Source: Phytoactinopolyspora mesophila (GTDB lineage Bacteria > Actinomycetota > Actinomycetes > Jiangellales > Jiangellaceae). Taken from it: a DNA stretch of 64,000 bases. Position numbers and translations under genes: made by a program. Positions 1-64,000 of the stretch are shown here, piece by piece (the first letter of the stretch is position 1; each line of letters begins with the position of its first letter). Below the pieces are notes generated by a model. It was not told the origin of the DNA. It made no database searches and saw only the letters and a program-made list of their open reading frames with translations. The stretch is from positions 62,001 through 126,000 of the forward strand of contig NZ_WLZY01000015.1 of assembly GCF_010122465.1 (NCBI RefSeq). Direction: 5' to 3'.

Positions 1-17
1 GCGGTGGTTGTTTCGCG

Positions 18-40
18 ACCACAACGCACTGACGATCACC
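18..40. repeat. Right arm of intergenic inverted repeat, TGATCGTCAG family
   Basis: The 23 bases match the right arms at 24517-24539 and 33492-33517 with one or two differences. The left arm lies mostly before the window; bases 1-8 look like its end with a two-base deletion. The arm contains the TGA stop codon of the leftward kinase gene at 36-38. A terminator-like role is inferred from its place at a gene end and its self-complementarity in the complete copies. Confidence 0.6.
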
Positions 41-1472
41 GGGACCAGTGAGCGCGAGCGTGGTCGACCCGGTCCAGGTAGTCGCCGAAAGCGTCGTCAT
101 AGTGCTGGCGGTGCGCCGCGGCCGGCTCGACGGTACGGCGCGGAATCGGCCAGTCCGGTGTCTCGCCGCGTGACTCCAAGGCAGAGAGCACCGCGCCGTA
201 GGCTCCAGCCTGCGGCACATCCACCACCTCCAGCGGCCGGCCAAGCACGTCGGCGAACAACTGCGTCCACGTCGCGCTCTGGGCCCCGCCACCGCAGACC
301 GCCAGCCGGTCACCCAGTCCGGCGGCGTCAAAGCAATGCCGGGCCGCGAACGCCAAGCCCTCACAGAGACCGCGCACGAGATCCGCGCGCGAGGTGGAGA
401 GGTGCAACCCGTCGAAACGCCCACGTGCCGACGCCTCCACGAATGGTGCTCGCTCGCCCGACTCCGACCAGTACGGCAGCACCCGGACGCCCCGTGCACC
501 AGGTGGCGACCCGTCGAGCAGGTCGGTCAATTCGGCGACCGACGAACCCGTGATGTCCAGCAGCCAGCCCAGCGACGCAGTCCCCACCATGGCCGGCATC
601 GCTCGCATCCACCGGCCCTCGTTCCACATACCCAGCAGCAGCCCGGCCCGATGTGGGATGGGTGACGGGTCGGCGGTCACCACCTGGCAGGCCAGCGTCG
701 TGCCGATGATCAGCAGCCCGTCGCCGGGGTCGACGACGCCGCTGCCCCGCGCCGAGGCCAGCAGGTCGTACGGTCCGGCGCTCACCATCGTCCCGGCCGG
801 GAGTCCCAGCAGGGCCGCGCCCTCACCGGACAGCGGCGCTGCCGGACCACCGGAGGTCACCACCGGTGGCAGCAGGTCCGCTCGGTGTGCCAGCCCGCAA
901 GCGCGCAGGATCTCGTCGTCGTATTCGCGACGGTGCGGGTTGAGAAAGGGGTAGGAGGCATCCGAGACATCGACGAGCCGCTCACCTGTCAAGCGCCGGA
1001 AGACCATGCCCACGCAGTGGGTAGCCGTCGTCGCCCGATCGAGCACATCGGGCTCCTGCCGGTCCAGCGCGGCCAGGATCGCCCCGGATGCCCCGGGGAA
1101 AACCATGCCGCCGTTTCGTTCGAGGATGAGGTCGGCGGTGCCGTCCCGGTCCCATCGCCGCACGACGTCCGCCGCGCGACCGTCCAGCCAGGACGCGGCC
1201 GGGCGGACCGGAGCACCGTCGTCGTCGTGCAGCCAGCAGCCGTCGCCCTGTCCGGTCAGTGCTACCAACGCCGGCGCCGACGGCAATTGACCGACCACGG
1301 CCCGAACGACTTCGGCCACCGAGTCGACCACCGCGTCGATGTCCTGCTCCACCCGCCCGTCGCCCGGATAGAGCAGCTCGGTCGGCACGCCGTGCACACA
1401 CAGTTCAGCGCCGGACTCGTCGTACCCGACGGCCTTGGTCACCGACGTCCCGATGTCGACCCCGATGTACAT
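36..1472 (-). CDS. FGGY-family carbohydrate kinase, erythritol-kinase-like
   Basis: This is a 478-residue ATP-dependent sugar or polyol kinase. The N-terminal FGGY domain opens with the phosphate-binding motif IGVDIGTSVTKAV, and a TGQGDG segment near residue 85 followed by WLDGRAA resembles bacterial erythritol kinases (EryA). The C-terminal domain carries the ATP-site motif VCGGGAQS. The start at 1472 has AGGAAGGAG just upstream; an in-frame extension beyond it would read through the intergenic repeat at 1516-1641 and is rejected. It is the last gene of a leftward set after the DeoR regulator, separated by that repeat. The substrate is not proven: xylulose, erythritol or another polyol are possible. 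Confidence 0.85.
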   Translation of the reverse strand: MYIGVDIGTSVTKAVGYDESGAELCVHGVPTELLYPGDGRVEQDIDAVVDSVAEVVRAVVGQLPSAPALVALTGQGDGCWLHDDDGAPVRPAASWLDGRAADVVRRWDRDGTADLILERNGGMVFPGASGAILAALDRQEPDVLDRATTATHCVGMVFRRLTGERLVDVSDASYPFLNPHRREYDDEILRACGLAHRADLLPPVVTSGGPAAPLSGEGAALLGLPAGTMVSAGPYDLLASARGSGVVDPGDGLLIIGTTLACQVVTADPSPIPHRAGLLLGMWNEGRWMRAMPAMVGTASLGWLLDITGSSVAELTDLLDGSPPGARGVRVLPYWSESGERAPFVEASARGRFDGLHLSTSRADLVRGLCEGLAFAARHCFDAAGLGDRLAVCGGGAQSATWTQLFADVLGRPLEVVDVPQAGAYGAVLSALESRGETPDWPIPRRTVEPAAAHRQHYDDAFGDYLDRVDHARAHWSR

Positions 1473-1515
1473 GAGCGCTCCTTCCTGATCGTTGGCGGCA
1501 ACGCGCGCGACTCGT

Positions 1516-1641
1516 CCCGTGATCATGAGCAGCTCCGCGCCTCCGCTCCCGGTGATCATGAGCAGATCTGCGTCGCCATAGCGTCACGATCCTGCTCATG
1601 ATCACGGGGGTGTGGGGCGCGGAGCTGCTCATGATCACGGG
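1516..1641. repeat. Compound intergenic inverted repeat (L-L-R-R), TGATCATGAGCAG type
   Basis: The outer arms at 1516-1541 and 1616-1641 are perfect 26-base complements. A shorter pair with the same GTGATCATGAGCAG core is nested inside at 1552-1565 and 1592-1605. The right outer arm contains the TGA stop codon of the DeoR gene (1635-1637). It lies between two leftward genes and probably ends or attenuates transcription between them. No U-tract is present, which is common in high-GC actinobacteria. Confidence 0.85.
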
Positions 1642-2438
1642 GGGTAGTCGGCGACGTGTACGTTGACGCCGCGATCTCGCAGCGCCCGGATGACGTCGGC
1701 AGGCGCACCGTCGTCCACGACGACATCGTCGAAATCGGTCAACGGAGCCAGCTGGTGCAGCGCAGTGCCACCGAGCTTCGTATGGTCGATCAGCAGCACC
1801 TTGCGCACCGCGGAGCGCATCATGGCGCGCTTGACCAGCACGATCTCCTGCTCCTGATGAAACGCATGAGTCGCCGACACGGCGGAGGTCGAGGTGAACA
1901 GCACGTCGGCCCGTAGCGAGCCGATCGCCTCGATGCAGGGCACCCCCAGAAAAGAGTCGTGCGTCGGGTAATACTCGCCCCCGAGCGAGATCAACCGGAC
2001 ACCCGGTACCTGGCTGACCGATTTGATCACCTCGAGGAAGTTCGTGATGACGGTCAGAGGGGTGGTGTCCGGCAGGAGGTGGGCCACTTCGAGCGTGGTC
2101 GTCGAGTCGTCGAGCATGACGGCCATACCGGGCTCGATCATGGTGCGGGCGTAACGCGCGATGGCCGCCTTCTCCGCCTTGGCGGTCCGCAGCCGGTAGG
2201 CGACGTTGCTCTCGAACACACTCGACGGCTGCGCGCTCACACCGCCCCGGTATTTGCGCACGACGCCCTGGCGTTCCAGCTCGTCGAGGTCACGGTGCAC
2301 GGTCATGAGGCTGACGTCGAAGAGCTCGGCGAGCTGGCTGGCGGAGACGGACCCTTCGCGTAGGACGTAGTCGGCGATCCGGCTCTGCCGGTTCGTCCGC
2401 GAGTTGCGCCCCGGCGCCGGGTCAGGAGCCTTGGACAT
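1635..2438 (-). CDS. DeoR/GlpR-family transcriptional regulator
   Basis: This 267-residue repressor has an N-terminal DeoR winged helix (residues 20-70; SASQLAELFDVSLMTVHRDL is the helix-turn-helix) and a C-terminal DeoRC sugar-phosphate sensor domain containing DDSTTTLEVAHLL. It is a close paralog of the divergent regulator at 4827-5660: both share the GVSAQPS.VFES linker after the winged helix. The start at 2438 has AAGGAG upstream and overlaps the 3' end of the phosphatase gene by 17 bases, so it is probably co-transcribed and coupled. The likely inducer is a phosphorylated sugar or polyol made by the neighbouring kinases. Its stop codon is supplied by the intergenic repeat. Confidence 0.9.
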   Translation of the reverse strand: MSKAPDPAPGRNSRTNRQSRIADYVLREGSVSASQLAELFDVSLMTVHRDLDELERQGVVRKYRGGVSAQPSSVFESNVAYRLRTAKAEKAAIARYARTMIEPGMAVMLDDSTTTLEVAHLLPDTTPLTVITNFLEVIKSVSQVPGVRLISLGGEYYPTHDSFLGVPCIEAIGSLRADVLFTSTSAVSATHAFHQEQEIVLVKRAMMRSAVRKVLLIDHTKLGGTALHQLAPLTDFDDVVVDDGAPADVIRALRDRGVNVHVADYPP

Positions 2439-3102
2439 CGGCCGTCTCCTTCTCTTCCGACGACGACGCCGGCGCGGCGGCAGCGAGTGCGGGTATCCGG
2501 TTGTAGTACTCGAGCGTGACGGCGCCGTCGGCCCGGAACGAGAGCTGCATGGTGGCCGTCGGCGCCATCCCGCGCAGAGCCGTGCGGTAGGTCCCGAGCG
2601 GGATCCCGGTGAACCGGCAGACGATCAGCCGGAGGATGGTGTTGTGACAGATCGCGAAGATCTCCTGGCCGGCGTGCCGGGCGGCGATCTCGGTCAGCGC
2701 CTCGGTGGCGCGGTCCGCGGCCCGCTCCGGGTGCTCGCCACCGGGCAGGTGATGTACAGCGGCGTCGGTCAGGAAGAGTTCGACGGCCCGCGGATGCGTC
2801 TGTCGCAGCTCGGCCAGGGTGAGCCCTTCGGCGTCCCCGAAGTCCAGTTCGCGCAAGCGCTCGTCGGTCTGCACCGGTAGGCCCAGTGCTTCGGCTATGG
2901 GCTCGGCGGTCTGGCGGGCCCGCAGCATGGTGGAGGCGTAGAGGACATCTGGTTTGGCTTCACGCGCCCAGGCAGCCAGTGCGCGCGCTTGGCGCCGCCC
3001 TTCGTCGTCGATGCCGATGTCGCTGGATCCGGTGTAACGGTTGCCTTCGTGCCAGGGGGTGCGCCCGTGGCGGGCGAGGGTGATCGTCGTCAGGGCTGTC
3101 AT
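2422..3102 (-). CDS. Histidine phosphatase family protein (phosphoglycerate mutase-like)
   Basis: This 226-residue cytosolic phosphatase of the branch-1 histidine phosphatase superfamily has the catalytic motif LARHGRTPWHEGNRYTGSSD at residues 8-27, the mid-protein ELDFGDAEG motif, and the second catalytic histidine in AICHNT. The start at 3102 overlaps the stop of the upstream FGGY kinase in an ATGA, so the two are translationally coupled. Pairing with a sugar kinase suggests it dephosphorylates a sugar phosphate to limit its build-up or salvage it. A true mutase role is less likely from the context. Confidence 0.88.
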   Translation of the reverse strand: MTALTTITLARHGRTPWHEGNRYTGSSDIGIDDEGRRQARALAAWAREAKPDVLYASTMLRARQTAEPIAEALGLPVQTDERLRELDFGDAEGLTLAELRQTHPRAVELFLTDAAVHHLPGGEHPERAADRATEALTEIAARHAGQEIFAICHNTILRLIVCRFTGIPLGTYRTALRGMAPTATMQLSFRADGAVTLEYYNRIPALAAAAPASSSEEKETADVQGS

Positions 3103-4589
3103 GACGTACTCCGCGAGAGATTGGTGGTGAACGTGTCCTTGATGTATCCACGGCGAAGGAGTTCCTGGCAGAGCCTTACATAACCGTCCGCAAAGCGCTC
3201 GTAAGCACCGGGCCGTGGTTCGACGACGTCTCGCCGCGACACCATCCCCGCCGCGCTCGCCGCGACACTCCCACCGTCGGCGGCCGCCAGGACGGCCATT
3301 CCGAACGACGGTTCGGGAGTGGCCGGCAGCGCCAGCGGCCTGCCGAGCACATCGGCCCGGAGCTGATTCCAATAGCTGCTTCTCGTGGCGCCGCCAGTGA
3401 TGCTGATCTCCCCAGTGGTGTCGGCACCAATGGCGGCGAGATGTTCGAAACACAGCCGTTCGACGTACGCCACACCCTGCAAGACCGCCGCATACCTCTC
3501 GGCCATGCCACGCACGGTGCCGATCTCGAAACGCACCGCGTCCGGATCGACGAACGGAAACCGCTCGCCGCGCGCTGTCAGCGGGTAGACGACGGCACCA
3601 GCCGGCTCGAACGCCTCGGCCGCCGCGCTGAGCCCGTCGAGATCCTGACCACCGAACTCTTCGCTGATGACTCCCGCGCCGACGTTCGAGGCACCGCCCG
3701 GCAGCCAGCCGCCGTCGGGATGCCGGTGGCTGTAAACGGCCCCATCGGGATCTTCGATCAGCTGGGTCGATACACCTTTGAGCACCAGGGTGGTCCCCAG
3801 CACGGAGTTCCACGCGCCGGGACTCAGGGCACCGGCCGCGATCTGCGCCGCGCAGCCGTCGGTCATTCCGGCGACGACGGGTGTCCCGGCGGGGATGCCG
3901 GTGTGCTGGGCGGCGGCGGGCTCGACGGTGCCGAGAACGGTGCCAGGCGGGACCACTTCGGGCAGCGCCCCGGGGTCTATCCCGCTTGCCGTGATCAGTG
4001 CATCGTTCCACTGGTTGTCCACGACGTCGTACCCGGACTTGAGGGCGTGGCTGGTGTCGGTGTGCACCCGGTGGCCGACCAGCCTCGCGGCAACCGCGTC
4101 TGCACTGTGGGCGACATAGGCGCCGGCGCTCACCGGATGGTGGCGGAAGAGCCAGCCGATCTTCGGCAGCGCCCAGGACACCTGGACATCCGCGCTCTCG
4201 GGAATGGCGTCGGCCACGGCGTGGATAGTGGTCAGCTCGTCCGCGGCGCGAGTGTCGTCGTACATCAGCGCCGTTGTCAGCGGCGTTCCACCGCCGTCGA
4301 CGAGCAGCACAGTTCCGGAAGTGCTGCAGATTGCGGCGGCTCCGACGGGAAGCCGCCGGGAGGCAGGCGCCAACGCGGCGAAGGCCTGCCTCGATGCCTG
4401 GCCGACAGCGGCCCACCATTGCCGTGGATCCTGCTCGTGCTGGCGCTCCTGCGCAGCACGGCGCAGGCTGTCCAGCGGCGCGGAGCCGAACGCCAGCACT
4501 CTGCCGTCGTCGGCGGCCACGGTTACGCGGACGCTTTGGGTACCCAGGTCGATACCGACCCACGTCCGCTCCGCCTTCACCGCCTCCAT
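3099..4589 (-). CDS. FGGY-family carbohydrate kinase, ribulokinase/xylulokinase-like
   Basis: This 496-residue kinase starts with the motif VGIDLGTQSVRVTV in the N-terminal FGGY domain, followed by the substrate-domain segment CSTSGTVLLVD and the ALMYDDTRA motif seen in D-ribulose and related kinases. ITGGATRSSYWNQ is the C-terminal ATP-binding motif. The start at 4589 is chosen for CTGGAGGT upstream. It is the first gene of the leftward set and faces the second DeoR gene across a 237-base divergent promoter region. It is distinct in sequence from the other FGGY kinase in the set, so the locus probably phosphorylates two different substrates or stereoisomers. Confidence 0.88.
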   Translation of the reverse strand: MEAVKAERTWVGIDLGTQSVRVTVAADDGRVLAFGSAPLDSLRRAAQERQHEQDPRQWWAAVGQASRQAFAALAPASRRLPVGAAAICSTSGTVLLVDGGGTPLTTALMYDDTRAADELTTIHAVADAIPESADVQVSWALPKIGWLFRHHPVSAGAYVAHSADAVAARLVGHRVHTDTSHALKSGYDVVDNQWNDALITASGIDPGALPEVVPPGTVLGTVEPAAAQHTGIPAGTPVVAGMTDGCAAQIAAGALSPGAWNSVLGTTLVLKGVSTQLIEDPDGAVYSHRHPDGGWLPGGASNVGAGVISEEFGGQDLDGLSAAAEAFEPAGAVVYPLTARGERFPFVDPDAVRFEIGTVRGMAERYAAVLQGVAYVERLCFEHLAAIGADTTGEISITGGATRSSYWNQLRADVLGRPLALPATPEPSFGMAVLAAADGGSVAASAAGMVSRRDVVEPRPGAYERFADGYVRLCQELLRRGYIKDTFTTNLSRSTS

Positions 4590-4702
4590 CCGGACCTCCA
4601 GTGGTCGTCCTGCGCAGTCGGCACCTCGCGACCGCACGAACTGGAATCGCTACATTCACGGGCCCACCCACGCACATATTTAACGTTTGCGTGCTGGGTT
4701 GA

Positions 4703-4720
4703 TAACAGTGTTCGCTGTTA
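4703..4720. promoter_or_regulatory. Candidate DeoR operator in divergent promoter region
   Basis: TAACAG-N6-CTGTTA is a perfect inverted repeat between the divergent kinase and DeoR genes. The same half-site recurs as TAACAG at 5745-5750 and inverted as CTGTTA at 5988-5993, before the importer operon. That spread fits a site for one or both of the paralogous DeoR proteins, but binding is inferred. Confidence 0.45.
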
Positions 4721-4758
4721 AGATACACTACAGATCGATAGAGAGTGGAGGGAAGCCC

Positions 4759-4812
4759 ATGAAGAATCGACCATCAAGCCCCACGGCGCACGCCCACGAC
4801 GGGCTCATTTAG
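4759..4812 (+). CDS. Possible 17-residue leader peptide before the DeoR gene
   Basis: A short frame begins with ATG eight to nine bases after GGAGGGA and reads MKNRPSSPTAHAHDGLI before TAG. It ends 14 bases before the DeoR start. The ribosome site is better than that of the DeoR gene, so it could couple translation. There is no codon-usage evidence and no amino-acid run typical of attenuation. It may be a chance frame. Confidence 0.3.
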   Translation: MKNRPSSPTAHAHDGLI

Positions 4813-4826
4813 GACAGACTTGTGAC

Positions 4827-5660
4827 ATGACGGCCAACAGTGGCGGCAAGGGCGCGCCGTCGAAACGCACGCAAGCCCGCGAAGTGCGGCAACAGAACAT
4901 CATCGCGCACGTTCTGGCCAACGGTGTCGCGACGGCCGGCGAGTTGACCGAGCTGACCGGCGCCAGCCTGATGACAGTCCACCGAGACCTGGACGAGCTC
5001 GCCAGGCGCGGCGTAGTACGGAAGTTCCACGGTGGCGTCTCAGCACAACCCTCCACCGTGTTCGAGAGCAGCTCCGAATACCGGCTGCGCGTGCAGGTGC
5101 GCGAGAAGACAGCCCTGGCCGAGGCCGCGTTGTCGACCATAGAACCCGGCATGTCCATCATGCTCGACACCTCCACCACCAACCTCTTCGTCGCCCGGCG
5201 GCTGGGCAGCCTCAACCACGGCCCACTGACTGTGGCCACGAACTACCTGCCCATCATGGAGACCCTTCGCTCGGTGCCGGACGTCCATCTGATCGGCATC
5301 GGCGGCGACTACAACAGCACCCATGACGCATTTCTGGGCATGGGCGCCATCGAGGCGATCAATACCCTGAACGTCGACCTGGCCTTCCTCAGCACGTCCG
5401 CGATGACGGCGGACACGACCTACCACCAAGAGCCCGAGATCGTCATGGTCAAGCGCGCGATGATGGAAGCGGGAAGACGCCGGGTACTGCTCATGGATCA
5501 CACCAAAATCGGCAGGACCGCCCTGCACCGCCTAGGGCCCACCACCGACTTTCACCAGCTGATCGTCGACGCCGCCGCCGATCAGGGCATCATCCGCGAG
5601 ATCAGCGAAACCCTGGACGTCACGCTCACCCAAGTGATGGCAGCGCCCAGGCACACCTGA
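4827..5660 (+). CDS. DeoR/GlpR-family transcriptional regulator (paralog)
   Basis: This 277-residue protein has the DeoR winged helix at residues 15-65, with a helix-turn-helix around GASLMTVHRDLDEL, and a DeoRC effector domain with LDTSTTNLFVARRL. It shares the distinctive VVRKFHGGVSAQPSTVFES stretch with the regulator at 1635-2438, so the two likely arose by duplication and may recognise similar operators. It lies upstream of the Ugp-like operon in the same direction and divergent to the kinase set, a position suited to controlling both. The start at 4827 has only a modest AGGACAG site. Confidence 0.9.
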   Translation: MTANSGGKGAPSKRTQAREVRQQNIIAHVLANGVATAGELTELTGASLMTVHRDLDELARRGVVRKFHGGVSAQPSTVFESSSEYRLRVQVREKTALAEAALSTIEPGMSIMLDTSTTNLFVARRLGSLNHGPLTVATNYLPIMETLRSVPDVHLIGIGGDYNSTHDAFLGMGAIEAINTLNVDLAFLSTSAMTADTTYHQEPEIVMVKRAMMEAGRRRVLLMDHTKIGRTALHRLGPTTDFHQLIVDAAADQGIIREISETLDVTLTQVMAAPRHT

Positions 5661-6072
5661 CCGCCGCCACCCCGGCCCCGGCCAACGGCCCAGAGTCGAC
5701 GGCGACCCGCGACCAGCATTCTCGAGCGGCTCTGGACAACGAGATAACAGTTGATCTGGTGAGCTACCACATTGTGATCACGCACCGTGGGCGGGCCGCG
5801 TCGATCGCGCACACATACCGCCAGTGGCACGTCTCACAGCGTTTGCCAGGATGAAAACCCAGCATAGAAGGTGTGTGGCGCACCCAGCCAACCTTCGCGC
5901 ATGATCGTCTTCAACCGGGAGTCGCGACCAGGACACTCACATTTCGCTCTCTATTTCCCGTTACATCTATCGTCTGTGATGTTAATTCTGTTACTGTCGG
6001 CTCCGATCGGTGCTGTGCACGGCGATCGGAGCCGGCAGTACTGACCTGTCAGACACGCGGAAGGCACATTCG
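5661..6072. other. Gap before the Ugp-like operon; probable promoter and operator
   Basis: No convincing gene is seen here. The last 130 bases are AT-richer than the surroundings and hold half-sites matching the candidate DeoR operator (5745-5750 and 5988-5993). A GGAAG ribosome site at about 6059-6063 precedes the TTG start chosen for the permease. Confidence 0.5.
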
Positions 6073-7044
6073 TTGACGTCTCACATCACGGCATCGACGC
6101 CGTCGGTCACCGGGCGGGGAGCCGGGCCGGCCGACGGCGGAGGCCGGCTCGGAACGCGGCGCCGACGGCGCCGAAATCGCGGCGAGTACCTGCTGTTCCT
6201 CCTGCTGATCTCCCCGAACCTGCTGCTGATCGCCACCTTCGAGTACTGGCCGGTCATCTACAACGCCTATCTGAGCATGACCCGGTGGAACATGCTGTCG
6301 GGGGTGCCCCAATGGGTCGGGCTCGACAATTATCAGAGCCTGTTGACCAGCTCGAACTTCCACACCGTCATGTGGAACACGCTGGTCTTCACCGGAACCG
6401 TCGTCGTGGGCAGTGTCGTTCTCGGGCTCGCGCTGGCAGTGCTGTTCAATCAGAGGGCCCGCGGACGCGGCTTCGTCCGGACCGTCGCGTTCGCACCGCA
6501 TATCGTCAGCGGCGCGGCGGTGGCCACACTCTGGCTGTTCATCTTCAATCCGGACTACGGGCTGTCCCGGTTCGTCCTCAACCAGGTCGGACTCTCCTCG
6601 CCGCGTTGGGTCACCGACAGCGACTGGGCGCTCGCCAGCCTGATCATCGTGTTCCTGTGGAAGGGCGTGGGATTCGTCGCCATCGTGTACCTCGCCGGGC
6701 TGCAGAGTCTGCCCGAAGACGTCTACGAGGCGGCCAAACTCGATGGCGCGCGGGCCTGGACGACGTTCCGTCGGATCACCCTTCCGCTGCTGTCCCCGGT
6801 CACGTTCTTCGTCTTGGTGATCACCATCATCGGAACCTTCCAGGCCTACGACATGATCGCCGTCATGACCGGCGGCGGGCCGGGCAACGCCACCACCACG
6901 TTGTCCTGGTACATCTACGAGCAGGGATTCCAGGCTTCTGACGCCGGCCGAGCGGCCGCCAGCGCGATGATCCTCTTCGTCATCCTGCTGATCGTCACCG
7001 GGCTGCAGACGAAATACGCGCAGCGGAAGGTCCACTACCAATGA
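6073..7044 (+). CDS. ugpA: ABC sugar/glycerol-phosphate transporter permease, UgpA/MalF type
   Basis: This inner-membrane permease of about 323 residues has six predicted membrane spans, the first at YLLFLLLISPNLLLIATF. The cytoplasmic EAA loop reads YEAAKLDGARAWTTFRRITLP, where it contacts the ATPase. The TTG start at 6073 is preferred for its GGAAG site; an ATG at 6010 is the alternative. It overlaps the next permease gene by ATGA. The partner binding protein closely resembles UgpB and a phosphodiesterase follows, so import of glycerol-3-phosphate or its diesters is the best guess. No ATPase gene is present, so a shared MsiK/UgpC-like ATPase is presumed. Confidence 0.85.
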   Translation: MTSHITASTPSVTGRGAGPADGGGRLGTRRRRRRNRGEYLLFLLLISPNLLLIATFEYWPVIYNAYLSMTRWNMLSGVPQWVGLDNYQSLLTSSNFHTVMWNTLVFTGTVVVGSVVLGLALAVLFNQRARGRGFVRTVAFAPHIVSGAAVATLWLFIFNPDYGLSRFVLNQVGLSSPRWVTDSDWALASLIIVFLWKGVGFVAIVYLAGLQSLPEDVYEAAKLDGARAWTTFRRITLPLLSPVTFFVLVITIIGTFQAYDMIAVMTGGGPGNATTTLSWYIYEQGFQASDAGRAAASAMILFVILLIVTGLQTKYAQRKVHYQ

Positions 7045-7946
7045 GCCGACAATTGGCCACCGGCGAGCGGAACGCGACGCGGGAAGCCCGATCGAGGCGC
7101 AAGGGCATCAACATCCGCGTCGGCGAGACCGTCGTACGCCGGGTCCTCGTCTACGCCGCCCTGGCAGCGGTCGCGCTGCTGTTCATCGGCCCGCTGTACT
7201 GGCTGTTCTCCTCCGCGCTCAAAGAGCCCGGCGACATCTACCAGTACCCTCCGCAGTGGGTGCCGCTGCGCCCACACGTGGAGAACTTCTCCAACGCCTG
7301 GCAGGCGGCGCCGTTCGGCAACTTCTTCATCAACTCGATCATCGTCACCGGCGGGGGCGCGGCTATCAAGCTGGTCAACGCCACGCTGACCGCGTACGCC
7401 TTCGTGTTCCTGCGCTTCCCGTTCAAGAACGTGCTGTTCCTGGCCATGCTCGGCGCGCTGATGGTGCCGAACAATGTGACGCTGATCGTCAACTACATCA
7501 CGGTGTCCAACCTGGGCTGGGTCAACACCTACCTCGGACTGATCATCCCCAGCGCCGGCTCGATCTTCGGCATGTTCCTGCTCCGGCAGTACATGATGAC
7601 GCTGCCCAGAGACATCGTGGAAGCGGCCAAGGTCGACGGCGCCGGGCACCTGCGCACGCTCTGGCAGGTAGTGCTTCCCATGTGCAAGCCCATGCTGGTG
7701 ACCGTCGGGATCATCGCCGTCGTCGATATGTGGAACGACTTCATCTGGCCGTTGATCGTCACCAACACGGTGGAGATGCGTACCTTGCCGATCGGCCTGC
7801 TCTACCTGCGCACCACCGAGGGCTACTCCAACTGGGGAGCGATCATGGCCGGCACCGTGATGGTGGCGCTCCCCATGCTCATCCTGTTCCTCTTCGCTCA
7901 GCGGCACATCGTCCGCGGTCTGACCGGCGGAGCCGTCAAGGGCTAA
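7041..7946 (+). CDS. ugpE: ABC sugar/glycerol-phosphate transporter permease, UgpE/MalG type
   Basis: This 301-residue second permease is of the MalG/UgpE class. The first span is around residues 35-55 (LVYAALAAVALLFIGPLYWLF) and the EAA loop reads VEAAKVDGAGHLRTLWQVVLP. It is translationally coupled to the upstream permease by a 4-base overlap, and the binding-protein gene begins 48 bases downstream. It forms the membrane channel with the preceding gene product. Confidence 0.87.
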   Translation: MSRQLATGERNATREARSRRKGINIRVGETVVRRVLVYAALAAVALLFIGPLYWLFSSALKEPGDIYQYPPQWVPLRPHVENFSNAWQAAPFGNFFINSIIVTGGGAAIKLVNATLTAYAFVFLRFPFKNVLFLAMLGALMVPNNVTLIVNYITVSNLGWVNTYLGLIIPSAGSIFGMFLLRQYMMTLPRDIVEAAKVDGAGHLRTLWQVVLPMCKPMLVTVGIIAVVDMWNDFIWPLIVTNTVEMRTLPIGLLYLRTTEGYSNWGAIMAGTVMVALPMLILFLFAQRHIVRGLTGGAVKG

Positions 7947-7994
7947 GCCAACTCGTGTATCACTCGACGTTCGATTGAAAGGACGTGTACCACC

Positions 7995-9389
7995 ATGAGA
8001 AACAGACTTCCACGCCACAATGACTTCCGCCGGCCGAGTCGCCGGTCCTTCCTCGGGATGACCGCCGCCGGCCTGAGCGTGCCGATCCTGGGGTCGTGTG
8101 CGGGAGGCGTCACCTCCGACGACGGTAACGGCAACGGCGGCAACGAGCTCGGTCAAGTCGACATCAGCCCACCCAGCGAGTACCGCGGGCGTGATGTCAA
8201 CGTGGTGATGTGGAGCGCCATGGGCGGCGTCAACGGCGAGGCCCTCGACGCACTGGTGGACAAGTTCAATCAGTCGCAAGACTCGATCTACGCCGAGGTG
8301 CAGTTCCAGGGGAACTACCATGAGTCCTCGCCCAAGCTGACGGCAGCTTTGCGGGCCGGCGCCGTGCCGGACATCATGATGCTGGCCGACACCTTCTGGG
8401 GCCGGTTCCTCCTCAACGACGTCCTGGAGCCGTTGAACGGCTACCTGACCGACGACTTCAATCGCGACAACTACATCGAGGCGTTGTTCGACGAAGGCCT
8501 GGTGGGCGACGAGCTGTACTGGTTGTCCTATGGGCGGAGCACGCCGCTGTTCTACTACAACAAAGACGCCTTCGATGAGGTCGGCCTGCCGGATCGCGGC
8601 CCGGAGACCTGGACCGAGCTGCGCGAGTGGGGTCAGGAGTTGTCCAAGCTGACCGTCCAGGGCCAGCCGTTGAAGGTGCACGCCTTCACCGGCGACGACG
8701 ACTGGCAATTCATGTCCGCGGCCTGGCAGTTCGGCGGCAGCCTCTCCGATGGCCTCGATGTCACTATCAACACCGGCGGTGCCGTCGATGCCGCCGAGTG
8801 GCAGCAACGGTTCATCTTCGAAGACGACATGGGTTACATGGCCGAGAGTTCGGCCACCGACTTCGGCACCGGCGTGGTGGCCACCACGATCACCTCCACC
8901 GGAGCATTGCGCGGCATCTACGAGAACGCCGACTTCGAGGTAGGGACCTCGTTCTTGCCGGCACAGGTAGACACGGGCGTGCCCACGGGCGGTATGGGTT
9001 TCTCCCTGATTCGCGACGTCCCGCAGGAGCGCAAAGACGCCGCCTTCGAGCTGATGAAGTTCCTCGGCCAGCCTGAGAATGCCGCGGAATGGACGCTGGC
9101 GTCCGGGTACCTACCCATCATCAAGGCCGCCGTCGACGAACCCGAACTGGCCGAGCAAATCGCGGAGGACCCCAACCGCAGCACGGCGATCGAACAGCTG
9201 CCGATGGCCCAGGGCAGCGACGCGATCCGCTCCTACCTACCGAATGGCACCGACATCATCATCAGTGGCCTGCAGGAGATCTTCAGCAGCGGTGGCGCCG
9301 ATGTGCAGAGCGTCTTCGACGGCGTAGCCGAAGAACTCGAGCGTGGCGCCGAAGGCATTCAGGAAAGCTACGAACGGTACTTCGGCTAG
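7995..9389 (+). CDS. ugpB: ABC transporter substrate-binding lipoprotein, UgpB-like
   Basis: This 464-residue exported binding protein has a signal with both a Tat-like twin arginine and a lipobox (RRSFLGMTAAGLSVPILGSC), so it is likely Tat-exported and lipid-anchored. From memory several stretches align with E. coli UgpB: QGNY with AALRAGAVPDI near residues 100-120, STPLFYYNKDAFDEVGLP, and FLGQPENAAEW with SGYLPIIKAA. That supports glycerol-3-phosphate or a glycerophosphodiester as ligand, though the protein's own C-terminal part differs. AAAGGA precedes the ATG. Confidence 0.85.
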   Translation: MRNRLPRHNDFRRPSRRSFLGMTAAGLSVPILGSCAGGVTSDDGNGNGGNELGQVDISPPSEYRGRDVNVVMWSAMGGVNGEALDALVDKFNQSQDSIYAEVQFQGNYHESSPKLTAALRAGAVPDIMMLADTFWGRFLLNDVLEPLNGYLTDDFNRDNYIEALFDEGLVGDELYWLSYGRSTPLFYYNKDAFDEVGLPDRGPETWTELREWGQELSKLTVQGQPLKVHAFTGDDDWQFMSAAWQFGGSLSDGLDVTINTGGAVDAAEWQQRFIFEDDMGYMAESSATDFGTGVVATTITSTGALRGIYENADFEVGTSFLPAQVDTGVPTGGMGFSLIRDVPQERKDAAFELMKFLGQPENAAEWTLASGYLPIIKAAVDEPELAEQIAEDPNRSTAIEQLPMAQGSDAIRSYLPNGTDIIISGLQEIFSSGGADVQSVFDGVAEELERGAEGIQESYERYFG

Positions 9390-9446
9390 AGGGTCCGGTG
9401 AAGATCCGGGCAATGGAACTTTCTAGGGTGCCGCACCCGGACTGCG

Positions 9447-9498
9447 TGTTGCGTCCGGCAGACCGGGCGCCGGAGGGCTCGCTTTGCAGGACGCAACA
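9447..9498. repeat. Intergenic inverted repeat, GCAGGACGCAAC family
   Basis: Arms TGTTGCGTCC (9447-9456) and GGACGCAACA (9489-9498) are perfect complements around a 32-base loop. The right side, TGCAGGACGCAAC, recurs exactly in the repeat cluster at 45062-45180. It lies between the binding-protein gene and the phosphodiesterase gene, both rightward, so it may attenuate rather than end the operon. Confidence 0.65.
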
Positions 9499-9515
9499 TG
9501 AGACATGGAGGATGA

Positions 9516-10226
9516 ATGGACTTCACCAACTGCGGGCACCGCGGCGCAATGAGCGTGTCCCCGGAGAACACCATGGCGTCGTTCCGGCTCGCCGCCGAGC
9601 AAGGAGCCAATGAGATCGAGCTGGATCTCCGGCTGTCCAAAGACGGGGAGATCGTCGTCATCCACGACACCACCGTCGACCGGACCACCGATGGCTCCGG
9701 CGCGGTCGCTGATTTCACCGCAGAGGAGCTCCGCGCTCTCGATGCGGGGAACGGGCAGAGCATTCCGACCTTCGAGGAGGTCCTCGACGGCACCGACGTG
9801 CGCCTCCAGATCGAGATCAAGGATCCGGCTGTCATCGAGCCCTTGGTGGCTTTGCTGGCTCAGCGCCCAGAGGAGATCCAGCGGCTGTCGCCGTGCTGCT
9901 TCGACGAGGAGATCGTCGCAATCCTGGCGCGCGAGCTGCCGTCGACCGTCGTCGGGCTGATCAGCAAGACCGGCTCACCCGAGCTTCTGGACCGCGCTGA
10001 TCAACTCGGAGCCCAGCGAGTACTGGTCGGCTGGACCGGTACCGACCGTGAGCTGGCCCGGGCCGCACAAGAGCGCGGACTCCACTTCAACGTGTGGCCG
10101 GTCAACACCGCCGGGCAGCTGAACGACGCGGTCGAACTCGGCGTTGACGGCTTCACCACCGATCACCCGCCGTTGCTGTTCGAGAACGGCTACGAGATTC
10201 GCGACGGCCGCCTCGTCCGCCCATGA
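9516..10226 (+). CDS. Glycerophosphodiester phosphodiesterase family protein
   Basis: This 236-residue TIM-barrel enzyme would hydrolyse glycerophosphodiesters to glycerol-3-phosphate and an alcohol. Signature residues are GHRG at 7-10, PENTMASF with the metal-binding glutamate at 17-24, EIELDLRLSKDG, and the catalytic histidine in VVIHDTTVDRTTDG. The late motif GVDGFTTDHP is also typical. There is no signal peptide, so it acts in the cytosol like E. coli UgpQ, on diesters brought in by the adjacent Ugp-like importer. Its stop codon (10224-10226) lies inside the long hairpin that follows. Confidence 0.92.
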   Translation: MDFTNCGHRGAMSVSPENTMASFRLAAEQGANEIELDLRLSKDGEIVVIHDTTVDRTTDGSGAVADFTAEELRALDAGNGQSIPTFEEVLDGTDVRLQIEIKDPAVIEPLVALLAQRPEEIQRLSPCCFDEEIVAILARELPSTVVGLISKTGSPELLDRADQLGAQRVLVGWTGTDRELARAAQERGLHFNVWPVNTAGQLNDAVELGVDGFTTDHPPLLFENGYEIRDGRLVRP

Positions 10227-10278
10227 TCATTGGCTTTTACCCCACGCTATCCGTGGTGTAAAAGCCAATGATCATGGG
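10220..10278. terminator. Long hairpin between convergent genes, TGATCATTGGC type
   Basis: Arms of 27 bases (10220-10246 and 10252-10278) pair with one mismatch around the 5-base loop CTATC. The outer edge is CCCATGATCATTGG. It sits between the phosphodiesterase gene, whose TGA it contains, and the leftward binding-protein gene ending at 10285. It should work as a terminator in both directions, although there is no U-tract. Confidence 0.85.
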
Positions 10279-10284
10279 CGGGAG

Positions 10285-11628
10285 TCACTGGAAGAGAGCG
10301 TTGACCTGAGCGTTGGCGTCCGAGAGCGCCGTCGTGTCCGCGGAGAACGACATGATCGAATCCATCGTCGGTCCCATGATCGCGGTCACCTCCGCCCATT
10401 TGTCAGCGATCGGGGCAAGGTACGTCGTGCCTTCCTCGACGTGCACGGTGAACGGTGACACGTCGATGCCTCGCTCGCTGAATGCTGCCTCAGCCAATTC
10501 GGTCGACTCCTCGATCGCCGGGAAGACGACGGCGTGTGAGGCCACGATGTCCTGGCACTCGGCGGATGCGAGGAACCGCACCCACTCCCAGGCACCGTCC
10601 GGGTTGTCGGTTCCGGCCCAGATGGAATCGGCCAGGCCGTTGAACATGCTCGCCCGTTCCCCCGCCGGACCGACCGGTGTAGGAGCCAACGCTGTCTCCA
10701 CGCCGGTGAGCTCGATGTAAGCGCCGGTGTTCCAGCTGCCTTCGGTCACCATCGCGTAGTTGCCCGCGCCATAGCTCTCCATCATGCTGACCCCCGCGTC
10801 GGCGATCGCGAAGCTCGGCATGTACCCCTTCTCGATCAGTCCGCGCCACCAGTCAACCATCTCGGTGAAGGCCGGGTCGTCGTAGTTGAACTGCGATCCC
10901 CACGGGTTCTCGTCGGTATGCGTCCAGCCGTTGCTGAACGCGTACATACTCCACTCGGTCTGCCCGAAGCCCTCACCGGCGCCGGCCAGGCCGAGGCCGT
11001 AGACGTCCACGTTGTTGCTGTCGAAACCCGGTTCGTCACCCCGGACACCGTTCGCGTCGACCGTCAGGCGCGCGATCGCGGCTTCGTAGCTGCCACCGTC
11101 GTCAGGATTCCACTCCAGGTTCGCCATGTCCTCCGGCGAGAGGCCGGCCTCGTCCACCATCTCGGAGTTGTAGAAGATCGCTACCGTGTCCCAGTCCTTC
11201 GGCAGTCCGTATCTCTGCTCGTCCTGGCCGACCCAGAGCTGCGTCAGCCCTTCGTGATAGATCGACGTGTCGACGCCGTCGCGCTCGACATACTCGTCCA
11301 GCGCGAGCAACTGATCCTGCGCCACGAATTGTGGATACCTGGCCAAGTGGTTGGTGAAGACGTCCGGCGCCGTCCCACCCACGAAGCCCGTGGTGATCTG
11401 GTTCCAGTAGTCGTCCCAGCCGTACTGCTCGATCGTGACCTGCACGTCGGTGCCGGACTCGTGGAAAGCTTCCGCGCACTCCTGGTAGGCGGGCAACTGG
11501 TTGGCGTCCCACAGCCAGTAGGAAATCTGCCCGCCGCTCCCCTCGGCCGTACTGTCATCGCCACCGCACGCGGCGACCACCAGAGGTATGGCCACCAGCC
11601 CGGCGGCGATTCGAACCGTTGTCTTCAT
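10285..11628 (-). CDS. ABC sugar transporter substrate-binding lipoprotein
   Basis: This 447-residue binding protein of the SBP_bac_1/MalE type has a lipoprotein signal (AAGLVAIPLVVAACGGDD; lipid-modified cysteine at residue 21). The mature part begins ISYWLWDANQLPAYQECAEAFHE, the usual first strand of this fold. It is the last gene of the leftward alpha-galactosidase set, 54 bases after the permease. The likely ligands are alpha-galactosides such as raffinose, melibiose or galactinol, inferred only from the GH36 neighbour. Confidence 0.88.
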   Translation of the reverse strand: MKTTVRIAAGLVAIPLVVAACGGDDSTAEGSGGQISYWLWDANQLPAYQECAEAFHESGTDVQVTIEQYGWDDYWNQITTGFVGGTAPDVFTNHLARYPQFVAQDQLLALDEYVERDGVDTSIYHEGLTQLWVGQDEQRYGLPKDWDTVAIFYNSEMVDEAGLSPEDMANLEWNPDDGGSYEAAIARLTVDANGVRGDEPGFDSNNVDVYGLGLAGAGEGFGQTEWSMYAFSNGWTHTDENPWGSQFNYDDPAFTEMVDWWRGLIEKGYMPSFAIADAGVSMMESYGAGNYAMVTEGSWNTGAYIELTGVETALAPTPVGPAGERASMFNGLADSIWAGTDNPDGAWEWVRFLASAECQDIVASHAVVFPAIEESTELAEAAFSERGIDVSPFTVHVEEGTTYLAPIADKWAEVTAIMGPTMDSIMSFSADTTALSDANAQVNALFQ

Positions 11629-11682
11629 CAGGTGGGTCCCTTCTTCGAAAGGCGTTCGAGAGTCTTATGGAGTCGTGTGACG

Positions 11683-12621
11683 TCACTTGCCTGCGGAGAA
11701 ACCGATGGAGTTGACCACTCGGCGCCCCAGCACCGCGAACAGGACGACGATGGGCAAGGCCGCGATCAACGTGGCCGCCATCAGCCCGGCCCAGTCCGGG
11801 CTGCCTTGCGGGGTCTGGGAACGGAACACACCCAAGGCGACGGTCAGGACACGGACGCTCTCGTCCTGACCGACCAGCAACGGCCACATGTAGTCGTTCC
11901 AGGCGTTGATATAGGTGAGGATCGCCAGCGTCGTGATCGGCGCCGACGACATCGGGATGATGAGCCGGAAGAAGATACGGACATGCCCCGCGCCGTCGAT
12001 CATCGCGGCTTCCTCGATCTCCCGGCTCAGACCAAGAAAGAACTGCCGGAGGAAGAAGATGGCGAACGGCGTCATGAGCAAGGTGGGCAGCACGATCCCG
12101 GCGAACGTGTTCAGCAGGCCGAGATCGCGAATGAGGATGAAGTTCGGCAGGGTCGTGAAGATCGGCGGCACCATCAACGCGGTGAGGAAGACGAAGAACA
12201 CGCGGTCCCGGCCGGGCCAGCGCAGCCGCGCGAAGGAGTATGCCGCCATCGCGCAGAAGAACACCTGGCCCACCGTGACCACCGTGGCGACGATGATCGA
12301 GTTGCGCAGGTACAGCCAGAAGTTCACGCTGGCGCCGGAGCCGCCTTCGGCGAGCGCCTCCTGGGTCGTCGCCAGGCCGAGCACCCGCCGGAAGGCGCCG
12401 AGCGTGAAGTCGGCGGGCAGGAACGAGCCGGCCTCCGCGGCCAGCGAGCGGTTGTTGGACAGCGACGTGCGCAACATCCAGTAGAAGGGGAAGATCGTCA
12501 CGATCAGCAGGACGACGAGCGCGGTCCAGGCCGCGACCCTCCCCCAGTTGATCTGGCGTCGGGTTACCGGCTCGGCGTCGTTGGCACGCGTCGCGCGGTC
12601 GGTGCCGGTCAGCACGGTCAT
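11683..12621 (-). CDS. ABC sugar transporter permease, MalG type
   Basis: This 312-residue permease has a basic N-terminus, a first span at AWTALVVLLIVTIFPFYWML, and the EAA loop IEEAAMIDGAGHVRIFFRLIIP. It begins 17 bases after the stop of the partner permease and precedes the binding-protein gene. It forms the channel of the putative alpha-galactoside importer. No ATPase gene is present in the locus. Confidence 0.88.
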   Translation of the reverse strand: MTVLTGTDRATRANDAEPVTRRQINWGRVAAWTALVVLLIVTIFPFYWMLRTSLSNNRSLAAEAGSFLPADFTLGAFRRVLGLATTQEALAEGGSGASVNFWLYLRNSIIVATVVTVGQVFFCAMAAYSFARLRWPGRDRVFFVFLTALMVPPIFTTLPNFILIRDLGLLNTFAGIVLPTLLMTPFAIFFLRQFFLGLSREIEEAAMIDGAGHVRIFFRLIIPMSSAPITTLAILTYINAWNDYMWPLLVGQDESVRVLTVALGVFRSQTPQGSPDWAGLMAATLIAALPIVVLFAVLGRRVVNSIGFSAGK

Positions 12622-12638
12622 GCGCTAAGCACCTCCTC

Positions 12639-13565
12639 TCATGACAGGTCGGATTCGCCGGCGCGCAGCATCTTCAGCTGCGCGATGGCGACGCCGCCGA
12701 GGATCAGGAACAGGACGACGGACATCGCGGCGGCGTAGCCGAAGTCGAAGCGCTCGAAGGCCAGCTCGAAGATGTAGAAGTAGATGACCCGGGTAGCGTT
12801 GACCGGCCCGCCCGACGTGGTCACGGCCACCGTGTCGAAGATCTGGAACGAACCGATGACGGTCAACACGAGCACCAGGGCCATGATCGGACGCAGCAGT
12901 GGCAGTGTGACCGACCAGAACGTCCGCCACTCCGACGCGCCGTCGATGGCCGACGCCTCGTAGACATACTTGGGAATCATCTGCAGCCCTGCGAAGATCA
13001 ACAGCGCGGTGTACCCCATGTGCCGCCACACGTTGATCAGCGCGATCGTGGGAATCGCCCAGTTCTCGCTGCCGAAGAACGGGATACGCCCCAAACCCAA
13101 CCAGTCGATCAGCTGGTTGACGATGCCCAGTTGGTAGTCGAGCACCCAGAACCAGACCAGCGCGACGATGACGTTGGCCACCAAGTACGGCAGCAGGACG
13201 AGCCCGCGGATGGCGACCGACGTGGTCAGCCGGTGCAGCAGGACTGCCATACCCAGGGCGACCACGGTCTGCACGCCGATGTTGATGACGACGTAGAGCA
13301 TGGTGACCCGCAGCGAGTTCCAGAACAGCGGATCGTTGGCCAGCCGCTCGAAATTGTCGAAGCCGATGAACGAGGCCTCACCCAGCAGCGTGGAGTCGGT
13401 CAAGCTGAGGTAGAAGCCCCGCAGGGTCGGCCACAGATAGAACACGACGAACCCGGTGGCCGAGGGGATCAGGAAAGCGAGGGCGATTCGCAGGTCGCCG
13501 TAACGCCCCCTCTGCCCAGCCGCTCGCCCGCTCGCGATCTTCCCGGAGACCGTGTCCGCGCTCAC
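12639..13565 (-). CDS. ABC sugar transporter permease, MalF type
   Basis: This 308-residue permease has a first span around IALAFLIPSATGFVVFYLWP and the EAA loop YEASAIDGASEWRTFWSVTLP. It lies six bases after the GH36 gene and is probably in one transcript with it. It is the partner of the MalG-type permease downstream. Confidence 0.88.
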   Translation of the reverse strand: MSADTVSGKIASGRAAGQRGRYGDLRIALAFLIPSATGFVVFYLWPTLRGFYLSLTDSTLLGEASFIGFDNFERLANDPLFWNSLRVTMLYVVINIGVQTVVALGMAVLLHRLTTSVAIRGLVLLPYLVANVIVALVWFWVLDYQLGIVNQLIDWLGLGRIPFFGSENWAIPTIALINVWRHMGYTALLIFAGLQMIPKYVYEASAIDGASEWRTFWSVTLPLLRPIMALVLVLTVIGSFQIFDTVAVTTSGGPVNATRVIYFYIFELAFERFDFGYAAAMSVVLFLILGGVAIAQLKMLRAGESDLS

Positions 13566-13571
13566 GCCGTT

Positions 13572-15764
13572 TCACCTCCCCTCAACGAGGTGACCGTCGA
13601 GAGGATCGACCCGGACCGCCTCGATCAAGGCGAGCCGTTCGGGGTACAGCGTCGGCGCCTGCACCCCGGCGCGGGAGGCGACCAGGCCGGGTATCACGGC
13701 ACCGTTCTCCCACCACGGAAGCGGCGAACGGGTCGGGCCGTCGATGCGATCGCCCGGTGGAAGCGGTGCGATCCGGTAACGCGCGGCCGGATCCAACCCG
13801 GGTAACCGGACAAGCCCCGTGGGTGCCTGCTCACTCGTGGCGAGCTGCGCCAGCGCATAGATCGCTCTGGAGCGGTCGGTGGCCACCACGCCGTGTACCA
13901 GGACCGCTGGGTCGAAATGGTCATCTCGCACCACGTCGCCGCTATGGAGCAGCTCCCGGATCCGCTTGTACAGATCCACCCAGTCCGCCAGTTCACGCAG
14001 TTCCTCCGGGGCGGCCGCGGTCAGATCCCACTCGATGCCGAAGTGGCCGAACAGTGCGGTCCCGGCCCGGAATCCCAAGGGGTGCCGGCGGCCGGTGGTG
14101 TGCGCCACCGTGGCGCCCACGTGTGCCCCGATCATGTCTGGGGGCACCAGCAGTGCGGTCCAGCGCTGGATCTGCTGCCGCTCGAGTGCGTCGTTACAGT
14201 CCGACGCCCAGATCCGATCGGTTCGCTCGAGGATGCCGAGATCAACCCGGCCGCCACCGGAGGAGCACGTCTCGATCTCGAGCCCCGGGTACCGGGCTTT
14301 GAGTTCGTCGATCAACCGGTAGGTGGCGAGCGTCTGCTGATGCACCGCGGGAGCACCGTCGGGCCGGTGGCCGGCGTCCACAAGATCCCGATTGTGATCC
14401 CACTTGAGGTATCCGATGGGATACTCGCTGAGTAGCGCATCCAACCGCTCCAGAATGTAGGCGTACGCACCTGGATCGCCGAGGTTGAGCACCTGCTGGT
14501 GCCTGGCTTCGGGAGGCAGCCGGTCCGCGGCCGCCATGATCCACTCCGGGTGGGACCGTGCCAGGTCTGAGTCCGGGTTGACCATCTCCGGCTCGACCCA
14601 CAGGCCGAACTGCATGTCCAGCTTGGTGACGTGGTCGATCAGCGGGCGCAACCCGTCGGGCCAGACGTCGGCGTCCACGTACCAGTCGCCGAGGCCGGCA
14701 CGGTCATCGCGACGGCCGCGGAACCAACCGTCGTCGAGCACGAAACGTTCCACCCCGACCTCGGCAGCCCGATCCGCAAGCTCGGTCAGCCGGTCCAGGT
14801 CGTGATCGAAGTAGACCGCCTCCCAAGTGTTCAACGTGACCGGCCTCGGCGCGCGCGCATGCCCAGGCAGTTGACGCAGGTGCCGATGGAATCGGCTCGA
14901 CAGCTCGTCCAGCCCAGTGCCGTGCGAGCCATAGATCCACGGTGCGGTGTACCACTGCCCCGGCCCGAGCCGGACCTCGCCGGGAAGGAGCAACTCGCCC
15001 CCTGCCAGCACGGCGTCGCCGCCCGGAGTGCGCTCGGCCAGCACCCGGTGGTTTCCACTCCACGCGACGTGCATCGCCCAGACCTCGCCCGAACGGAACC
15101 CGAAGCCCTGCTCGCCGGCAGCCAGCAGAAGCGTCGCGTCGAGTCCGGTGCGGCCGCGACGGTTCTCCCGCAGGTAGGTTCCCGTCGTGAACCGCGACCG
15201 CTGCGGACTACGTTCTCGCAGGTGGCGGCCGGTCATGTCGAGAATCTCAGTCGCCGACGCCGGAACCGGAAGCGCCAGTGTCAACGCGTCGACCACATAT
15301 ACGTCGTCACCCGAGTTCTGTACGCTCGCCCGCATTCGGACCAGGCCGGCCGCGGTGATGCCGATCTCCAGTTTCAACCGGAGGCGGGCTGCGGTGTCGA
15401 CCGCGTCGACGGTCACACCGCGAGCCATGTCAGAACTGTTCGGGTAGCGGTCCCTCTCGACGGACTCCACGGTGAAGAGCGCCGAAAAGGCCGCGCCGTC
15501 ACGGTGGCCAGCGAGCCCCGGCGTTCCCATCCACCCGTAGGCCGGTTCGGGAAGTAGCCCCACGGGGACGTCGACGTCCACCGTGTTGTACACCTGCTGC
15601 GGCCGTCTGGCGAGCGCCACCGCGGACAGCTCTGCCGGACTGAGCTCACCCAGGTCGCCTCCCCAGTACACGACATGCGGCAGCCGATGCTCCAGGCACG
15701 ACAGCAGCAGGCTCGTACCGCCCGCCCGGCAGTGGATCAGCTCGGCGTTTTCGTCAAGGGTCAT
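13572..15764 (-). CDS. Alpha-galactosidase, glycoside hydrolase family 36
   Basis: This 730-residue cytosolic enzyme would release terminal alpha-galactose from melibiose- or raffinose-type sugars. The N-terminal beta-sandwich is followed by the TIM barrel with FVLDDGWF, the GLWVEPEMV motif, and the nucleophile D456 in YLKWDHNRDL. The signature ETCSSGGGRVDLG leads to the acid/base D522 in IWASDCNDALE. The 66-residue spacing between the two aspartates agrees with family members. The start at 15764 has GGGAGAA upstream. It is first in a leftward operon with an ABC importer, and divergent to a ROK regulator that probably represses it. Confidence 0.93.
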   Translation of the reverse strand: MTLDENAELIHCRAGGTSLLLSCLEHRLPHVVYWGGDLGELSPAELSAVALARRPQQVYNTVDVDVPVGLLPEPAYGWMGTPGLAGHRDGAAFSALFTVESVERDRYPNSSDMARGVTVDAVDTAARLRLKLEIGITAAGLVRMRASVQNSGDDVYVVDALTLALPVPASATEILDMTGRHLRERSPQRSRFTTGTYLRENRRGRTGLDATLLLAAGEQGFGFRSGEVWAMHVAWSGNHRVLAERTPGGDAVLAGGELLLPGEVRLGPGQWYTAPWIYGSHGTGLDELSSRFHRHLRQLPGHARAPRPVTLNTWEAVYFDHDLDRLTELADRAAEVGVERFVLDDGWFRGRRDDRAGLGDWYVDADVWPDGLRPLIDHVTKLDMQFGLWVEPEMVNPDSDLARSHPEWIMAAADRLPPEARHQQVLNLGDPGAYAYILERLDALLSEYPIGYLKWDHNRDLVDAGHRPDGAPAVHQQTLATYRLIDELKARYPGLEIETCSSGGGRVDLGILERTDRIWASDCNDALERQQIQRWTALLVPPDMIGAHVGATVAHTTGRRHPLGFRAGTALFGHFGIEWDLTAAAPEELRELADWVDLYKRIRELLHSGDVVRDDHFDPAVLVHGVVATDRSRAIYALAQLATSEQAPTGLVRLPGLDPAARYRIAPLPPGDRIDGPTRSPLPWWENGAVIPGLVASRAGVQAPTLYPERLALIEAVRVDPLDGHLVEGR

Positions 15765-15956
15765 GGATTCTCCCGGCGTGGCCTTCAAGTGCCGATTAGT
15801 TTTGCTACGGAACTTATACTTGTCAATAGTTCACCTGCCGGACATGTGCCGGCGAAATTAGATAGGGAAACGTGACCTGCGTCTCCGTAATATTTGTTGA
15901 CTCAGAATTAAAGCGGACAGCTAGACTGTCGTCCCGACACGCGTGAGGAGGCTGCG
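15765..15956. promoter_or_regulatory. Divergent promoter region, galactosidase operon and ROK regulator
   Basis: This AT-rich stretch lies between divergent genes. Leftward, TTGACA (read on the minus strand, 15826-15821) is followed after about 17-18 bases by AAAACT. Rightward, TTGACT near 15898 is followed by TAGACT. These are plausible sigma-70-type boxes of moderate quality. The ROK operator was not identified with confidence. Confidence 0.45.
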
Positions 15957-17108
15957 ATGAGAGCGGCGCGGCCGTTGTGGAACGGGCTCACGGATCCAGC
16001 CCGGTCGGTGGCACTGGAGGTCCTGTACCACGGACCCTTGTCACGCGCAGAGCTCGCCCGGCGGCTTTCCCTGTCGGCCGGGAGCCTCACCAGGTTGTCC
16101 AAACCGCTACTTGACATGGGCGTGCTGACCGAGATCGGCACACACGCCGAGAACCGCATCGGGCGCCCCGCCGTGTTGCTCGATGTCGTGCCGTCCTCAC
16201 GTCACTTCATCGGCATCAAGTTGACCGGCGACGAGGCCCACGCCGTGCTCACCACGCTGCGGGCCGAAGTGGTCGCCAGTGACACAGCGGTGCTCACCAG
16301 CCACCGGCCGGAGGACGTCGTCGCGACGGCCCAGCGACTCGTCGATGATCTGGCAGGTCAAGTGGGTGGCGTCGCCGCGCTCGGCGTGAGTCTCGGGGGC
16401 AGCTCGGCGGACAACGCCATCGTCACGACGGCTCCATATCTCGAATGGAGCGACGTGCCGCTGGCCCAGTTGCTCACCGACCGGACCGGCCTCCCCGTCG
16501 TCATCGAGAACGACGTCGTGGCGGTGACGGAGGCCGAGCACTGGTTCGGCGCGGGCCGGCAGTGCGAGCGATTCGCCGTCATCACCATCGGTGTGGGCAT
16601 CGGCTACGGTCTCGTGGTGCACGACCGGTTGGTTCTCAGCCCTGACATGGGCATCGGACTCGTTGGCCATCTGCCGCTCGATCCGATGGGCCCCCTGTGC
16701 CCCTCAGGCCACCGCGGCTGTTCGTACGCGATGTTGTCGATCGGGGCCATCTGCTCGTCGGTCTCGGTAGCACACAAGCGCCAGCTCTCGTACGACGAAT
16801 GCCTCGACCTCGCGGAGTCGGGCGACCCCGCCGCTCGCCGGGTGGTCGATGACGCCGGGAGCGCGCTCGGCGAGATGGTCGCCCTCGTAGGCAATCTGAC
16901 GATGCCACACAAAGTCATCATCGCCGGCGACGGCGTACGGCTTGCCCACGTCGCCCACGTCGCGATACAGCGCCGCATCGAACAACAACGCGACCCACAG
17001 GCGAGCCCGATCGAGATCGACGTCCGGGAGTTCGGCTTTCTCGAGTGGGCTCGAGGGGCGGCGGTCATCGCCATCCAGAAGTACGTGCTGGACGAGCTCT
17101 CGCAATGA
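15957..17108 (+). CDS. ROK-family transcriptional regulator
   Basis: This 383-residue protein has an N-terminal winged helix (residues 20-60; LSRAELARRLSLSAGSLTRL) and a ROK actin-like ATPase fold. GAGRQCERFAVITIGVGIGY is the sugar-binding region. The zinc-site motif is variant: GHxPxDPxGPLCPSGHRGC keeps some positions of the usual CxCGxxGCxE but lacks the first cysteine pair and the final glutamate. GGAGG precedes the ATG. It faces the GH36 operon and is the likely repressor of alpha-galactoside use. Confidence 0.88.
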   Translation: MRAARPLWNGLTDPARSVALEVLYHGPLSRAELARRLSLSAGSLTRLSKPLLDMGVLTEIGTHAENRIGRPAVLLDVVPSSRHFIGIKLTGDEAHAVLTTLRAEVVASDTAVLTSHRPEDVVATAQRLVDDLAGQVGGVAALGVSLGGSSADNAIVTTAPYLEWSDVPLAQLLTDRTGLPVVIENDVVAVTEAEHWFGAGRQCERFAVITIGVGIGYGLVVHDRLVLSPDMGIGLVGHLPLDPMGPLCPSGHRGCSYAMLSIGAICSSVSVAHKRQLSYDECLDLAESGDPAARRVVDDAGSALGEMVALVGNLTMPHKVIIAGDGVRLAHVAHVAIQRRIEQQRDPQASPIEIDVREFGFLEWARGAAVIAIQKYVLDELSQ

Positions 17109-17110
17109 CC

Positions 17111-17150
17111 GGGGCCGACCGCTGAGGTCTCATCAGCTGGCCGGCCCCGC
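17111..17150. terminator. Bidirectional terminator hairpin
   Basis: CGGGGCCGACC (17111-17121) pairs with GGCCGGCCCCG (17140-17150) with one mismatch. Inside, GCTGA pairs with TCAGC. It lies between the convergent ROK and TagC-like genes and does not belong to the TGATC family. Confidence 0.75.
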
Positions 17151-17177
17151 ATCACGTCGTCGTCACTTCCGCGGGCG

Positions 17178-18347
17178 TCAACGGCGCGGAGAATCCTTGT
17201 AGAAGATGGTGCACAACCGGTCCTCGGCAGGGTCAGCGCTCAGGCTGGTGCCGAAGGCGAAACCGAGCCGGGCGGAGCCCAGATCACCGGGTTCGTCCAG
17301 CCACACACCCATCCCCTCTGGCTCCCGCCGGTGCAGCTCGTGACCGTCGATCGTGTGCACCCGCTGCTCCGTCTCGCCGGTGTGCCAGTTGACCCGGGTC
17401 AGGTGCACGTTGCCCTTCTCCTCCGGCGGGTTCGAGTCGCTGTAGATCTGCCCGTCCAGCAAGTACAGGTACTGTCCGAAGCTGGCGAATCCCTGGAAGA
17501 CGGTGCCGATCAGCTCATCCGGCTGCGCGACATCGGCAATCGGTGTATACGACGGCCGAGCCTGCCGGACATGGCTGAGCCGGAACAGCGCATAGCGGAA
17601 TCCGCCGTCTCGCCGGTAACGCATCACCAGAGTGTTGTAGGCGGGGTCGACGTTCACCGTCGTGCGATCGACCCCCGGCAACAACTCCCGCCGCTGCAGG
17701 CCCGGAGTCACGTCGGCGTCGATCACCCCGCCGTCTTCGAACGGGAAACGGACCAGCCGTGTTCCCCAGCCGTTGGCTCCCTCGGTGACGGCGTCGATCT
17801 CGGTCCACAAATGCACCGAGTCGCCGCTGCGTTCGACGCCGATGGCAACACCGTGGCCGAACCGCTTCAGATACATGTGCCCGAGTTTGTTGCCGGCCAT
17901 GTCGAGTTTGGTCATCGTGAGGTCGCCACGAGCAGCGCGGCGCGCGTATTCCTCGTCACCGGGTTCGTCGCCCGGCAACGACGTGCCCGCCTGGGTGACC
18001 TGTACGACATAGACGTGCCCACCAACACTGTCGACCGCGAACGACTGCATGATCGTCCGGAAATCCCGCAGCCGCTGGTTGACGAAGAGCGGGCTGCCCG
18101 GCTCGTCGAGATCGAACCAGCTGGATACCGGCGGCTGGCCTCGGACGGCCGATGCGGGCGCAGCCGTCGCCCCCGCGGGCGCCGCCGTTGCTCCGAACGC
18201 GATCCCGGACACGGCGGCCGCGGCAGCACCTCCGATGCGGAACAGACGGCGACGGCTCATTGGTCCTTGTCCCGACGGGGCGGGCAGCTGACACTCAGCA
18301 TCCGAGGCGCCGTCGTTCGAGTAGTCGGCATGCGGGCGGTTGGTCAT
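17178..18347 (-). CDS. Tat-exported TagC-like beta-propeller protein
   Basis: This 389-residue protein has a long N-terminal region and a Tat signal at residues 30-65 (SRRRLFRIGGAAAAA), then a beta-propeller resembling proteins labelled teichoic acid biosynthesis protein C and the receptor-binding protein of phage P68. Shared features as I remember them are MQSFAVD near the start of the fold, FGHGVAIGVE, LWTEIDA, a central NGWGTRLVRF segment and REPEGMGVW near the end. GAGGAG precedes the ATG at 18347, which supports the long start. Its role is unknown: a cell-surface carbohydrate-binding or wall-polymer role is inferred. The cluster gives no clear partner. Confidence 0.7.
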   Translation of the reverse strand: MTNRPHADYSNDGASDAECQLPAPSGQGPMSRRRLFRIGGAAAAAVSGIAFGATAAPAGATAAPASAVRGQPPVSSWFDLDEPGSPLFVNQRLRDFRTIMQSFAVDSVGGHVYVVQVTQAGTSLPGDEPGDEEYARRAARGDLTMTKLDMAGNKLGHMYLKRFGHGVAIGVERSGDSVHLWTEIDAVTEGANGWGTRLVRFPFEDGGVIDADVTPGLQRRELLPGVDRTTVNVDPAYNTLVMRYRRDGGFRYALFRLSHVRQARPSYTPIADVAQPDELIGTVFQGFASFGQYLYLLDGQIYSDSNPPEEKGNVHLTRVNWHTGETEQRVHTIDGHELHRREPEGMGVWLDEPGDLGSARLGFAFGTSLSADPAEDRLCTIFYKDSPRR

Positions 18348-18711
18348 AAACGCTCCTCAGCACGGCATCGATGAGAGGGAATCGCATGAATAGCGTTAAC
18401 TTTAACTATTCAGATGGTTACAAACAAGATTCTTGTCGCGAAATTCTGGCGACATCTCACCGAACCACAGGCGCCCAAGTCGCGCCGAAACGGGCCTTAG
18501 TCACTGCTGACCTGGGCATCCTCCCGGTCACATGCGCCCAACGCTGGACGAATCAACGACCTCGCGGCACGCATCGCATATACCATGCCCACTGTTAACA
18601 AGACGACCACCCAGCCCAACCACTCGTGACTAAAGCGCGCTACGGCTGTAGAGTCCCGGACTACGGGTGCGCATGCCGCATCCAGCTCGCCCCACGATGT
18701 CTAGGAGCACC
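18348..18711. other. Divergent gap, TagC-like and LLM oxidoreductase genes
   Basis: AT-richer bases at 18385-18440 (containing GTTAACTTTAAC) look like promoter sequence for the leftward gene. No gene is supported: the open frames here lack a ribosome site and family resemblance. TAGGAG at 18702-18707 is the ribosome site of the next gene. Confidence 0.5.
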
Positions 18712-19611
18712 ATGGTGAAAATCGGCCTGTCCCTTCCAACCGCCGGCCCGGACGCGTCGTCCGACGCGATCACCACGGTCGCCGAAGCCGCGGATCGTAT
18801 CGGCCTCGACTCGCTCTGGTCGTTCGAACGGCTGCTCAGTCCCGTGGGCGAAGTCGACATGTTCGGGCGGAAGGGCCCGATGCCCGAGATCTACCACACT
18901 GTGTATTCGCCGCTGGAGACCCTGGCCTACGTGGCAGGCCGAACCAGCCGCGTGCGGCTGGGCACCAGTGTCATAGTCGCGCTCCTGCACAACCCGGTGG
19001 CTCTCGCCCGGAGTATGGCTACGCTCGACCAACTAAGCGGCGGCCGGCTCATCGCGGGCCTCGGCCAAGGATGGATGCCGCAGGAGTTCGACGCAGCCGG
19101 CGTGGACATGGCCCGGCAAGGCGCGGGCTTCGGTGAATTCATCGAGGCCATGCGCGCCGTCTGGGGCCCGGATCCCGTCAGTTTCGACGGCAAGTTCTAC
19201 TCGATCACCCCGTCCAAAGTGAATCCCAAACCCGCGCAACCCGGCGGTCCCCCGATCATCGTCGGCGCCTCTACGCCAGCCTCGATTCGGCGCACCGCCC
19301 GGACGAAGCTGGGCTTGAATCCCCTCTGGTTCGGCTGGGAGAGCCTCGAAAGCTCCATCGGCGCCTTCCACACCGCCGCCCGCGATGCCGGCATCGATCC
19401 CGCGGAACTGCCGGTCGTCGTACGGGTCAACCAGCCGCTCAGCGCCGCGCCGGCCGAAGGCGACGCCACTCCTGTCGGCTCCCCGGATCAGGTCGCCGAG
19501 ATCCTGCCCAGGCTGAAGAAACTCGGTGTCACCGAGATCTTCTGGCCGCTCGGCAGCGACATCGATCAGGGGCTGGGACTCATGGAGCGGCTGGTCGATC
19601 AGACCCGCTGA
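18712..19611 (+). CDS. LLM-class F420-dependent oxidoreductase
   Basis: This 299-residue luciferase-like TIM barrel probably uses coenzyme F420. The N-terminal strand is VKIGLSLPTAGPD, followed by the family motifs DSLWSFERLL, SRVRLGTSVIVALLHNPVALARSMATLDQLSGGRLIAGLGQGW and a C-terminal PDQVAEILPRLKKLGVTE. The start at 18712 has TAGGAGCACC upstream. It is monocistronic, ending 15 bases from the convergent dehydrogenase gene. The substrate is unknown. Confidence 0.88.
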   Translation: MVKIGLSLPTAGPDASSDAITTVAEAADRIGLDSLWSFERLLSPVGEVDMFGRKGPMPEIYHTVYSPLETLAYVAGRTSRVRLGTSVIVALLHNPVALARSMATLDQLSGGRLIAGLGQGWMPQEFDAAGVDMARQGAGFGEFIEAMRAVWGPDPVSFDGKFYSITPSKVNPKPAQPGGPPIIVGASTPASIRRTARTKLGLNPLWFGWESLESSIGAFHTAARDAGIDPAELPVVVRVNQPLSAAPAEGDATPVGSPDQVAEILPRLKKLGVTEIFWPLGSDIDQGLGLMERLVDQTR

Positions 19612-19626
19612 CCGCGATAAACCCAC

Positions 19627-20742
19627 TCAGTAGAGCGTGGCCTCTCGTGGGTCCCAATCCGCGGACAGCGGTTCCGGTCGTGCCACGTCCGAGCGAAGCG
19701 TCACGAATTCGCCGCTCTCGGCCGACGACGTCATGGCCGTCATCATCTCGAGCACATGCAGGGCCAAATCTCCCGATGCCCGGTGCGGCCGGCCGGCCCG
19801 GATGGCCCTCGCCATCTCGACCACGCCGGTTCCCCGCCCGAGAGTGGTTCCTGCTACCGGCAGGTCACGCCACTCGTCGGCGCCGGGTTCGAAGACCTTG
19901 AGCGCCCCGTCGAAGGATCCCGGGTTCGGCACGCTCAGAGTGCCTTCTGTGCCCGCGATCTCGACCAGCATCCGGCGTGCCGTGGTGTCGAAGCTGAACG
20001 TCGAAGACGCACTGGGTCCACTCGTGAACTCGATCAAAGCGTTGACGTGGGTGGGCACCTCGACGGCAAAACGCGTACCGGCTTTGGGTCCGGTAGCCAC
20101 CACCCGTTCGGCCCGGGCTTGGCGCGCGGTGGCCGCGACCCGGCGGGCGGAGCCGAACAGCGAAACCAGCGCGGTCAGGTAATACGGCCCCATGTCGAAC
20201 AGCGGGCCGGCGCCCCGCTGGAACAGGAACTCGGGGCTAGGGTGCCAGAGGTCGGGTCCGGCCGTTTGCATCGCGGTGGTCGCTGCCACAGGCGTCCCGA
20301 TCACGCCACTGCCCACGGCCCGAACCGCCGACTGGATTCCGGCACCCAGGACGGTATCCGGCGCGCACCCTATCCGCAGTCCTTGTTCAGCTGCTTCGGC
20401 GACCAGCTTTTCGCCGTCTTCAACCTCTGTGACCAGGGGCTTCTCCCCGAACACATGCTTCCCAGCAGCCAATGCTGCCCGTGCGACCTCGCCATGTGCT
20501 GCCGGTATGGTCAGGTTGACGACGATCTCCACGTCGTCGCGGGCCAGAATAGACGCAGTGTCTCCGGCATGCGGCACGCCGAACTCTGCCGCGACGCCGG
20601 CGGCTCGGGCCACGTCCAGATCGGCCACGCCGACGACCACCACATCCGGACATTGCGTGAGATTCTTCAGGTAATCCTTGCTGATCACGCCCGATCCGAC
20701 GATCGCCACACCAACTGGCCCGCTGCCTATCCCGCTGATCAT
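19627..20742 (-). CDS. Gfo/Idh/MocA-family oxidoreductase
   Basis: This NAD(P)-dependent sugar or polyol dehydrogenase has 371 residues. The N-terminal Rossmann fold reads VGVAIVGSGVISKDYLKNL, with the EKPLVTEVEDGEKL motif at about 95-110 that includes the conserved lysine. The C-terminal alpha/beta domain carries GAGPLFDMGPYYLTAL. The ATG at 20742 is preferred over a TTG at 20781 that lies in a palindrome. It follows a sugar isomerase gene in the same direction and likely acts on a keto- or cyclic polyol intermediate. Confidence 0.88.
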   Translation of the reverse strand: MISGIGSGPVGVAIVGSGVISKDYLKNLTQCPDVVVVGVADLDVARAAGVAAEFGVPHAGDTASILARDDVEIVVNLTIPAAHGEVARAALAAGKHVFGEKPLVTEVEDGEKLVAEAAEQGLRIGCAPDTVLGAGIQSAVRAVGSGVIGTPVAATTAMQTAGPDLWHPSPEFLFQRGAGPLFDMGPYYLTALVSLFGSARRVAATARQARAERVVATGPKAGTRFAVEVPTHVNALIEFTSGPSASSTFSFDTTARRMLVEIAGTEGTLSVPNPGSFDGALKVFEPGADEWRDLPVAGTTLGRGTGVVEMARAIRAGRPHRASGDLALHVLEMMTAMTSSAESGEFVTLRSDVARPEPLSADWDPREATLY

Positions 20743-20780
20743 TCCCGCCTCAACTCCCGCACTCACGACGAACCGCCCCA

Positions 20781-20798
20781 ACTAGATGATCATCTAGT
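20781..20798. repeat. Perfect 18-base palindrome at a gene end
   Basis: ACTAGATGATCATCTAGT is fully self-complementary with a TGATCA centre. It contains the TAG stop codon of the leftward isomerase gene (20794-20796) and lies in the short gap before the dehydrogenase gene. It could be an operator, or a relic of the TGATC-type gene-end repeats. Confidence 0.55.
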
Positions 20799-21534
20799 CG
20801 AGCGTGGCTAGATAGGTCAGGCTCCGCTCGAGCGCGTCGAGCACGTCCGTCTCGCATTTGTCGAACTCAACCACCCGCCATGCGTGCGGCGCCGCCGCCA
20901 GGTACTCCCCGACCGGGATCCTTCCTTCGCCGACGGCGACGTTCGGCTCGTCACGGACCACCGGCCCGTCTTTCACATGCAGCAGGCGTACCCGGTCCCC
21001 GTGCCGCTGGAGCAGAGCCGGGACATCGGCTCCGCCGACGGCGGCCCAGTACGTGTCGATCTCGAGGAAGATGTCAGGTGTCAGCAGGTCGGCGAGCACG
21101 TCGAGCGCATGCCGGCCGTCGAACATGGACTCCAGCTCGTGTTCGTGATTGTGGTAACCGAGCTCCAGCCCGTGGGCGGCAGCACGTTCGGAGAGGTCGT
21201 TGAGAACGTCGGCCACCCGCTTCAGGCCGTCGCCCGTGGTGAACTCCTCCTTGGGGATGCCACCGGGAACGATGACCAACGACGTGCCGAGAGTGCTCAC
21301 CGCGTCGAACACCTCGGAAGCGTCCGCACCCCGCACCAACTCTGAAGCATGCGTTGCACACACCTGCAATCCGAGATCGTCGGCTACGGTGCGGAACCCC
21401 GACGGGTCATCTCTCGGGGCGAACGGCTCGACCGCGCCGTAACCTGTCTCGGCCAAGCGGCTCAGCACCCGATCCCTGTCCTTGGTGATGTGGTCACGTA
21501 CCGAGTAGAGCTGGACCGCCAACGGCGTGGACAT
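20794..21534 (-). CDS. Sugar phosphate isomerase/epimerase (AP endonuclease family 2 fold)
   Basis: This 246-residue TIM barrel has the family opening LAVQLYSVRDHITKDRDRVL, metal-ligand segments LGYHNHEHEL and FLEIDTYWAAVGG, and a final VVEFDKCE. AGGAGGT precedes the ATG. It lies just upstream of the Gfo/Idh/MocA gene, the usual partner in inositol-like or keto-sugar pathways. The exact substrate cannot be named. Confidence 0.87.
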   Translation of the reverse strand: MSTPLAVQLYSVRDHITKDRDRVLSRLAETGYGAVEPFAPRDDPSGFRTVADDLGLQVCATHASELVRGADASEVFDAVSTLGTSLVIVPGGIPKEEFTTGDGLKRVADVLNDLSERAAAHGLELGYHNHEHELESMFDGRHALDVLADLLTPDIFLEIDTYWAAVGGADVPALLQRHGDRVRLLHVKDGPVVRDEPNVAVGEGRIPVGEYLAAAPHAWRVVEFDKCETDVLDALERSLTYLATLD

Positions 21535-21567
21535 GCGATGGACCTCCTACGAGAGCCGCCGATCCGT

Positions 21568-21629
21568 GTTGATCATGGGCGGATGTCGGGTGTTCGACCT
21601 TGTTTAGGTCACATCTGCCCATGATCAAC
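21568..21629. terminator. Intergenic hairpin, TGATCATGGGC type
   Basis: Arms of 19 bases (21568-21586 and 21611-21629) pair with one mismatch; the outer edge is GTTGATCATGGGC. It lies between two leftward isomerase genes, in the 210 bases downstream of the second one, and is probably its terminator. Confidence 0.75.
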
Positions 21630-21744
21630 TGGACGACAGGGGCGACGAGTTGGACGAAAGGGGCGGACGACGGGATCGGCCAGGGGTTTGAGGATGTGAC
21701 GGGTGAGTGGGAACGAGCCGGGTCAGGCGGGAGTCAGGAGCAAC

Positions 21745-22752
21745 TCAGGAGTCGGAGGAGAACGCGGCGTCGAAAGCATCGGTCGGTGCGTCGAACAGCT
21801 GTGCACGGATGTACTGAATGGCTTCGGCCGCACCGCGGAGCCGATCCATGCCCGCGTCTTCCCACTCGATGGAGATCGGGCCGTCGTAGCCAATCGAGTT
21901 CAGCATCCGGAATGCCTGTTCCCACGGGACGTCGCCGTGCCCGGTGGAGACGAAGTCCCAGCCCCGCCGCGGGTCCGCCCAGGCCAGGTGCGACCCGAGG
22001 CGACCGTTGCGGCCGTTGCCGACCTGGAGCTTGGTGTCCTTGCAATCCACGTGGTAGATCCGGTCCCGGAAATCCCACAAGAACCCGACCGGGTCGATGT
22101 CCTGCCACACCATGTGACTGGGATCCCAGTTCAGCCCGAAAGCCTCCCGGTGCCCGATCGCCTCCAGCGTGCGCACCGTAGACCAGTAGTCGTAAGCGAT
22201 CTCCGACGGATGCACCTCGTGGGCAAACCGCACCCCCACCTCATCGAAGACATCCAGGATCGGATTCCACCGATCAGCGAAATCCTGATAACCAGCATCA
22301 ATCACCTCCTGCGACACCGGCGGGAACATCGCCACATACTTCCAGATCGCCGACCCGGTGAACCCCACCACCGTGTCCACCCCGAGTTTCGCCGCCGCCC
22401 GGGCCGTGTGCTTCATCTCCTCAGCCGCCCGCCGCCGCACCCCCTCAGCCTCGCCGTCGCCCCAGATCCGGTCCGGAAGAATGCCACGGTGCCGGATATC
22501 GATCGGGTCGTCACACACCGCCTGACCCTTGAGATGATTCGAGATGGCCCAGACCTTCAACCCATACTTCTCCAGGATGTCCAGGCGCGAGCGGACATAG
22601 GAATCGTCCTCCACCGCCTGCCACACATCCATATGGTCACCCCAGCAGGCGATCTCCAACCCGTCGTACCCCCACTCCGACGCCAGCCGGGCCACCTCCT
22701 CGAACGGCAAATCTGCCCACTGCCCAGTGAACAGAGTGATCGGTCGGCTCAT
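21745..22752 (-). CDS. Sugar phosphate isomerase/epimerase (TIM barrel)
   Basis: This 335-residue protein has the xylose-isomerase-like TIM barrel: [36 protein letters not shown], metal-site segments [10 protein letters not shown] and [10 protein letters not shown], and [11 protein letters not shown] near the C-terminus. GGGAG precedes the ATG at 22752. It is divergent to a ROK regulator gene and separated from the other isomerase by a hairpin, so it may be its own unit. A role in oxidation or epimerisation of a keto-sugar or inositol is inferred. Confidence 0.87.
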
Positions 22753-23003
22753 GCTCGCTCCCTCATTCGGACGTCTTGCGGACCGCACGGTGAGTATCCC
22801 CGTCCTCGGCTACCGCGCGCCCACTAATGTCTGATGGCCAAGCATAAGTTGCTTTATAGTCGTCATCTAGAGGGTATGCCGATCAAATCCGGCCTCACGC
22901 ACACATCGCGGTTTAGTGTTTGACTGGGATTGACGTGCGAAACCTGCCGGAGATCAAACATCGCCCATCAGCCCACCCAGGCCGGGCGGAGGAGGAAAGT
23001 TCG

Positions 23004-24347
23004 ATGTGGGATCCATCGAGCGACGACGCAACCGGCTCCAACGCCCGCACCGCTGTTCGCCGGCAGGATGTCCATCCGGCTGGCCCCGACCTGACCGAAC
23101 CCCCCGGTGTGGCAAAAACGACCCGCCCCGCACCCGAGGCCGCATGGGCTGATCCGCGCTTCGGCGTCGGCGCACTCTTCCAGCTCCTGCGCGACGGGCG
23201 TCCGCGGACACGCGCCCAGTTGGCGGGTGAGACCGGCCTCGCCCGGTCGACCATCACCCAGCGCGTCGACGCGCTACTCGCAGCCAACCTGATCAGCCCT
23301 GCGGACAAGGCCGCCTCAAGCGGCGGCCGCCCACCCACGCAGTTCGTGTTCAACCCGGAAGCGCGGATCGTCCTCGCCGCCGACATCGGCGCCACCCATG
23401 TCCGTCTCGCCGTCACCGATCTCGCGGGCGCGCTGCTCACCGAGACCGGCGTCGACCTGCCCGTCGCGGCCGGACCCGAGCAGGTCCTGGCCTGGGTGGT
23501 CGAGCACGGACGGCAGCTGATCAAAGACACCGGGCGTTCCTCAACCGGTTTGGCCGGTATCGGTGTGGGTCTGCCCGGTCCGGTGGAGCACTCGACCGGA
23601 CGCCCCGTCAGCCCGCCGATCATGCCCGGCTGGGACGGGTTCGACGTCGCGGGGTTACTCGAAGAACAGCTCGGCACGGTGGCTTTGGTGGACAACGACG
23701 TCAACATCATGGCTCTGGGCGAGCATTTCTCTCACTGGCGAGACGCACCCCACCTGATGTTCGTCAAGGTGGCCACCGGCATCGGATGCGGCCTCATCAG
23801 CCATGGGCACCTGCATCGCGGCGCACAGGGAGCGGCCGGTGACCTCGGGCACGTTCAGGTTCCACGCCACTCCGAGTCCGACGAGGCGGTGTGGACCGGT
23901 TTGGGAGACGATACCCCCTGTCACTGCGGCAACACGGGATGCCTCGAAGCTGTGGCCAGCGGCACGGCCGTGGCCACGGCACTACGCGAGCATGGCTTGG
24001 ATGCCACGAGCAGCCGCGAGGTCGTCGCTCTGGCCCGCGGTGGTTCGTTCGAGGCGCTTCAGCTGTTGCGGCAGGCCGGGCGCGACATCGGTGGTGTGCT
24101 GGCAGCCGCGGTCAGCCTGTTCAATCCGTCGGTGATCGTCGTCGGCGGCTCGCTGTCCCAGGCTGGCGAGCACCTGATCGCAGGTGTCCGGGAAGTCGTC
24201 TACCGGCGTTCATTGCCGCTGGCCACGCAGCATCTGCGGATCGTGCAGTCACGGACCGGGGAACGCGCGGGCATCGTCGGAGCCGCGGTCATGGTGATCG
24301 ATCACGCGCTCTCCCCCGGCCAGATCAACACCTTCGCCAACGCCTGA
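23004..24347 (+). CDS. ROK-family transcriptional regulator
   Basis: This 447-residue regulator has a disordered, Ala/Pro-rich first 45 residues, a winged helix (TRAQLAGETGLARSTITQRV), then a ROK domain with VLAADIGATHVRLAV, GVGLPGPVEH, ATGIGCGLI and the intact zinc motif CHCGNTGCLEAV. The start at 23004 is chosen for GGAGGAGGAAAG upstream rather than a TTG at 22920. Divergent to the isomerase gene at 22752, it probably represses that gene in response to a sugar. Confidence 0.88.
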   Translation: MWDPSSDDATGSNARTAVRRQDVHPAGPDLTEPPGVAKTTRPAPEAAWADPRFGVGALFQLLRDGRPRTRAQLAGETGLARSTITQRVDALLAANLISPADKAASSGGRPPTQFVFNPEARIVLAADIGATHVRLAVTDLAGALLTETGVDLPVAAGPEQVLAWVVEHGRQLIKDTGRSSTGLAGIGVGLPGPVEHSTGRPVSPPIMPGWDGFDVAGLLEEQLGTVALVDNDVNIMALGEHFSHWRDAPHLMFVKVATGIGCGLISHGHLHRGAQGAAGDLGHVQVPRHSESDEAVWTGLGDDTPCHCGNTGCLEAVASGTAVATALREHGLDATSSREVVALARGGSFEALQLLRQAGRDIGGVLAAAVSLFNPSVIVVGGSLSQAGEHLIAGVREVVYRRSLPLATQHLRIVQSRTGERAGIVGAAVMVIDHALSPGQINTFANA

Positions 24348-24419
24348 CCTTCTCTCAACAGCCTCGCAAGGCATCGCCGCGTGTTGCGGGGTGGCCCCCG
24401 TTCCCGCCCGCCCACCCTC

Positions 24420-24539
24420 GGTGATCGTCAGGGAAATATGGCCGCGATTCGGTGATCGTCAGTACGTTGTGGTTGCTGAGCAACCGCCACAACGTACTGA
24501 CGATCACCTCATAGCGACCACAACGTACTGACGATCACC
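24420..24539. repeat. Compound inverted repeat (L-R-R), TGATCGTCAGTACG family
   Basis: The left arm (24451-24472) and right arm (24487-24508) are perfect 22-base complements. A second right arm follows at 24517-24539, and a truncated left start (GGTGATCGTCAG) lies at 24421-24432. The loop itself contains GGTTGCT-G-AGCAACC. It sits in the gap between the convergent ROK and symporter genes. Confidence 0.85.
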
Positions 24540-24554
24540 CGGGAGGGAGAGGGG

Positions 24555-24610
24555 GTACAGGTACAGGTACAGGTACAGGTACAGGTACAGGTACAGGTAC
24601 AGGTACAGGT
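24555..24610. repeat. Hexanucleotide tandem repeat (GTACAG), about 9.3 copies
   Basis: Fifty-six bases are perfect GTACAG repeats, starting directly after the compound inverted repeat and 82 bases before the symporter stop codon. It is intergenic. Because the unit is a multiple of three and no gene crosses it, frame-switching phase variation is not expected. Copy number probably varies between strains. Confidence 0.9.
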
Positions 24611-24651
24611 GTCGTCAGCCTCTCCGTTGCCGGTCGCCCGCATCCGTTGCC

Positions 24652-24698
24652 GGGCTAGGCCTCGCGGGCGGGGCTAGGCCTCCCGGTCGGGCTAGGCC
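24652..24698. repeat. Three direct copies of GGGCTAGGCC at the symporter 3' end
   Basis: GGGCTAGGCC occurs at 24652, 24671 and 24689. On the minus strand each gives CTAG with a TAG. The copy at 24689 supplies the symporter stop codon, and the next TAG is in the same frame 18 bases on. It looks like a small duplication that multiplied the stop region. Confidence 0.6.
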
Positions 24699-26392
24699 GC
24701 CCCGTCTTGCGTGCGACCAGGGGCATCCGCCACGGGCACCCGACGCTTGGCCGCCGGGTAACGGATCCGCTCGATCATCTCGGTGAGTTCCGCCGAGGGC
24801 GGCGCCGTCAGCTTCGACACCACGATCGCGACGGTGAAGTTCACCAACGCGCCGATCGCGCCGATACCCTCCGGGCTGATATCGAAAATGTGGTCGTTCG
24901 CCTGTGTGCCGAACACTTCGAGCGTGTACACCATGTACGTGATGGTCAGCAGCAGACCCGCGATCATGCCCGACGCCGCCCCGGTAGCGTTGCACCGCTT
25001 CCAGAAGATGCCGAGTATCAGCGCTGGGAAGAAGCTCGCCGCCGCGAGACCGAAGGCAAAGGCGACCACTTGCGCAACGAACGCCGGCGGGTTCATTCCC
25101 GCGATCACGGCGATGCCGACCGCTCCCGCCATGGCGATCCGCCCGACCAGCAGCCGCTCCCGGTCGTTCGCGGTCTTGCGTATCCGGCGGAAGTAGAAGT
25201 CGTGCGACACCGACGACGAGATCACCAGCAACAGACCGGCCGCTGTGGACATCGCGGCGGCCATGCCGCCGGCGGCGACCAAGCCGACAATCGGTGCCGG
25301 GAGCCCGGCGATCTCCGGTGATGCAAGGACCAGAATGTCGTTGTTGACGATGAGATCCGCACCGGAGGCCGCGTTGTTGCCGACCGACTGGATGACTTCG
25401 GCGTCGTCGGCGATGGTGACCAGCCCGGTCGCCGCCCAGTTCTCGATCCATTGCGGCAGTTCGGCCACCGGGGTGTTGTTCACGCCCTCGAGAAGGTTGA
25501 ACTTGGTGAACGCGCCGACCGCGGGGGCGGTTGTGTACAGAAGCGCGATGAAGAACAGGGCCCAGAACGCCGAGTAACGTGCCCCCCGGACCGTCTTCGT
25601 GGTGTAGAACCGGATGATCACGTGCGGCAGTCCGGCCGTACCGATCATCAGCGCCATCGTCACCAGGAAGATGTCAATCTGCGGCCGTTCAGTGAACGCC
25701 TGGGTGTACTCGTTCATGCCGAGTTCGGTGCCGAGCGAGTTCAGCGAGTCGAGCACCTGCCCGAACGACACCTGCGGCACCGGAATACCAGTGATCGTCT
25801 GAGCCACCGCCACGGCCGGAATCAGGTAGGCGGTGATCAGCACGGTGTACTGGGCGACCTGCGTCCACGTGATGCCCTTCATCCCGCCCAGCACGGCGTA
25901 GATGAAGATGATGGCCGCAGCGATGGCCACGCCGCCGTTGATGCCGATGTTCAGGAAGCGGCTGAAGACGATACCGCCACCGTTCATCTGACCGACGACA
26001 TAGGTGAACGAGATGATGATCGCCGCGCCGGCGGCGATGGTGCGGACGAGCTCGGAATACCGGTCGCCGACGAACTCCGGGACGGTGAACTTCCCCCACT
26101 TGCGCAGATATGGCGCAAGCAGCAAAGCCAGCAGCACGTAGCCGCCGGTCCAGCCCATCAGGTAGATAGACCCGTCGGATCCGAGGAACGCGATCAGACC
26201 GGCCATGGATATGAACGACGCGGCCGACATCCAGTCAGCGGCGACGGCCGCGCCGTTCGCCACGGTGGGGATGCCGTGGCCTGCGACATAGAAGCCTTCT
26301 GTCTCCTTCACCCGGCTGCGCCAGGCGATCATGATGTACGTGCCGAAGGACAGGACGATGAAGACTGTGGTCCAGGCCTGAATCTCGCTCAC
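24692..26392 (-). CDS. Sodium/solute symporter, ActP (cation/acetate) type
   Basis: This 566-residue membrane protein of the sodium:solute symporter family has about 13 predicted spans. Family features are FYVAGHGIPTVANGAAVAADWMSAASFISMAGLIAF after the first span, SFTYVVGQMNGGGIVFSRFL, and GTAGLPHVIIRFYTT. The soluble C-terminus ends in VADAPGRTQDGAA. It overlaps the small DUF4212-like subunit by ATGA. Substrates in the family include acetate, propionate and pyruvate. A second symporter of the same family is encoded divergently at 28001-29692. Confidence 0.9.
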   Translation of the reverse strand: MSEIQAWTTVFIVLSFGTYIMIAWRSRVKETEGFYVAGHGIPTVANGAAVAADWMSAASFISMAGLIAFLGSDGSIYLMGWTGGYVLLALLLAPYLRKWGKFTVPEFVGDRYSELVRTIAAGAAIIISFTYVVGQMNGGGIVFSRFLNIGINGGVAIAAAIIFIYAVLGGMKGITWTQVAQYTVLITAYLIPAVAVAQTITGIPVPQVSFGQVLDSLNSLGTELGMNEYTQAFTERPQIDIFLVTMALMIGTAGLPHVIIRFYTTKTVRGARYSAFWALFFIALLYTTAPAVGAFTKFNLLEGVNNTPVAELPQWIENWAATGLVTIADDAEVIQSVGNNAASGADLIVNNDILVLASPEIAGLPAPIVGLVAAGGMAAAMSTAAGLLLVISSSVSHDFYFRRIRKTANDRERLLVGRIAMAGAVGIAVIAGMNPPAFVAQVVAFAFGLAAASFFPALILGIFWKRCNATGAASGMIAGLLLTITYMVYTLEVFGTQANDHIFDISPEGIGAIGALVNFTVAIVVSKLTAPPSAELTEMIERIRYPAAKRRVPVADAPGRTQDGAA

Positions 26393-26769
26393 TGCCGTCC
26401 CCCTTCAACGTCGCCGTCGACATCCGTGTGAATGACACCCGCACTCGCAACAGCGCCGTCGTCGTCGGCGCCGTTCTCGTCCACACCGAACTCCTTGTCG
26501 AGCCGGTCCATCCGCAGCGCGTAGACGAGGATCAAGACAACGAACGTGTAGATCGATCCCTGCTGGGCGAACCAGAACCCAAGGGGGTAGTCGAAGAAGG
26601 TGAACTCGTTCAGTTGCTCGACGAAGAGGATCCCGCATCCGAAGGACACGGCGAACCAGATGAAGAGCAAGATGGCCATCAGCCGCAGGTTTCGGCGCCA
26701 GTAGAGGCGTCGCCAATCATCAGGCGCTTGCGGTGGACCATCCTTCCCGGCTAGCTCCGTTTGTGTCAC
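26389..26769 (-). CDS. DUF4212-type small subunit of sodium/solute symporter
   Basis: This 126-residue protein has two predicted membrane spans (LMAILLFIWFAVSFGCGILFV and an IYTFVVLILVYAL segment) and the typical N-terminal YWRRNLRLMAIL. The GTG start at 26769 has AAGGGAG upstream. It precedes and overlaps the symporter gene, the standard arrangement in which the two form one transporter. The acidic C-terminus is low-complexity. Confidence 0.85.
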   Translation of the reverse strand: MTQTELAGKDGPPQAPDDWRRLYWRRNLRLMAILLFIWFAVSFGCGILFVEQLNEFTFFDYPLGFWFAQQGSIYTFVVLILVYALRMDRLDKEFGVDENGADDDGAVASAGVIHTDVDGDVEGGRQ

Positions 26770-27165
26770 GTCCGAGCTCCCTTCATTGAGGCGCCGGAAT
26801 TCGTTGAGACCGGAAAATTGCTGAGACCTTTGGCACAACGCCGACGGCGCACCCACCGGCGGTGGTAGACATAAGGAATCGCCCCGGCCTCCAGCGCGGC
26901 AAGGCCCACCCGGACGAGCGGCCGGTTTCGGCTTTCGAACGGTCCGAGCGGGGCCGGCGGAGGGCACGCTCCCGCAGCGCTCGCCGCTCATCAGCGCTGA
27001 CACACCACTCGCCGGGGCATACCGACCTCTGGCGGATGAACACTGCCGCCCGGGGTAAACGCCGGGTTAAGCTCCGAGAACATCCAGTTACATCGCCTGC
27101 GTAGGCGGTGGGCCGCTGTCGACTGCGGCCACCGACGCTCGACGGAAATGCCCGGGAGGCCCCGA
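26770..27165. other. Divergent gap between the two symporter units
   Basis: Nearly 400 bases separate the divergent operons and must hold promoters for both. The region is GC-rich and I see no convincing gene. The LytTR regulator encoded downstream would be expected to bind direct repeats here, but I could not define a repeat pair with confidence. Confidence 0.4.
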
Positions 27166-27576
27166 GTGACTGCCACTGCCAGTACCACCGTCGCCCGCCG
27201 CCGGATCATGCACGTCGGTAGCGCGCCTATGCTGTTCGGCGGCCTGCTCGTCGCTATCGGCTCGCTGCTGCCGTGGGTCCAGACTCCGGCCGGCAGTCTG
27301 TCCGGTACCGTCGGTGCCGGCTTGTGGACGCTGTGTATGGGCACCATCGCCCTCGCCGGTGCGCTGCTGCCGTACCGCCGCGTAGCGCTGGCGCATGCAC
27401 TGGTCCCCGGCGTCGTCGCCGGCTTCTTCGTGTTCTGGCAGCTGGCGAGGCTCATCGAGCTGTCCGCGGCCACCGACACCTGGGGCAAACTGTTGCCCGG
27501 TATCGGCCTGGTGATGGTGGGCGGCGGCGCCGTCCTGCTCGTCCGGGCCGCCATCCGCATCTGGAAAAGTGCCTGA
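27166..27576 (+). CDS. Small integral membrane protein, four spans
   Basis: This protein of 136 residues has spans at about 20-40 (APMLFGGLLVAIGSLLPWV), 50-70, 80-100 and 110-130. I do not recognise a family. The GTG start at 27166 has GGGAGG upstream. It is the first rightward gene ahead of the second symporter unit, 29 bases before the next frame, and may belong to the same transcript. Confidence 0.6.
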   Translation: MTATASTTVARRRIMHVGSAPMLFGGLLVAIGSLLPWVQTPAGSLSGTVGAGLWTLCMGTIALAGALLPYRRVALAHALVPGVVAGFFVFWQLARLIELSAATDTWGKLLPGIGLVMVGGGAVLLVRAAIRIWKSA

Positions 27577-27605
27577 TTAGGCCCGTCGGCGCTAGAGTGC
27601 CCTGC

Positions 27606-28004
27606 GTGGCACGGCGCTGGCGAAAGACGCGGCGGCCGTCGTCGTCCGCGGACGACGGCCCGCTTCACGACGCTGACCAGGCGCGGCGTTGGGTTTTCGA
27701 CTCTCCCGACGAGTACGACATGCCGGCCGAGGTCGACGCGACGGTGCGCACCCTGCGCCGGGTGGCCATCGGCCACTGCGCGGTCTTCCTGGGCGTGGTG
27801 CTGCTGGTCCCATTCCTCACGCTCGCGCTGGACTGGTGGTCCGAGGGCAGGCTGCTGGGTGGTATGAGCCCGAATTTCGCGATGGCCGCGTTCGGACTTT
27901 ACGTCTTCTTCTTCGTGATCTCGGTGGCCGCTGCCCGGCTCTCGAACGCCGTCGAGGATCGCATGCTCGGTGGTTCGTCGGACAACGACGGAGCCTCGCC
28001 GTGA
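27606..28004 (+). CDS. Small membrane protein preceding symporter, two spans
   Basis: This protein of about 132 residues has a basic N-terminus, an acidic linker (FDSPDEYDMPAEVDATV) and two predicted spans (FLGVVLLVPFLTLAL and AAFGLYVFFFVISVAAARL). It overlaps the symporter start by GTGA, and its position matches that of the small accessory subunit of ActP-like symporters, though it is not obviously the same family as the gene at 26389. The GTG start lacks a good ribosome site. Confidence 0.65.
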   Translation: MARRWRKTRRPSSSADDGPLHDADQARRWVFDSPDEYDMPAEVDATVRTLRRVAIGHCAVFLGVVLLVPFLTLALDWWSEGRLLGGMSPNFAMAAFGLYVFFFVISVAAARLSNAVEDRMLGGSSDNDGASP

Positions 28005-29692
28005 TCACCGCCAGCGTGATAGTCCTCGTCGCGCTGCTGATCACGGTTGTCGTCGTCGGCATCTTCATTCAGCCGAGGCGGGCCTCGACGCTCGATTTCT
28101 ACCTCGCCGGACAACGCGTCGGGGTAGTCACCAACGCGTGCGCCATCTGCGGCGACTACTTCTCGGCGGCATCCTTCCTCGGCGTCGCCGCCGCCGTCTA
28201 CGTCTCCGGGCTCGACGGCGTCTGGTACGCCACCGGTTTCGCCGCCGGATTCATCCCGGTTCTGTTGTTCGTCGCCGCTCCGCTGCGCCGGTTCGGCGAG
28301 TTTTCGATCCCGGATTTCCTGGCCCGGCGGCTGCAGTCATCCCGGGTACGGCTCACCGCCGTCACCGTCGTTCAGCTGATCATCCTCTCCTACCTGGTAC
28401 CGCAAGCCGTAGGCAGCGGCATCACCTGGGAGCTGCTGGTCGGCAGTGGGATCGCCGGGCTGTCGCCCTACGCCACCGGTGTGCTCATCTCGACGACGCT
28501 GATCACCGCGTTGGTGACACTCGGCGGGATGCGCGGCACCACGTGGACGCAGGCCGTGCAGTTCCTCCTGCTGCTCGCCGCGTTCGTCTGGCTGGCCATC
28601 GCCGTTCTCGGATCCGGGTTCAACTATCCCGACGCCGTGTCCGAGCTGAGCACCGAGCCGCTCACCAACCCGTCGCTCGTCGGCGGCGAATGGCAGCTGG
28701 AAGCCGAACCCAACCGGCTCAACGACGATCAGCCGATCTATTTCGCCGAGCCCGGAGGCCGCTACGGCCACCTCGGACAGTTCGCACTCATCATGACGCT
28801 GGTCATGGGCACCGCCGGGCTGCCGCACATCATGAACCGCTACTTCACCAGCCCCACCGGCACCGCAGCGCGGATGACCACGGTGTGGGTCCTGGGCATG
28901 GCTGGCCTCTTCTACGCCCTGGCGGTCCTGCTCGGCACCGCCGCCCGCTCGCTGATCCAGGCCGCGGCGCCCGAGGAGCCCTGGCTCGACGACCTCACCG
29001 TCGACGGCGTCCTACGGGTTCCGGAACACGCGCTGCTGGTGCTCGGCCGCCTCTACGGCGGCGAGGCCGGACTCGGGTTCGTCGCCACCGGCGCGCTGAT
29101 CGCTGTGCTGTCCACGATCGCCGGACTCCTGCTCGCTTCGGCGGCGTCGTGGGGACACGATGTCTATGAGCGGCACATCAACCCGCGCGCCACCCAGGGT
29201 CAGGCGCTCTGGGCTGGTCGCGCCGCCGTGCTCGTCGTCGCTCTGCTGTCCGCGCTGCTCGCGCTCGGGTTGCGGCCGGACACCATGACCGCGCTACTGC
29301 CATCCATCGTCGCCACCATGGTCACCTGGGCCTTCGCACTGGCCGGTTCGGCGCTCACCCCGGTCTTCATCCTCACCATCTGGTGGCGTGGGACGACGGC
29401 GCCGGGTGCGGTAGCCGGCATGATCACCGGCGCGATCGCGGCCATCACCATGTTCGCCACCGGGACCGTCGTTGGCGGTCGCGGGATCGGCGAGATGCTA
29501 ATGACGCCGACGATCCTCGCCGCGCCGCTGGCGGCGCTGGTCACCATCGTGGTCTCGCTGCGCACCCGGCCGCCGGCCGACCTCGATCAGCTGTGGCTCA
29601 AGCTGCACGGCACCGCTGCTGACCGCCAGGCCGAGAGGCTGGCCCGGCTTACCATCGACGGCGTGAGCGGCCCTCAGAAGGAGCAGCCATGA
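28001..29692 (+). CDS. Sodium/solute symporter, ActP-like, second copy
   Basis: This 563-residue symporter has about 13 spans. STLDFYLAGQRVGVVTNACAICGDYFSAASFLGVAAAVYV is the conserved first loop, GMRGTTWTQAVQFLL the mid-family motif, and GTAGLPHIMNRYFT matches the other symporter's HVIIRFYTT region. The GTG start overlaps the upstream membrane gene by GTGA, and the sensor kinase gene overlaps its end by ATGA. Transporter, kinase and regulator therefore form one unit, suggesting the regulator senses or controls the carried substrate. Confidence 0.9.
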   Translation: MITASVIVLVALLITVVVVGIFIQPRRASTLDFYLAGQRVGVVTNACAICGDYFSAASFLGVAAAVYVSGLDGVWYATGFAAGFIPVLLFVAAPLRRFGEFSIPDFLARRLQSSRVRLTAVTVVQLIILSYLVPQAVGSGITWELLVGSGIAGLSPYATGVLISTTLITALVTLGGMRGTTWTQAVQFLLLLAAFVWLAIAVLGSGFNYPDAVSELSTEPLTNPSLVGGEWQLEAEPNRLNDDQPIYFAEPGGRYGHLGQFALIMTLVMGTAGLPHIMNRYFTSPTGTAARMTTVWVLGMAGLFYALAVLLGTAARSLIQAAAPEEPWLDDLTVDGVLRVPEHALLVLGRLYGGEAGLGFVATGALIAVLSTIAGLLLASAASWGHDVYERHINPRATQGQALWAGRAAVLVVALLSALLALGLRPDTMTALLPSIVATMVTWAFALAGSALTPVFILTIWWRGTTAPGAVAGMITGAIAAITMFATGTVVGGRGIGEMLMTPTILAAPLAALVTIVVSLRTRPPADLDQLWLKLHGTAADRQAERLARLTIDGVSGPQKEQP

Positions 29693-31005
29693 GCAACGGC
29701 AGCCTTCCCCTTGCCGGGGCTGTCACGTTGAACTGGGCCGTCGTCTACCTGGTCACACAGGTGATCGCCGACCCGCCGCTCGGCGTTGGCCCGACGCTGC
29801 TGGCGGGTGTCGGGCTCAGCATCGTACTGACCGTGGGCTACCCGTCCGCCCTGCGCGGGCTGCGTAGCGCGCGTAGTACCCGCAGCGCCCGCCGTCAGCC
29901 CGGCAGGCACGGACGCACCATCGCTGCCGTGGGCCGGTCCATCCCGCTGCGCTCGGGCCTCACCGTTGAGGCCGCGCATCGTACGGCTCAGCTGCTGCAT
30001 CCGTTGCTCGGCGGCGATTCCGTGGCGATCACCGACAGCGACCAGGTGCTGGCGTTCGTCGGCCCCGGATCGGACCATCACACGGTGGGCGATCCGCCGC
30101 AGACCGAGTCGTCGGCCCGAGTCCTGGCCAGCGGCAAGACCGCCGTCGTGCGCAAGCAGTCCAAGCTGGGCTGCCCCGAACTGGGCTGCCCGCTGCAGAC
30201 GGCCGTCGTCGCTCCGCTCACCAACGGCAAGCGCGTCGTCGGGACCCTGAAGGTCTACCGGCTCGACGACAATCCGCCGCATCGAAGCCTGGTGGAGGGT
30301 CTGGCGGGGATCTTGTCCTTGCATCTGGAGCTCGCCGAGTTCGACCGCGAGCGCAAACTGGCCGTTGACGCCAAGCTCGACGCCTTGCGCGCCCAAATCA
30401 ACCCACATTTCCTGTTCAACACGCTGAACACCATCACGTCCAAGGCGCGAACCGACCCCGAGGAGGCGCGACAGCTTCTGCTCCGGCTATCCGATTTCTT
30501 CCGATACGCAGTGCGGCAGGAGGGGCACTTCGCGGAGTTCAGCCAGGAGTATTTCTTCGTGCGCACGTACTTGTCTCTGGAGCAAGCCCGCTATGGCGAC
30601 CGGCTACGCGTACGCTACGACGTCGACCCGCAGGTGCTCACCGCACACGTCCCAGTGCTCACCATCCAGCCGCTGGTGGAAAACGCCGTCAAACATGGGC
30701 TGGCGGACAAGGTCGACGGCGGGACGGTGACGCTGAAGGCCCGGGTGGACCCGCTGACGCGCACGACGTCGATCCGCGTCGCCGACGACGGCGTCGGGAT
30801 GGCCAAGGACGTACTCGAAGAACTCACCGGCGGTGCGAGTGCCGCCAACGACGGCGTTGCCCAGGGTGGCGTCGCCAAAGGCGGCGTTGGCCTGCCGAAC
30901 ATCTCCGCACGGTTGGCGGCCCTGTACGGAGACCGCTATCGTCTCGACATCCAGTCCGACGAGGGTGAAGGCACCGTCGTCGACCTGCGAATTCCGTTGG
31001 GGTGA
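29689..31005 (+). CDS. LytS-type sensor histidine kinase
   Basis: This 438-residue kinase has one or two short N-terminal spans (residues 8-55), a GAF-like sensory domain at about 90-215 with CPELGCPLQTAVVAPL, then the His_kinase domain with phospho-acceptor H240 in QINPHFLFNTLNTI. The HATPase region follows, with PLVENAVKHGL and VADDGVGM. It overlaps the symporter gene and precedes the LytTR regulator. Related LytS kinases such as BtsS and YpdA sense pyruvate; a carboxylate signal here is inferred from the symporter. Confidence 0.9.
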   Translation: MSNGSLPLAGAVTLNWAVVYLVTQVIADPPLGVGPTLLAGVGLSIVLTVGYPSALRGLRSARSTRSARRQPGRHGRTIAAVGRSIPLRSGLTVEAAHRTAQLLHPLLGGDSVAITDSDQVLAFVGPGSDHHTVGDPPQTESSARVLASGKTAVVRKQSKLGCPELGCPLQTAVVAPLTNGKRVVGTLKVYRLDDNPPHRSLVEGLAGILSLHLELAEFDRERKLAVDAKLDALRAQINPHFLFNTLNTITSKARTDPEEARQLLLRLSDFFRYAVRQEGHFAEFSQEYFFVRTYLSLEQARYGDRLRVRYDVDPQVLTAHVPVLTIQPLVENAVKHGLADKVDGGTVTLKARVDPLTRTTSIRVADDGVGMAKDVLEELTGGASAANDGVAQGGVAKGGVGLPNISARLAALYGDRYRLDIQSDEGEGTVVDLRIPLG

Positions 31006-31014
31006 CCAGCTGAC

Positions 31015-31764
31015 GTGCCTGCCCGCTGTTTGATCGTCGACGACGAGGCTCCAGCCCGTGCGGAGCTGCGCTACCTGCTGACCCAGTTCGACCAGGTGCA
31101 GGTCGTAGGCGAGGCGACCAACGCCGAAGAGGCTCTGACACTCCTGCGTTCGTTGAGCTACGACCTCGTACTACTCGACATCCGGATGCCTGGCGGCACC
31201 GGCCTCGAGGTTGCCGCGGCGCTGCGCGATTCCCCCAACCCTCCGAAGATCATCTTCACCACGGCGTATCCGGACCACGCCGTTGACGCGTTCGACCTCG
31301 AGGCCGTGGACTACCTGGTCAAGCCGTTCGACGCCGAACGGCTCGGCCGGGCCCTGGACCGGGCGCTGTCGAATCCGCCTGAGGACTCCGAGCCGGATCA
31401 ACCTCCACCCTCCGGTGCGCGCCAATCGGATCCGCTGGGCCGGATCCCGGTGCAGCACGGCGACCGGACGGTTCTGGTCGACGAGTCGTCGATCGTTTAC
31501 GCCACGGCGGCCCGCGGCTACTCCTACCTGCAGCTCGCCAACGAGCGGGTGCTGGTCAGCTTCTCACTCAACGAGCTCGAGCGGCGGCTCGGACGCTACT
31601 TCTTCCGTGCGCACCGGTCTCATCTGGTCAACCTGGACCATGTCCGCGAATTGATACCGGATTTCAAGGGCGCGCTGGTGCTCGTCATGAACGACGAACG
31701 GCGCAGCCGGGTGGAGGTCTCGCGCCGCAAGACCCGCGAGCTGCGCCGTCTGCTCGGCATGTGA
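31015..31764 (+). CDS. LytTR-family response regulator
   Basis: This 249-residue regulator has an N-terminal receiver domain (CLIVDDEAPARAEL; phospho-acceptor D55 in LVLLDIRMPGGTGLEV; KPFDAERL) and a C-terminal LytTR DNA-binding domain (about 145-245) with RAHRSHLVNLDHV. It begins with GTG nine bases after the kinase gene. The pair is expected to control one or both symporter units. Confidence 0.92.
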   Translation: MPARCLIVDDEAPARAELRYLLTQFDQVQVVGEATNAEEALTLLRSLSYDLVLLDIRMPGGTGLEVAAALRDSPNPPKIIFTTAYPDHAVDAFDLEAVDYLVKPFDAERLGRALDRALSNPPEDSEPDQPPPSGARQSDPLGRIPVQHGDRTVLVDESSIVYATAARGYSYLQLANERVLVSFSLNELERRLGRYFFRAHRSHLVNLDHVRELIPDFKGALVLVMNDERRSRVEVSRRKTRELRRLLGM

Positions 31765-31801
31765 ACCTCGGGCGCTGCCGGCTCCGGATCGTCGTCGCCG
31801 G

Positions 31802-32230
31802 TCAGGTGCCGGCATCAAGGCGCTGTTGCACCTCGTCCGGGGTCAGGTTCTCGGTTCGCCGGGAGACGATCCACTGGAAGCCGAACGGGTCTTGGACCCG
31901 GCCCTGCCGCATTCCGTACGGCATGTCCCCGACCGGGAAGACGACACTCGCACCTGCCTCCTGCATCGCCGTCGCGACCGCGTCGGGATCGTCGACGTTC
32001 AGCGTCAGGATGATCGGTGACCCGCCAATGGTGATAGCCGCCTTGTCGACACCGTCCTCGTCCTTGACGCTGATCGACGCATTGCCGATCCGCAGCTCGG
32101 AGAAGACGACTGAGCCGCCTGGCGCGGCATATCGGACGGTCAGCTCCGCGCCGAGGGTCTTCTGGTAGAACTCGATCGCGTGGTCAGCGCCGGCGACGAC
32201 CAGCTTGGGTACAACGGTCGATTCACTCAT
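31802..32230 (-). CDS. VOC-family protein, PhnB/glyoxalase-like
   Basis: This 142-residue protein has a paired beta-alpha-beta-beta-beta fold: KLVVAGADHAIEFYQKTLGAEL is the first module and NVDDPDAVATAMQEAGASVVFPV the second, with RVQDPFGFQWIVS near the end as in PhnB-like proteins. The start at 32230 is favoured over an extension that would run into the repeat at 32302. The function is unknown; many relatives are annotated as glyoxalase or bleomycin-resistance proteins without proof. Confidence 0.8.
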   Translation of the reverse strand: MSESTVVPKLVVAGADHAIEFYQKTLGAELTVRYAAPGGSVVFSELRIGNASISVKDEDGVDKAAITIGGSPIILTLNVDDPDAVATAMQEAGASVVFPVGDMPYGMRQGRVQDPFGFQWIVSRRTENLTPDEVQQRLDAGT

Positions 32231-32301
32231 GGGTCCAGGATGCGTCGTCGGAACGTCGTCGTGATTGGAATTTCTTGCATCCCACCGCGCTGACGACCGC
32301 G

Positions 32302-32369
32302 ACTTCAATACCGCGAGGTTTCATTCAGCGCCGGAGACGGCTTTGAACACGACCTCGCGGTATTGAAGT
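32302..32369. repeat. Intergenic inverted repeat, CTTC(A/G)ATACCGC family
   Basis: Arms of 18 bases (ACTTCAATACCGCGAGGT at 32302-32319, complement at 32352-32369) match perfectly around a 32-base loop. A related element with ACTTCGATACCGCC arms occurs 31 kb away at 63001-63068. It lies between two leftward genes, after the AraC gene's stop. Confidence 0.8.
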
Positions 32370-32411
32370 GCGGAACGACGACGCCCTTCGCGGCGGTCCG
32401 CCGGCCGACAC

Positions 32412-33305
32412 CTACGGGCCGAGCGGGATGTGGTTCTGCTCGCCCGGAGCCCGCGGACGGTACTGACCTGGCGTCACGCCGGTCAGGGCACGGAACTCGT
32501 TGATCATGTGTGCTTGATCGAAGTAGCCGTGATCAGCAGCGACGGCGGCCCAGTCTTGCTCGGTCTCGCCGCGTAACCCGCCGAGGACCCGTTGCAGTCG
32601 CCTGATCCGGGCGAACGGCTTCGGGTTGAGCCCGACAGCCGCCCGGAACCGGCGGGTGAACGTCGACGGTGTCATACCCAGCCGGTCCACGACGGCGCCG
32701 ATGGTCGCGCCCTGCCCCAACGCGCCGATCGCGTAACCCATGCCGTCGCGGGGCGCCGGTGTGCTCCGGCGGCTCGGGGGTGGAAACCGATCGAGCCTCG
32801 GCATCAGCTCCGGCCGGATCACCCGGGCCAGCAGCAGCCTCTCCAGAGTCCGCAGCATGGCCTCGGGGGTGGGCTGTTCCAACAGGCGTTCGCGTAGCGA
32901 GGCACCGTCGCGGCCCCAAAGGGTGTCGAGGCCGATCACCGGCTCCACCAGGGCGTCGGCCGGCGGGTGGAAGAACGGCGCCACACCACCGGGACGGAAT
33001 GCCACACCGACGCTGGCTCGCTGGTCCGCGGTGTCGATGCCGACCGGATGCGCGATGGCGCCGCAGAGCCCGCTGCCGCGAGTCGAGTGCATGGTGGCGA
33101 GACCGTCGCCGTCGTACCAGCGCAAGACGTCGGCGCCGAGGTTGACGACGATCTGCATGGACCCGTTGGGCACGGCCCGCTCCCGGCCAGGCGGCAGCGG
33201 CTCATCGACGTACCAGAGGACGTCGACGAACGGCGCTAGAGCCGGCGCCGGCTCACGCATCAGGGTCACCATGGCAGTTCCGAGCCTACGCCCGATTGGT
33301 GACAT
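32412..33305 (-). CDS. AraC-family transcriptional regulator
   Basis: This regulator of about 297 residues has an N-terminal ligand-sensing region (PFVDVLWYVDEPLPPGRERAVPNGSMQIVVNLG) and a C-terminal AraC double helix-turn-helix with DRLGMTPSTFTRRFRAAVGLNPKPFARIRRLQRVL and DQAHMINEFRALTGVTPGQYR. Several starts are possible (33314, 33305, 33272); none has a strong ribosome site. It is leftward and its targets are not evident. Confidence 0.85.
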   Translation of the reverse strand: MSPIGRRLGTAMVTLMREPAPALAPFVDVLWYVDEPLPPGRERAVPNGSMQIVVNLGADVLRWYDGDGLATMHSTRGSGLCGAIAHPVGIDTADQRASVGVAFRPGGVAPFFHPPADALVEPVIGLDTLWGRDGASLRERLLEQPTPEAMLRTLERLLLARVIRPELMPRLDRFPPPSRRSTPAPRDGMGYAIGALGQGATIGAVVDRLGMTPSTFTRRFRAAVGLNPKPFARIRRLQRVLGGLRGETEQDWAAVAADHGYFDQAHMINEFRALTGVTPGQYRPRAPGEQNHIPLGP

Positions 33306-33428
33306 GCCCCGCACGCCGTGGCTGGTCTCGTCGTCCCACGCATCAGCGATGCCGATCCGGCGTTGATGTGGCGCGGACGTAGCGCTGGTGGCGGATGTGG
33401 CGCCCCTCTTGTGGGGGGCTCCGCCCTC

Positions 33429-33517
33429 GGTGATCGTCAGTACGCTGTGGTCGTGCTCAGGTGATCGACAGTGCGCTGTGGCCGCGACTCAACGACCACA
33501 GCGTACTGACGATCACC
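33429..33517. repeat. Compound inverted repeat (L-L-R), TGATCGTCAGTACG family
   Basis: The left arm at 33429-33454 and right arm at 33492-33517 are perfect 26-base complements. A degenerate second left arm lies between them at 33460-33481. It sits after the stop of the leftward ilvC gene, fits a terminator, and its arm sequence matches the copies at 24451-24539 and 18-40. Confidence 0.88.
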
Positions 33518-33540
33518 GATACGGGAGCGTGCGTCGACGG

Positions 33541-34696
<1,156 letters not shown>

Positions 34697-34734
34697 ACCT
34701 CCGAGGGCTCAGATCGGATCACGATCACGATTTG

Positions 34735-35268
34735 TTAGGCGGTGCGTTCGAGGCGATCGAGCGGGCGCAGCGTGCGATCGGTGATGGACCGTGCACCGCG
34801 CCCAACAGCCACCACGCCGGATTGTACGAGCTCACGGATCCCGTACGGTTCGAGGACCCGGAGGAACGCGTCGAGTTTGTCGGGCGACCCGGTTGCCTCG
34901 ATGGTCACGGCGTCGGTGGCGACGTCCACCACCTTCGCCCGGAACAGCTCCACGGTCTGCAGGATGTGCGGCCGGGTTTCGTTGTCGGTGCGAACCTTCA
35001 GCAACAGCAGTTCCCGCTGGACCGAGGCCGTGGAGTCCAGCTCCACGATCTTGATGACGTTCACCAGCTTGTTCAGCTGTTTCGTCACCTGTTCCAGCGG
35101 CGAGTCCTCGACATCGACGACGACGGTCATCCGCGACACCGCTGGATACTCGGTGGGGCCCACCGCCAGCGAGTCGATGTTGAATCCTCGCCGCGAGAAC
35201 AACGACGCGATCCGCGCCAGCACGCCGGGCTTGTTCTCGACCAGCACCGACAGCGTATGTTTGCTCAC
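34735..35268 (-). CDS. ilvN: Acetolactate synthase small (regulatory) subunit
   Basis: This 177-residue subunit has an N-terminal ACT domain ([36 protein letters not shown]), the site of valine feedback inhibition, and a C-terminal ALS_ss_C domain. The GTG start overlaps the ilvB stop by GTGA, so the catalytic and regulatory subunits are made in coupled amounts. Confidence 0.96.
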
Positions 35269-37091
35269 TCTTCTTCACTCCTGTCCCAAACGGGCGCCAT
35301 CCCCCGCGCGATCTGGATCTCGTCGTTGCTGGTACCGGCCGCCACCATCGGCCACACCATGGCGTCGCGGTGGACACCGAAGTCGACCACCACCGGACGG
35401 TCGTCGACCGCCATGGCCTTCTCGATCGTGGCGTCCACGTCTTCGGCGGTGTCACACCGCAGGCCCACGCAGCCGTAGGCCTCGGCGAGCTTGGCGAAGT
35501 CGGGGATGCGCTGGCTGTGCAGGTCGGTGTTGGAGTAGCGGGCGTTGTAGAACAGCGTCTGCCACTGCCGGACCATGCCCAGGCTGGCGTTGTTGATCAC
35601 GGCGACCTTGATCGGGATTCCTTCGATCGCGCACGTGGCCAGCTCCTGGTTGGTCATCTGGAAGCAGCCGTCGCCGTCGATGGCCCACACCGTGGAGTCC
35701 GGTTTGCCGACCTGGGCGCCCATCGCGGCCGGCACCGCGAAGCCCATGGTGCCGAGTCCGCCGGAGTTGAGCCACGTGCCTGGGTTCTCGTATGAGATGA
35801 ACTGCGATGCCCACATCTGGTGCTGTCCGACACCGGCGACGTACAGGGCGTCCGGCCCGGCGATCTGGCCCAGCCGCTGGATGACGTGCTGCGGTGAGAG
35901 CGAGCCGTCGTCCGGCGCGGTGAACCCGAGCGGGTACCGCTCGAGCCACTGGCCGAGCTGACTCCACCAGCCGGCGTAGTCGCCCTGCCGGCCCGCCGCG
36001 TGCTCGGCGCGCACCGCGGCGATGAGATCGGTGATGACCTCCTTGCAGTCGCCCACGATAGGCACGTCGGCGACCCGGTTCTTGGAGATCTCGGCGGGGT
36101 CGATGTCAGCGTGCACGACGGTGGCTCCGGGCGCGAAGGACGACAACTTGCCCGTCACGCGATCGTCGAACCGGGCGCCCAGGGCGATGATCAGATCCGA
36201 CTTCTGCAACGAGGTGACGGCGGCGACGGTGCCATGCATGCCGGGCATACCCAGATGCTGCGGGTGACTATCGGGGAACGCACCCCGGGCCGTCAGCGTC
36301 GTGACGACGGGAAGCCCGGACAGTTCGGCCAGCTGGCGCAACTCCGCCCATGCCTTGGCCCGCAGCACACCGCCACCGACGTACAACACCGGCCGCTTCG
36401 AGGTCACGATCAGCCGGGCCGCCTCGCGAATCTGCTTGGCGTGCGGGCGTGTCGTCGGATGATATCCGGGCATGTCGAGCATCGCCGGCCACTCGAATTC
36501 GGTGGTCGCCTGCATGGCATCCTTCGCGACGTCCACCAGTACCGGGCCGGGCCGGCCGGTGGAAGCGACGTGGAACGCCTCGGCCACCGTGCGGGGAATC
36601 TCGGCCGGATCGGTCACCAGGTAGTTGTGCTTGGTGATCGGCATGGTGATACCGCGGATGTCGGCTTCCTGGAAGGCGTCGGTCCCGATGGCCGCGCTGG
36701 CCACCTGACCGGTGATCGCCACCATGGGAACGGAGTCCATGTAAGCGTCGGCGATCGGTGTCACCAGGTTGGTGGCTCCCGGGCCGGACGTCGCGATGCA
36801 CACACCCACCCGGCCCGTGGCCAGCGCATAGCCCTCGGCCGCGTGCCCGGCGCCTTGCTCGTGCCGCACGAGAATGTGCCGGATCTGCTGGGAATCGAAA
36901 ATGGGGTCGTAAGCAGGAAGGATCGCGCCACCGGGAATTCCGAATACGGTGTCGACGCCCGCTTCCTCGAGCGAGCGGATCAGGCTCGCCGCTCCTGTCA
37001 TCGTTGTCGCGTCGTCGCGGCGCTCACGCGCCCCGGCGTCACCGTTCTCCTGCACCATGTCGGCCTCTTCTGCCTCGTTGTCCCGTGCCAT
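35265..37091 (-). CDS. ilvB: Acetolactate synthase large (catalytic) subunit
   Basis: This enzyme of about 608 residues is TPP-, FAD- and magnesium-dependent and joins two pyruvates, or pyruvate and 2-ketobutyrate. Three domains are visible: the N-terminal TPP-binding domain with the catalytic glutamate in [16 protein letters not shown], the central domain with [19 protein letters not shown], and the C-terminal TPP domain with the GDGCFQ to NN motif. The first 30 residues are a nonconserved acidic extension. GGGGAG precedes the ATG at 37091. It is controlled by the leader and attenuator at 37130-37222. Confidence 0.96.
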
Positions 37092-37129
37092 CACGTGCTC
37101 CCCGCTGAGTTCGAAACTCCCCTAGCAAC

Positions 37130-37162
37130 AAAAAACCCCTCGGCCCGGAGGCTCACGAGGGG
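37130..37162 (-). terminator. ilvB attenuator terminator
   Basis: On the minus strand CCCCTCG pairs with CGAGGGG around a loop that can itself pair (GCC/GGC), and six U residues follow directly. It ends 38 bases before the ilvB start, so it is positioned to stop transcription inside the leader. A U-tract is unusual for this window's hairpins and supports a true attenuator. Confidence 0.85.
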
Positions 37163-37195
37163 TAGCGCGTTGACGATACGTCGTCGAACGCGCTA
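37163..37195 (-). promoter_or_regulatory. ilvB leader hairpin abutting the terminator
   Basis: TAGCGCGTT pairs perfectly with AACGCGCTA, with an inner GACGA/TCGTC stem. Its 5' edge is the stop codon of the leader peptide and its 3' edge touches the terminator stem. A ribosome stalled on the branched-chain codons would cover the 5' arm and change the fold, as expected for a pause or antiterminator element. Confidence 0.75.
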
Positions 37196-37222
37196 GTGAA
37201 GTACGAGAATGTCGAGTCGCAC
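37193..37222 (-). CDS. ilvB leader peptide
   Basis: The frame reads MRLDILVLH then TAG from a GTG start; an ATG at 37264 would give 23 residues in the same frame. Five of the nine residues are Leu, Ile or Val, with a run of four (ILVL), the three amino acids made by this pathway. It resembles the short ilvB leaders known in Streptomyces and Corynebacterium. Neither start has a strong ribosome site. Shortage of charged Ile, Val or Leu tRNA would stall the ribosome and prevent termination. Confidence 0.75.
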   Translation of the reverse strand: MRLDILVLH

Positions 37223-37343
37223 GGAAGTACCGTGACCCACCGTGTGAGCACCCGTCAAGTGCATCGACCAGATTTCTCATCATCCGGACGCGACGTCCGC
37301 ATTCCGGTCGCGCCCGGATAGCGGAAGAGTTTGGCATGACCAC

Positions 37344-37793
37344 TCAGAACACGAACTTGTCTGCCCATCGGGGGCGCCGATCGTGCCTCCGCCGGCTTCG
37401 ACGCTCCGCCAGGAGACGTGCCACGACGGAAACCACGACGCCCAGCGCTACCGCGATGACCCTGATGCTGGAGCTTGCGACCAAGGAGTACCCCATACCA
37501 ATCAACGCGCCGACCACGACGTACGGCCACAACATGCGCACTAGCCCGACGCCGCGCACCAGCCACGGCTCAATCGCCCACGTGCTCACCAGCCATGCCG
37601 CAGCGCCGGGCACCCAATACACGGTGCCAATCACGGCGCCCACGACGAAGCCGCCTGCGTCGTTGAACCCCACCGCGCCCCAGAATCCCAGCACCACGGC
37701 GATCGCGAGCCACGTCCACAGCAATCCGACAAGAAGGTCTGTACCTCCGACCCGCCGCGCAGGCACGTTTGGCAATTCCTGGACTTCTGCCAT
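37344..37793 (-). CDS. Hypothetical membrane protein, four spans
   Basis: This 149-residue protein has predicted spans at about 20-45, 50-75, 90-110 and 115-135 and a basic C-terminus rich in Arg (RRSRRRHDRRPRWADKF). AAGGA precedes the ATG at 37793. I recognise no family. It lies just upstream of the ilvB leader in the same direction and is probably separate from it. Confidence 0.6.
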   Translation of the reverse strand: MAEVQELPNVPARRVGGTDLLVGLLWTWLAIAVVLGFWGAVGFNDAGGFVVGAVIGTVYWVPGAAAWLVSTWAIEPWLVRGVGLVRMLWPYVVVGALIGMGYSLVASSSIRVIAVALGVVVSVVARLLAERRSRRRHDRRPRWADKFVF

Positions 37794-37948
37794 CAGCATC
37801 CTTCGAACGCGCCTGTGGGTGATTCTCCCAGCGCCACAATACGAGAACGCCCTCTGTGATGCCTCCCGGTCACCGGGGGGTCGGTGGTCGCCGCCCCCGT
37901 TTGACGACGACCACCGCTCGTGGGTGAAGTAGCCCCGCTAGCCATACC

Positions 37949-38122
37949 TCAGCGGTCGAAGGCGTCCTTGATGTTCTCGCCGGCCTTCTTCACGTCGGAT
38001 TTGGCCTGGTCGGTTTTGCCCTCGGCTTCTTTCTCCTCGTCGCCGGTGGCTTTACCCCAGGCTTCCTTCGCCTTGCCGGTGAGGTCTTCGGCGGCGTTCT
38101 TGACCTTGTCGTCAGCACCCAT
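37949..38122 (-). CDS. CsbD-family stress protein
   Basis: This 57-residue hydrophilic protein has the CsbD signature DKVKNAAEDLTGKAKEAWGK at residues 5-24 and an acidic/basic repeated tail. CsbD proteins are general-stress (sigma-B type) products of unknown mechanism. GGAGGGAAGGGG precedes the ATG. It lies 84 bases after the AmaP gene in the same direction, beyond a small hairpin. Confidence 0.9.
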   Translation of the reverse strand: MGADDKVKNAAEDLTGKAKEAWGKATGDEEKEAEGKTDQAKSDVKKAGENIKDAFDR

Positions 38123-38183
38123 GAGTGCCCCTTCCCTCCGTGGTTGTAGCCCAGCACTCGGCACAGCCGTAGCCAGCGCGAAC

Positions 38184-38200
38184 CGTCGTCCGAGACGACG
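38184..38200. terminator. Short hairpin after the Asp23/AmaP operon
   Basis: CGTCGTC and GACGACG pair perfectly around a three-base loop, seven bases past the AmaP stop codon. It probably terminates or attenuates the operon ahead of csbD. No U-tract is seen. Confidence 0.45.
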
Positions 38201-38206
38201 ATGTCC

Positions 38207-38782
38207 TCATTGCACCCGGCTCACCTTCGACTTCTTCCCCTGCCCGGCCAGGATCACCCGGTATCGAATAGCCGAGTCGGGTCCGAGATTGGCAGCGAGC
38301 TCCGCGGCCACTCGCTCAGCCGCATCCGCGGCTTCGCCGAGATCGGCCCCGGGGTCGATGCCAACGCGCAGGTCCACCAACCGTTCCCGGTGGTCGGCGT
38401 CGATGATGCGGCCCGACCGCAACTGCAGGCCCGCCGCTCCTTCGAGCGTCGCGCGTGCCGATTCGACCACCGCTGAGCTATCCACCGTCAGCCGGCCGCC
38501 AGGGTCGGATCCGGAGAGCTCGAGCCGGTGAATGGTGCGCCGCCGGGTGTGGGCGAACAACCAGTACAGCCCGACGACGACCAGGATCACACCGGCGCCG
38601 CCCGCCGCCCATGGCCACCAGCCCGCCTCGGTCCGCTCGGCGACGACGGTCACATCCAGCTGGTCGGGCGCATCTGGTATCCAGTCCAGCTCCCACGCCA
38701 CCGCCGCCGCGCCTGCAGCCATGAGCACCACACCGACGGCGAATACCGCCGTCCGTTCGAGGACCGCACCTGGACGTCTCAT
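38207..38782 (-). CDS. AmaP-like alkaline shock membrane anchor protein
   Basis: This 191-residue protein has two N-terminal membrane spans (about 10-30 and 57-77) separated by a short external loop, then a cytosolic domain of about 115 residues with HRLELSGSDPGGRLTVDSSAVVES. That layout matches AmaP, which anchors Asp23 at the membrane in Gram-positive bacteria. It overlaps the gene before it by ATGA and is the last of the five-gene Asp23 operon. Confidence 0.75.
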   Translation of the reverse strand: MRRPGAVLERTAVFAVGVVLMAAGAAAVAWELDWIPDAPDQLDVTVVAERTEAGWWPWAAGGAGVILVVVGLYWLFAHTRRRTIHRLELSGSDPGGRLTVDSSAVVESARATLEGAAGLQLRSGRIIDADHRERLVDLRVGIDPGADLGEAADAAERVAAELAANLGPDSAIRYRVILAGQGKKSKVSRVQ

Positions 38783-39744
38783 CTGGAGATCCCCGTCCGC
38801 CGCACCGAAGTCCGGATCTCGGGCGGACCGCTGAGACGGGACAGGCGCTCACCGACGCGGTCGCGCACCTCTTGTTCCGCCGTCGCCTCTCCGTCGGTGT
38901 CGAGCCGAAGGATCACAGCCTTGGCGCGTACCTTGGCACGCGCCTTCACGACGCCGGGGTGTTGAGCGACGGTATCGATCGCCAACCCTTCGACGGCCGG
39001 ACGCGACGCGTACACACCGGTGTCCGACGTCACCGGCAGCGACCGCCGGGGCCGCCGCCAGCACGCCGCAAGTACCAGCCAGAGGCCGACGAGTGCGATC
39101 CCCGGGCCGGCCGCGAGCATCCAGCTTGCCGGCTCCATGCCGTCAAGCCGGTTCAGCGCCGCGTCGATCGCCGTGCCGCCATCAAGAACGTCCAGCCCGA
39201 CCAGCGCGTCGTAGAGGGCGACGGCACCGAGTCCGGTGACCAGCAAGGCCAGGCATACTCCGGCCGCGCGGGCCGGACCCGGTCTCGCCGGGCGCTGCGC
39301 CGGCGGCAGTAATCGCTGCGACTCCTCGAGTTCGGGGGAACCCAGCCGGGCGATGCGAACGTCGGTGACGTCGACGGTCAATCCGGTTAGTGCCGCCACC
39401 CGTTCTTTGACGTGTTCGCGAGTCCGGGCGGCCCACTCCGGCAGGGAACGACCGTCCGGCGTAGAGACGTCCAGACTGATCCGGACGTGTCTGCCAATCA
39501 CCTTGACGGTGGCGCGCGGTAAGGACTGCGCACCGAGCGTCGCGAAACCCTGCCGGGTCACGGTTCTGCCGGTGACCTCGGCGGCGGCCTCCTCAGCCAC
39601 TTTCCGCACGGCGCGGTCATCGATATGGAGCCGGCCACGGTGCGGAGAAGCCGGCACGCCCGTGTGGTCGTCCGCCGGCGGTACCTCCGGTTCGATGCCT
39701 TCCATCGCCGATGGCATGCCGGTCTCTTCCCCCTCCCGGGTCAT
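38779..39744 (-). CDS. Asp23/DUF6286-like envelope stress protein with membrane spans
   Basis: This 321-residue protein begins with an Asp23-like segment (RLHIDDRAVRKVAEEAAAEVTGRTV to about residue 125), has two spans at about 155-180 and 200-225, and ends with a DUF6286-type domain (AVEGLAIDTVAQHPGVVKARAKVRAKAVILRL). It probably links the Asp23 layer to the membrane. Start at 39744; an alternative is a methionine nine residues later. It overlaps the AmaP gene and lies two bases after the small membrane gene. Confidence 0.78.
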   Translation of the reverse strand: MTREGEETGMPSAMEGIEPEVPPADDHTGVPASPHRGRLHIDDRAVRKVAEEAAAEVTGRTVTRQGFATLGAQSLPRATVKVIGRHVRISLDVSTPDGRSLPEWAARTREHVKERVAALTGLTVDVTDVRIARLGSPELEESQRLLPPAQRPARPGPARAAGVCLALLVTGLGAVALYDALVGLDVLDGGTAIDAALNRLDGMEPASWMLAAGPGIALVGLWLVLAACWRRPRRSLPVTSDTGVYASRPAVEGLAIDTVAQHPGVVKARAKVRAKAVILRLDTDGEATAEQEVRDRVGERLSRLSGPPEIRTSVRRTGISR

Positions 39745-39746
39745 GG

Positions 39747-39926
39747 TCAGTCCCGCTCCCGGCCCCGTACGGCCGCGCGCAGATCAAGCTCACCCGCCAG
39801 CTGCCCGGCGACGAGCCACCCCAAGGCACCGAGCCCCAGTGCGACCAGAAAACCGCCGAACCCGCCTGCAGCGGCAGCGACTCCCAGCAGCAGTCCAGCG
39901 AACATGCCGGTGGTCATGGCATTCAC
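39747..39926 (-). CDS. Small membrane protein of the Asp23 operon, DUF2273-like
   Basis: This 59-residue protein starts at GTG with GAGGAG upstream and overlaps the preceding Asp23 gene by GTGA. It has two short hydrophobic helices (MFAGLLLGVAAAAGGFGGFL and LGLGALGWLVAGQLAG) with many glycines and a charged tail. Position, coupling and size match the small DUF2273-type partner common in Asp23 operons; the sequence match itself is weak. Confidence 0.75.
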   Translation of the reverse strand: MNAMTTGMFAGLLLGVAAAAGGFGGFLVALGLGALGWLVAGQLAGELDLRAAVRGRERD

Positions 39927-40276
39927 GATGTCTCCTCCTCGCCTTTCTCCTCCGGCGGTGTCCGGCCTTGCTCGCTGCCGGACTGCATAGCCACGTCCGC
40001 GATCATCACGTCGACCTGGCCGGGCCGAACCTCTGCCGCGGCCCGCCGGATCGCGTCGGCGGTTCCCCTGACCGGTGATCCCCAGCGCACAACCACATGC
40101 ACCTCCGTGCTGTTCTCGTGCACTCTGATTCCAGGCACTCGGCGGCCGGGTAGATAACTGCCCACCTCGCCGAACATGCCTTGATGCAGGGCTTCGACGC
40201 CGTCGACGGCCAGTACCGCCTCCGCAAGGGCGTCGACGACCTCAGGCTCCGCGCCGGGCGGGTTCGGCGAACTCAT
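39923..40276 (-). CDS. Asp23/Gls24-family-like envelope stress protein
   Basis: This 117-residue protein lies between the main Asp23 gene and the small membrane gene, overlapping both by four bases. It has the Gls24-like pattern VVDALAEAVLAVDGVEALHQGMFGEVGSYLPGRRVPGIRV and TEVHVVVRWGSPV, ending in a Glu-rich tail. It is probably a divergent Asp23 paralog that binds the same membrane assembly. Confidence 0.8.
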   Translation of the reverse strand: MSSPNPPGAEPEVVDALAEAVLAVDGVEALHQGMFGEVGSYLPGRRVPGIRVHENSTEVHVVVRWGSPVRGTADAIRRAAAEVRPGQVDVMIADVAMQSGSEQGRTPPEEKGEEETS

Positions 40277-40764
40277 TCGACCCGGTGGGCCTGCGGCTCG
40301 TGGTCCTCGTCCTCGCCTTCGAGGTGGACGTCGTTGACCACAATGTTCACCTCTGTCACCTCCAGCCCGGTCATCCGCTCGATGGCCGTGATGACGTTGC
40401 GCCGGATCCCTGCGGCAAGGTCGACGACGGACACCCCGTACTCGGCGACGATGTCAAGGTCGATAGCGGTCTGCCGCTCTCCGACCTCAACAGAGACTCC
40501 CTGCTGAAAGTTGGTGGTCGAACCGGGGATCCGATCACGCAGGGCACCGACCATTCGGGCCGTACCACCCCCGAGATCGTAAACGCCGGCTACCTCTCGG
40601 GTGGCGATGCCGGCGATCTTGGAGACAACCCCGTCCGCAATGGTGGTCCGGCCCTGCGCCGTCAGCAGCGGACCACCGGCATCGGTCGCAACCTCTTTCG
40701 ACTGCTGGGGATCGCTTTGCGACGCTCCCTCTGACTGGGTATTTCTGGCCGTCTTCTCCACCAT
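40273..40764 (-). CDS. Asp23/Gls24-family envelope stress response protein
   Basis: This 163-residue protein has a polar first 40 residues and then a clear Asp23 domain: TTIADGVVSKIAGIATREVAGVYDLGGG, QTAIDLDIVAEYGVSVVDLA and ERMTGLEVTEVNIVVNDVHL. Members are abundant cytosolic proteins at the membrane that guard against envelope stress. It is the first gene of a five-gene operon, and a sigma-B-like promoter lies about 110 bases upstream. Confidence 0.92.
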   Translation of the reverse strand: MVEKTARNTQSEGASQSDPQQSKEVATDAGGPLLTAQGRTTIADGVVSKIAGIATREVAGVYDLGGGTARMVGALRDRIPGSTTNFQQGVSVEVGERQTAIDLDIVAEYGVSVVDLAAGIRRNVITAIERMTGLEVTEVNIVVNDVHLEGEDEDHEPQAHRVE

Positions 40765-41103
40765 GAGTCCATTCCCTCCGTCAATGTTCGCCGAGCCGTA
40801 TAACGCGGCCCACAGTCGGGAGACACCGCCGCCGCCACGAGTGTCACGCCGCTTGGCGAGTGACTTGAATCACGTTACCCATATACCAGTCGGTCACACG
40901 GCCGTTCGGCAAAGAAAGTGCCACTGGCCGCGTGGGCGACTGGTCGCGCGATACCGGCCAGGCGGATGACCTGGTCTCGCCCGTGGGCATGGGCTCGGGG
41001 ACCGCCAGCGTTCGCCCTCATCGTGCAGCGGCATGGCCCGGGAATGCACCGGCTTCGCGCGCCGCCATCCCCGCCTGCAGGACGAGGACACCGACGTGCA
41101 CAT
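40765..41103. other. Gap upstream of the Asp23 operon
   Basis: No gene is supported here. It holds the candidate stress promoter at 40874-40899, leftward. The remainder is GC-rich with no clear repeat. Confidence 0.4.
40874..40899 (-). promoter_or_regulatory. Candidate sigma-B-type promoter of the Asp23 operon
   Basis: On the minus strand GTGT, a 15-base spacer and GGGTAAC resemble the actinobacterial stress sigma consensus GTTT-N14-17-GGGTAT. The match is partial. The location before a stress operon makes it plausible. Confidence 0.4.
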
Positions 41104-41322
41104 CTACGGCGTTACCCCGCCGCCTGATTCCCCATGATCGGTTTCACGACGCAGCCGCGCCGCCTCCGAGCGAACGATCTGTTCGGCCTCTTCGACGATA
41201 GCCGGCGGGCGGGGCCGCGGATCCGCGTGCTGGCGATCGACATGCATACCGGCCAACAGCACCGTGACCAGCATCGCGGTCAGTATGGCAGCCATACTCA
41301 GGGCGATCATCCAAGGCTCCAT
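41104..41322 (-). CDS. Small membrane protein, one span
   Basis: This 72-residue protein has one N-terminal span (MIALSMAAILTAMLVTVLLAGM) and a charged cytosolic tail (EEAEQIVRSEAARLRRETDHG). GGAGGCGG precedes the ATG. No family is recognised. Confidence 0.5.
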   Translation of the reverse strand: MEPWMIALSMAAILTAMLVTVLLAGMHVDRQHADPRPRPPAIVEEAEQIVRSEAARLRRETDHGESGGGVTP

Positions 41323-41434
41323 GTACTACCGCCTCCACGCGCTGGTTCGCGAAGCCGACATGTTTAGAGCTACCCGCCGCGAGCCTCCTCTATGCCTATC
41401 GCCCGGAGATCGGGTGCCACACAACGCCGCAGCG

Positions 41435-43204
41435 CTAGTACATATCGGCGAATCGCTCATCGATGACCTCGCGAAGCATGCCGGCGTCGTGGTCGCTCCA
41501 GTCGTCCGGAGGCGCAACCGCGCTCCAACCGTCGACGTACTCCAGCAGATAATTGTGACCGTACCCGGCGGGGACGTCACCGGCGAGGAACAGATCCATA
41601 GTGACGTGCCAGAACGTCACCACGGGAAGCCATTGCAGACCCGGGAGCACGTCCACGCCGGCGGGTTCGCGCATCCAGTCCGGCTCGTGCAGCAGGAGAT
41701 CGGACGACCACCACACGACCGCGTCCGAAGCATGTTGGATATACGCGACCCGCGGGAACTCCCACCGCGGCCCCAGCTCCCAGAGATCGGCGGCGCCGGT
41801 TCCGCTCGCCCATCGGACCTGACGGCCGTCTTCGTAGACGGGATGGCGCTCATATGATCCCGCATCGCGGTTCTCCGTGAGGTCTCGCAAGATCTCCGTA
41901 CCCCAAGGGGTCGCCACCCACAACGCGCCGTCGGTGCGGACAACCATGTCCTGCAAACCACTGAACGCACCATGGCCACTGAAGCTGCCCAGCGACTCGC
42001 CGTACATCAGGAGCAACGGGCGCTCCGCCTCGGGCCGCTCGGACCAGGCCGCGTACACCGCTTCGAACAACGCCTGACCGGCCTCGGGCGCGCCGTGGCG
42101 GTCTGCGAGGAAGGCGATCCAGCTGGGCAGCTCCGAATATTGCAGCGCCGCCACCGCCGTATTGCCGCCGTGCATCAACTCGATGGTCTCGACGGCGGCG
42201 GGATCAACCAGGCCGCTGCTGGCCGGCGCGGCGACAACAAGCACCGCGCGGTCCCACGCGCCTGTGCGATCGAGCTCTGCGACTGCCAGCTCCGCACCCA
42301 CGGTGGGGCTATCCGCCGCCCCCAGGGGCGCGTAGACCCTGATCGGCACCTCGACATCCGCCTCGGGCGGAGTCGCCCGGCGACTCGCGAAGTCAGCGAG
42401 CTGCGCCGTCGACGGGCCTCCGGACACGAACTGCCGGCCGAATCGCCCGAGCGAGTCCCACGAGACCAGCGATTCCGGTGAACCCGACCGCTCGGCCAGA
42501 ACCGGCTGGACAAGATCTGGATCTCCCCTGCGATCCGCCGCGATGGCGATCTTCTCCATGCCGGTGATCAGCCAGCTCATGGCCGTGCCGTTGAGCACCA
42601 GCACCGCGACAGCGGCTACCCCAACCCATGTCACCAGTCGAAACACCGTGAGCGGCACCCACCGTTTCAGCACTGTCAGACACCGTTGGGCGAATACTCT
42701 GACCGCTCGGGCGAGCAGCACCAGGATCAACGCGGTTACCAGTGCTAGCGGCAGCGCCGCGATGAAGGAAGGACCGATCTCCGCCATGCCGAGGAGTCGG
42801 CGTGCTTCGGCCTGCCAGCTGAAACTCCAGAACATGAAGCCGGTGATCGCCAGAGCGGCCGCTCCGGCCAGTATGAACCACCCCATGCGCCGTGTCCGGT
42901 CCGCCCAATCAGGATGGATGCCCGCACGACGGCCGAACCAGGCCAGCAGTAGGCCGAACCCATAACCGAGCGCGGCCGTGAGCCCGGAGAAGACGGCTTG
43001 GTGCACCAACGGCCGCGGGATCAAAGCCGGCAGGAAGGTGAGGCACAAAAAGCACAGCGCGCCGACCAGGCCGATCGCCCGGAACGACGATGCCAACCGC
43101 CACACGGGACGAGTCAGCTGCCGCAAGACCGCGTGGACCGGCGCCTCCTGGCGGGATGGGCCGTCCGGCTGGTTGGACCTCACCGCGACGACCCGTGCGC
43201 CCAT
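41435..43204 (-). CDS. Membrane alpha/beta-hydrolase (Abhydrolase_9 type)
   Basis: This 589-residue protein has about five N-terminal spans in residues 30-225 (AIGLVGALCFLCLTFLPALI; YGFGLLLAWFGRRAGIHPDW) and a C-terminal alpha/beta-hydrolase domain with the nucleophile elbow GESLGS in LLMYGESLGSFSGHGAFSG. The combination matches the alpha/beta-hydrolase family with an Abhydrolase_9_N membrane part found in actinobacteria. GGAGGGAG precedes the ATG. The substrate is unknown; a lipid or ester near the membrane is inferred. It lies 44 bases after the PfpI gene. Confidence 0.8.
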   Translation of the reverse strand: MGARVVAVRSNQPDGPSRQEAPVHAVLRQLTRPVWRLASSFRAIGLVGALCFLCLTFLPALIPRPLVHQAVFSGLTAALGYGFGLLLAWFGRRAGIHPDWADRTRRMGWFILAGAAALAITGFMFWSFSWQAEARRLLGMAEIGPSFIAALPLALVTALILVLLARAVRVFAQRCLTVLKRWVPLTVFRLVTWVGVAAVAVLVLNGTAMSWLITGMEKIAIAADRRGDPDLVQPVLAERSGSPESLVSWDSLGRFGRQFVSGGPSTAQLADFASRRATPPEADVEVPIRVYAPLGAADSPTVGAELAVAELDRTGAWDRAVLVVAAPASSGLVDPAAVETIELMHGGNTAVAALQYSELPSWIAFLADRHGAPEAGQALFEAVYAAWSERPEAERPLLLMYGESLGSFSGHGAFSGLQDMVVRTDGALWVATPWGTEILRDLTENRDAGSYERHPVYEDGRQVRWASGTGAADLWELGPRWEFPRVAYIQHASDAVVWWSSDLLLHEPDWMREPAGVDVLPGLQWLPVVTFWHVTMDLFLAGDVPAGYGHNYLLEYVDGWSAVAPPDDWSDHDAGMLREVIDERFADMY

Positions 43205-43248
43205 TGACTCCCTCCCCCGCGTCCGGCGTCCTGATTCAATTCTGGCCG

Positions 43249-43755
43249 CTATTTGATCGCCGCGACGAGCGCAGCGTTGAAAGCCGGCAGGTCTTTCGGG
43301 GTGCGCGAGGTGATCAGATTGCCGTCGGTGACCAGTTCTTCGTCGACCCAGTTGGCGCCCGCGTTGATCAGGTCGGTCCGGATCGAGTGGTACGACGTGA
43401 CCGTCTTGCCGCGGAGGATGTCGGCCTCGGCCAGCATCCAGCCCGCGTGGCAGATGGCGGCAACCGGTTTGCCGTCTTCATAAGCCTGCCGTACGAGACT
43501 CACGAGGTTCGCATCGGTACGGACTTTGTCCGGAGAGTATCCACCCGGGACGACCACGGCATCGAACTCGTCCGCGCTGACATCGGTGGACCCCTTCTCG
43601 ACGGTGACCTTGCTGCCCTTCTTTCCGGTGATCTCCTTACCCGCGGACAGGCCGACGATGACCGCCTCATGCCCGGCTTCTTTCACGTGGTCGTACGGTT
43701 CCTGAAACTCAGAGTCTTCGAATACATCGTCGACGATGAATGCGACACGTGCCAT
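43249..43755 (-). CDS. DJ-1/PfpI-family protein
   Basis: This 168-residue class I glutamine-amidotransferase-like protein has the nucleophile C102 in AAICHAGWML and the DJ-1 surround VVVPGGYSPDKVR. The family includes intracellular PfpI proteases and YhbO/YajL-like stress or deglycase proteins; the exact activity is uncertain. It lies 71 bases after dps in the same direction, which fits a shared oxidative-stress role. Confidence 0.9.
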   Translation of the reverse strand: MARVAFIVDDVFEDSEFQEPYDHVKEAGHEAVIVGLSAGKEITGKKGSKVTVEKGSTDVSADEFDAVVVPGGYSPDKVRTDANLVSLVRQAYEDGKPVAAICHAGWMLAEADILRGKTVTSYHSIRTDLINAGANWVDEELVTDGNLITSRTPKDLPAFNAALVAAIK

Positions 43756-43826
43756 TGATGCTTCCTCTCGGTGACGTACCGGAGCCGCGCAGCGGGCGCG
43801 CGCGGCGGGTGAGTGCGGGAACGTCC

Positions 43827-44291
43827 TTACGACTTCGTGTGTGCGGCGAACATCCAGCGGTGCTTCTCCATGGTCCGGAGCATGCCGAGCACGATGTCCT
43901 GACTGGCCTGGTCGATCGACTCAAGCGGCCCGAGCGTTTGCCGCGCGCGCTCGACCAGAGCGTCGATCTGCTCGACGATCAAGGCGATCACTTTGTCATC
44001 CGGGATGAACCCCTCCGGGAAGTCAGCACCGGAGTCGGCGACCGTCTGCGCCCTGCCGTCCACTTGGACACCAAGTGCGATGACCCGTTCGGCGATCTCG
44101 TCGGCGAAGCTACGGGCATCGGCCACGAGGACGTCCAGACGTTCATGGACGGAGATGAACTGGCGACCGTAGACGTGCCAGTGTGCCTGCTTGCCGTTGA
44201 TGGCCAACGCGATCAAATCGACGAGCACGGGCTGAAGCTGCTCAGCGACGTCGCGTCCGGAAACGTTGACCGGGCTGTCTGGTGCGCTCAT
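43827..44291 (-). CDS. dps: Dps-family DNA-binding ferritin-like protein
   Basis: This 154-residue ferritin-fold protein would store iron and protect DNA by consuming peroxide. The ferroxidase-site residues appear in KQAHWHVYGRQFISVHERLD, including H and D/E ligands of the first helix pair, and the family segment DARSFADEIAERVIALG follows. The C-terminus ends MEKHRWMFAAHTKS. GGAGTG lies just upstream of the start. Confidence 0.92.
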   Translation of the reverse strand: MSAPDSPVNVSGRDVAEQLQPVLVDLIALAINGKQAHWHVYGRQFISVHERLDVLVADARSFADEIAERVIALGVQVDGRAQTVADSGADFPEGFIPDDKVIALIVEQIDALVERARQTLGPLESIDQASQDIVLGMLRTMEKHRWMFAAHTKS

Positions 44292-44454
44292 GGTGGCACT
44301 CCTCCCAACGAGGCGGCTGTTACGCCGCCTGATTGTGCGGCCCCGAGGTGTGTGCCCGATGGGCTGGACCTGGCTGACCGGCTACTTTCTCATCGTAGGA
44401 CTCTCCACACGCCGATACCCGTGGATTCAGGCTTCAAACTCGAGAGGCGCGCAG

Positions 44455-45039
44455 TCAGCTTGAGACGTCAGACGGCGTAGCGGGGGCGGGGTCGTAGTCG
44501 AACGCCGGAAGGCCGTCAATGCTGACGCGATTGCGCTGGGCCCGGTAGCGCGCCTGCCCGTCCTCACCTTTGCGGTCGGCGTAGGCCGGTAGCAGATCGC
44601 GCTCCCCGGTGTAGTCCATCAATGGCACCCCGAACCCGCACGAATCCGAGACACGACGGACATCGACGACGATCACCGCCCGCGCTCCCCGCAGGTCGGT
44701 GAAGTGTGCGGTCAGGCCGGCGAATTCGTCATCGTCAAGCGTGACGAAGCGGCCCGTGCCGTGCAGCCGGACGATGTTCGGCGGCCCGTCGAACGCACAG
44801 AACATCACCGTGATCCGGCCGTTCTCACGCAGATGCGCGATCGTCTCCGCCCCGCTGGTTGTGTAGTCGAGATAGGCGACCGTGTGCTCGTCAAGCACGG
44901 CGAACGATCCGCCAACACCTTTCGGAGAGACGTTGACATGACCGCCCGGATCGGATGGCGCCGTGGCAACAAAGAACACCTTCTGCGCCTCGATGAACTC
45001 TCGCAACCGGCCAGAGATGCTGTCGTGGACCTTGCCCAC
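44455..45039 (-). CDS. Pyridoxamine 5'-phosphate oxidase-like flavin protein
   Basis: This 194-residue split-barrel protein has FIEAQKVFFVATAPSDPGGHVNVSPKG near the N-terminus and a VMFCAFDGPPNIVRLHGTGRFV strand, both typical of PNPOx-like proteins that bind FMN or F420. The GTG start at 45039 has GGAAGGAG upstream; a longer frame would run into the repeat array at 45062. The cofactor and substrate are unknown. Confidence 0.82.
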   Translation of the reverse strand: MGKVHDSISGRLREFIEAQKVFFVATAPSDPGGHVNVSPKGVGGSFAVLDEHTVAYLDYTTSGAETIAHLRENGRITVMFCAFDGPPNIVRLHGTGRFVTLDDDEFAGLTAHFTDLRGARAVIVVDVRRVSDSCGFGVPLMDYTGERDLLPAYADRKGEDGQARYRAQRNRVSIDGLPAFDYDPAPATPSDVSS

Positions 45040-45061
45040 TCTCCTGGGCTCCTTCCCCACA

Positions 45062-45180
45062 CTGCAGGACGTAGTGCAGCGTCCTGCCAACCGAGGCCGC
45101 TGGCGCTCACCCTGCAGGACGCTACGCTGCGTCCTGCCAACCGAGGCCCCTGGCGCTCACCCTGCAGGACGCAACGCACA
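45062..45180. repeat. Direct repeat array of 50-base units, GCAGGACG family
   Basis: Two full 50-base units and a third partial start at 45062, 45112 and 45162. Each of the first two carries a hairpin, GCAGGACG paired with CGTCCTGC, around an 8-base or shorter loop, followed by CCAACCGAGGC. The third ends GCAGGACGCAAC, matching the element at 9489-9498. It lies directly after the ilvD stop codon (45183) and before the flavin-protein gene, so it probably terminates ilvD. Confidence 0.85.
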
Positions 45181-45182
45181 AG

Positions 45183-46922
45183 CTAGTCGCAGACGGCGCC
45201 GTTCGCGGCGGAGCCGACCAGCTTCGCGTACTTCGCGAGCACGCCACGCTCGTGTTTCGGGGCGGGCGGCGTCCACCCGTCCCGGCGGCGGGCCAGCTCG
45301 TCGTCGTCGACCAGCAGCTCGAGACTGCGGGCGGCCATGTCCAGCCGGATCGGATCGCCGTCCCGCACCAGCGCGATCGGGCCGCCGTCGACGGCCTCGG
45401 GCGCGACGTGCCCGATACACGGGCCGGTGGTACCGCCCGAGAAGCGACCATCGGTGACCAGCAGGACATCCTTGCCGAGCCCGGCGCCCTTGATAGCGCC
45501 AGTGACCGCGAGCATCTCACGCATTCCCGGGCCGCCCTTGGGGCCTTCGTAGCGGATGATGATGACGTCATTCTTCTTCAGGGTGTTCTGCTCGACGGCC
45601 TCCATCGCAGCCTGTTCGCCGTCGAACACCCGAGCGCTGCCCTCGAAGACGTCGGAGTCGAAGCCGGCGGACTTCACGACCGCCCCCTCTGGAGCCAGCG
45701 ACCCGCGCAGAACGGTGATTCCACCGGTGGCGTGGATCGGGTTGGCCAGCGCGTGGATGATCTTGCCGTCGGGGTCAGGCGGCGCGATGTGCGCCAGGTT
45801 CTCCGCCATGGTCTTGCCGGTGACCGTCATGCAATCGCCATGCAGGAGCCCGGCATCGAGCAGCGCCCGCATCACCACGGGGACGCCCCCGATACGGTCC
45901 ACGTCGGTCATCACGTAACGCCCGAACGGCTTGACGTCGGCCAAGTGCGGGACGCGGTCGCCGATGCGGTTGAAGTCGTCGAGCTCGAGCTTGACCTCGG
46001 CCTCGTGCGCGATGGCCATCAAGTGCAGAACCGCGTTCGTGGAACCGCCGAGCGCCATGACGACGGCGATGGCGTTCTCGAACGCCTCCCTGGTGAGGAT
46101 GTCGCGGGTGGTGATCCCGCGACGCAGCAGCTCAACGACGGCCTCGCCGGAGCGGCGGGCAAAACCGTCGCGCCGGCGGTCGACCGCCGGCGGTGCCGCG
46201 CTGCCCGGCAGCGACATCCCCATCGCTTCCGCGGCGCTGGCCATGGTGTTCGCGGTGTACATGCCGCCACAGGCGCCTTCACCCGGACAGATGGCCCGCT
46301 CGATCTCGTCCACTTCTTCGCGGGTGATCAGCCCACGGGCGCAGGCGCCGATCGCCTCGAAGGCGTCGATGATCGTCACCTCACGGTCGCCGACCCGGCC
46401 CGGCAGGATGGAGCCCGCATAGAGGAACACGGCGGCCACGTCGAGCCGGGCTGCGGCCATGAGCATCGCCGGCTCGGACTTGTCGCAGCCGGCCAGCAGG
46501 ATGGCGCCGTCGAGACGCTCAGCGCCGAACACCGTCTCGACGGAGTCGGCGATGACCTCGCGCGAGACGAGCGAGTAGTGCATGCCTTCGTGGCCCATGG
46601 AGATGCCGTCGGACACCGAGATGGTGCCGAACTCCAGGGGGAAACCGCCAGCGGCGTGCACGCCTTCTTTGGAGGCCTTGGCCAGCCGGTCGAGGGAGAG
46701 GTTGCACGGCGTGATCTCGTTCCACGACGAGCCGACACCGATCTGCGGCTTCTCCCAGTCGTCGTCTCCCATACCGACGGCACGGAGCATGCCGCGCGCG
46801 GCAGCGCGGCCCAAACCATCGGTGACTGCCCGGGAATGAGGCTTGATGTCGGGTTTCGACGAGTTCGCGGCGTCGGCCGAGCCGGTGGCAGATGCAGAAG
46901 ACGAGGACGGTGTCACGGTCAT
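45183..46922 (-). CDS. ilvD: Dihydroxy-acid dehydratase
   Basis: This 579-residue iron-sulphur enzyme performs the third shared step of valine/isoleucine synthesis, dehydrating the dihydroxy acid to a keto acid. Cluster cysteines are in [12 protein letters not shown] and [17 protein letters not shown], and [19 protein letters not shown] is the C-terminal signature. The ATG at 46922 lacks a good ribosome site; the preceding TTG at 46931 is less likely. It is eight kilobases from ilvBNC, separated by stress genes, so it is regulated independently. Confidence 0.96.
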
Positions 46923-47045
46923 GGCATCCAACGCTAAACCCGGAGTCCAGTACCGGAGACGGCAGGTCCGTGATCCGGACGGAGGAGGTGCCTGATCTCG
47001 TCGGCGGCTACCGGGGGTACGCGCACGCTTGACGTCGCTCAGGCA

Positions 47046-47369
47046 TCAGCCCAAGCCGACGGTGAGAATAACGATCGAGTCCTCATCCGCGACAAGGTCG
47101 TGCCGCTGCGGCGGAATGTCCACGAGTGTGCCCTCCGCGACGACGACGCTGCGCTCTCCCGCGTGCAGTGTGACCTTTCCGCGCAGGCACATGAGGGTGG
47201 CATCGCCCGGGCTCTGGTGCTCGTCGAGCCTGGTGCCGGTGGTCAGAGCCATCAGAGTTTGGCGGAGCCGGGCACCGCTGTGCAGCGTCGTCGATGCGCG
47301 GCCGTTCGACGAGCGTCTGGCGGCGTCCAACTGATCGGTACCAATTGTCTCCAGCGTCATCTCAGCCAT
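47046..47369 (-). CDS. Cupin-domain protein
   Basis: This 107-residue single-domain cupin has LDEHQSPGDATLMCLRGKVTLHAG and LVDIPPQRHDLVADEDSIVILTV, the two conserved cupin motifs. The usual metal histidines of motif 1 are partly replaced (HQSPGDA). The function is unknown; relatives bind small ligands or act as sensors. Confidence 0.75.
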   Translation of the reverse strand: MAEMTLETIGTDQLDAARRSSNGRASTTLHSGARLRQTLMALTTGTRLDEHQSPGDATLMCLRGKVTLHAGERSVVVAEGTLVDIPPQRHDLVADEDSIVILTVGLG

Positions 47370-47416
47370 TCACCCATCCTCTCCCGGCAGGGGCCCTCGC
47401 CGCCAGCGCATGCGCA

Positions 47417-48508
47417 CTATGGCAGGGCAGCCGCACGGACACAGAGCACATCGGGCAGGTGAGACACGATCTCAGCCCAGGACTCACCTTCGTCGGCGCT
47501 GGCATAGACCGATCCGTCGCGAGTGCCGACATACACCCCGGCGGCGTCCGGAACGTCGTCAGCGGCCATGGCATCACGCAGCACCGACCCGTAGAACGAC
47601 CCCGGCCGGCTCAACGCCGATCCACTCCAAGAACCACCCGCGTCGTCGGTCCGCCATACCTGCAAGGTGCGCTCCGGCGGCATCCGCTCCACGTCTGCCG
47701 TCAGGGGCAGCACCCAGGCGGTGCGGGCACGATGCGGGTGCGCCACAACCGGGAAGCCAAAGTCCGACGGCAGTCCGCCGGCGATGGATGTCCAGCTCTC
47801 GCCGCCGTCGTCGGACCGGTACACGCCGCCGTGGTTCTGCGCGAACAGCCGCTCCGGATCCACCGGATCGCGCGCCACCTTGTGTACGCACTGCCCATAC
47901 TCCGGCTCCTCGCCCGGCAAGAACCCGGCGTCGATGCCGGAGTTAGACGGGTTCCAACGCTGACCGGCGTCGTCGCTCACGTAGACACCGCCGGTCGACA
48001 TCGCAACCATCAACCGAGCGCCGTCAGCCGGATGCGGCAGGATCGTGTGCAAGGCCTGGCCTCCGCCACCCGGCTCCCAGGTGGGCCGATGCGGATGGTT
48101 CCACAGGCCTTCACACAGGCTGAAGGTCTCGCCACCGTCGTCGGATCGCCACAGGGCCGACGGCTCGGTGCCGGCCCACACCACACCCGGCCGGTGCGCC
48201 GTGTCCGGTCGGATCTGCCACACCTGCTCGACCGAGGCTCCGAGGTCCGCCGGGAACCGGACGCCGCTGCCGTCCGGGGCTTCACTCCAGGTGGCGCCGA
48301 GGTCGTCGGACCAGGAGACAGCCGGCCCCCAATGGTCGTAGCTGGCGCCGGCCAGGATCCGGGGACGCTCCCCGCGAGTATCGATGGCGCACGCCGCCAC
48401 CGATTTCATCAGCAGATGCGGACCGTCCACCTCCCACGAGCGCCGATCCGAGCTGCGCAGCAGCCACAGGCCTTTACGGGTCCCGACCGCTACCAGAACC
48501 TCACCCAT
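47417..48508 (-). CDS. BNR/Asp-box repeat protein, sialidase-like propeller
   Basis: This 363-residue protein has multiple Asp-box repeats (SWSDDLGATWSE, WRSDDGGETF, YVSDDAGQRW, YRSDDGGESWTS, WRTDDAGGSWSG, YASADEGESWAE) typical of a six- or seven-bladed beta-propeller. There is no signal peptide, so it is probably cytosolic. Catalytic residues of true sialidases are not evident. The start at 48508 (MGEVLVAVGTRKGLWLL) is chosen from the fold boundary. Confidence 0.75.
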   Translation of the reverse strand: MGEVLVAVGTRKGLWLLRSSDRRSWEVDGPHLLMKSVAACAIDTRGERPRILAGASYDHWGPAVSWSDDLGATWSEAPDGSGVRFPADLGASVEQVWQIRPDTAHRPGVVWAGTEPSALWRSDDGGETFSLCEGLWNHPHRPTWEPGGGGQALHTILPHPADGARLMVAMSTGGVYVSDDAGQRWNPSNSGIDAGFLPGEEPEYGQCVHKVARDPVDPERLFAQNHGGVYRSDDGGESWTSIAGGLPSDFGFPVVAHPHRARTAWVLPLTADVERMPPERTLQVWRTDDAGGSWSGSALSRPGSFYGSVLRDAMAADDVPDAAGVYVGTRDGSVYASADEGESWAEIVSHLPDVLCVRAAALP

Positions 48509-48641
48509 CGCCCTCACCGTCCCATGCCACAAGTGAATCCTGGTATCAGACACTAGCGACGAAGCCGGTGTGTCGATAGGCCGTACGCCCAACGATCCGG
48601 CGCCCGACGTCAGCCCGCAGGCTGACACGTGACCGCGCAGG

Positions 48642-49559
48642 TCACCGGGCCAGCGGCCCCGCCACGACGTTCTCCAGCGGTTCACCGGCCGCATAACGCT
48701 GCAGCTGCCCCTGGATCAGCCGCCGGGCACGGGGCCGGAACGCCGACGACGACCCTCCGACGTGCGGCGACATCAGCAACCCCGGCACGGTCCACAACGG
48801 GTGCCCGGCGGGCGGTGGTTCCGGGTCCGTGACGTCGACGGCCGCTCGGATCCGCCCCGTCGACAATTCCGCCACCAGGGCGTCGGTGTCGACGATCGGC
48901 CCGCGGGCGACGTTGACCAGCAGCGCTCCGTCGCGCATTGCGGCCAGGAACTCCGCGTCGACCATGCCACGGGTGTCTTCGGTCAGCGGGCAGACCAGGA
49001 TGATGACGTCACTGCGCCCGACCAGTTCCGGCAGGGATGCGAAACCGGCGACGCCGTCCCGCGCGGTACGGGCCACCCGCAACACGTCACATTCGAACGG
49101 TGCGAGCCGTCGTTCGATCGCCTGACCGATAGAGCCGTACCCGACGATCAGCACCGTCCGGTCGGCCAGCGCATCGTAGAAGCCGAACGTCCATTCACCA
49201 CGCGGGCGTGCCTCGACGAATGTGGGGATGCCGCGCAGAGACGCCAGTGTGAGGGTGACGGCCAGCTCCGCCGTACTTGCGTCGTGCACACCGCGGGCGT
49301 TGCACAAGGTGACGCCATCCGGCAGATAGGGCTTCGCGTGCTCGTAGCCGGCGGTCAAGGTCTGCATCACCTTCAGCCGCGGCAACTTGGCGGCGATATC
49401 ACCGGTGTCCGGCGCGAACGTGTACGGCATGACGTAGTACTCGATACGCGACAAGATGTCGTCGGCCGGCAGCGGGTCGCCGCTGTCCCACACGTGGATC
49501 GTGAGCTCTTCGGGGAACGAGAGGTCCTCGGCGAGAGAAGGAATCAGCACATCGGTCAC
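48642..49559 (-). CDS. D-isomer-specific 2-hydroxyacid dehydrogenase
   Basis: This 305-residue NAD(P)-dependent dehydrogenase has the Rossmann motif VLIVGYGSIGQAIERRL and the catalytic residues Arg in LLVNVARGPIVD, Glu in DVTDPEPPPAGHPLW and His in LLMSPHVGG. The GTG start at 49559 is chosen because the fold begins directly there. It faces the sugar dehydrogenase gene divergently. The substrate is not clear; phosphoglycerate and glyoxylate-type acids are both possible. Confidence 0.88.
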   Translation of the reverse strand: MTDVLIPSLAEDLSFPEELTIHVWDSGDPLPADDILSRIEYYVMPYTFAPDTGDIAAKLPRLKVMQTLTAGYEHAKPYLPDGVTLCNARGVHDASTAELAVTLTLASLRGIPTFVEARPRGEWTFGFYDALADRTVLIVGYGSIGQAIERRLAPFECDVLRVARTARDGVAGFASLPELVGRSDVIILVCPLTEDTRGMVDAEFLAAMRDGALLVNVARGPIVDTDALVAELSTGRIRAAVDVTDPEPPPAGHPLWTVPGLLMSPHVGGSSSAFRPRARRLIQGQLQRYAAGEPLENVVAGPLAR

Positions 49560-49683
49560 GATCCCAACGTATCGGCAGCTGCCGGGGGCGTGCGTCCGCG
49601 GCCCCGGCGGGCCGGTCGCCGAGAACCGTGCCCAGAGAATCAGTTCGGGCATTCGGCGCCGCGTTGTGCTTAGCATTGAACGG

Positions 49684-50838
49684 GTGAAATCCTCGCGTTC
49701 ACTAGTAGCAATGGCCGCCGTCGTCCTGCTGGTTGCTGCCTGCAACGGGGACGGGAACGACGACGGCAACGAAGACCCGCCCAGCCCTGAACCGACGAAC
49801 GACACCGCCGAGCCGGACGAAACCAACGGTCACACACCTGTCACGCCCTCCCCTCCGGCCACGCCGGTGTCCGGGCCGGTCGAGCCCACCGATGTCGACG
49901 AGATCGTCACCGGGCTGGACGCGCCCTGGAGCATCGCGTTCCTCTCCGACGGCGAAGCCCTGGTGTCGCAGCGCGACGACGCCACGATCGTCCACGTCAC
50001 CGACACCGGCGAAGTGACGGAGGTCGGAGAGGTTCCCGATGTCGAGGGCGCGGAAGAGGGCGGCCTGCTGGGTATCGCCTTCGATCCGGAGTCGCCCGAC
50101 ACGCTGTACGTGTACGCCACTATGGGCGACGAGAACACCGTCTCGCGCACCACGTACAACGGCGACGGCTTCGGCGAGTTCGAGACCGTGTTCGACGGGA
50201 TCCCGGCGCATCCTTACCACAACGGCGGCCGGATCGCGTTCGGGCCGGATGGCATGCTGTACGTCTCGACGGGCGACGCCGGCAACGAGCCGAGTTCGCA
50301 AGACCCGGACTCCCCCGCCGGCGCCATTCTGCGGATCACGCCGGATGGAGAGATCCCCGATGACAATCCGATCGACGACTCCCCGGTCTACGCCTATGGC
50401 CTGCGCAACGTTCAGGGCCTGGCCTTCGACGACGACGAGCGGCTCTGGTCCAGCGAGTTCGGCCCGGCGACGGTGGATGAGCTGAACCTCATCGAGGCCG
50501 GAGGCAACTATGGGTGGCCGGAGGTCGAGGGCATCGCGGGCGACGAGCGCTTCATCGACCCGGAACACGAATGGCCCGTCGAGGAAGCATCACCGAGCGG
50601 GCTCGCGTATCACGCCGACACACTCTTCATGGCGTCGCTGCGCGGCGAGCGCCTGTGGCAGATCCCGATCCCCGACGGCGAGGCCGGTGAGCCCCAGGCG
50701 TTCCTCGACGACTACGGACGGCTCCGCGACGTCGTCGGCGCCCCGGACGGAACCCTGTGGGTGCTGACCAACAACACCGACGGCCGCGGCGATCCGCGCG
50801 AGGGGGATGACCGGATCCTGCGCGTCACCCTCGGATAG
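49684..50838 (+). CDS. PQQ-dependent sugar dehydrogenase (GSDH/sorbosone type), lipoprotein
   Basis: This exported protein of about 384 residues has a lipoprotein signal (LVAMAAVVLLVAACNGDG), a low-complexity acidic linker, and the six-bladed GSDH propeller: GLDAPWSIAFLSDGEALVSQRD, GLLGIAFDPE, AHPYHNGGRIAFGPDGMLYVSTGD (the catalytic histidine region), and LRNVQGLAFDDDERLWSSEFGP. It oxidises aldoses outside the cell if PQQ is available; no PQQ synthesis genes are in the window. The GTG start at 49684 is the best guess. Confidence 0.85.
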   Translation: MKSSRSLVAMAAVVLLVAACNGDGNDDGNEDPPSPEPTNDTAEPDETNGHTPVTPSPPATPVSGPVEPTDVDEIVTGLDAPWSIAFLSDGEALVSQRDDATIVHVTDTGEVTEVGEVPDVEGAEEGGLLGIAFDPESPDTLYVYATMGDENTVSRTTYNGDGFGEFETVFDGIPAHPYHNGGRIAFGPDGMLYVSTGDAGNEPSSQDPDSPAGAILRITPDGEIPDDNPIDDSPVYAYGLRNVQGLAFDDDERLWSSEFGPATVDELNLIEAGGNYGWPEVEGIAGDERFIDPEHEWPVEEASPSGLAYHADTLFMASLRGERLWQIPIPDGEAGEPQAFLDDYGRLRDVVGAPDGTLWVLTNNTDGRGDPREGDDRILRVTLG

Positions 50839-50914
50839 GCTTCGCCTAAATGATCTAGGGGCCGGTGGTTGAGGGATCAGGCATGTCTCAGAGCAGCGCG
50901 ATAATCTGGTGGAT

Positions 50915-51763
50915 ATGGCCCAGAGCGATCGACCCGCGCGCCGTCCCCGCCGCATCACCCGGCTGGAGGTCGTGCGCACCGAGCAGCTGACGCCCCACAT
51001 GATCAGAATTGTCGCCGGTGGTGCGGGTTTCGCGGACTTCGCCGACAACGAGTTCACCGACAGCTACGTCAAACTGCTCTTCCTCCATCCCGACGCCCAG
51101 TATCCGAACCCCATGGATATCGCCGAGGTCCAGGCCACCATGCCCCGCGAGCACTGGCCGGTCACCCGCACCTACACGGTGCGATATGTGGACCAGGCCG
51201 CGGGTGAGATCGCCATCGATTTCGTCATCCACGGCGACGACGGCCTCGCCGCGCCCTGGGCTGCCCGAGCGCAGCCGGGCGATCAGATCAGCTTCTTCGG
51301 CCCCGGCGGCGCCTACGCGCCTAGCCCACAGGCCGACTGGCACCTCCTGGCCGGCGACGAGGCCGCGCTTCCGGCCATCTCCACCGCACTCGAGGCAATG
51401 CCTGACGGCGCGCCGGTCACCGCGATCATCGAGGTCGCCGGCCCCGACGAGGAGCAGCCGCTGTTCACGAAGGCCGACGCCACCATCACTTGGCTGCACC
51501 GAGACGGCCATCCTGCCGGTGATGTCAGCCGCCTCGTCGAGGCCGTCAAGGCGGTACCGTGGCGGCCCGGCCGGCCACACGTCTTCATTCACGGCGAGTC
51601 CGGCCTGGTCAAGGGGTTGCGTCACTACCTTCTCAACGAACGCGGCGTCGAACGCGATCTCCTCTCCCTCTCCGGGTACTGGCGGGCCGGGCTGATCGAG
51701 GACGACTTCCAGGCGTGGAAGAAGGACGAGAGAGCGCGTGGCAGCGAGGCGGTGCTGGCATGA
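50915..51763 (+). CDS. Siderophore-interacting protein (FAD-dependent ferric reductase)
   Basis: This 282-residue protein has a FAD-binding barrel with RTYTVR at about residues 80-85 and a C-terminal NAD(P)-binding SIP domain with HLLAGDEAALPAI and VFIHGESGLVKGLRHYL, then the family end SGYWRAGLIEDDFQAWKKDE. It releases iron from ferric siderophores in the cytosol. No siderophore transporter or synthesis gene is nearby. The ATG at 50915 is preferred over GTG at 50909. Confidence 0.9.
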   Translation: MAQSDRPARRPRRITRLEVVRTEQLTPHMIRIVAGGAGFADFADNEFTDSYVKLLFLHPDAQYPNPMDIAEVQATMPREHWPVTRTYTVRYVDQAAGEIAIDFVIHGDDGLAAPWAARAQPGDQISFFGPGGAYAPSPQADWHLLAGDEAALPAISTALEAMPDGAPVTAIIEVAGPDEEQPLFTKADATITWLHRDGHPAGDVSRLVEAVKAVPWRPGRPHVFIHGESGLVKGLRHYLLNERGVERDLLSLSGYWRAGLIEDDFQAWKKDERARGSEAVLA

Positions 51764-51866
51764 GCCTCACGCCGCGACTCTTGCACGGCCGGGCCGGGCA
51801 GAAGAACATCATTCACCCCGGCTGCGCGTCATCGGATCCGATCACGCCGGCACCGGCGACCACCGC

Positions 51867-54410
51867 ATGACGGCGGACGGAACCACCCTCACGGCTCGGA
51901 GCAGGCTTGAACCACCACCGCGAGACGCCGATCCGGACGCGCTCTACGACATCTTCACCACGTGGGCGTCGGATCGTGGCTTCGACCTCTATCCGGCCCA
52001 GCAGGAAGCGCTGATCGAGCTGGTCTCCGGTTCCCACGTCATCCTGAACACCCCCACCGGCTCCGGTAAGAGTCTGGTCGCGGTCGGCGCCCATTTCGCC
52101 GCCCTCAGTAAAGGTCAGCGAACTTTCTACACCGCCCCGCTGAAAGCGCTGGTGTCGGAGAAGTTCTTCAGCCTGATCGACACGTTCGGGGCCGACAACG
52201 TCGGGATGATGACGGGCGACTCCAGCGTCAACGCAGGAGCGCCGATCATCTGCTGCACGGCGGAGATCCTGGCCAACATCGCGCTGCGCGACGGCGCCGA
52301 CGCCGACGTCGGCCAGGTCGTCATGGACGAGTTCCACTTCTACGCCGATCCGCAGCGGGGATGGGCCTGGCAGGTTCCACTGCTCGAGCTGCCGAAGGCG
52401 CAGTTCCTGCTCATGTCGGCGACGCTGGGCGACGTCAGCTTCTTCGACGAGGACCTGCGACGGCGCACCGGCCGTGATGTCGCCGTCGTCGCGTCCACGA
52501 CGAGGCCGGTGCCGCTGACGTTCTCGTACTCGACCGACACCATTCACGAATTGCTGGACGAGCTGCTGACGACGCATCGGGCACCTGTCTACGTCGTGCA
52601 CTTCACCCAGGCGTCGGCGATCGAACGAGCGCAGTCTCTGACCAGCGTCAACGTCGCCAGCCGGGAAGAACGGGACCGGATCGCCGCGGAGATCGGCGGC
52701 TTCCGGTTCCACGCCGGGTTCGGCAAGGTGCTCAACCGGCTGGTGCGCCACGGCATCGGTGTGCACCACGCGGGGATGCTGCCCAAGTACCGGCGCCTGG
52801 TGGAGCGGCTCACGCAGGCGGGTCTGCTCAAGGTGATCTGCGGCACGGACACGCTGGGGGTCGGGATCAACGTGCCGATCCGCACCGTGGTGCTCTCCGG
52901 TCTGACCAAGTACGACGGTGTGCGGACCCGGCACCTGACCGCCCGGGAGTTCCACCAGATCTCGGGCCGGGCCGGGCGCGCCGGATACGACACCGTGGGT
53001 GAGGTGATAGTGCAAGCTCCCGAACACGTCATCGAGAACGAGAAAGCCGTGGCGAAGGCCGGGGACGATCCGAAGAAGCGCCGCAAGGTGGTCCGGAAGA
53101 AGCCGCCCGAGGGGTTCGTCTCGTGGGGAGACAAGACGTTCCAGCGGCTGGTCGACTCCCCACCCGAACCGCTGACCTCGAGCTTCAACGTCAGCCATGC
53201 GATGGTGCTGGGAGTGGCCGGGCGACCCGGTGACGCGTACGAGGCGATGCGCAAGCTGCTCACCGACAACCATGAGTCCCGCCAGGCGCAGCGCCGGCAC
53301 ATCCTCCGCGCCGTGGCCATCTACCGTGCGCTGCTGCAGAGCGGCATCATCGAACGCTTGGAAGAGCCCGACGACGACGGCCGCACCATCCGTCTGACCA
53401 TCGACCCGCAGTCGGACTTCGCGCTCAATCAGCCGTTGTCGCCGTTCGCGCTCGCGGCGTTCGAGCTGCTGGACCCGGAATCGCCGACGTACGCACTGGA
53501 TGTGCTCTCCGTCGTCGAGTCGACGCTCGACGACCCACGCCAGGTGCTGGCCGCGCAACAGAACAAGGCCCGTGGCGAGGCCGTCGCCGCGATGAAGGCT
53601 GAGCGCATCGAGTACGACGAGCGTATGGAGCTGCTCGAAGACATCACCTACCCGAAGCCTCTTGACGAGCTGCTGGGCGCCGCGTTCGAGATGTACCGCA
53701 AGACCAACCCCTGGGTCGCCGACTACGAGCTCTCCCCCAAATCCATCGCCCGCGACCTCTACGAGCAGGCGATGAGCTTCGGGGAATATGTCCGCTTCTA
53801 TCAGCTCGCCCGCTCGGAGGGCCTGGTACTGCGCTACCTCGCCGACGCCTACCGAGCGCTACGTCAGAACGTCCCCGAGGAGATCCGCTCCGAGGAACTC
53901 GGCGACCTCATCGAATGGCTCGGTGAGCTGGTGCGTCAGGTCGATTCGAGCCTGCTCGACGAATGGGAGAAGCTGCAGAACCCCGAGGCGTTGGAGGGCG
54001 ACGACGCCTTCGACGCGGTGGCCGCGGACCAGCCCAGGCCGGTCACGGCGAACCGTCGGGCCTTCATGGTCTCGGTGCGCAACGCGATGTTCCGCCGGGT
54101 GGAGCTGGCGGCGAGAGAAGACTGGGCCGCACTTGGCGAACTCGACACGGAGTCCGGCTGGGACGCCGACTCGTGGGCCGACGCGCTGGACCCGTATTTC
54201 GACGAACACAATGACATGGGCATCGGACCGGACGCTCGCAGCCCGAAGATGCTGCTGGTCACCGAACATCCCGACCGGTGGGAGCTGCGCCAGATCATCG
54301 ACGACCCGGAAGGCGATCACGACTGGGGGATCAGCGCCGTGGTCGATCTGGCCGCCTCGAACGAGGCCGGGCACCCCGTCGTCGAGGTGACCGACGCAGG
54401 CCGCCTCTGA
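51867..54410 (+). CDS. DEAD/DEAH-box helicase, Ski2-like with DUF3516
   Basis: This 847-residue RNA or DNA helicase has motif I TPTGSGKS (residues 67-74), motif II DEFH, motif III SAT, motif V and motif VI QISGRAGRAG, then the actinobacterial DUF3516 C-terminal region (from about residue 410) with PPEGFVSWGDKTFQRL and NPWVADYELSPKSIARDLYE. It is related to the Mtr4/HelY group but distinct from HelY. The start at 51867 has no strong ribosome site. A phosphotransferase gene follows five bases later. Confidence 0.88.
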   Translation: MTADGTTLTARSRLEPPPRDADPDALYDIFTTWASDRGFDLYPAQQEALIELVSGSHVILNTPTGSGKSLVAVGAHFAALSKGQRTFYTAPLKALVSEKFFSLIDTFGADNVGMMTGDSSVNAGAPIICCTAEILANIALRDGADADVGQVVMDEFHFYADPQRGWAWQVPLLELPKAQFLLMSATLGDVSFFDEDLRRRTGRDVAVVASTTRPVPLTFSYSTDTIHELLDELLTTHRAPVYVVHFTQASAIERAQSLTSVNVASREERDRIAAEIGGFRFHAGFGKVLNRLVRHGIGVHHAGMLPKYRRLVERLTQAGLLKVICGTDTLGVGINVPIRTVVLSGLTKYDGVRTRHLTAREFHQISGRAGRAGYDTVGEVIVQAPEHVIENEKAVAKAGDDPKKRRKVVRKKPPEGFVSWGDKTFQRLVDSPPEPLTSSFNVSHAMVLGVAGRPGDAYEAMRKLLTDNHESRQAQRRHILRAVAIYRALLQSGIIERLEEPDDDGRTIRLTIDPQSDFALNQPLSPFALAAFELLDPESPTYALDVLSVVESTLDDPRQVLAAQQNKARGEAVAAMKAERIEYDERMELLEDITYPKPLDELLGAAFEMYRKTNPWVADYELSPKSIARDLYEQAMSFGEYVRFYQLARSEGLVLRYLADAYRALRQNVPEEIRSEELGDLIEWLGELVRQVDSSLLDEWEKLQNPEALEGDDAFDAVAADQPRPVTANRRAFMVSVRNAMFRRVELAAREDWAALGELDTESGWDADSWADALDPYFDEHNDMGIGPDARSPKMLLVTEHPDRWELRQIIDDPEGDHDWGISAVVDLAASNEAGHPVVEVTDAGRL

Positions 54411-54415
54411 CCGCT

Positions 54416-55030
54416 ATGCGACACGACGGGCGACCTGGCAGGATTGTCATCCTGAACGGCGCGCCGCGCTCTGGCAAGTCCAGCATCGCCGCCGCCATCC
54501 AAGCCGGCTTCGAGGCGGCGTGGATGAATATCGGCGTGGACCACGTGATGGGGATGACACCGGCACACCTACAGCCGGGAATCGGGCTGCGTCCGGGCGG
54601 CGAACGTCCAGACCTTGAACCGCACGTCGTCACCATGTACCGCGCGATGTACGACTCGATCGCCGCTCACAGCCGGTTGGGGCTCAACGTCGTCGTCGAC
54701 GTCGGACATCACGACGCCTACTCCCGGCCGCTGAACATCCTGCCGGAATGTGCTCGCCGGCTGGCCGGTCTACCGGCGCTGTTCGTGGGGGTGCGGTGTC
54801 CCGTCGAGGTGGTCCGAGAACGACGACGGGCCACCTGGGGCACCAGCGGCGACGCCGCCGTCGTCCTGTCGTGGCAGCGCGAGGTCCACCGACCAGGCAT
54901 CTACGATCTCGAGGTTGACACCTCGGAACTGATCCCGGGTGAGTGCGCCGATGCGGTCCGGCAGCGGCTCGGCGACGGCCCACCGCCGACAGCCCTAGCG
55001 GAGCTGGCCGCGATGCCGAGCGTTCCTTGA
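54416..55030 (+). CDS. Chloramphenicol phosphotransferase-like (CPT family) kinase
   Basis: This 204-residue P-loop kinase has VILNGAPRSGKSSIAAAIQ at residues 10-28 (GxxxxGKS) and CPT-like segments: GVDHVMGM, VVVDVGHHDAYSRPL and LFVGVRCPVEVVRERR. CPT phosphorylates chloramphenicol in its producer; more often this family has unknown small-molecule substrates. It lies five bases after the helicase gene and may share its message. Its TGA stop is part of the following hairpin. Confidence 0.8.
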   Translation: MRHDGRPGRIVILNGAPRSGKSSIAAAIQAGFEAAWMNIGVDHVMGMTPAHLQPGIGLRPGGERPDLEPHVVTMYRAMYDSIAAHSRLGLNVVVDVGHHDAYSRPLNILPECARRLAGLPALFVGVRCPVEVVRERRRATWGTSGDAAVVLSWQREVHRPGIYDLEVDTSELIPGECADAVRQRLGDGPPPTALAELAAMPSVP

Positions 55031-55079
55031 TCGTTGTCCGTTTATAGGCGCTGCAGCACCCAAAGAAGGACAATGATCA
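55028..55079. terminator. Convergent-gene hairpin, TGATC(A/G)TTGTCC type
   Basis: TGATCGTTGTCC (55028-55039) pairs with GGACAATGATCA (55068-55079) with one mismatch. The TGA stop codons of both convergent genes, the phosphotransferase and the LacI regulator, are the outer ends of its two arms. It is probably a bidirectional terminator. Confidence 0.8.
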
Positions 55080-56177
55080 TGGGGCGGGGCGGGGCGGAAT
55101 CTCGCCCGACCCGCGCTGGATGAGTTGGGTCGGCACTTCGATGTACTGCGGCGCTCCGGTCGGTTCTTCCAAACGCTCCAGCACGCGCTGCGCAGCTCGC
55201 CGCCCCACGTCCAGCGGGTCGTAGGCGATGACGCTGATACCGAAGGCATCCGCGAGCTGGAAGTCGTCGAAGCCGACAAAGGCGATCTCGTCCCGGCGTT
55301 CACCGAGGGCACGGATGACGTCGGCGCTGGCGTGGTTGTTTCCCGCGACTACCGCGGTGGGGGCGTCGGGCGAGGTGATCAACGCCCGGACCGAGGCTTG
55401 CGCGGCGGGACCATCGGGGTCGTCGAGCCGTTCCCACCTCTGGGTGTCGGTCACTCCCACCTCAGCCAACGCGTCCCGATAACCGGCCAGTCGCTGCTGG
55501 TGTGTGTAGAGCCCCGCAGGACTGCAGAAGAAGCCGATCTTTCGGTGGCCCACGGCCACTAGCGCGCGAACGGCCTCCGCGGTGCCCGCGCGATTTGTCA
55601 GCACGATCGAGTCAGCGACCAGATTGGTCGCCGGCCGGTCGACACAGATGACCGGCGTCCCCAGTATTCGTTCACCTTCGAGATAGGACTGGTCAGGCGC
55701 GATCGGCACGATCACCAAGGCCCGAACCCGCTGCTTGAGCAACGTCTCGACGACGCGCTCCTCACTGGCCGGCTCGTCCTCGGTGGCCGCGAGGATCATC
55801 GTCATGCCGTGCCTGGCGAGTTCGCGCTCGATACCGGCCGCTACCTGGAAATAGAACGGGTTGGTGATGTCGCCCATCACGAAGCCGACGGTGTTGGAGA
55901 CCCCGCCGTGCCGGAGGCTGCGAGCGAGGTCGTTGGGGCGGAACCGGAGCCGGAGCGCGGCCGACATGACTCGTTCACGGGTCTCCCCGGCAACGTAGGC
56001 GTTGCCGGAGAACACCCGGGAGACAGTCTTGGCGCTGACGCCGGCCAGCCGGGCCACGTCGGCGAGCGTGGCACGGGAGAGTGTGGATTCCGTGGGCCGC
56101 GACGAGGCGGCCGCCGCCGGCCCTCCGGTCTCGCCATTGCTCGGCGGTTCCACATGTCGCGCCTTCGGATCGCTCAC
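55077..56177 (-). CDS. LacI-family transcriptional regulator
   Basis: This 366-residue repressor has a 35-residue flexible N-terminus, the LacI headpiece TLADVARLAGVSAKTVSRVFSGNAYV with the hinge ARSLR, and a periplasmic-binding-protein-like effector domain (GFVMGDITNPFYFQVAAGIE; VGFDDFQLADAFGISVIAYDP). The GTG start lacks a ribosome site; a later start is possible. It is divergent to the beta-mannan operon, and two palindromic sites lie between them, so it likely represses the operon and itself in the absence of mannan sugars. Confidence 0.92.
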   Translation of the reverse strand: MSDPKARHVEPPSNGETGGPAAAASSRPTESTLSRATLADVARLAGVSAKTVSRVFSGNAYVAGETRERVMSAALRLRFRPNDLARSLRHGGVSNTVGFVMGDITNPFYFQVAAGIERELARHGMTMILAATEDEPASEERVVETLLKQRVRALVIVPIAPDQSYLEGERILGTPVICVDRPATNLVADSIVLTNRAGTAEAVRALVAVGHRKIGFFCSPAGLYTHQQRLAGYRDALAEVGVTDTQRWERLDDPDGPAAQASVRALITSPDAPTAVVAGNNHASADVIRALGERRDEIAFVGFDDFQLADAFGISVIAYDPLDVGRRAAQRVLERLEEPTGAPQYIEVPTQLIQRGSGEIPPRPAP

Positions 56178-56217
56178 GCGCCAGAGCGTACCAGGATCGG
56201 GCCAACTATGGCGCTTA

Positions 56218-56232
56218 TGTCAACGGTAGACA
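56218..56232. promoter_or_regulatory. Candidate LacI operator near regulator gene
   Basis: TGTC-N7-GACA (TGTCAACGGTAGACA) is an imperfect palindrome about 40 bases upstream of the LacI start. Its left half is identical to the operon-proximal site at 56341, suggesting autoregulation. Confidence 0.5.
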
Positions 56233-56340
56233 AGCTCGGACATGAGCGAACCATGAGCTGACCTGCTGGAGCGCTCCCAAACTGAGAATGCGCCGCGTAG
56301 TGCGCTTCCTTTGCCCTGCCGCATCGGACATGTCGCGGTA

Positions 56341-56354
56341 TGTCAACGCTGACA
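56341..56354. promoter_or_regulatory. Candidate LacI operator before mannan operon
   Basis: TGTCAACGCTGACA is a TGTCA-N4-TGACA inverted repeat, a form common for actinobacterial LacI operators. It lies nine bases upstream of the likely -35 box of the operon. Confidence 0.65.
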
Positions 56355-56362
56355 CAAAACTC

Positions 56363-56391
56363 TTGACGGGATCGCTGATGGCGCGTACGTT
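56363..56391 (+). promoter_or_regulatory. Candidate sigma-70 promoter of the mannan operon
   Basis: TTGACG (56363-56368), a 17-base spacer and TACGTT (56386-56391) resemble a housekeeping promoter, 75 bases before the first gene. Confidence 0.5.
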
Positions 56392-56465
56392 CACCAATCA
56401 CGCGATCGAAGCCACGCATCCGCGCGGCGCGGCCAGTCAGCTTTCGACACCAGTAGGAGACCGTG

Positions 56466-57779
56466 ATGGCGAAGAAGCACATCGTGGGCATCGCAACTGT
56501 GGCATTGGTCCTCGCCGCCTGCGGCGGGGACAATTCCTCCAACGAGGCAAGCACCGGCGACGGCGACAGTGAGGGCAGCATCTCTGGTGACCTCACTGTC
56601 CTGACGCATCGCACCGACATCGTGGACACCGTCCTCGAGGACTACAAGGAGCGTTTCGGGGAGCTGTATCCAGACGTCAACATCCGGTTCGAAGCGATCA
56701 CCGAGTACGAGGGCGACGTATCCATCAGGCTGAACACCGAAGAGTACGGCGATGTGCTGATGATCCCCGCCGCCGTGACCCGGGACCAGCTGCCGGACTT
56801 CTTCGAGCCGCTCGGCACCGTCGAAGAGCTCGGGGAGAAGTATCGCTTCGTCGAAGAGCAGGCTTACGAGGGCGACGTCTACGGCATCTCGATCACCGGC
56901 AACGCCAACGGATACGTCGTCAACAAGCGCGTCTGGGAGGAGGCCGGCATCACCGAGCCACCGGCCACTCCCGACGAGTTCCTCGACGCCCTGCGAGCCA
57001 TCGAGGCGAACACCGATGCCATCCCCTACTACACGAACTACGGTGACGGCTGGCCGCTGGGCCAGATACGGGGCAACATGGGCGTGCTCACCGGTCCGGA
57101 GGTCGAGAACAACATGGCCCACATGGACGAGCCATGGACCGAGGGCGAAGACATCAACCTGCTCGACTCCCTCGTGTATGACATCGTCGCCGAAGGCTTG
57201 AGCGAGAACGACCCGACCACCACCAACTGGGAGGAGTCGAAGAACCTCCTCGGCACCGGCGATATCGCGACGATGATGCTCGGCTCGTGGGCCATCATCC
57301 AGATGCAGGATGCCGCTGAGAACGTCGGCGCCTCCCGCGACGACATCGGTTACTGGCCGTTCCCGCTGCAGACCGACGGCACGTTCCGTTCCCGCATCGG
57401 CGGCGACTACAAGATGGCCATCAACAAGCACTCCGAGCACAAGGAGGCGGCCCGGGCGTGGATCGACTGGTACACCGAGGAGTCGGGATTCGCCACCGAT
57501 CAGGGCGGGGTGTCCGTCCTGGTCGACGGTGAGCTGCCGGACACACTCAGCGACTTCGACCCGCTGGACGTCGAGTTCTTCGAGCTCGCCCCACGGCCCG
57601 AGGGCGAGGAGCGACTCTTCTCCGACATCCACAACACCGCCGAGATCGACCTCGACGGCTGGCTCTACAACCAGCGGCTGATTGACATCGCACGCGGTGC
57701 CGCCGACGGCGACAAGGAATCCTACTTCGCCGAGCTCAACAATCGCTGGGCCGACGCTCGTGCCCAGGTGGGCGACTGA
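56466..57779 (+). CDS. ABC sugar transporter substrate-binding lipoprotein
   Basis: This 437-residue binding protein has the lipoprotein signal VGIATVALVLAACGGD and an acidic, Ser/Glu/Gly-rich linker, then an SBP_bac_1 domain beginning DLTVLTHRTDIVDTVLEDY. AGGAG precedes the ATG. It is first in an operon with two permeases, a beta-mannosidase and a GH113 mannanase, so mannobiose or manno-oligosaccharides are the likely ligands. Confidence 0.9.
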   Translation: MAKKHIVGIATVALVLAACGGDNSSNEASTGDGDSEGSISGDLTVLTHRTDIVDTVLEDYKERFGELYPDVNIRFEAITEYEGDVSIRLNTEEYGDVLMIPAAVTRDQLPDFFEPLGTVEELGEKYRFVEEQAYEGDVYGISITGNANGYVVNKRVWEEAGITEPPATPDEFLDALRAIEANTDAIPYYTNYGDGWPLGQIRGNMGVLTGPEVENNMAHMDEPWTEGEDINLLDSLVYDIVAEGLSENDPTTTNWEESKNLLGTGDIATMMLGSWAIIQMQDAAENVGASRDDIGYWPFPLQTDGTFRSRIGGDYKMAINKHSEHKEAARAWIDWYTEESGFATDQGGVSVLVDGELPDTLSDFDPLDVEFFELAPRPEGEERLFSDIHNTAEIDLDGWLYNQRLIDIARGAADGDKESYFAELNNRWADARAQVGD

Positions 57780-58732
57780 TGGTTGTTGTCACCGGTCCGG
57801 GCAGGAGCAGGTTCAAGACTCCCGCCCGGACCGCCCGACGGCGCGGCCGAAGGGGGCAGTCCGAAACGAAGCGCGGATGGCGGAGCACTCCTTGGCTGTT
57901 CCTCCTGATCCCGCTCGGTTTCCTGATCTTGTTCACCTACCTCCCGGTGGCGAACATGCTCTGGTACAGCCTGACCACGTGGGATGGGCGGGCACCGGTC
58001 AAGGAGTTCGTGGGGCTCGACAACTTCGTCCAGATCTTCACCCGCCCCGAACTCTTCCAGGTCTTCTTCGTGAGCCTGTACTACATCGCCGGCTCCTTCG
58101 TGCAGATGGCGCTCGCGCTGTACTTCGCCACCATCCTGAGCTTCAAGACCCGGTTCCGGAACTTCTTCAAAGGCGTCATCTTCTTCCCATACCTGCTCAA
58201 CGGGGTCGCGATCGGGCTCGTCTTCCTGTACTTCTTCCGCCCCGACGGGACCTTGGACGCATTGCTCACACTCGTCGGTGTGCAGGATCCGCCCCAATGG
58301 CTCGGTGATCCGTCATTGATCAACTATTCGCTGGCGAGCACCTCGGTGTGGCGCTACATGGGGTTGAACTTCGTCCTCTTCCTCGGAGCAATCCAGTCGA
58401 TTCCGAACGAGCTCTACGAGGCGGCCGACATCGACGGCGCCACCTCGTGGGACAAGTTCCGCTACATCATCGCGCCGGGAATCAGGAAGATCATCGGGCT
58501 GTCCTTCATCCTGGCGATCTCCGGGGCGCTCTCGGTGTTCGAGATCCCCTACATCATGACCGGAGGCGCGAACGGCAGCGAGACGTTCGTCATTCAGACG
58601 GTGAACACCGCGTTCGTGTTCTCGAAGGTGGGCCTGGCCTCGGCGATGGCAGTTGTCCTGCTGCTCATCGTGCTGATCGTGACGTGGATCCAGCGCAAGG
58701 TGTTCCCCGATGACAAAGCGGACCTCGTATGA
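57779..58732 (+). CDS. ABC sugar transporter permease, MalF type
   Basis: This 317-residue permease has a basic N-terminus of 35 residues, a first span at TPWLFLLIPLGFLILFTYLPV and the EAA loop YEAADIDGATSWDKFRYIIAP. The ATG shares a base with the stop of the binding-protein gene and the gene's end overlaps the next permease by ATGA. Confidence 0.88.
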   Translation: MVVVTGPGRSRFKTPARTARRRGRRGQSETKRGWRSTPWLFLLIPLGFLILFTYLPVANMLWYSLTTWDGRAPVKEFVGLDNFVQIFTRPELFQVFFVSLYYIAGSFVQMALALYFATILSFKTRFRNFFKGVIFFPYLLNGVAIGLVFLYFFRPDGTLDALLTLVGVQDPPQWLGDPSLINYSLASTSVWRYMGLNFVLFLGAIQSIPNELYEAADIDGATSWDKFRYIIAPGIRKIIGLSFILAISGALSVFEIPYIMTGGANGSETFVIQTVNTAFVFSKVGLASAMAVVLLLIVLIVTWIQRKVFPDDKADLV

Positions 58733-59553
58733 GCGCGCACATCGCCCGCACCCTCAAATACGCCTCGCTGGCCGTTGCGTGCCTCGCCGCCCTGCTTCCG
58801 CTCGTCACCGTATTCATGGCCGCGCTGAAAGACACCCGCGAGTTCGCGACGACGGGCCCACTCGATCCGCCCAGCAACTGGTTCAACCTGGACAACTTCG
58901 TCACCGCCTTCACCCGCGGCAACATGCTCCAGGGTTTCGTCAACACGACCATCATCCTCGTGATCTCCGTGACCGGAGCCATCCTGATCGGGACGATGGC
59001 GGCTTACGCGATCGATCGCTTCGGCTTCCGCGGCCGTGGCCTGGTGACCTGGGCATTCCTGCTGGCGACGCTGGTTCCCGGGGTCACGACGCAGGTCGCG
59101 ACATTCCAGATCATCAACTCACTCGGCCTGTTCAACACCCGTTGGGCCGCGATCGCGCTGTTCATGGGCACCGATATCGTCGCGATCTACATCTTCTTGC
59201 AGTTCATGAAGTCAATCCCCAGATCACTCGACGAGGCCGCGATGCTCGACGGAGCCAACCGGCTGACCATCTACCGGAGAATCATCCTGCCGCTGCTGAA
59301 GCCGGCCATCGCCACGGTCGTCATCATCAAAGGCATCGCGATCTACAACGAGTTCTACATACCGTTCCTGTACATGCCCTCGAGCGAGCTGGGCGTGATC
59401 TCGACCTCGCTCTTCCGCTTCAAAGGACCCTTCGGGGCACAGTGGGAGATCATCGCCGCCGGCGCGATCCTCGTCATTGTCCCGACCCTGCTCATCTTCC
59501 TCTTCCTGCAGCGCTACATCTACAACGGATTCACCTCGGGAGCCACCAAGTGA
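58729..59553 (+). CDS. ABC sugar transporter permease, MalG type
   Basis: This 274-residue permease has a first span at YASLAVACLAALLPLVTVFMA and the EAA loop LDEAAMLDGANRLTIYRRIILP. Its stop overlaps the beta-mannosidase GTG start by GTGA. It pairs with the upstream MalF-type permease; no ATPase gene is present. Confidence 0.88.
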   Translation: MSAHIARTLKYASLAVACLAALLPLVTVFMAALKDTREFATTGPLDPPSNWFNLDNFVTAFTRGNMLQGFVNTTIILVISVTGAILIGTMAAYAIDRFGFRGRGLVTWAFLLATLVPGVTTQVATFQIINSLGLFNTRWAAIALFMGTDIVAIYIFLQFMKSIPRSLDEAAMLDGANRLTIYRRIILPLLKPAIATVVIIKGIAIYNEFYIPFLYMPSSELGVISTSLFRFKGPFGAQWEIIAAGAILVIVPTLLIFLFLQRYIYNGFTSGATK

Positions 59554-62021
59554 CGGACACCTCGCCAGCCACCACCAGCCGACCGCTTGATCATGGGTGG
59601 ACGCTTCGCGCGTCGGCCGGGCCGGTGCCGGACTCGATCGCGGGACAGAACATTCCCGCGACGGTGCCCGGATGTGTGCACACCGACCTGCTCGCCGCCG
59701 CCCTGATTCCGGACCCGTATCTCGACGACAACGAGCGGCTGCTGGCCTGGATCAGTGCCTGCGACTGGGAGTACCGCACCACGTTCGGCTGGTCCACCGA
59801 CGGACACGACCGGCACGATCTCGTCTTCGAAGGCCTCGACACGATCGCGACCGTGACGCTCAATGGGACCGAGATCGCCCGCACCGCGAATCAGCACCGC
59901 ACCTACCGCCTCCCGGTCGATGACGTGCTCCGCGAGGGCGAGAACGAGCTCGTCGTCACCTTCGAGTCGCCGGTCAAGTACGCCGACCGGCAGAGCCTGG
60001 AACTCGGCTACCGCCCGCACGTGAACCATCACCCGTACAACGCGATCCGGAAGATGGCCTGCAATTTCGGCTGGGACTGGGGGCCCGACGTCGCGACGGC
60101 CGGCATCTGGCGACCGGTCACCCTGCAGGCGTGGTCCGGGGCCCGCCTCGCGCAAGTCCGCCCGCTCGCCACCGTCCAGGGAAGCACCGGCGACGTCGCG
60201 GTCCATCTGGAGCTTGAACGAGCGTCCACGTCCGGGCCGGTCGCCGTCGCCGTGCAGGTCGGCGAGGCTACGGCCCATGCCACCGTGGCTCCCGGTGAGA
60301 CCTCGGCCGTCGTCGAGGTAGAGGTCCCCAACGTGCGGCGCTGGTGGCCACGCGGCCACGGCGAGCAGCCTCTCTACCCGGTCTCCGTCCAGGTCGAAGG
60401 CGACGGCGTGGCGCGTGACCGGTGGCAGGGGCGGGTGGGCTTCCGGACCGTCCGGCTGGACATGACACCGGACGAACACGGCACGTCCTTCGTCTTCGTC
60501 GTCAACGATCAGCCGGTCTTCATCCGGGGAGCCAACTGGATTCCCGACGACGCGTTCGTGCACCGCGTTGATCGCGACCGCTACGCGCAACGCATCGGGC
60601 AGGCCGAGCAGGCGAACATCAACCTGCTCCGGGTCTGGGGCGGCGGCATCTTCGAATCGGACGATTTCTACGACCTGTGCGACGAGCGCGGCATCATGAC
60701 CTGGCAGGACTTCCCGTTCGCCTGCGCCGCCTACACCGAGGGCGAGCCGTTGCGCAGCGAGGTGGAGGCCGAGGCCCGGGACAACATCGTCCGGCTGCTG
60801 CCTCATCCGAGCCTGGTGCTGTGGAACGGCAACAACGAGAACCACTGGCTCCATCACGACTGGGGATGGGACACCCGCCTGCAGGGCAAGACGTGGGGTC
60901 TGGGGTACTACATGGACCTGCTCCCCCGCCTGGTCGCCGAGCTGGACCCGCACCGTCCGTACACGCCGTCCAGCCCCTGGTCCGGCACGCTCGACATCTA
61001 TCCGAACGATCCGGACCACGGCTCGGTTCACCTGTGGGATATGTGGAACAGCCGCGACTATCCGCACTATCGCTCTTACATTCCGCGTTTTGTCGGTGAG
61101 TTCGGCTGGCAGGGTCCCCCCACGTGGGCGACGCTGACCCGAGCCATCTCGGATGACCCGCTGACCCCGGAATCGCCCGGCATGGTGGTGCATCAGAAGG
61201 CGCAGAACGGCAACGACAAGCTCACCGACGGCCTGGTCCGCCACCTGCCGCTACCGGACGACATGCGCGATTGGCATTGGGCGATGTCGCTCAACCAGGC
61301 CGTCGCCGTGAACGTGGGTATCGAACATATGCGCTCCTGGAGCCCACGCTGCGCCGGCAGCATCGTGTGGCAGCTCAACGACTGCTGGCCGGTCACCTCG
61401 TGGGCGGCCGTCGACGGTGACGGCCGGGCGAAGCCACTGCTCTATGCGATGGCCCACGCCTACACCGACCGCCTGCTGACCATCCAGCCCAGGGACGGCG
61501 GGCTGAGCGTCATCGCCGTCAACGACTCCGCGGACGTGTGGTCCGGCGACGTCGTCATCCGGCGGCTGTCTTACGACGGAACCGAGCTCGCCGCGGCCAA
61601 GGCGACGGCCGAGGTCGCGGCCCGGTCGACGGTTACCGTCCCGATCCCGGCCGAGGTGACGATGCCGTCGGAAGCCGCCAATGAGCTGATCGTCGCTACC
61701 TACGGTGAAGAGCGAGCGCTCTGGTTCTTCGCCGAATACCGCGACTCCAGCTTGGCGGAGCCTCAACTGCAGGTGGACGTGGAACAGGACGACGCCGGAT
61801 ACCACGTGCGGGTCACCGCGCAGAACCTGGTCCGCGACGTCGCTCTGCTGGCCGATCAGGTCCACCCGGACGCACGCGTCGACGACATGCTGGTGACCTT
61901 GCTGCCAGGCGAGACCGCCAGCTTCCGCGTCAGCGCTCCTGGCGGCCTCTCCGGCGAGGCGTTCGGTGCGCCTGGTGTGCTCCGCAGCGCCAACGATCTG
62001 GTGGCCGGAGGTCCGGAGTGA
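59550..62021 (+). CDS. Beta-mannosidase, glycoside hydrolase family 2
   Basis: This 823-residue cytosolic enzyme removes terminal beta-mannose from imported manno-oligosaccharides. The domain order is GH2: a jelly-roll sugar-binding N-terminus (WTLRASAGPVPDSIAGQNIPATVPGCVHTDLL), an immunoglobulin-like domain at about 190-300, then the TIM barrel. The acid/base is E430 in LWNGNNENHW and the nucleophile E517 in FVGEFGWQG. The 87-residue spacing is typical. The GTG start overlaps the permease stop, so all five genes are coupled. Confidence 0.93.
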   Translation: MTDTSPATTSRPLDHGWTLRASAGPVPDSIAGQNIPATVPGCVHTDLLAAALIPDPYLDDNERLLAWISACDWEYRTTFGWSTDGHDRHDLVFEGLDTIATVTLNGTEIARTANQHRTYRLPVDDVLREGENELVVTFESPVKYADRQSLELGYRPHVNHHPYNAIRKMACNFGWDWGPDVATAGIWRPVTLQAWSGARLAQVRPLATVQGSTGDVAVHLELERASTSGPVAVAVQVGEATAHATVAPGETSAVVEVEVPNVRRWWPRGHGEQPLYPVSVQVEGDGVARDRWQGRVGFRTVRLDMTPDEHGTSFVFVVNDQPVFIRGANWIPDDAFVHRVDRDRYAQRIGQAEQANINLLRVWGGGIFESDDFYDLCDERGIMTWQDFPFACAAYTEGEPLRSEVEAEARDNIVRLLPHPSLVLWNGNNENHWLHHDWGWDTRLQGKTWGLGYYMDLLPRLVAELDPHRPYTPSSPWSGTLDIYPNDPDHGSVHLWDMWNSRDYPHYRSYIPRFVGEFGWQGPPTWATLTRAISDDPLTPESPGMVVHQKAQNGNDKLTDGLVRHLPLPDDMRDWHWAMSLNQAVAVNVGIEHMRSWSPRCAGSIVWQLNDCWPVTSWAAVDGDGRAKPLLYAMAHAYTDRLLTIQPRDGGLSVIAVNDSADVWSGDVVIRRLSYDGTELAAAKATAEVAARSTVTVPIPAEVTMPSEAANELIVATYGEERALWFFAEYRDSSLAEPQLQVDVEQDDAGYHVRVTAQNLVRDVALLADQVHPDARVDDMLVTLLPGETASFRVSAPGGLSGEAFGAPGVLRSANDLVAGGPE

Positions 62022-62995
62022 ACGCGCCGGAGCAGCTCGGGCCGGTGTGTGGCATGACGTGGGGCTGGACGGGGGTACGCGGCACCTGGGCGACGCCGGA
62101 GGCGGAGTCGTCTCTCCAGCGGTTGTCCGAGGTGGGCGGCGTCAATTGGCTGACGGTCGCCTTCGCCGCATTGCAGGAGACGGCGCATTCGACGCATATC
62201 GCGTTCCGCGACGAGCCGACCGTCACCGACGACGAACTGCGGTGGACCATCCGGCGAGCCAGGGAACACGGCTGGCAGGTCTGCCTCAAACCGACAGTGA
62301 ACTGCGCGGACGGTACCTGGCGCGCCTTCATCGGCTTCTTCGACCAGGACGTGCCCGGCGAGCCGAGCTGGACGCAGTGGTTCACGTCGTACCGCGAGTT
62401 CATCCTCCACTACGCCCGGATCGCGCAGGACGAAGGCTGCGACATGCTGTGCGTCGGCTGCGAGATGGTGCAGGCGGACCGGCAGGAATCACATTGGCGA
62501 GCGCTGATAGCCGAGGTGCGCCAGGTGTACGGCGGCCTGGTGACCTACAACTGCGACAAGTACCAAGAAGACCGTCTGACCTGGTGGGACGCGGTGGACG
62601 TCATCACGTCGAGCGGGTACTACCCAGCTGGGACGTGGCCTGAGCACCTCGACCGCATCGAGCGGACGGTCGAGCGCTGGAACAAGCCGTTCTTCTTCAT
62701 GGAAGCCGGTTGTCCCAGCCGCTCCGGATCCGCCGCCCGGCCGAACGACTGGTCGCTGCCGGGCGAACCGTCCGGGGTGGAGCAGGAACGGTACTACCGA
62801 GAGATGTTCGACGAGTGCGCCAAGCGGCCTTGGATGCTCGGTTTCATGCTGTGGGACTGGCCGGCCCGCTTGTACGACGCAGCGGACGCGGCCCGCGATG
62901 ACGACTACTGCGTGTACGGGAAGGCGGCCCAGACCGTCGTCGGCGCGCACTACACCGCGGTTGCGGAGCGGGCCGCGTTCTCCGGCCACCCGTAA
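62018..62995 (+). CDS. GH113-like beta-mannanase
   Basis: This 325-residue TIM-barrel hydrolase resembles GH113 mannanases. Candidate acid/base E149 lies in DMLCVGCEMVQ and nucleophile E229 in FFFMEAGCPS, matching within two residues the catalytic positions of the Alicyclobacillus enzyme as I recall them (E151 and E231). There is no signal peptide, so it probably acts on short manno-oligosaccharides in the cytosol beside the beta-mannosidase. It overlaps that gene by GTGA and ends the operon. Confidence 0.85.
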   Translation: MNAPEQLGPVCGMTWGWTGVRGTWATPEAESSLQRLSEVGGVNWLTVAFAALQETAHSTHIAFRDEPTVTDDELRWTIRRAREHGWQVCLKPTVNCADGTWRAFIGFFDQDVPGEPSWTQWFTSYREFILHYARIAQDEGCDMLCVGCEMVQADRQESHWRALIAEVRQVYGGLVTYNCDKYQEDRLTWWDAVDVITSSGYYPAGTWPEHLDRIERTVERWNKPFFFMEAGCPSRSGSAARPNDWSLPGEPSGVEQERYYREMFDECAKRPWMLGFMLWDWPARLYDAADAARDDDYCVYGKAAQTVVGAHYTAVAERAAFSGHP

Positions 62996-63000
62996 ACCCG

Positions 63001-63068
63001 ACTTCGATACCGCCGGGTTGGTTTCGTCCCCGGCTGGGCCGATCATCACCACCTGGCGGTATCGAAGT
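63001..63068. repeat. Intergenic inverted repeat, CTTC(A/G)ATACCGC family
   Basis: ACTTCGATACCGCC (63001-63014) and its complement (63055-63068) form a perfect 14-base stem, extended with mismatches. It follows the last gene of the mannan operon and matches the element at 32302-32369 in arm sequence and size, so it probably ends that operon. Confidence 0.78.
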
Positions 63069-63177
63069 GGACCCGGATGCGCACCGCACCGAGGCCGGTG
63101 GAACTTTTCTCTCGCTTATGCGTCTGCACGTGTAAGAGGATGAAGGAAGTTCGAGCCCGAGATGGCGGGGATATCTC

Positions 63178-63813
63178 ATGGCCGACGTCGCGACGAGACC
63201 ACTGAGCCGGACGGACCACACCTGGTTCGCCGGCCAGGTCGAAACGCTGCTTCCCGCCCTGTACGGAACGGCCGTGCGGCTATGCCGAGACCGGACCGAC
63301 GGCGAGGACCTGGTAGCGGAGACAATCGCGAAGGCCTGGGAGGCATTTCCCGCACTGCGGAATCGCGACACGTTCCGGGGCTGGATGTTCCGCATCCTGA
63401 CCAATACCTTCCTCTCGCAGTACCGGGCCGATCGCGCCCGGGGAGAGGTCGAGTCGTTTGATGCCTCAGACGACGGGTTCTCGCTGTTCGAGCGTGTGCA
63501 CCAACCGATCCTGCTGTGGTGGGGCAACCCGGAGCAGGACTTCCTCAACGGCTTGCTCCGCGACGACCTGATCCGCGCCATCGATGAGTTGCCGGACCGG
63601 CTGCGGACCGTCGTCGTGCTGGTGGACGTACAGGCACTGTCCTATCGGGAAGTCTCCACCGCGCTGAAGATCCCGGTCGGAACGGTGCGTTCCAGGCTCG
63701 CACGAGGACGAGGCCTGCTGCAGAAGGCGCTGTGGGAGAACGCTCGTGACGCCGGGCTCCGGGCCGGCCCACAGCGTTCCGGAGGAGAGGACCAGCCAGA
63801 TGACCAGCGCTGA
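63178..63813 (+). CDS. ECF RNA polymerase sigma factor
   Basis: This 211-residue sigma-70 factor has region 2 (LYGTAVRLCRDRTDGEDLVAETIAKAWEAF and FRGWMFRILTNTFLSQYR) and region 4 (LPDRLRTVVVLVDVQALSYREVSTALKIPVGTVRSRLARGR). Its stop lies 14 bases inside the following anti-sigma gene, the usual coupled arrangement. A weak GGGG site precedes the ATG. Confidence 0.93.
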   Translation: MADVATRPLSRTDHTWFAGQVETLLPALYGTAVRLCRDRTDGEDLVAETIAKAWEAFPALRNRDTFRGWMFRILTNTFLSQYRADRARGEVESFDASDDGFSLFERVHQPILLWWGNPEQDFLNGLLRDDLIRAIDELPDRLRTVVVLVDVQALSYREVSTALKIPVGTVRSRLARGRGLLQKALWENARDAGLRAGPQRSGGEDQPDDQR

Positions 63814-64000
63814 GATCAACACATGTGAAGACGCCCTTCGACTGCTCGCCGCGCACCTGGATCGCGAGCTCAACGATCACACCCACGCAGAAGTGCAGCG
63901 GCATCTCGACGCCTGCCGGAGCTGCTATTCACGTGCCGAGTTCGAGCGACGTCTGAAGGCCAGTATCGCCGCGCTCGGACACGAACCCGTTCCTCCGGAG
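63800..64000 (+). CDS. Anti-sigma factor, zinc-finger type (partial, cut by window end)
   Basis: The first 67 residues are visible: NTCEDALRLLAAHLDRELNDHTHAEVQRHLDACRSC carries the HxxxCxxC zinc motif of anti-sigma factors (zf-HC2/RsrA-like). The gene overlaps the sigma factor gene by 14 bases and continues beyond the window. It probably binds the upstream sigma factor and may respond to redox or another signal. Confidence 0.85.
   Translation, partial: MTSAEINTCEDALRLLAAHLDRELNDHTHAEVQRHLDACRSCYSRAEFERRLKASIAALGHEPVPPE

Follow-up and report, generated by a model that had tools for sequence, protein, structure and literature searches.

Organization of the region upstream of ilvB

The stretch of DNA analysed in this study (the window, 64 kb in length) carries on its minus strand the genes of an ilvB-ilvN-ilvC operon, and ahead of ilvB a compact element was identified which is composed of a short leader peptide gene, two hairpins (P1 and P2) and a U-tract ending about 35 nt before the ilvB reading frame (Table 1). 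This arrangement, a short open reading frame with Ile, Leu and Val codons located 5' of ilvB and beside a hairpin and U-tract terminator, is the one described for actinobacterial ilvB leaders in PMC1262725.

Table 1. Features of the ilvB leader region and of the downstream operon (positions in the window)
Feature	Position	Strand	Basis
-35 element TTGACG of the inferred promoter	37253..37258	-	TTGAC at conserved spacing in Jiangellaceae elements
-10 element CACGGT (family pattern nAnnnT)	37229..37234	-	last T 7 nt 5' of the start codon
Leader peptide gene, GTG start, MRLDILVLH-TAG, 9 codons, probably leaderless	37193..37222	-	conserved start, codons and TAG
Hairpin P1, 5' arm beginning in TAG	37163..37195	-	folding; class-wide covariation
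Terminator hairpin P2 (CCCCTCG..CGAGGGG)	37136..37162	-	folding; class-wide covariation
U-tract of six	37130..37135	-	only T6/A6 run in the 64 kb window, both strands
ilvB, acetolactate synthase large subunit (regulated gene)	35265..37094	-	NF005860 / TIGR00118 above cut-off
ilvN, acetolactate synthase small subunit	34735..35268	-	NF008864 / TIGR00119 above cut-off
ilvC, ketol-acid reductoisomerase	33541..34638	-	TIGR00465 above cut-off

A leader frame ending in ILVLH-stop had been reported in the preliminary description of this DNA, and it is present on the minus strand as the frame 37264..37193, which translates as MHLTGAHTVGHGTSVRLDILVLH-stop. Counted from the GTG, the regulatory codons ATT CTC GTA CTT occupy positions 5-8. 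The TAG (37195..37193) contributes its U to P1, where it forms the outermost pair U(37195)-A(37163), and the 5' arm therefore begins in the stop codon as described earlier; the hairpin had been called perfect, but it contains one unpaired C and is nearly so. P1 abuts the GC-rich P2 with a spacer of 0 nt, and the six U residues follow as reported, their supposed rarity in the window being borne out (Table 1). A37163 can alternatively pair with the first U of the U-tract. The promoter-like TTGACG and CACGGT are 18 nt apart.

The folding of 37300..37125 (176 nt) was found to be more stable than that of 198 out of 200 dinucleotide shuffles (z -2.86). At the gathering score, Rfam 15 gave no match in the 64 kb window; below the threshold there were three matches around the element, none of them to a leader or terminator family. 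A sigma-70 consensus scan of 32000-42000 reported no promoter-like site, TTGACG included.

Conservation of the leader and position of its start

IlvB is present in 21 of the 22 Jiangellaceae genomes, the exception (G008) being 81% complete, and the closest named IlvB proteins are those of Phytoactinopolyspora endophytica (88%) and then Jiangella aurantiaca (86%). The family set consisted of the upstream regions of the 20 other genomes with IlvB and of the window itself; it was gathered by IlvB and not by an RNA model. In 20 of these 21 elements the order [GA]TG-CG-...-ILV(V)-L/P-H/P-TAG, P1, P2 and U-tract is kept, which answers the earlier suggestion that the leader be compared in relatives. 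The lone exception, G007, has the leader MRFSTLVLGRRVG-TGA, a long form as in Streptomyces, and the tract TCTTTT. Among the 20 short elements the start codon is GTG in 19 and ATG in one (G006). GTA is fixed in 20/20 and CTT in 19/20, while ATT and CTC are in place in 18/20, the remaining two leaders having an inserted GTA. These are rare codons: in 48 ORFs of the window ATT accounts for 9.1%, GTA for 6.0% (n=1699 Val codons) and CTT for 6.1% of the codons of its own amino acid.

The core of P1, which is untranslated in the short elements, reads GCGCG in 19 of 20; G017 has GCGTG, which retains the pairing. Its retention though untranslated suggests that the core serves as RNA. Both stems hardly vary inside Jiangellaceae, and none of 18 pairs had a double change there. 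The predicted 5' hairpin of the leader (GUGCG..CGUAC) does not overlap P1; it is nearly invariant in the family, and so without covariation, and by eye it is not general.

Chance occurrence of branched-chain amino acid (BCAA) codons before the ordinary terminator of an upstream gene was also considered. Among 1545 stop codons in the window with 15 open codons before them, three (the leader included) have four consecutive Ile, Leu or Val codons within the last six, and the other two are chance runs. Codons, frame, start, promoter and stems are nevertheless kept in 20/21 family genomes and in the class-wide model described below, which contradicts chance, and we regard the probability of this explanation as practically nil.

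The preliminary description placed the start of the leader at ATG 37264, and this was not upheld: that ATG is located 3 nt 5' of the -35 box, and the conserved start is the [GA]TG at 37222. The distance from TTGAC to the start codon is 36 nt in 19 of 20 short family elements and 37 nt in G001, and the pattern nAnnnT stands at -12..-7 in all 20, ending 7 nt before the start. Class-wide, leaders have A at -11 in 56/73 and T at -7 in 55/73, in a set whose start codons were picked partly by their distance to a -35-like word. TTGAC was found at 34-38 nt in 53/72 against 0.17 expected, a figure biased upward by this choice; the family figures were not so picked. The conserved TTGAC, the -10 element and the [GA]TG located 7 nt after it indicate that MRLDILVLH, nine codons read from a leaderless transcript, is the likely leader, and we infer that transcription would start at or within one nt of GTG 37222. 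In C. glutamicum the transcript start was reported one nucleotide from the leader start codon (PMC11857589), and a leaderless transcript was described for IlvL of S. lividans (PMC8079986). The coordinates given earlier therefore remain correct for the downstream part, and at the 5' end the codons upstream of 37222 are probably promoter. A transcription start downstream of the leader had been named as the finding that would speak against attenuation; the probable start falls inside the 23-codon frame proposed at that time, yet upstream of the ILVL codons.

A 23-codon leader read from ATG 37264, with a promoter further upstream, as the preliminary description implied, appears very improbable. 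This frame is open in the genome of the window, and in-frame upstream ATG codons occur at 14-15 codons in G004, G021 and G005, at 6 in G003, and at 6 and 20 in G002. However, the upstream frame is unconserved: in G001 an in-frame stop lies three codons above the start, and no upstream ATG or GTG exists in 4 of 20 elements (G001, G006, G012 and G015). G006 has its ATG exactly at the GTG position, the bases conserved above the start are TTGAC and nAnnnT, i.e. those of the promoter, and in S. lividans and C. glutamicum the reported leader start coincides with, or adjoins, the 5' end of the transcript (PMC8079986, PMC11857589).

Class-wide distribution, stem covariation and position of the stop codon

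A covariance model, R1, was built from 36 elements. It matched 241 of 296 genomes of the class at E <= 0.01 and 21 of the 22 family genomes at E <= 0.1. Outside the family, 80 matches were fetched among the matches listed, one per genome, a sample which leans to strong matches; 79 of them precede an IlvB motif and one precedes a CimA motif. The leader was recognised by script in 73 of the 80. The remaining seven, each of which shows a leader on visual inspection (MHSLLLVLR-TGA in G278 and G119, for instance), did not enter the counts. GTA makes up 85 of the 151 Val codons in the class-wide leaders. The distance from the last BCAA codon to the P1 core is -1 to 8 nt in 70/71 of them (5 nt in 38), and it is likewise 5 nt in 20/21 family elements.

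Stem covariation was analysed in 90 distinct sequences (11 from the family and 80 others, with one duplicate). Pairing in P1 and P2 was found in 93.7% of cells against 88.0% in shuffles, and 9 of 13 stem pairs had changes on both sides. Double-change cells numbered 97 in comparison to 37.9 +/- 5.8 in shuffles, with 0/500 shuffles as high and 0-14 in slid controls, in an alignment which was fitted to the model and so leans towards its structure. The class-wide covariation supports P1 and P2 as real stems. The constancy of the core across the class is partly a matter of selection, since R1 itself contains GCGCG.

In 51/73 class-wide leaders the stop codon is found 10 nt downstream of where the P1 core begins, and the 5' arm encodes a tail of the type (K/R/Q)-R-(A/V)-(G/S). 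A TAG that includes the first G of the core, with the P1 arm untranslated, occurs in 4/73 class-wide leaders (G049 and G097; G067 and G272) and in 20/21 of the family. Both forms are found within family f33 (G186 long; G067 and G272 short) and within Jiangellaceae (G007 long, the others short), and short leaders also exist at the named loci L051 (Phycicoccus sp. Root101), L076 and L008. The stop codon in the 5' arm, earlier pointed out as a neat feature, is real, and its presence in at least three families makes it a variant and no one-off. A literature search did not find a stop codon at the base of a retained P1, as seen in these three or more families, described.

These data also bear on the proposal that the terminator works at a fixed level, control being exerted at initiation (e.g. 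by NdgR), so that the leader would be a relic or only a tuner of RNA stability. NdgR is reported to bind upstream of ilvB in S. coelicolor (PMC4340878), where replacement of leader codons is reported to have had no effect (PMC1262725). In the family a block is conserved 46-65 nt before the start, with a perfect CCGGATG-N6-CATCCGG in 5/20 members, and the published NdgR motif matches with two mismatches at 37275-37289 and 37295-37309, a weak signal given 28 such sites in the window against 19.0 +/- 4.9 expected. A relic is, however, unlikely to retain its fixed rare codons, its reading frame and spacing, and stems that covary, in 241/296 genomes, and the codon content follows the gene, with Ile for cimA and Leu for leuS. 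Control at initiation alone is accordingly judged improbable; initiation control in addition to attenuation may well exist.

The conserved block itself (37268-37309, minus strand) lies upstream of the -35 box, contains TGAGA and has the look of a candidate operator. A GAGAC-type word occurs in 19/20 ilvB upstream regions against 2.2 expected, and in 2/15 upstream regions of the Ile-leader set (14 of cimA and one of an ACT-like gene) against 1.9 expected.

Termination, competing structures and the proposed mechanism

The covering of the leader by a ribosome was imitated by excluding nt 1..x (x from 0 to 51) from base pairing in equilibrium folding, which ignores timing. In 20/21 family elements the terminator had a probability of at least 0.94 at every mask, and in none of these was it displaced. 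In G007 it fell to 0.00 at x = 39 and was 0.61 at 42, that is near the stop, which is the wrong way round for attenuation. For 70 class-wide elements, masks reaching 12 nt past the A-site were placed for stalls at the first and last BCAA codon and at the stop, and the mean terminator probability was 0.94-0.96 in all ribosome states; it dropped below 0.5 in any state in 2/70 (G057 and G215). An antiterminator helix which excludes the terminator, as in attenuators of the trp/his type, is therefore not predicted at equilibrium at this locus or in 68/70 class-wide elements, and the earlier statement that all parts of ribosome-mediated attenuation are present went too far in this respect.

Individual loci behave differently. 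At L270 (G215) loss of the terminator is predicted unless the ribosome reaches the stop, which may represent a classical antiterminator. L072:1141-1243 is the exception among 25 named loci: in its predicted unmasked fold the 3' arm of the terminator is paired to the leader and not to its own 5' arm. Pairing of a leader UUCUCG with the terminator CGAGGG, noticed by eye, was rejected as a general candidate, being part of the unmasked minimum-energy fold only in L072.

In the family P1 and P2 overlap by at most one nt, the A common to the outer U-A pair of P1 and the outer A-U pair of P2. When the 3' arm of P2 is absent, its first four nt pair upstream with a mean probability of 0.21-0.26 in 19/20 short elements (0.00 in G021) because of this shared A. 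With a ribosome at the stop the same value is 0.00-0.07 in 17/20 and about 0.21-0.22 in G015, G005 and G020. The ribosome at the stop thus frees the shared A in most family elements, which is the direction attenuation needs, but it concerns a single pair. Outside the family the upstream pairing of these four nt amounts to 0.67-0.99 at L027, to 0.73 in one state each at L010 and L017, and to 0.72 unmasked at L052, and at these four loci a transient antiterminator may form according to the folding model. There may also be a kinetic effect beyond equilibrium folding.

Considering the parts, their conservation and spacing and the class-wide covariation of both stems, the element is, with good probability, a ribosome-mediated transcription attenuator of the ilvBNC operon. 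The overlap by which P1 could undo P2 is missing here, and attenuation itself is therefore regarded as likely. A ribosome would initiate on the 5'-terminal start codon and read MRLDILVLH. With ample Ile, Leu and Val it would arrive at the TAG and cover the 5' arm of P1, and the abutting P2 would stop transcription. Under shortage of any one of the three, the ribosome would wait on codons five to eight, just short of P1. P1 could then form before RNA polymerase gets to the U-tract, and read-through into ilvB would become more frequent. The reading thus presumes the start site, the translation of the leader, a response to the amino acids, and a lowering of termination by P1 in spite of the coexistence of P1 and P2 at equilibrium. 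A ribosome extends about 11-12 nt past its A-site codon; from this footprint and the observed spacing, a stall on the first control codons would leave P1 free, and a stop-bound ribosome would cover its 5' arm.

This agrees with the models published for C. glutamicum and M. tuberculosis, in which a hairpin formed upon stalling prevents the terminator (PMC11857589, PMC13236596). Changes of leader Val to Ala were reported to abolish valine control in C. glutamicum (PMC11857589), as LVVI-to-AAAA did for induction in M. tuberculosis (PMC13236596). Removal of the leader start codon lowers expression in C. glutamicum. Replacement of candidate regulatory codons in S. coelicolor was reported to be without effect (PMC1262725), and a Val-to-Glu change in the leader of C. 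ulcerans left reporter expression unchanged (PMC10272879).

P1 may also act otherwise than by folding competition, as a pause hairpin which allows ribosome loading on the leaderless start or as a site for a protein, with translation counting only through its melting of P1. The untranslated core kept in the IlvB-gathered family fits such a role, as do the absence of exclusion between P1 and P2 at equilibrium and the pausing role given to the first hairpin in the C. glutamicum study (PMC11857589). Against it, a protein reader lacks a candidate, pausing is hypothetical, and the class-wide constancy of the core partly reflects the model. We consider this reading rather unlikely; it overlaps with attenuation and is not exclusive of it.

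Related elements and comparison with known systems

In 15 of the 22 family genomes R1 also had a further match, weaker than the first. In the genome of the window this match lies outside the window (G000:C15:33306-33399; L134:3008-3100, minus strand, corresponds to G000:C15:33307-33399), and the gene which follows it is that of citramalate synthase (TIGR00977). The leader of this cimA copy, MYFQMIII, has eight codons and ends in a stop codon at the foot of a GCGCGCC hairpin, and a U-tract terminator follows. The cimA gene supplies a second, isoleucine-only copy of the module. A second model, R2, was built on 15 family elements and G056b, whose frame is MNAQLIISRRVG. All 15 family elements have II codons; in 14 the following gene is cimA, and in G004a it is a small ACT-like ORF. 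R2 matches 179/296 genomes of the class, including 21/22 of the family, and CimA was found in 236/296. At least 104 of the 150 CimA matches listed, all 21 of the family included, have a co-oriented R2 match ahead of them at a distance of 19 to 230 nt. A literature search for a cimA leader with isoleucine codons pointed to none among the papers listed.

Further copies vary in leader and gene. The cimA leader of G004 (L183, G004:C38:152841-152932) has a longer tail, MSFQMIIIGARRH, while those of its relatives are short. Ile-codon leaders MFTPRIII at L182 (G000:C6:196635-196725, minus strand) and MFALVIIM at L150:3136-3224 (minus strand; G004:C37) precede an ORF of about 100 aa with a sub-threshold ACT_4 match (E 0.0014-0.0037), and this ACT-like ORF is possibly a regulatory subunit of the pathway. 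R2 also occurs before leuS, with a comparable P1-P2 pair, Leu-rich leaders (e.g. MRRNLLLT) and the core CCGCG, at L192, L194, L198 and L199 (G222, G166, G086 and G123); by the TIGR00396 cut-off the leuS genes of G222b, G166 and G123 are above, and that of G086, cut by the contig end, is below. At L200 (G075:C2:411282-411368), a further R2 match, the leader ends in ..MVIT-stop before a threonine ammonia-lyase-like gene whose best family match is below the cut-off. The R2 match G053b runs off its contig, and no downstream gene was obtained for it.

Taken together, these elements may represent an interchangeable leaderless cassette of Actinomycetes. In it P1 (GCGCG for ilvB and cimA, CCGCG for leuS) would abut a terminator, and the codons would be swapped per gene: Ile, Leu and Val for ilvB, Ile for cimA, Leu for leuS and probably Ile for the ACT-like gene. 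With no competing helix, P1, opened or left intact by the ribosome, would alter termination in a non-classical manner, and lineages like the present one would have shortened the leader to codons plus P1. We offer this picture tentatively, its odds being somewhat below even.

In the trp and his attenuators of E. coli, a leader with codons for the respective amino acid is combined with a terminator, and the ribosome is the sensor. In contrast to these, no mutually exclusive antiterminator was found here and the start is probably leaderless. The match to actinobacterial ilvB leaders which had been proposed stands: with a BCAA-codon leader and an intrinsic terminator before ilvBNC, as in Corynebacterium, Streptomyces and Mycobacterium, the element belongs to this known family. 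The ilvB-II motif of Corynebacterium, as described in PMC10272879 and PMC11857589, likewise has a BCAA leader next to the transcript end, a hairpin at the leader end and an adjoining U-tract terminator. There a GCC trinucleotide is common to antiterminator and terminator, and the antiterminator is blocked by another hairpin, whereas in the present element the overlap of P1 and P2 amounts to one A at most. M. tuberculosis ilvB1 also has a short BCAA leader and a terminator before ilvB1NC, but its leader codons are LVVI and an antiterminator is proposed there, in the account of PMC13236596, whereas none was found here. The leuS attenuators of Streptomyces resemble the present element in their leaderless leader and terminator (PMC1262725, PMC8079986) and differ in the gene, in having Leu codons only and in the P1 core CCGCG.

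The Streptomyces IlvL, MRTRILVLGKRVG, also stands before ilvB-ilvN-ilvC and has I-L-V-L at codons 5-8, and that leader is leaderless (probably so here) with a GCGCG-core P1 abutting a U-tract terminator (PMC8079986, PMC1262725). Unlike in Streptomyces, the tail GKRVG is absent here: TAG takes the place of AAG, leaving the 5' arm of P1 untranslated, and CAC/CAT takes the place of GGA. The Streptomyces ilvB leader has been called paradoxical, as codon changes are inert there; in C. glutamicum and M. tuberculosis they are effective. The present analysis makes this paradox concrete, since by equilibrium folding 68/70 sampled elements keep the terminator whatever the ribosome covers, yet carry a covarying hairpin flush against P2. 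The short leaders of the family, in which P1 is untranslated, are natural test constructs that separate the coding role from the RNA role.
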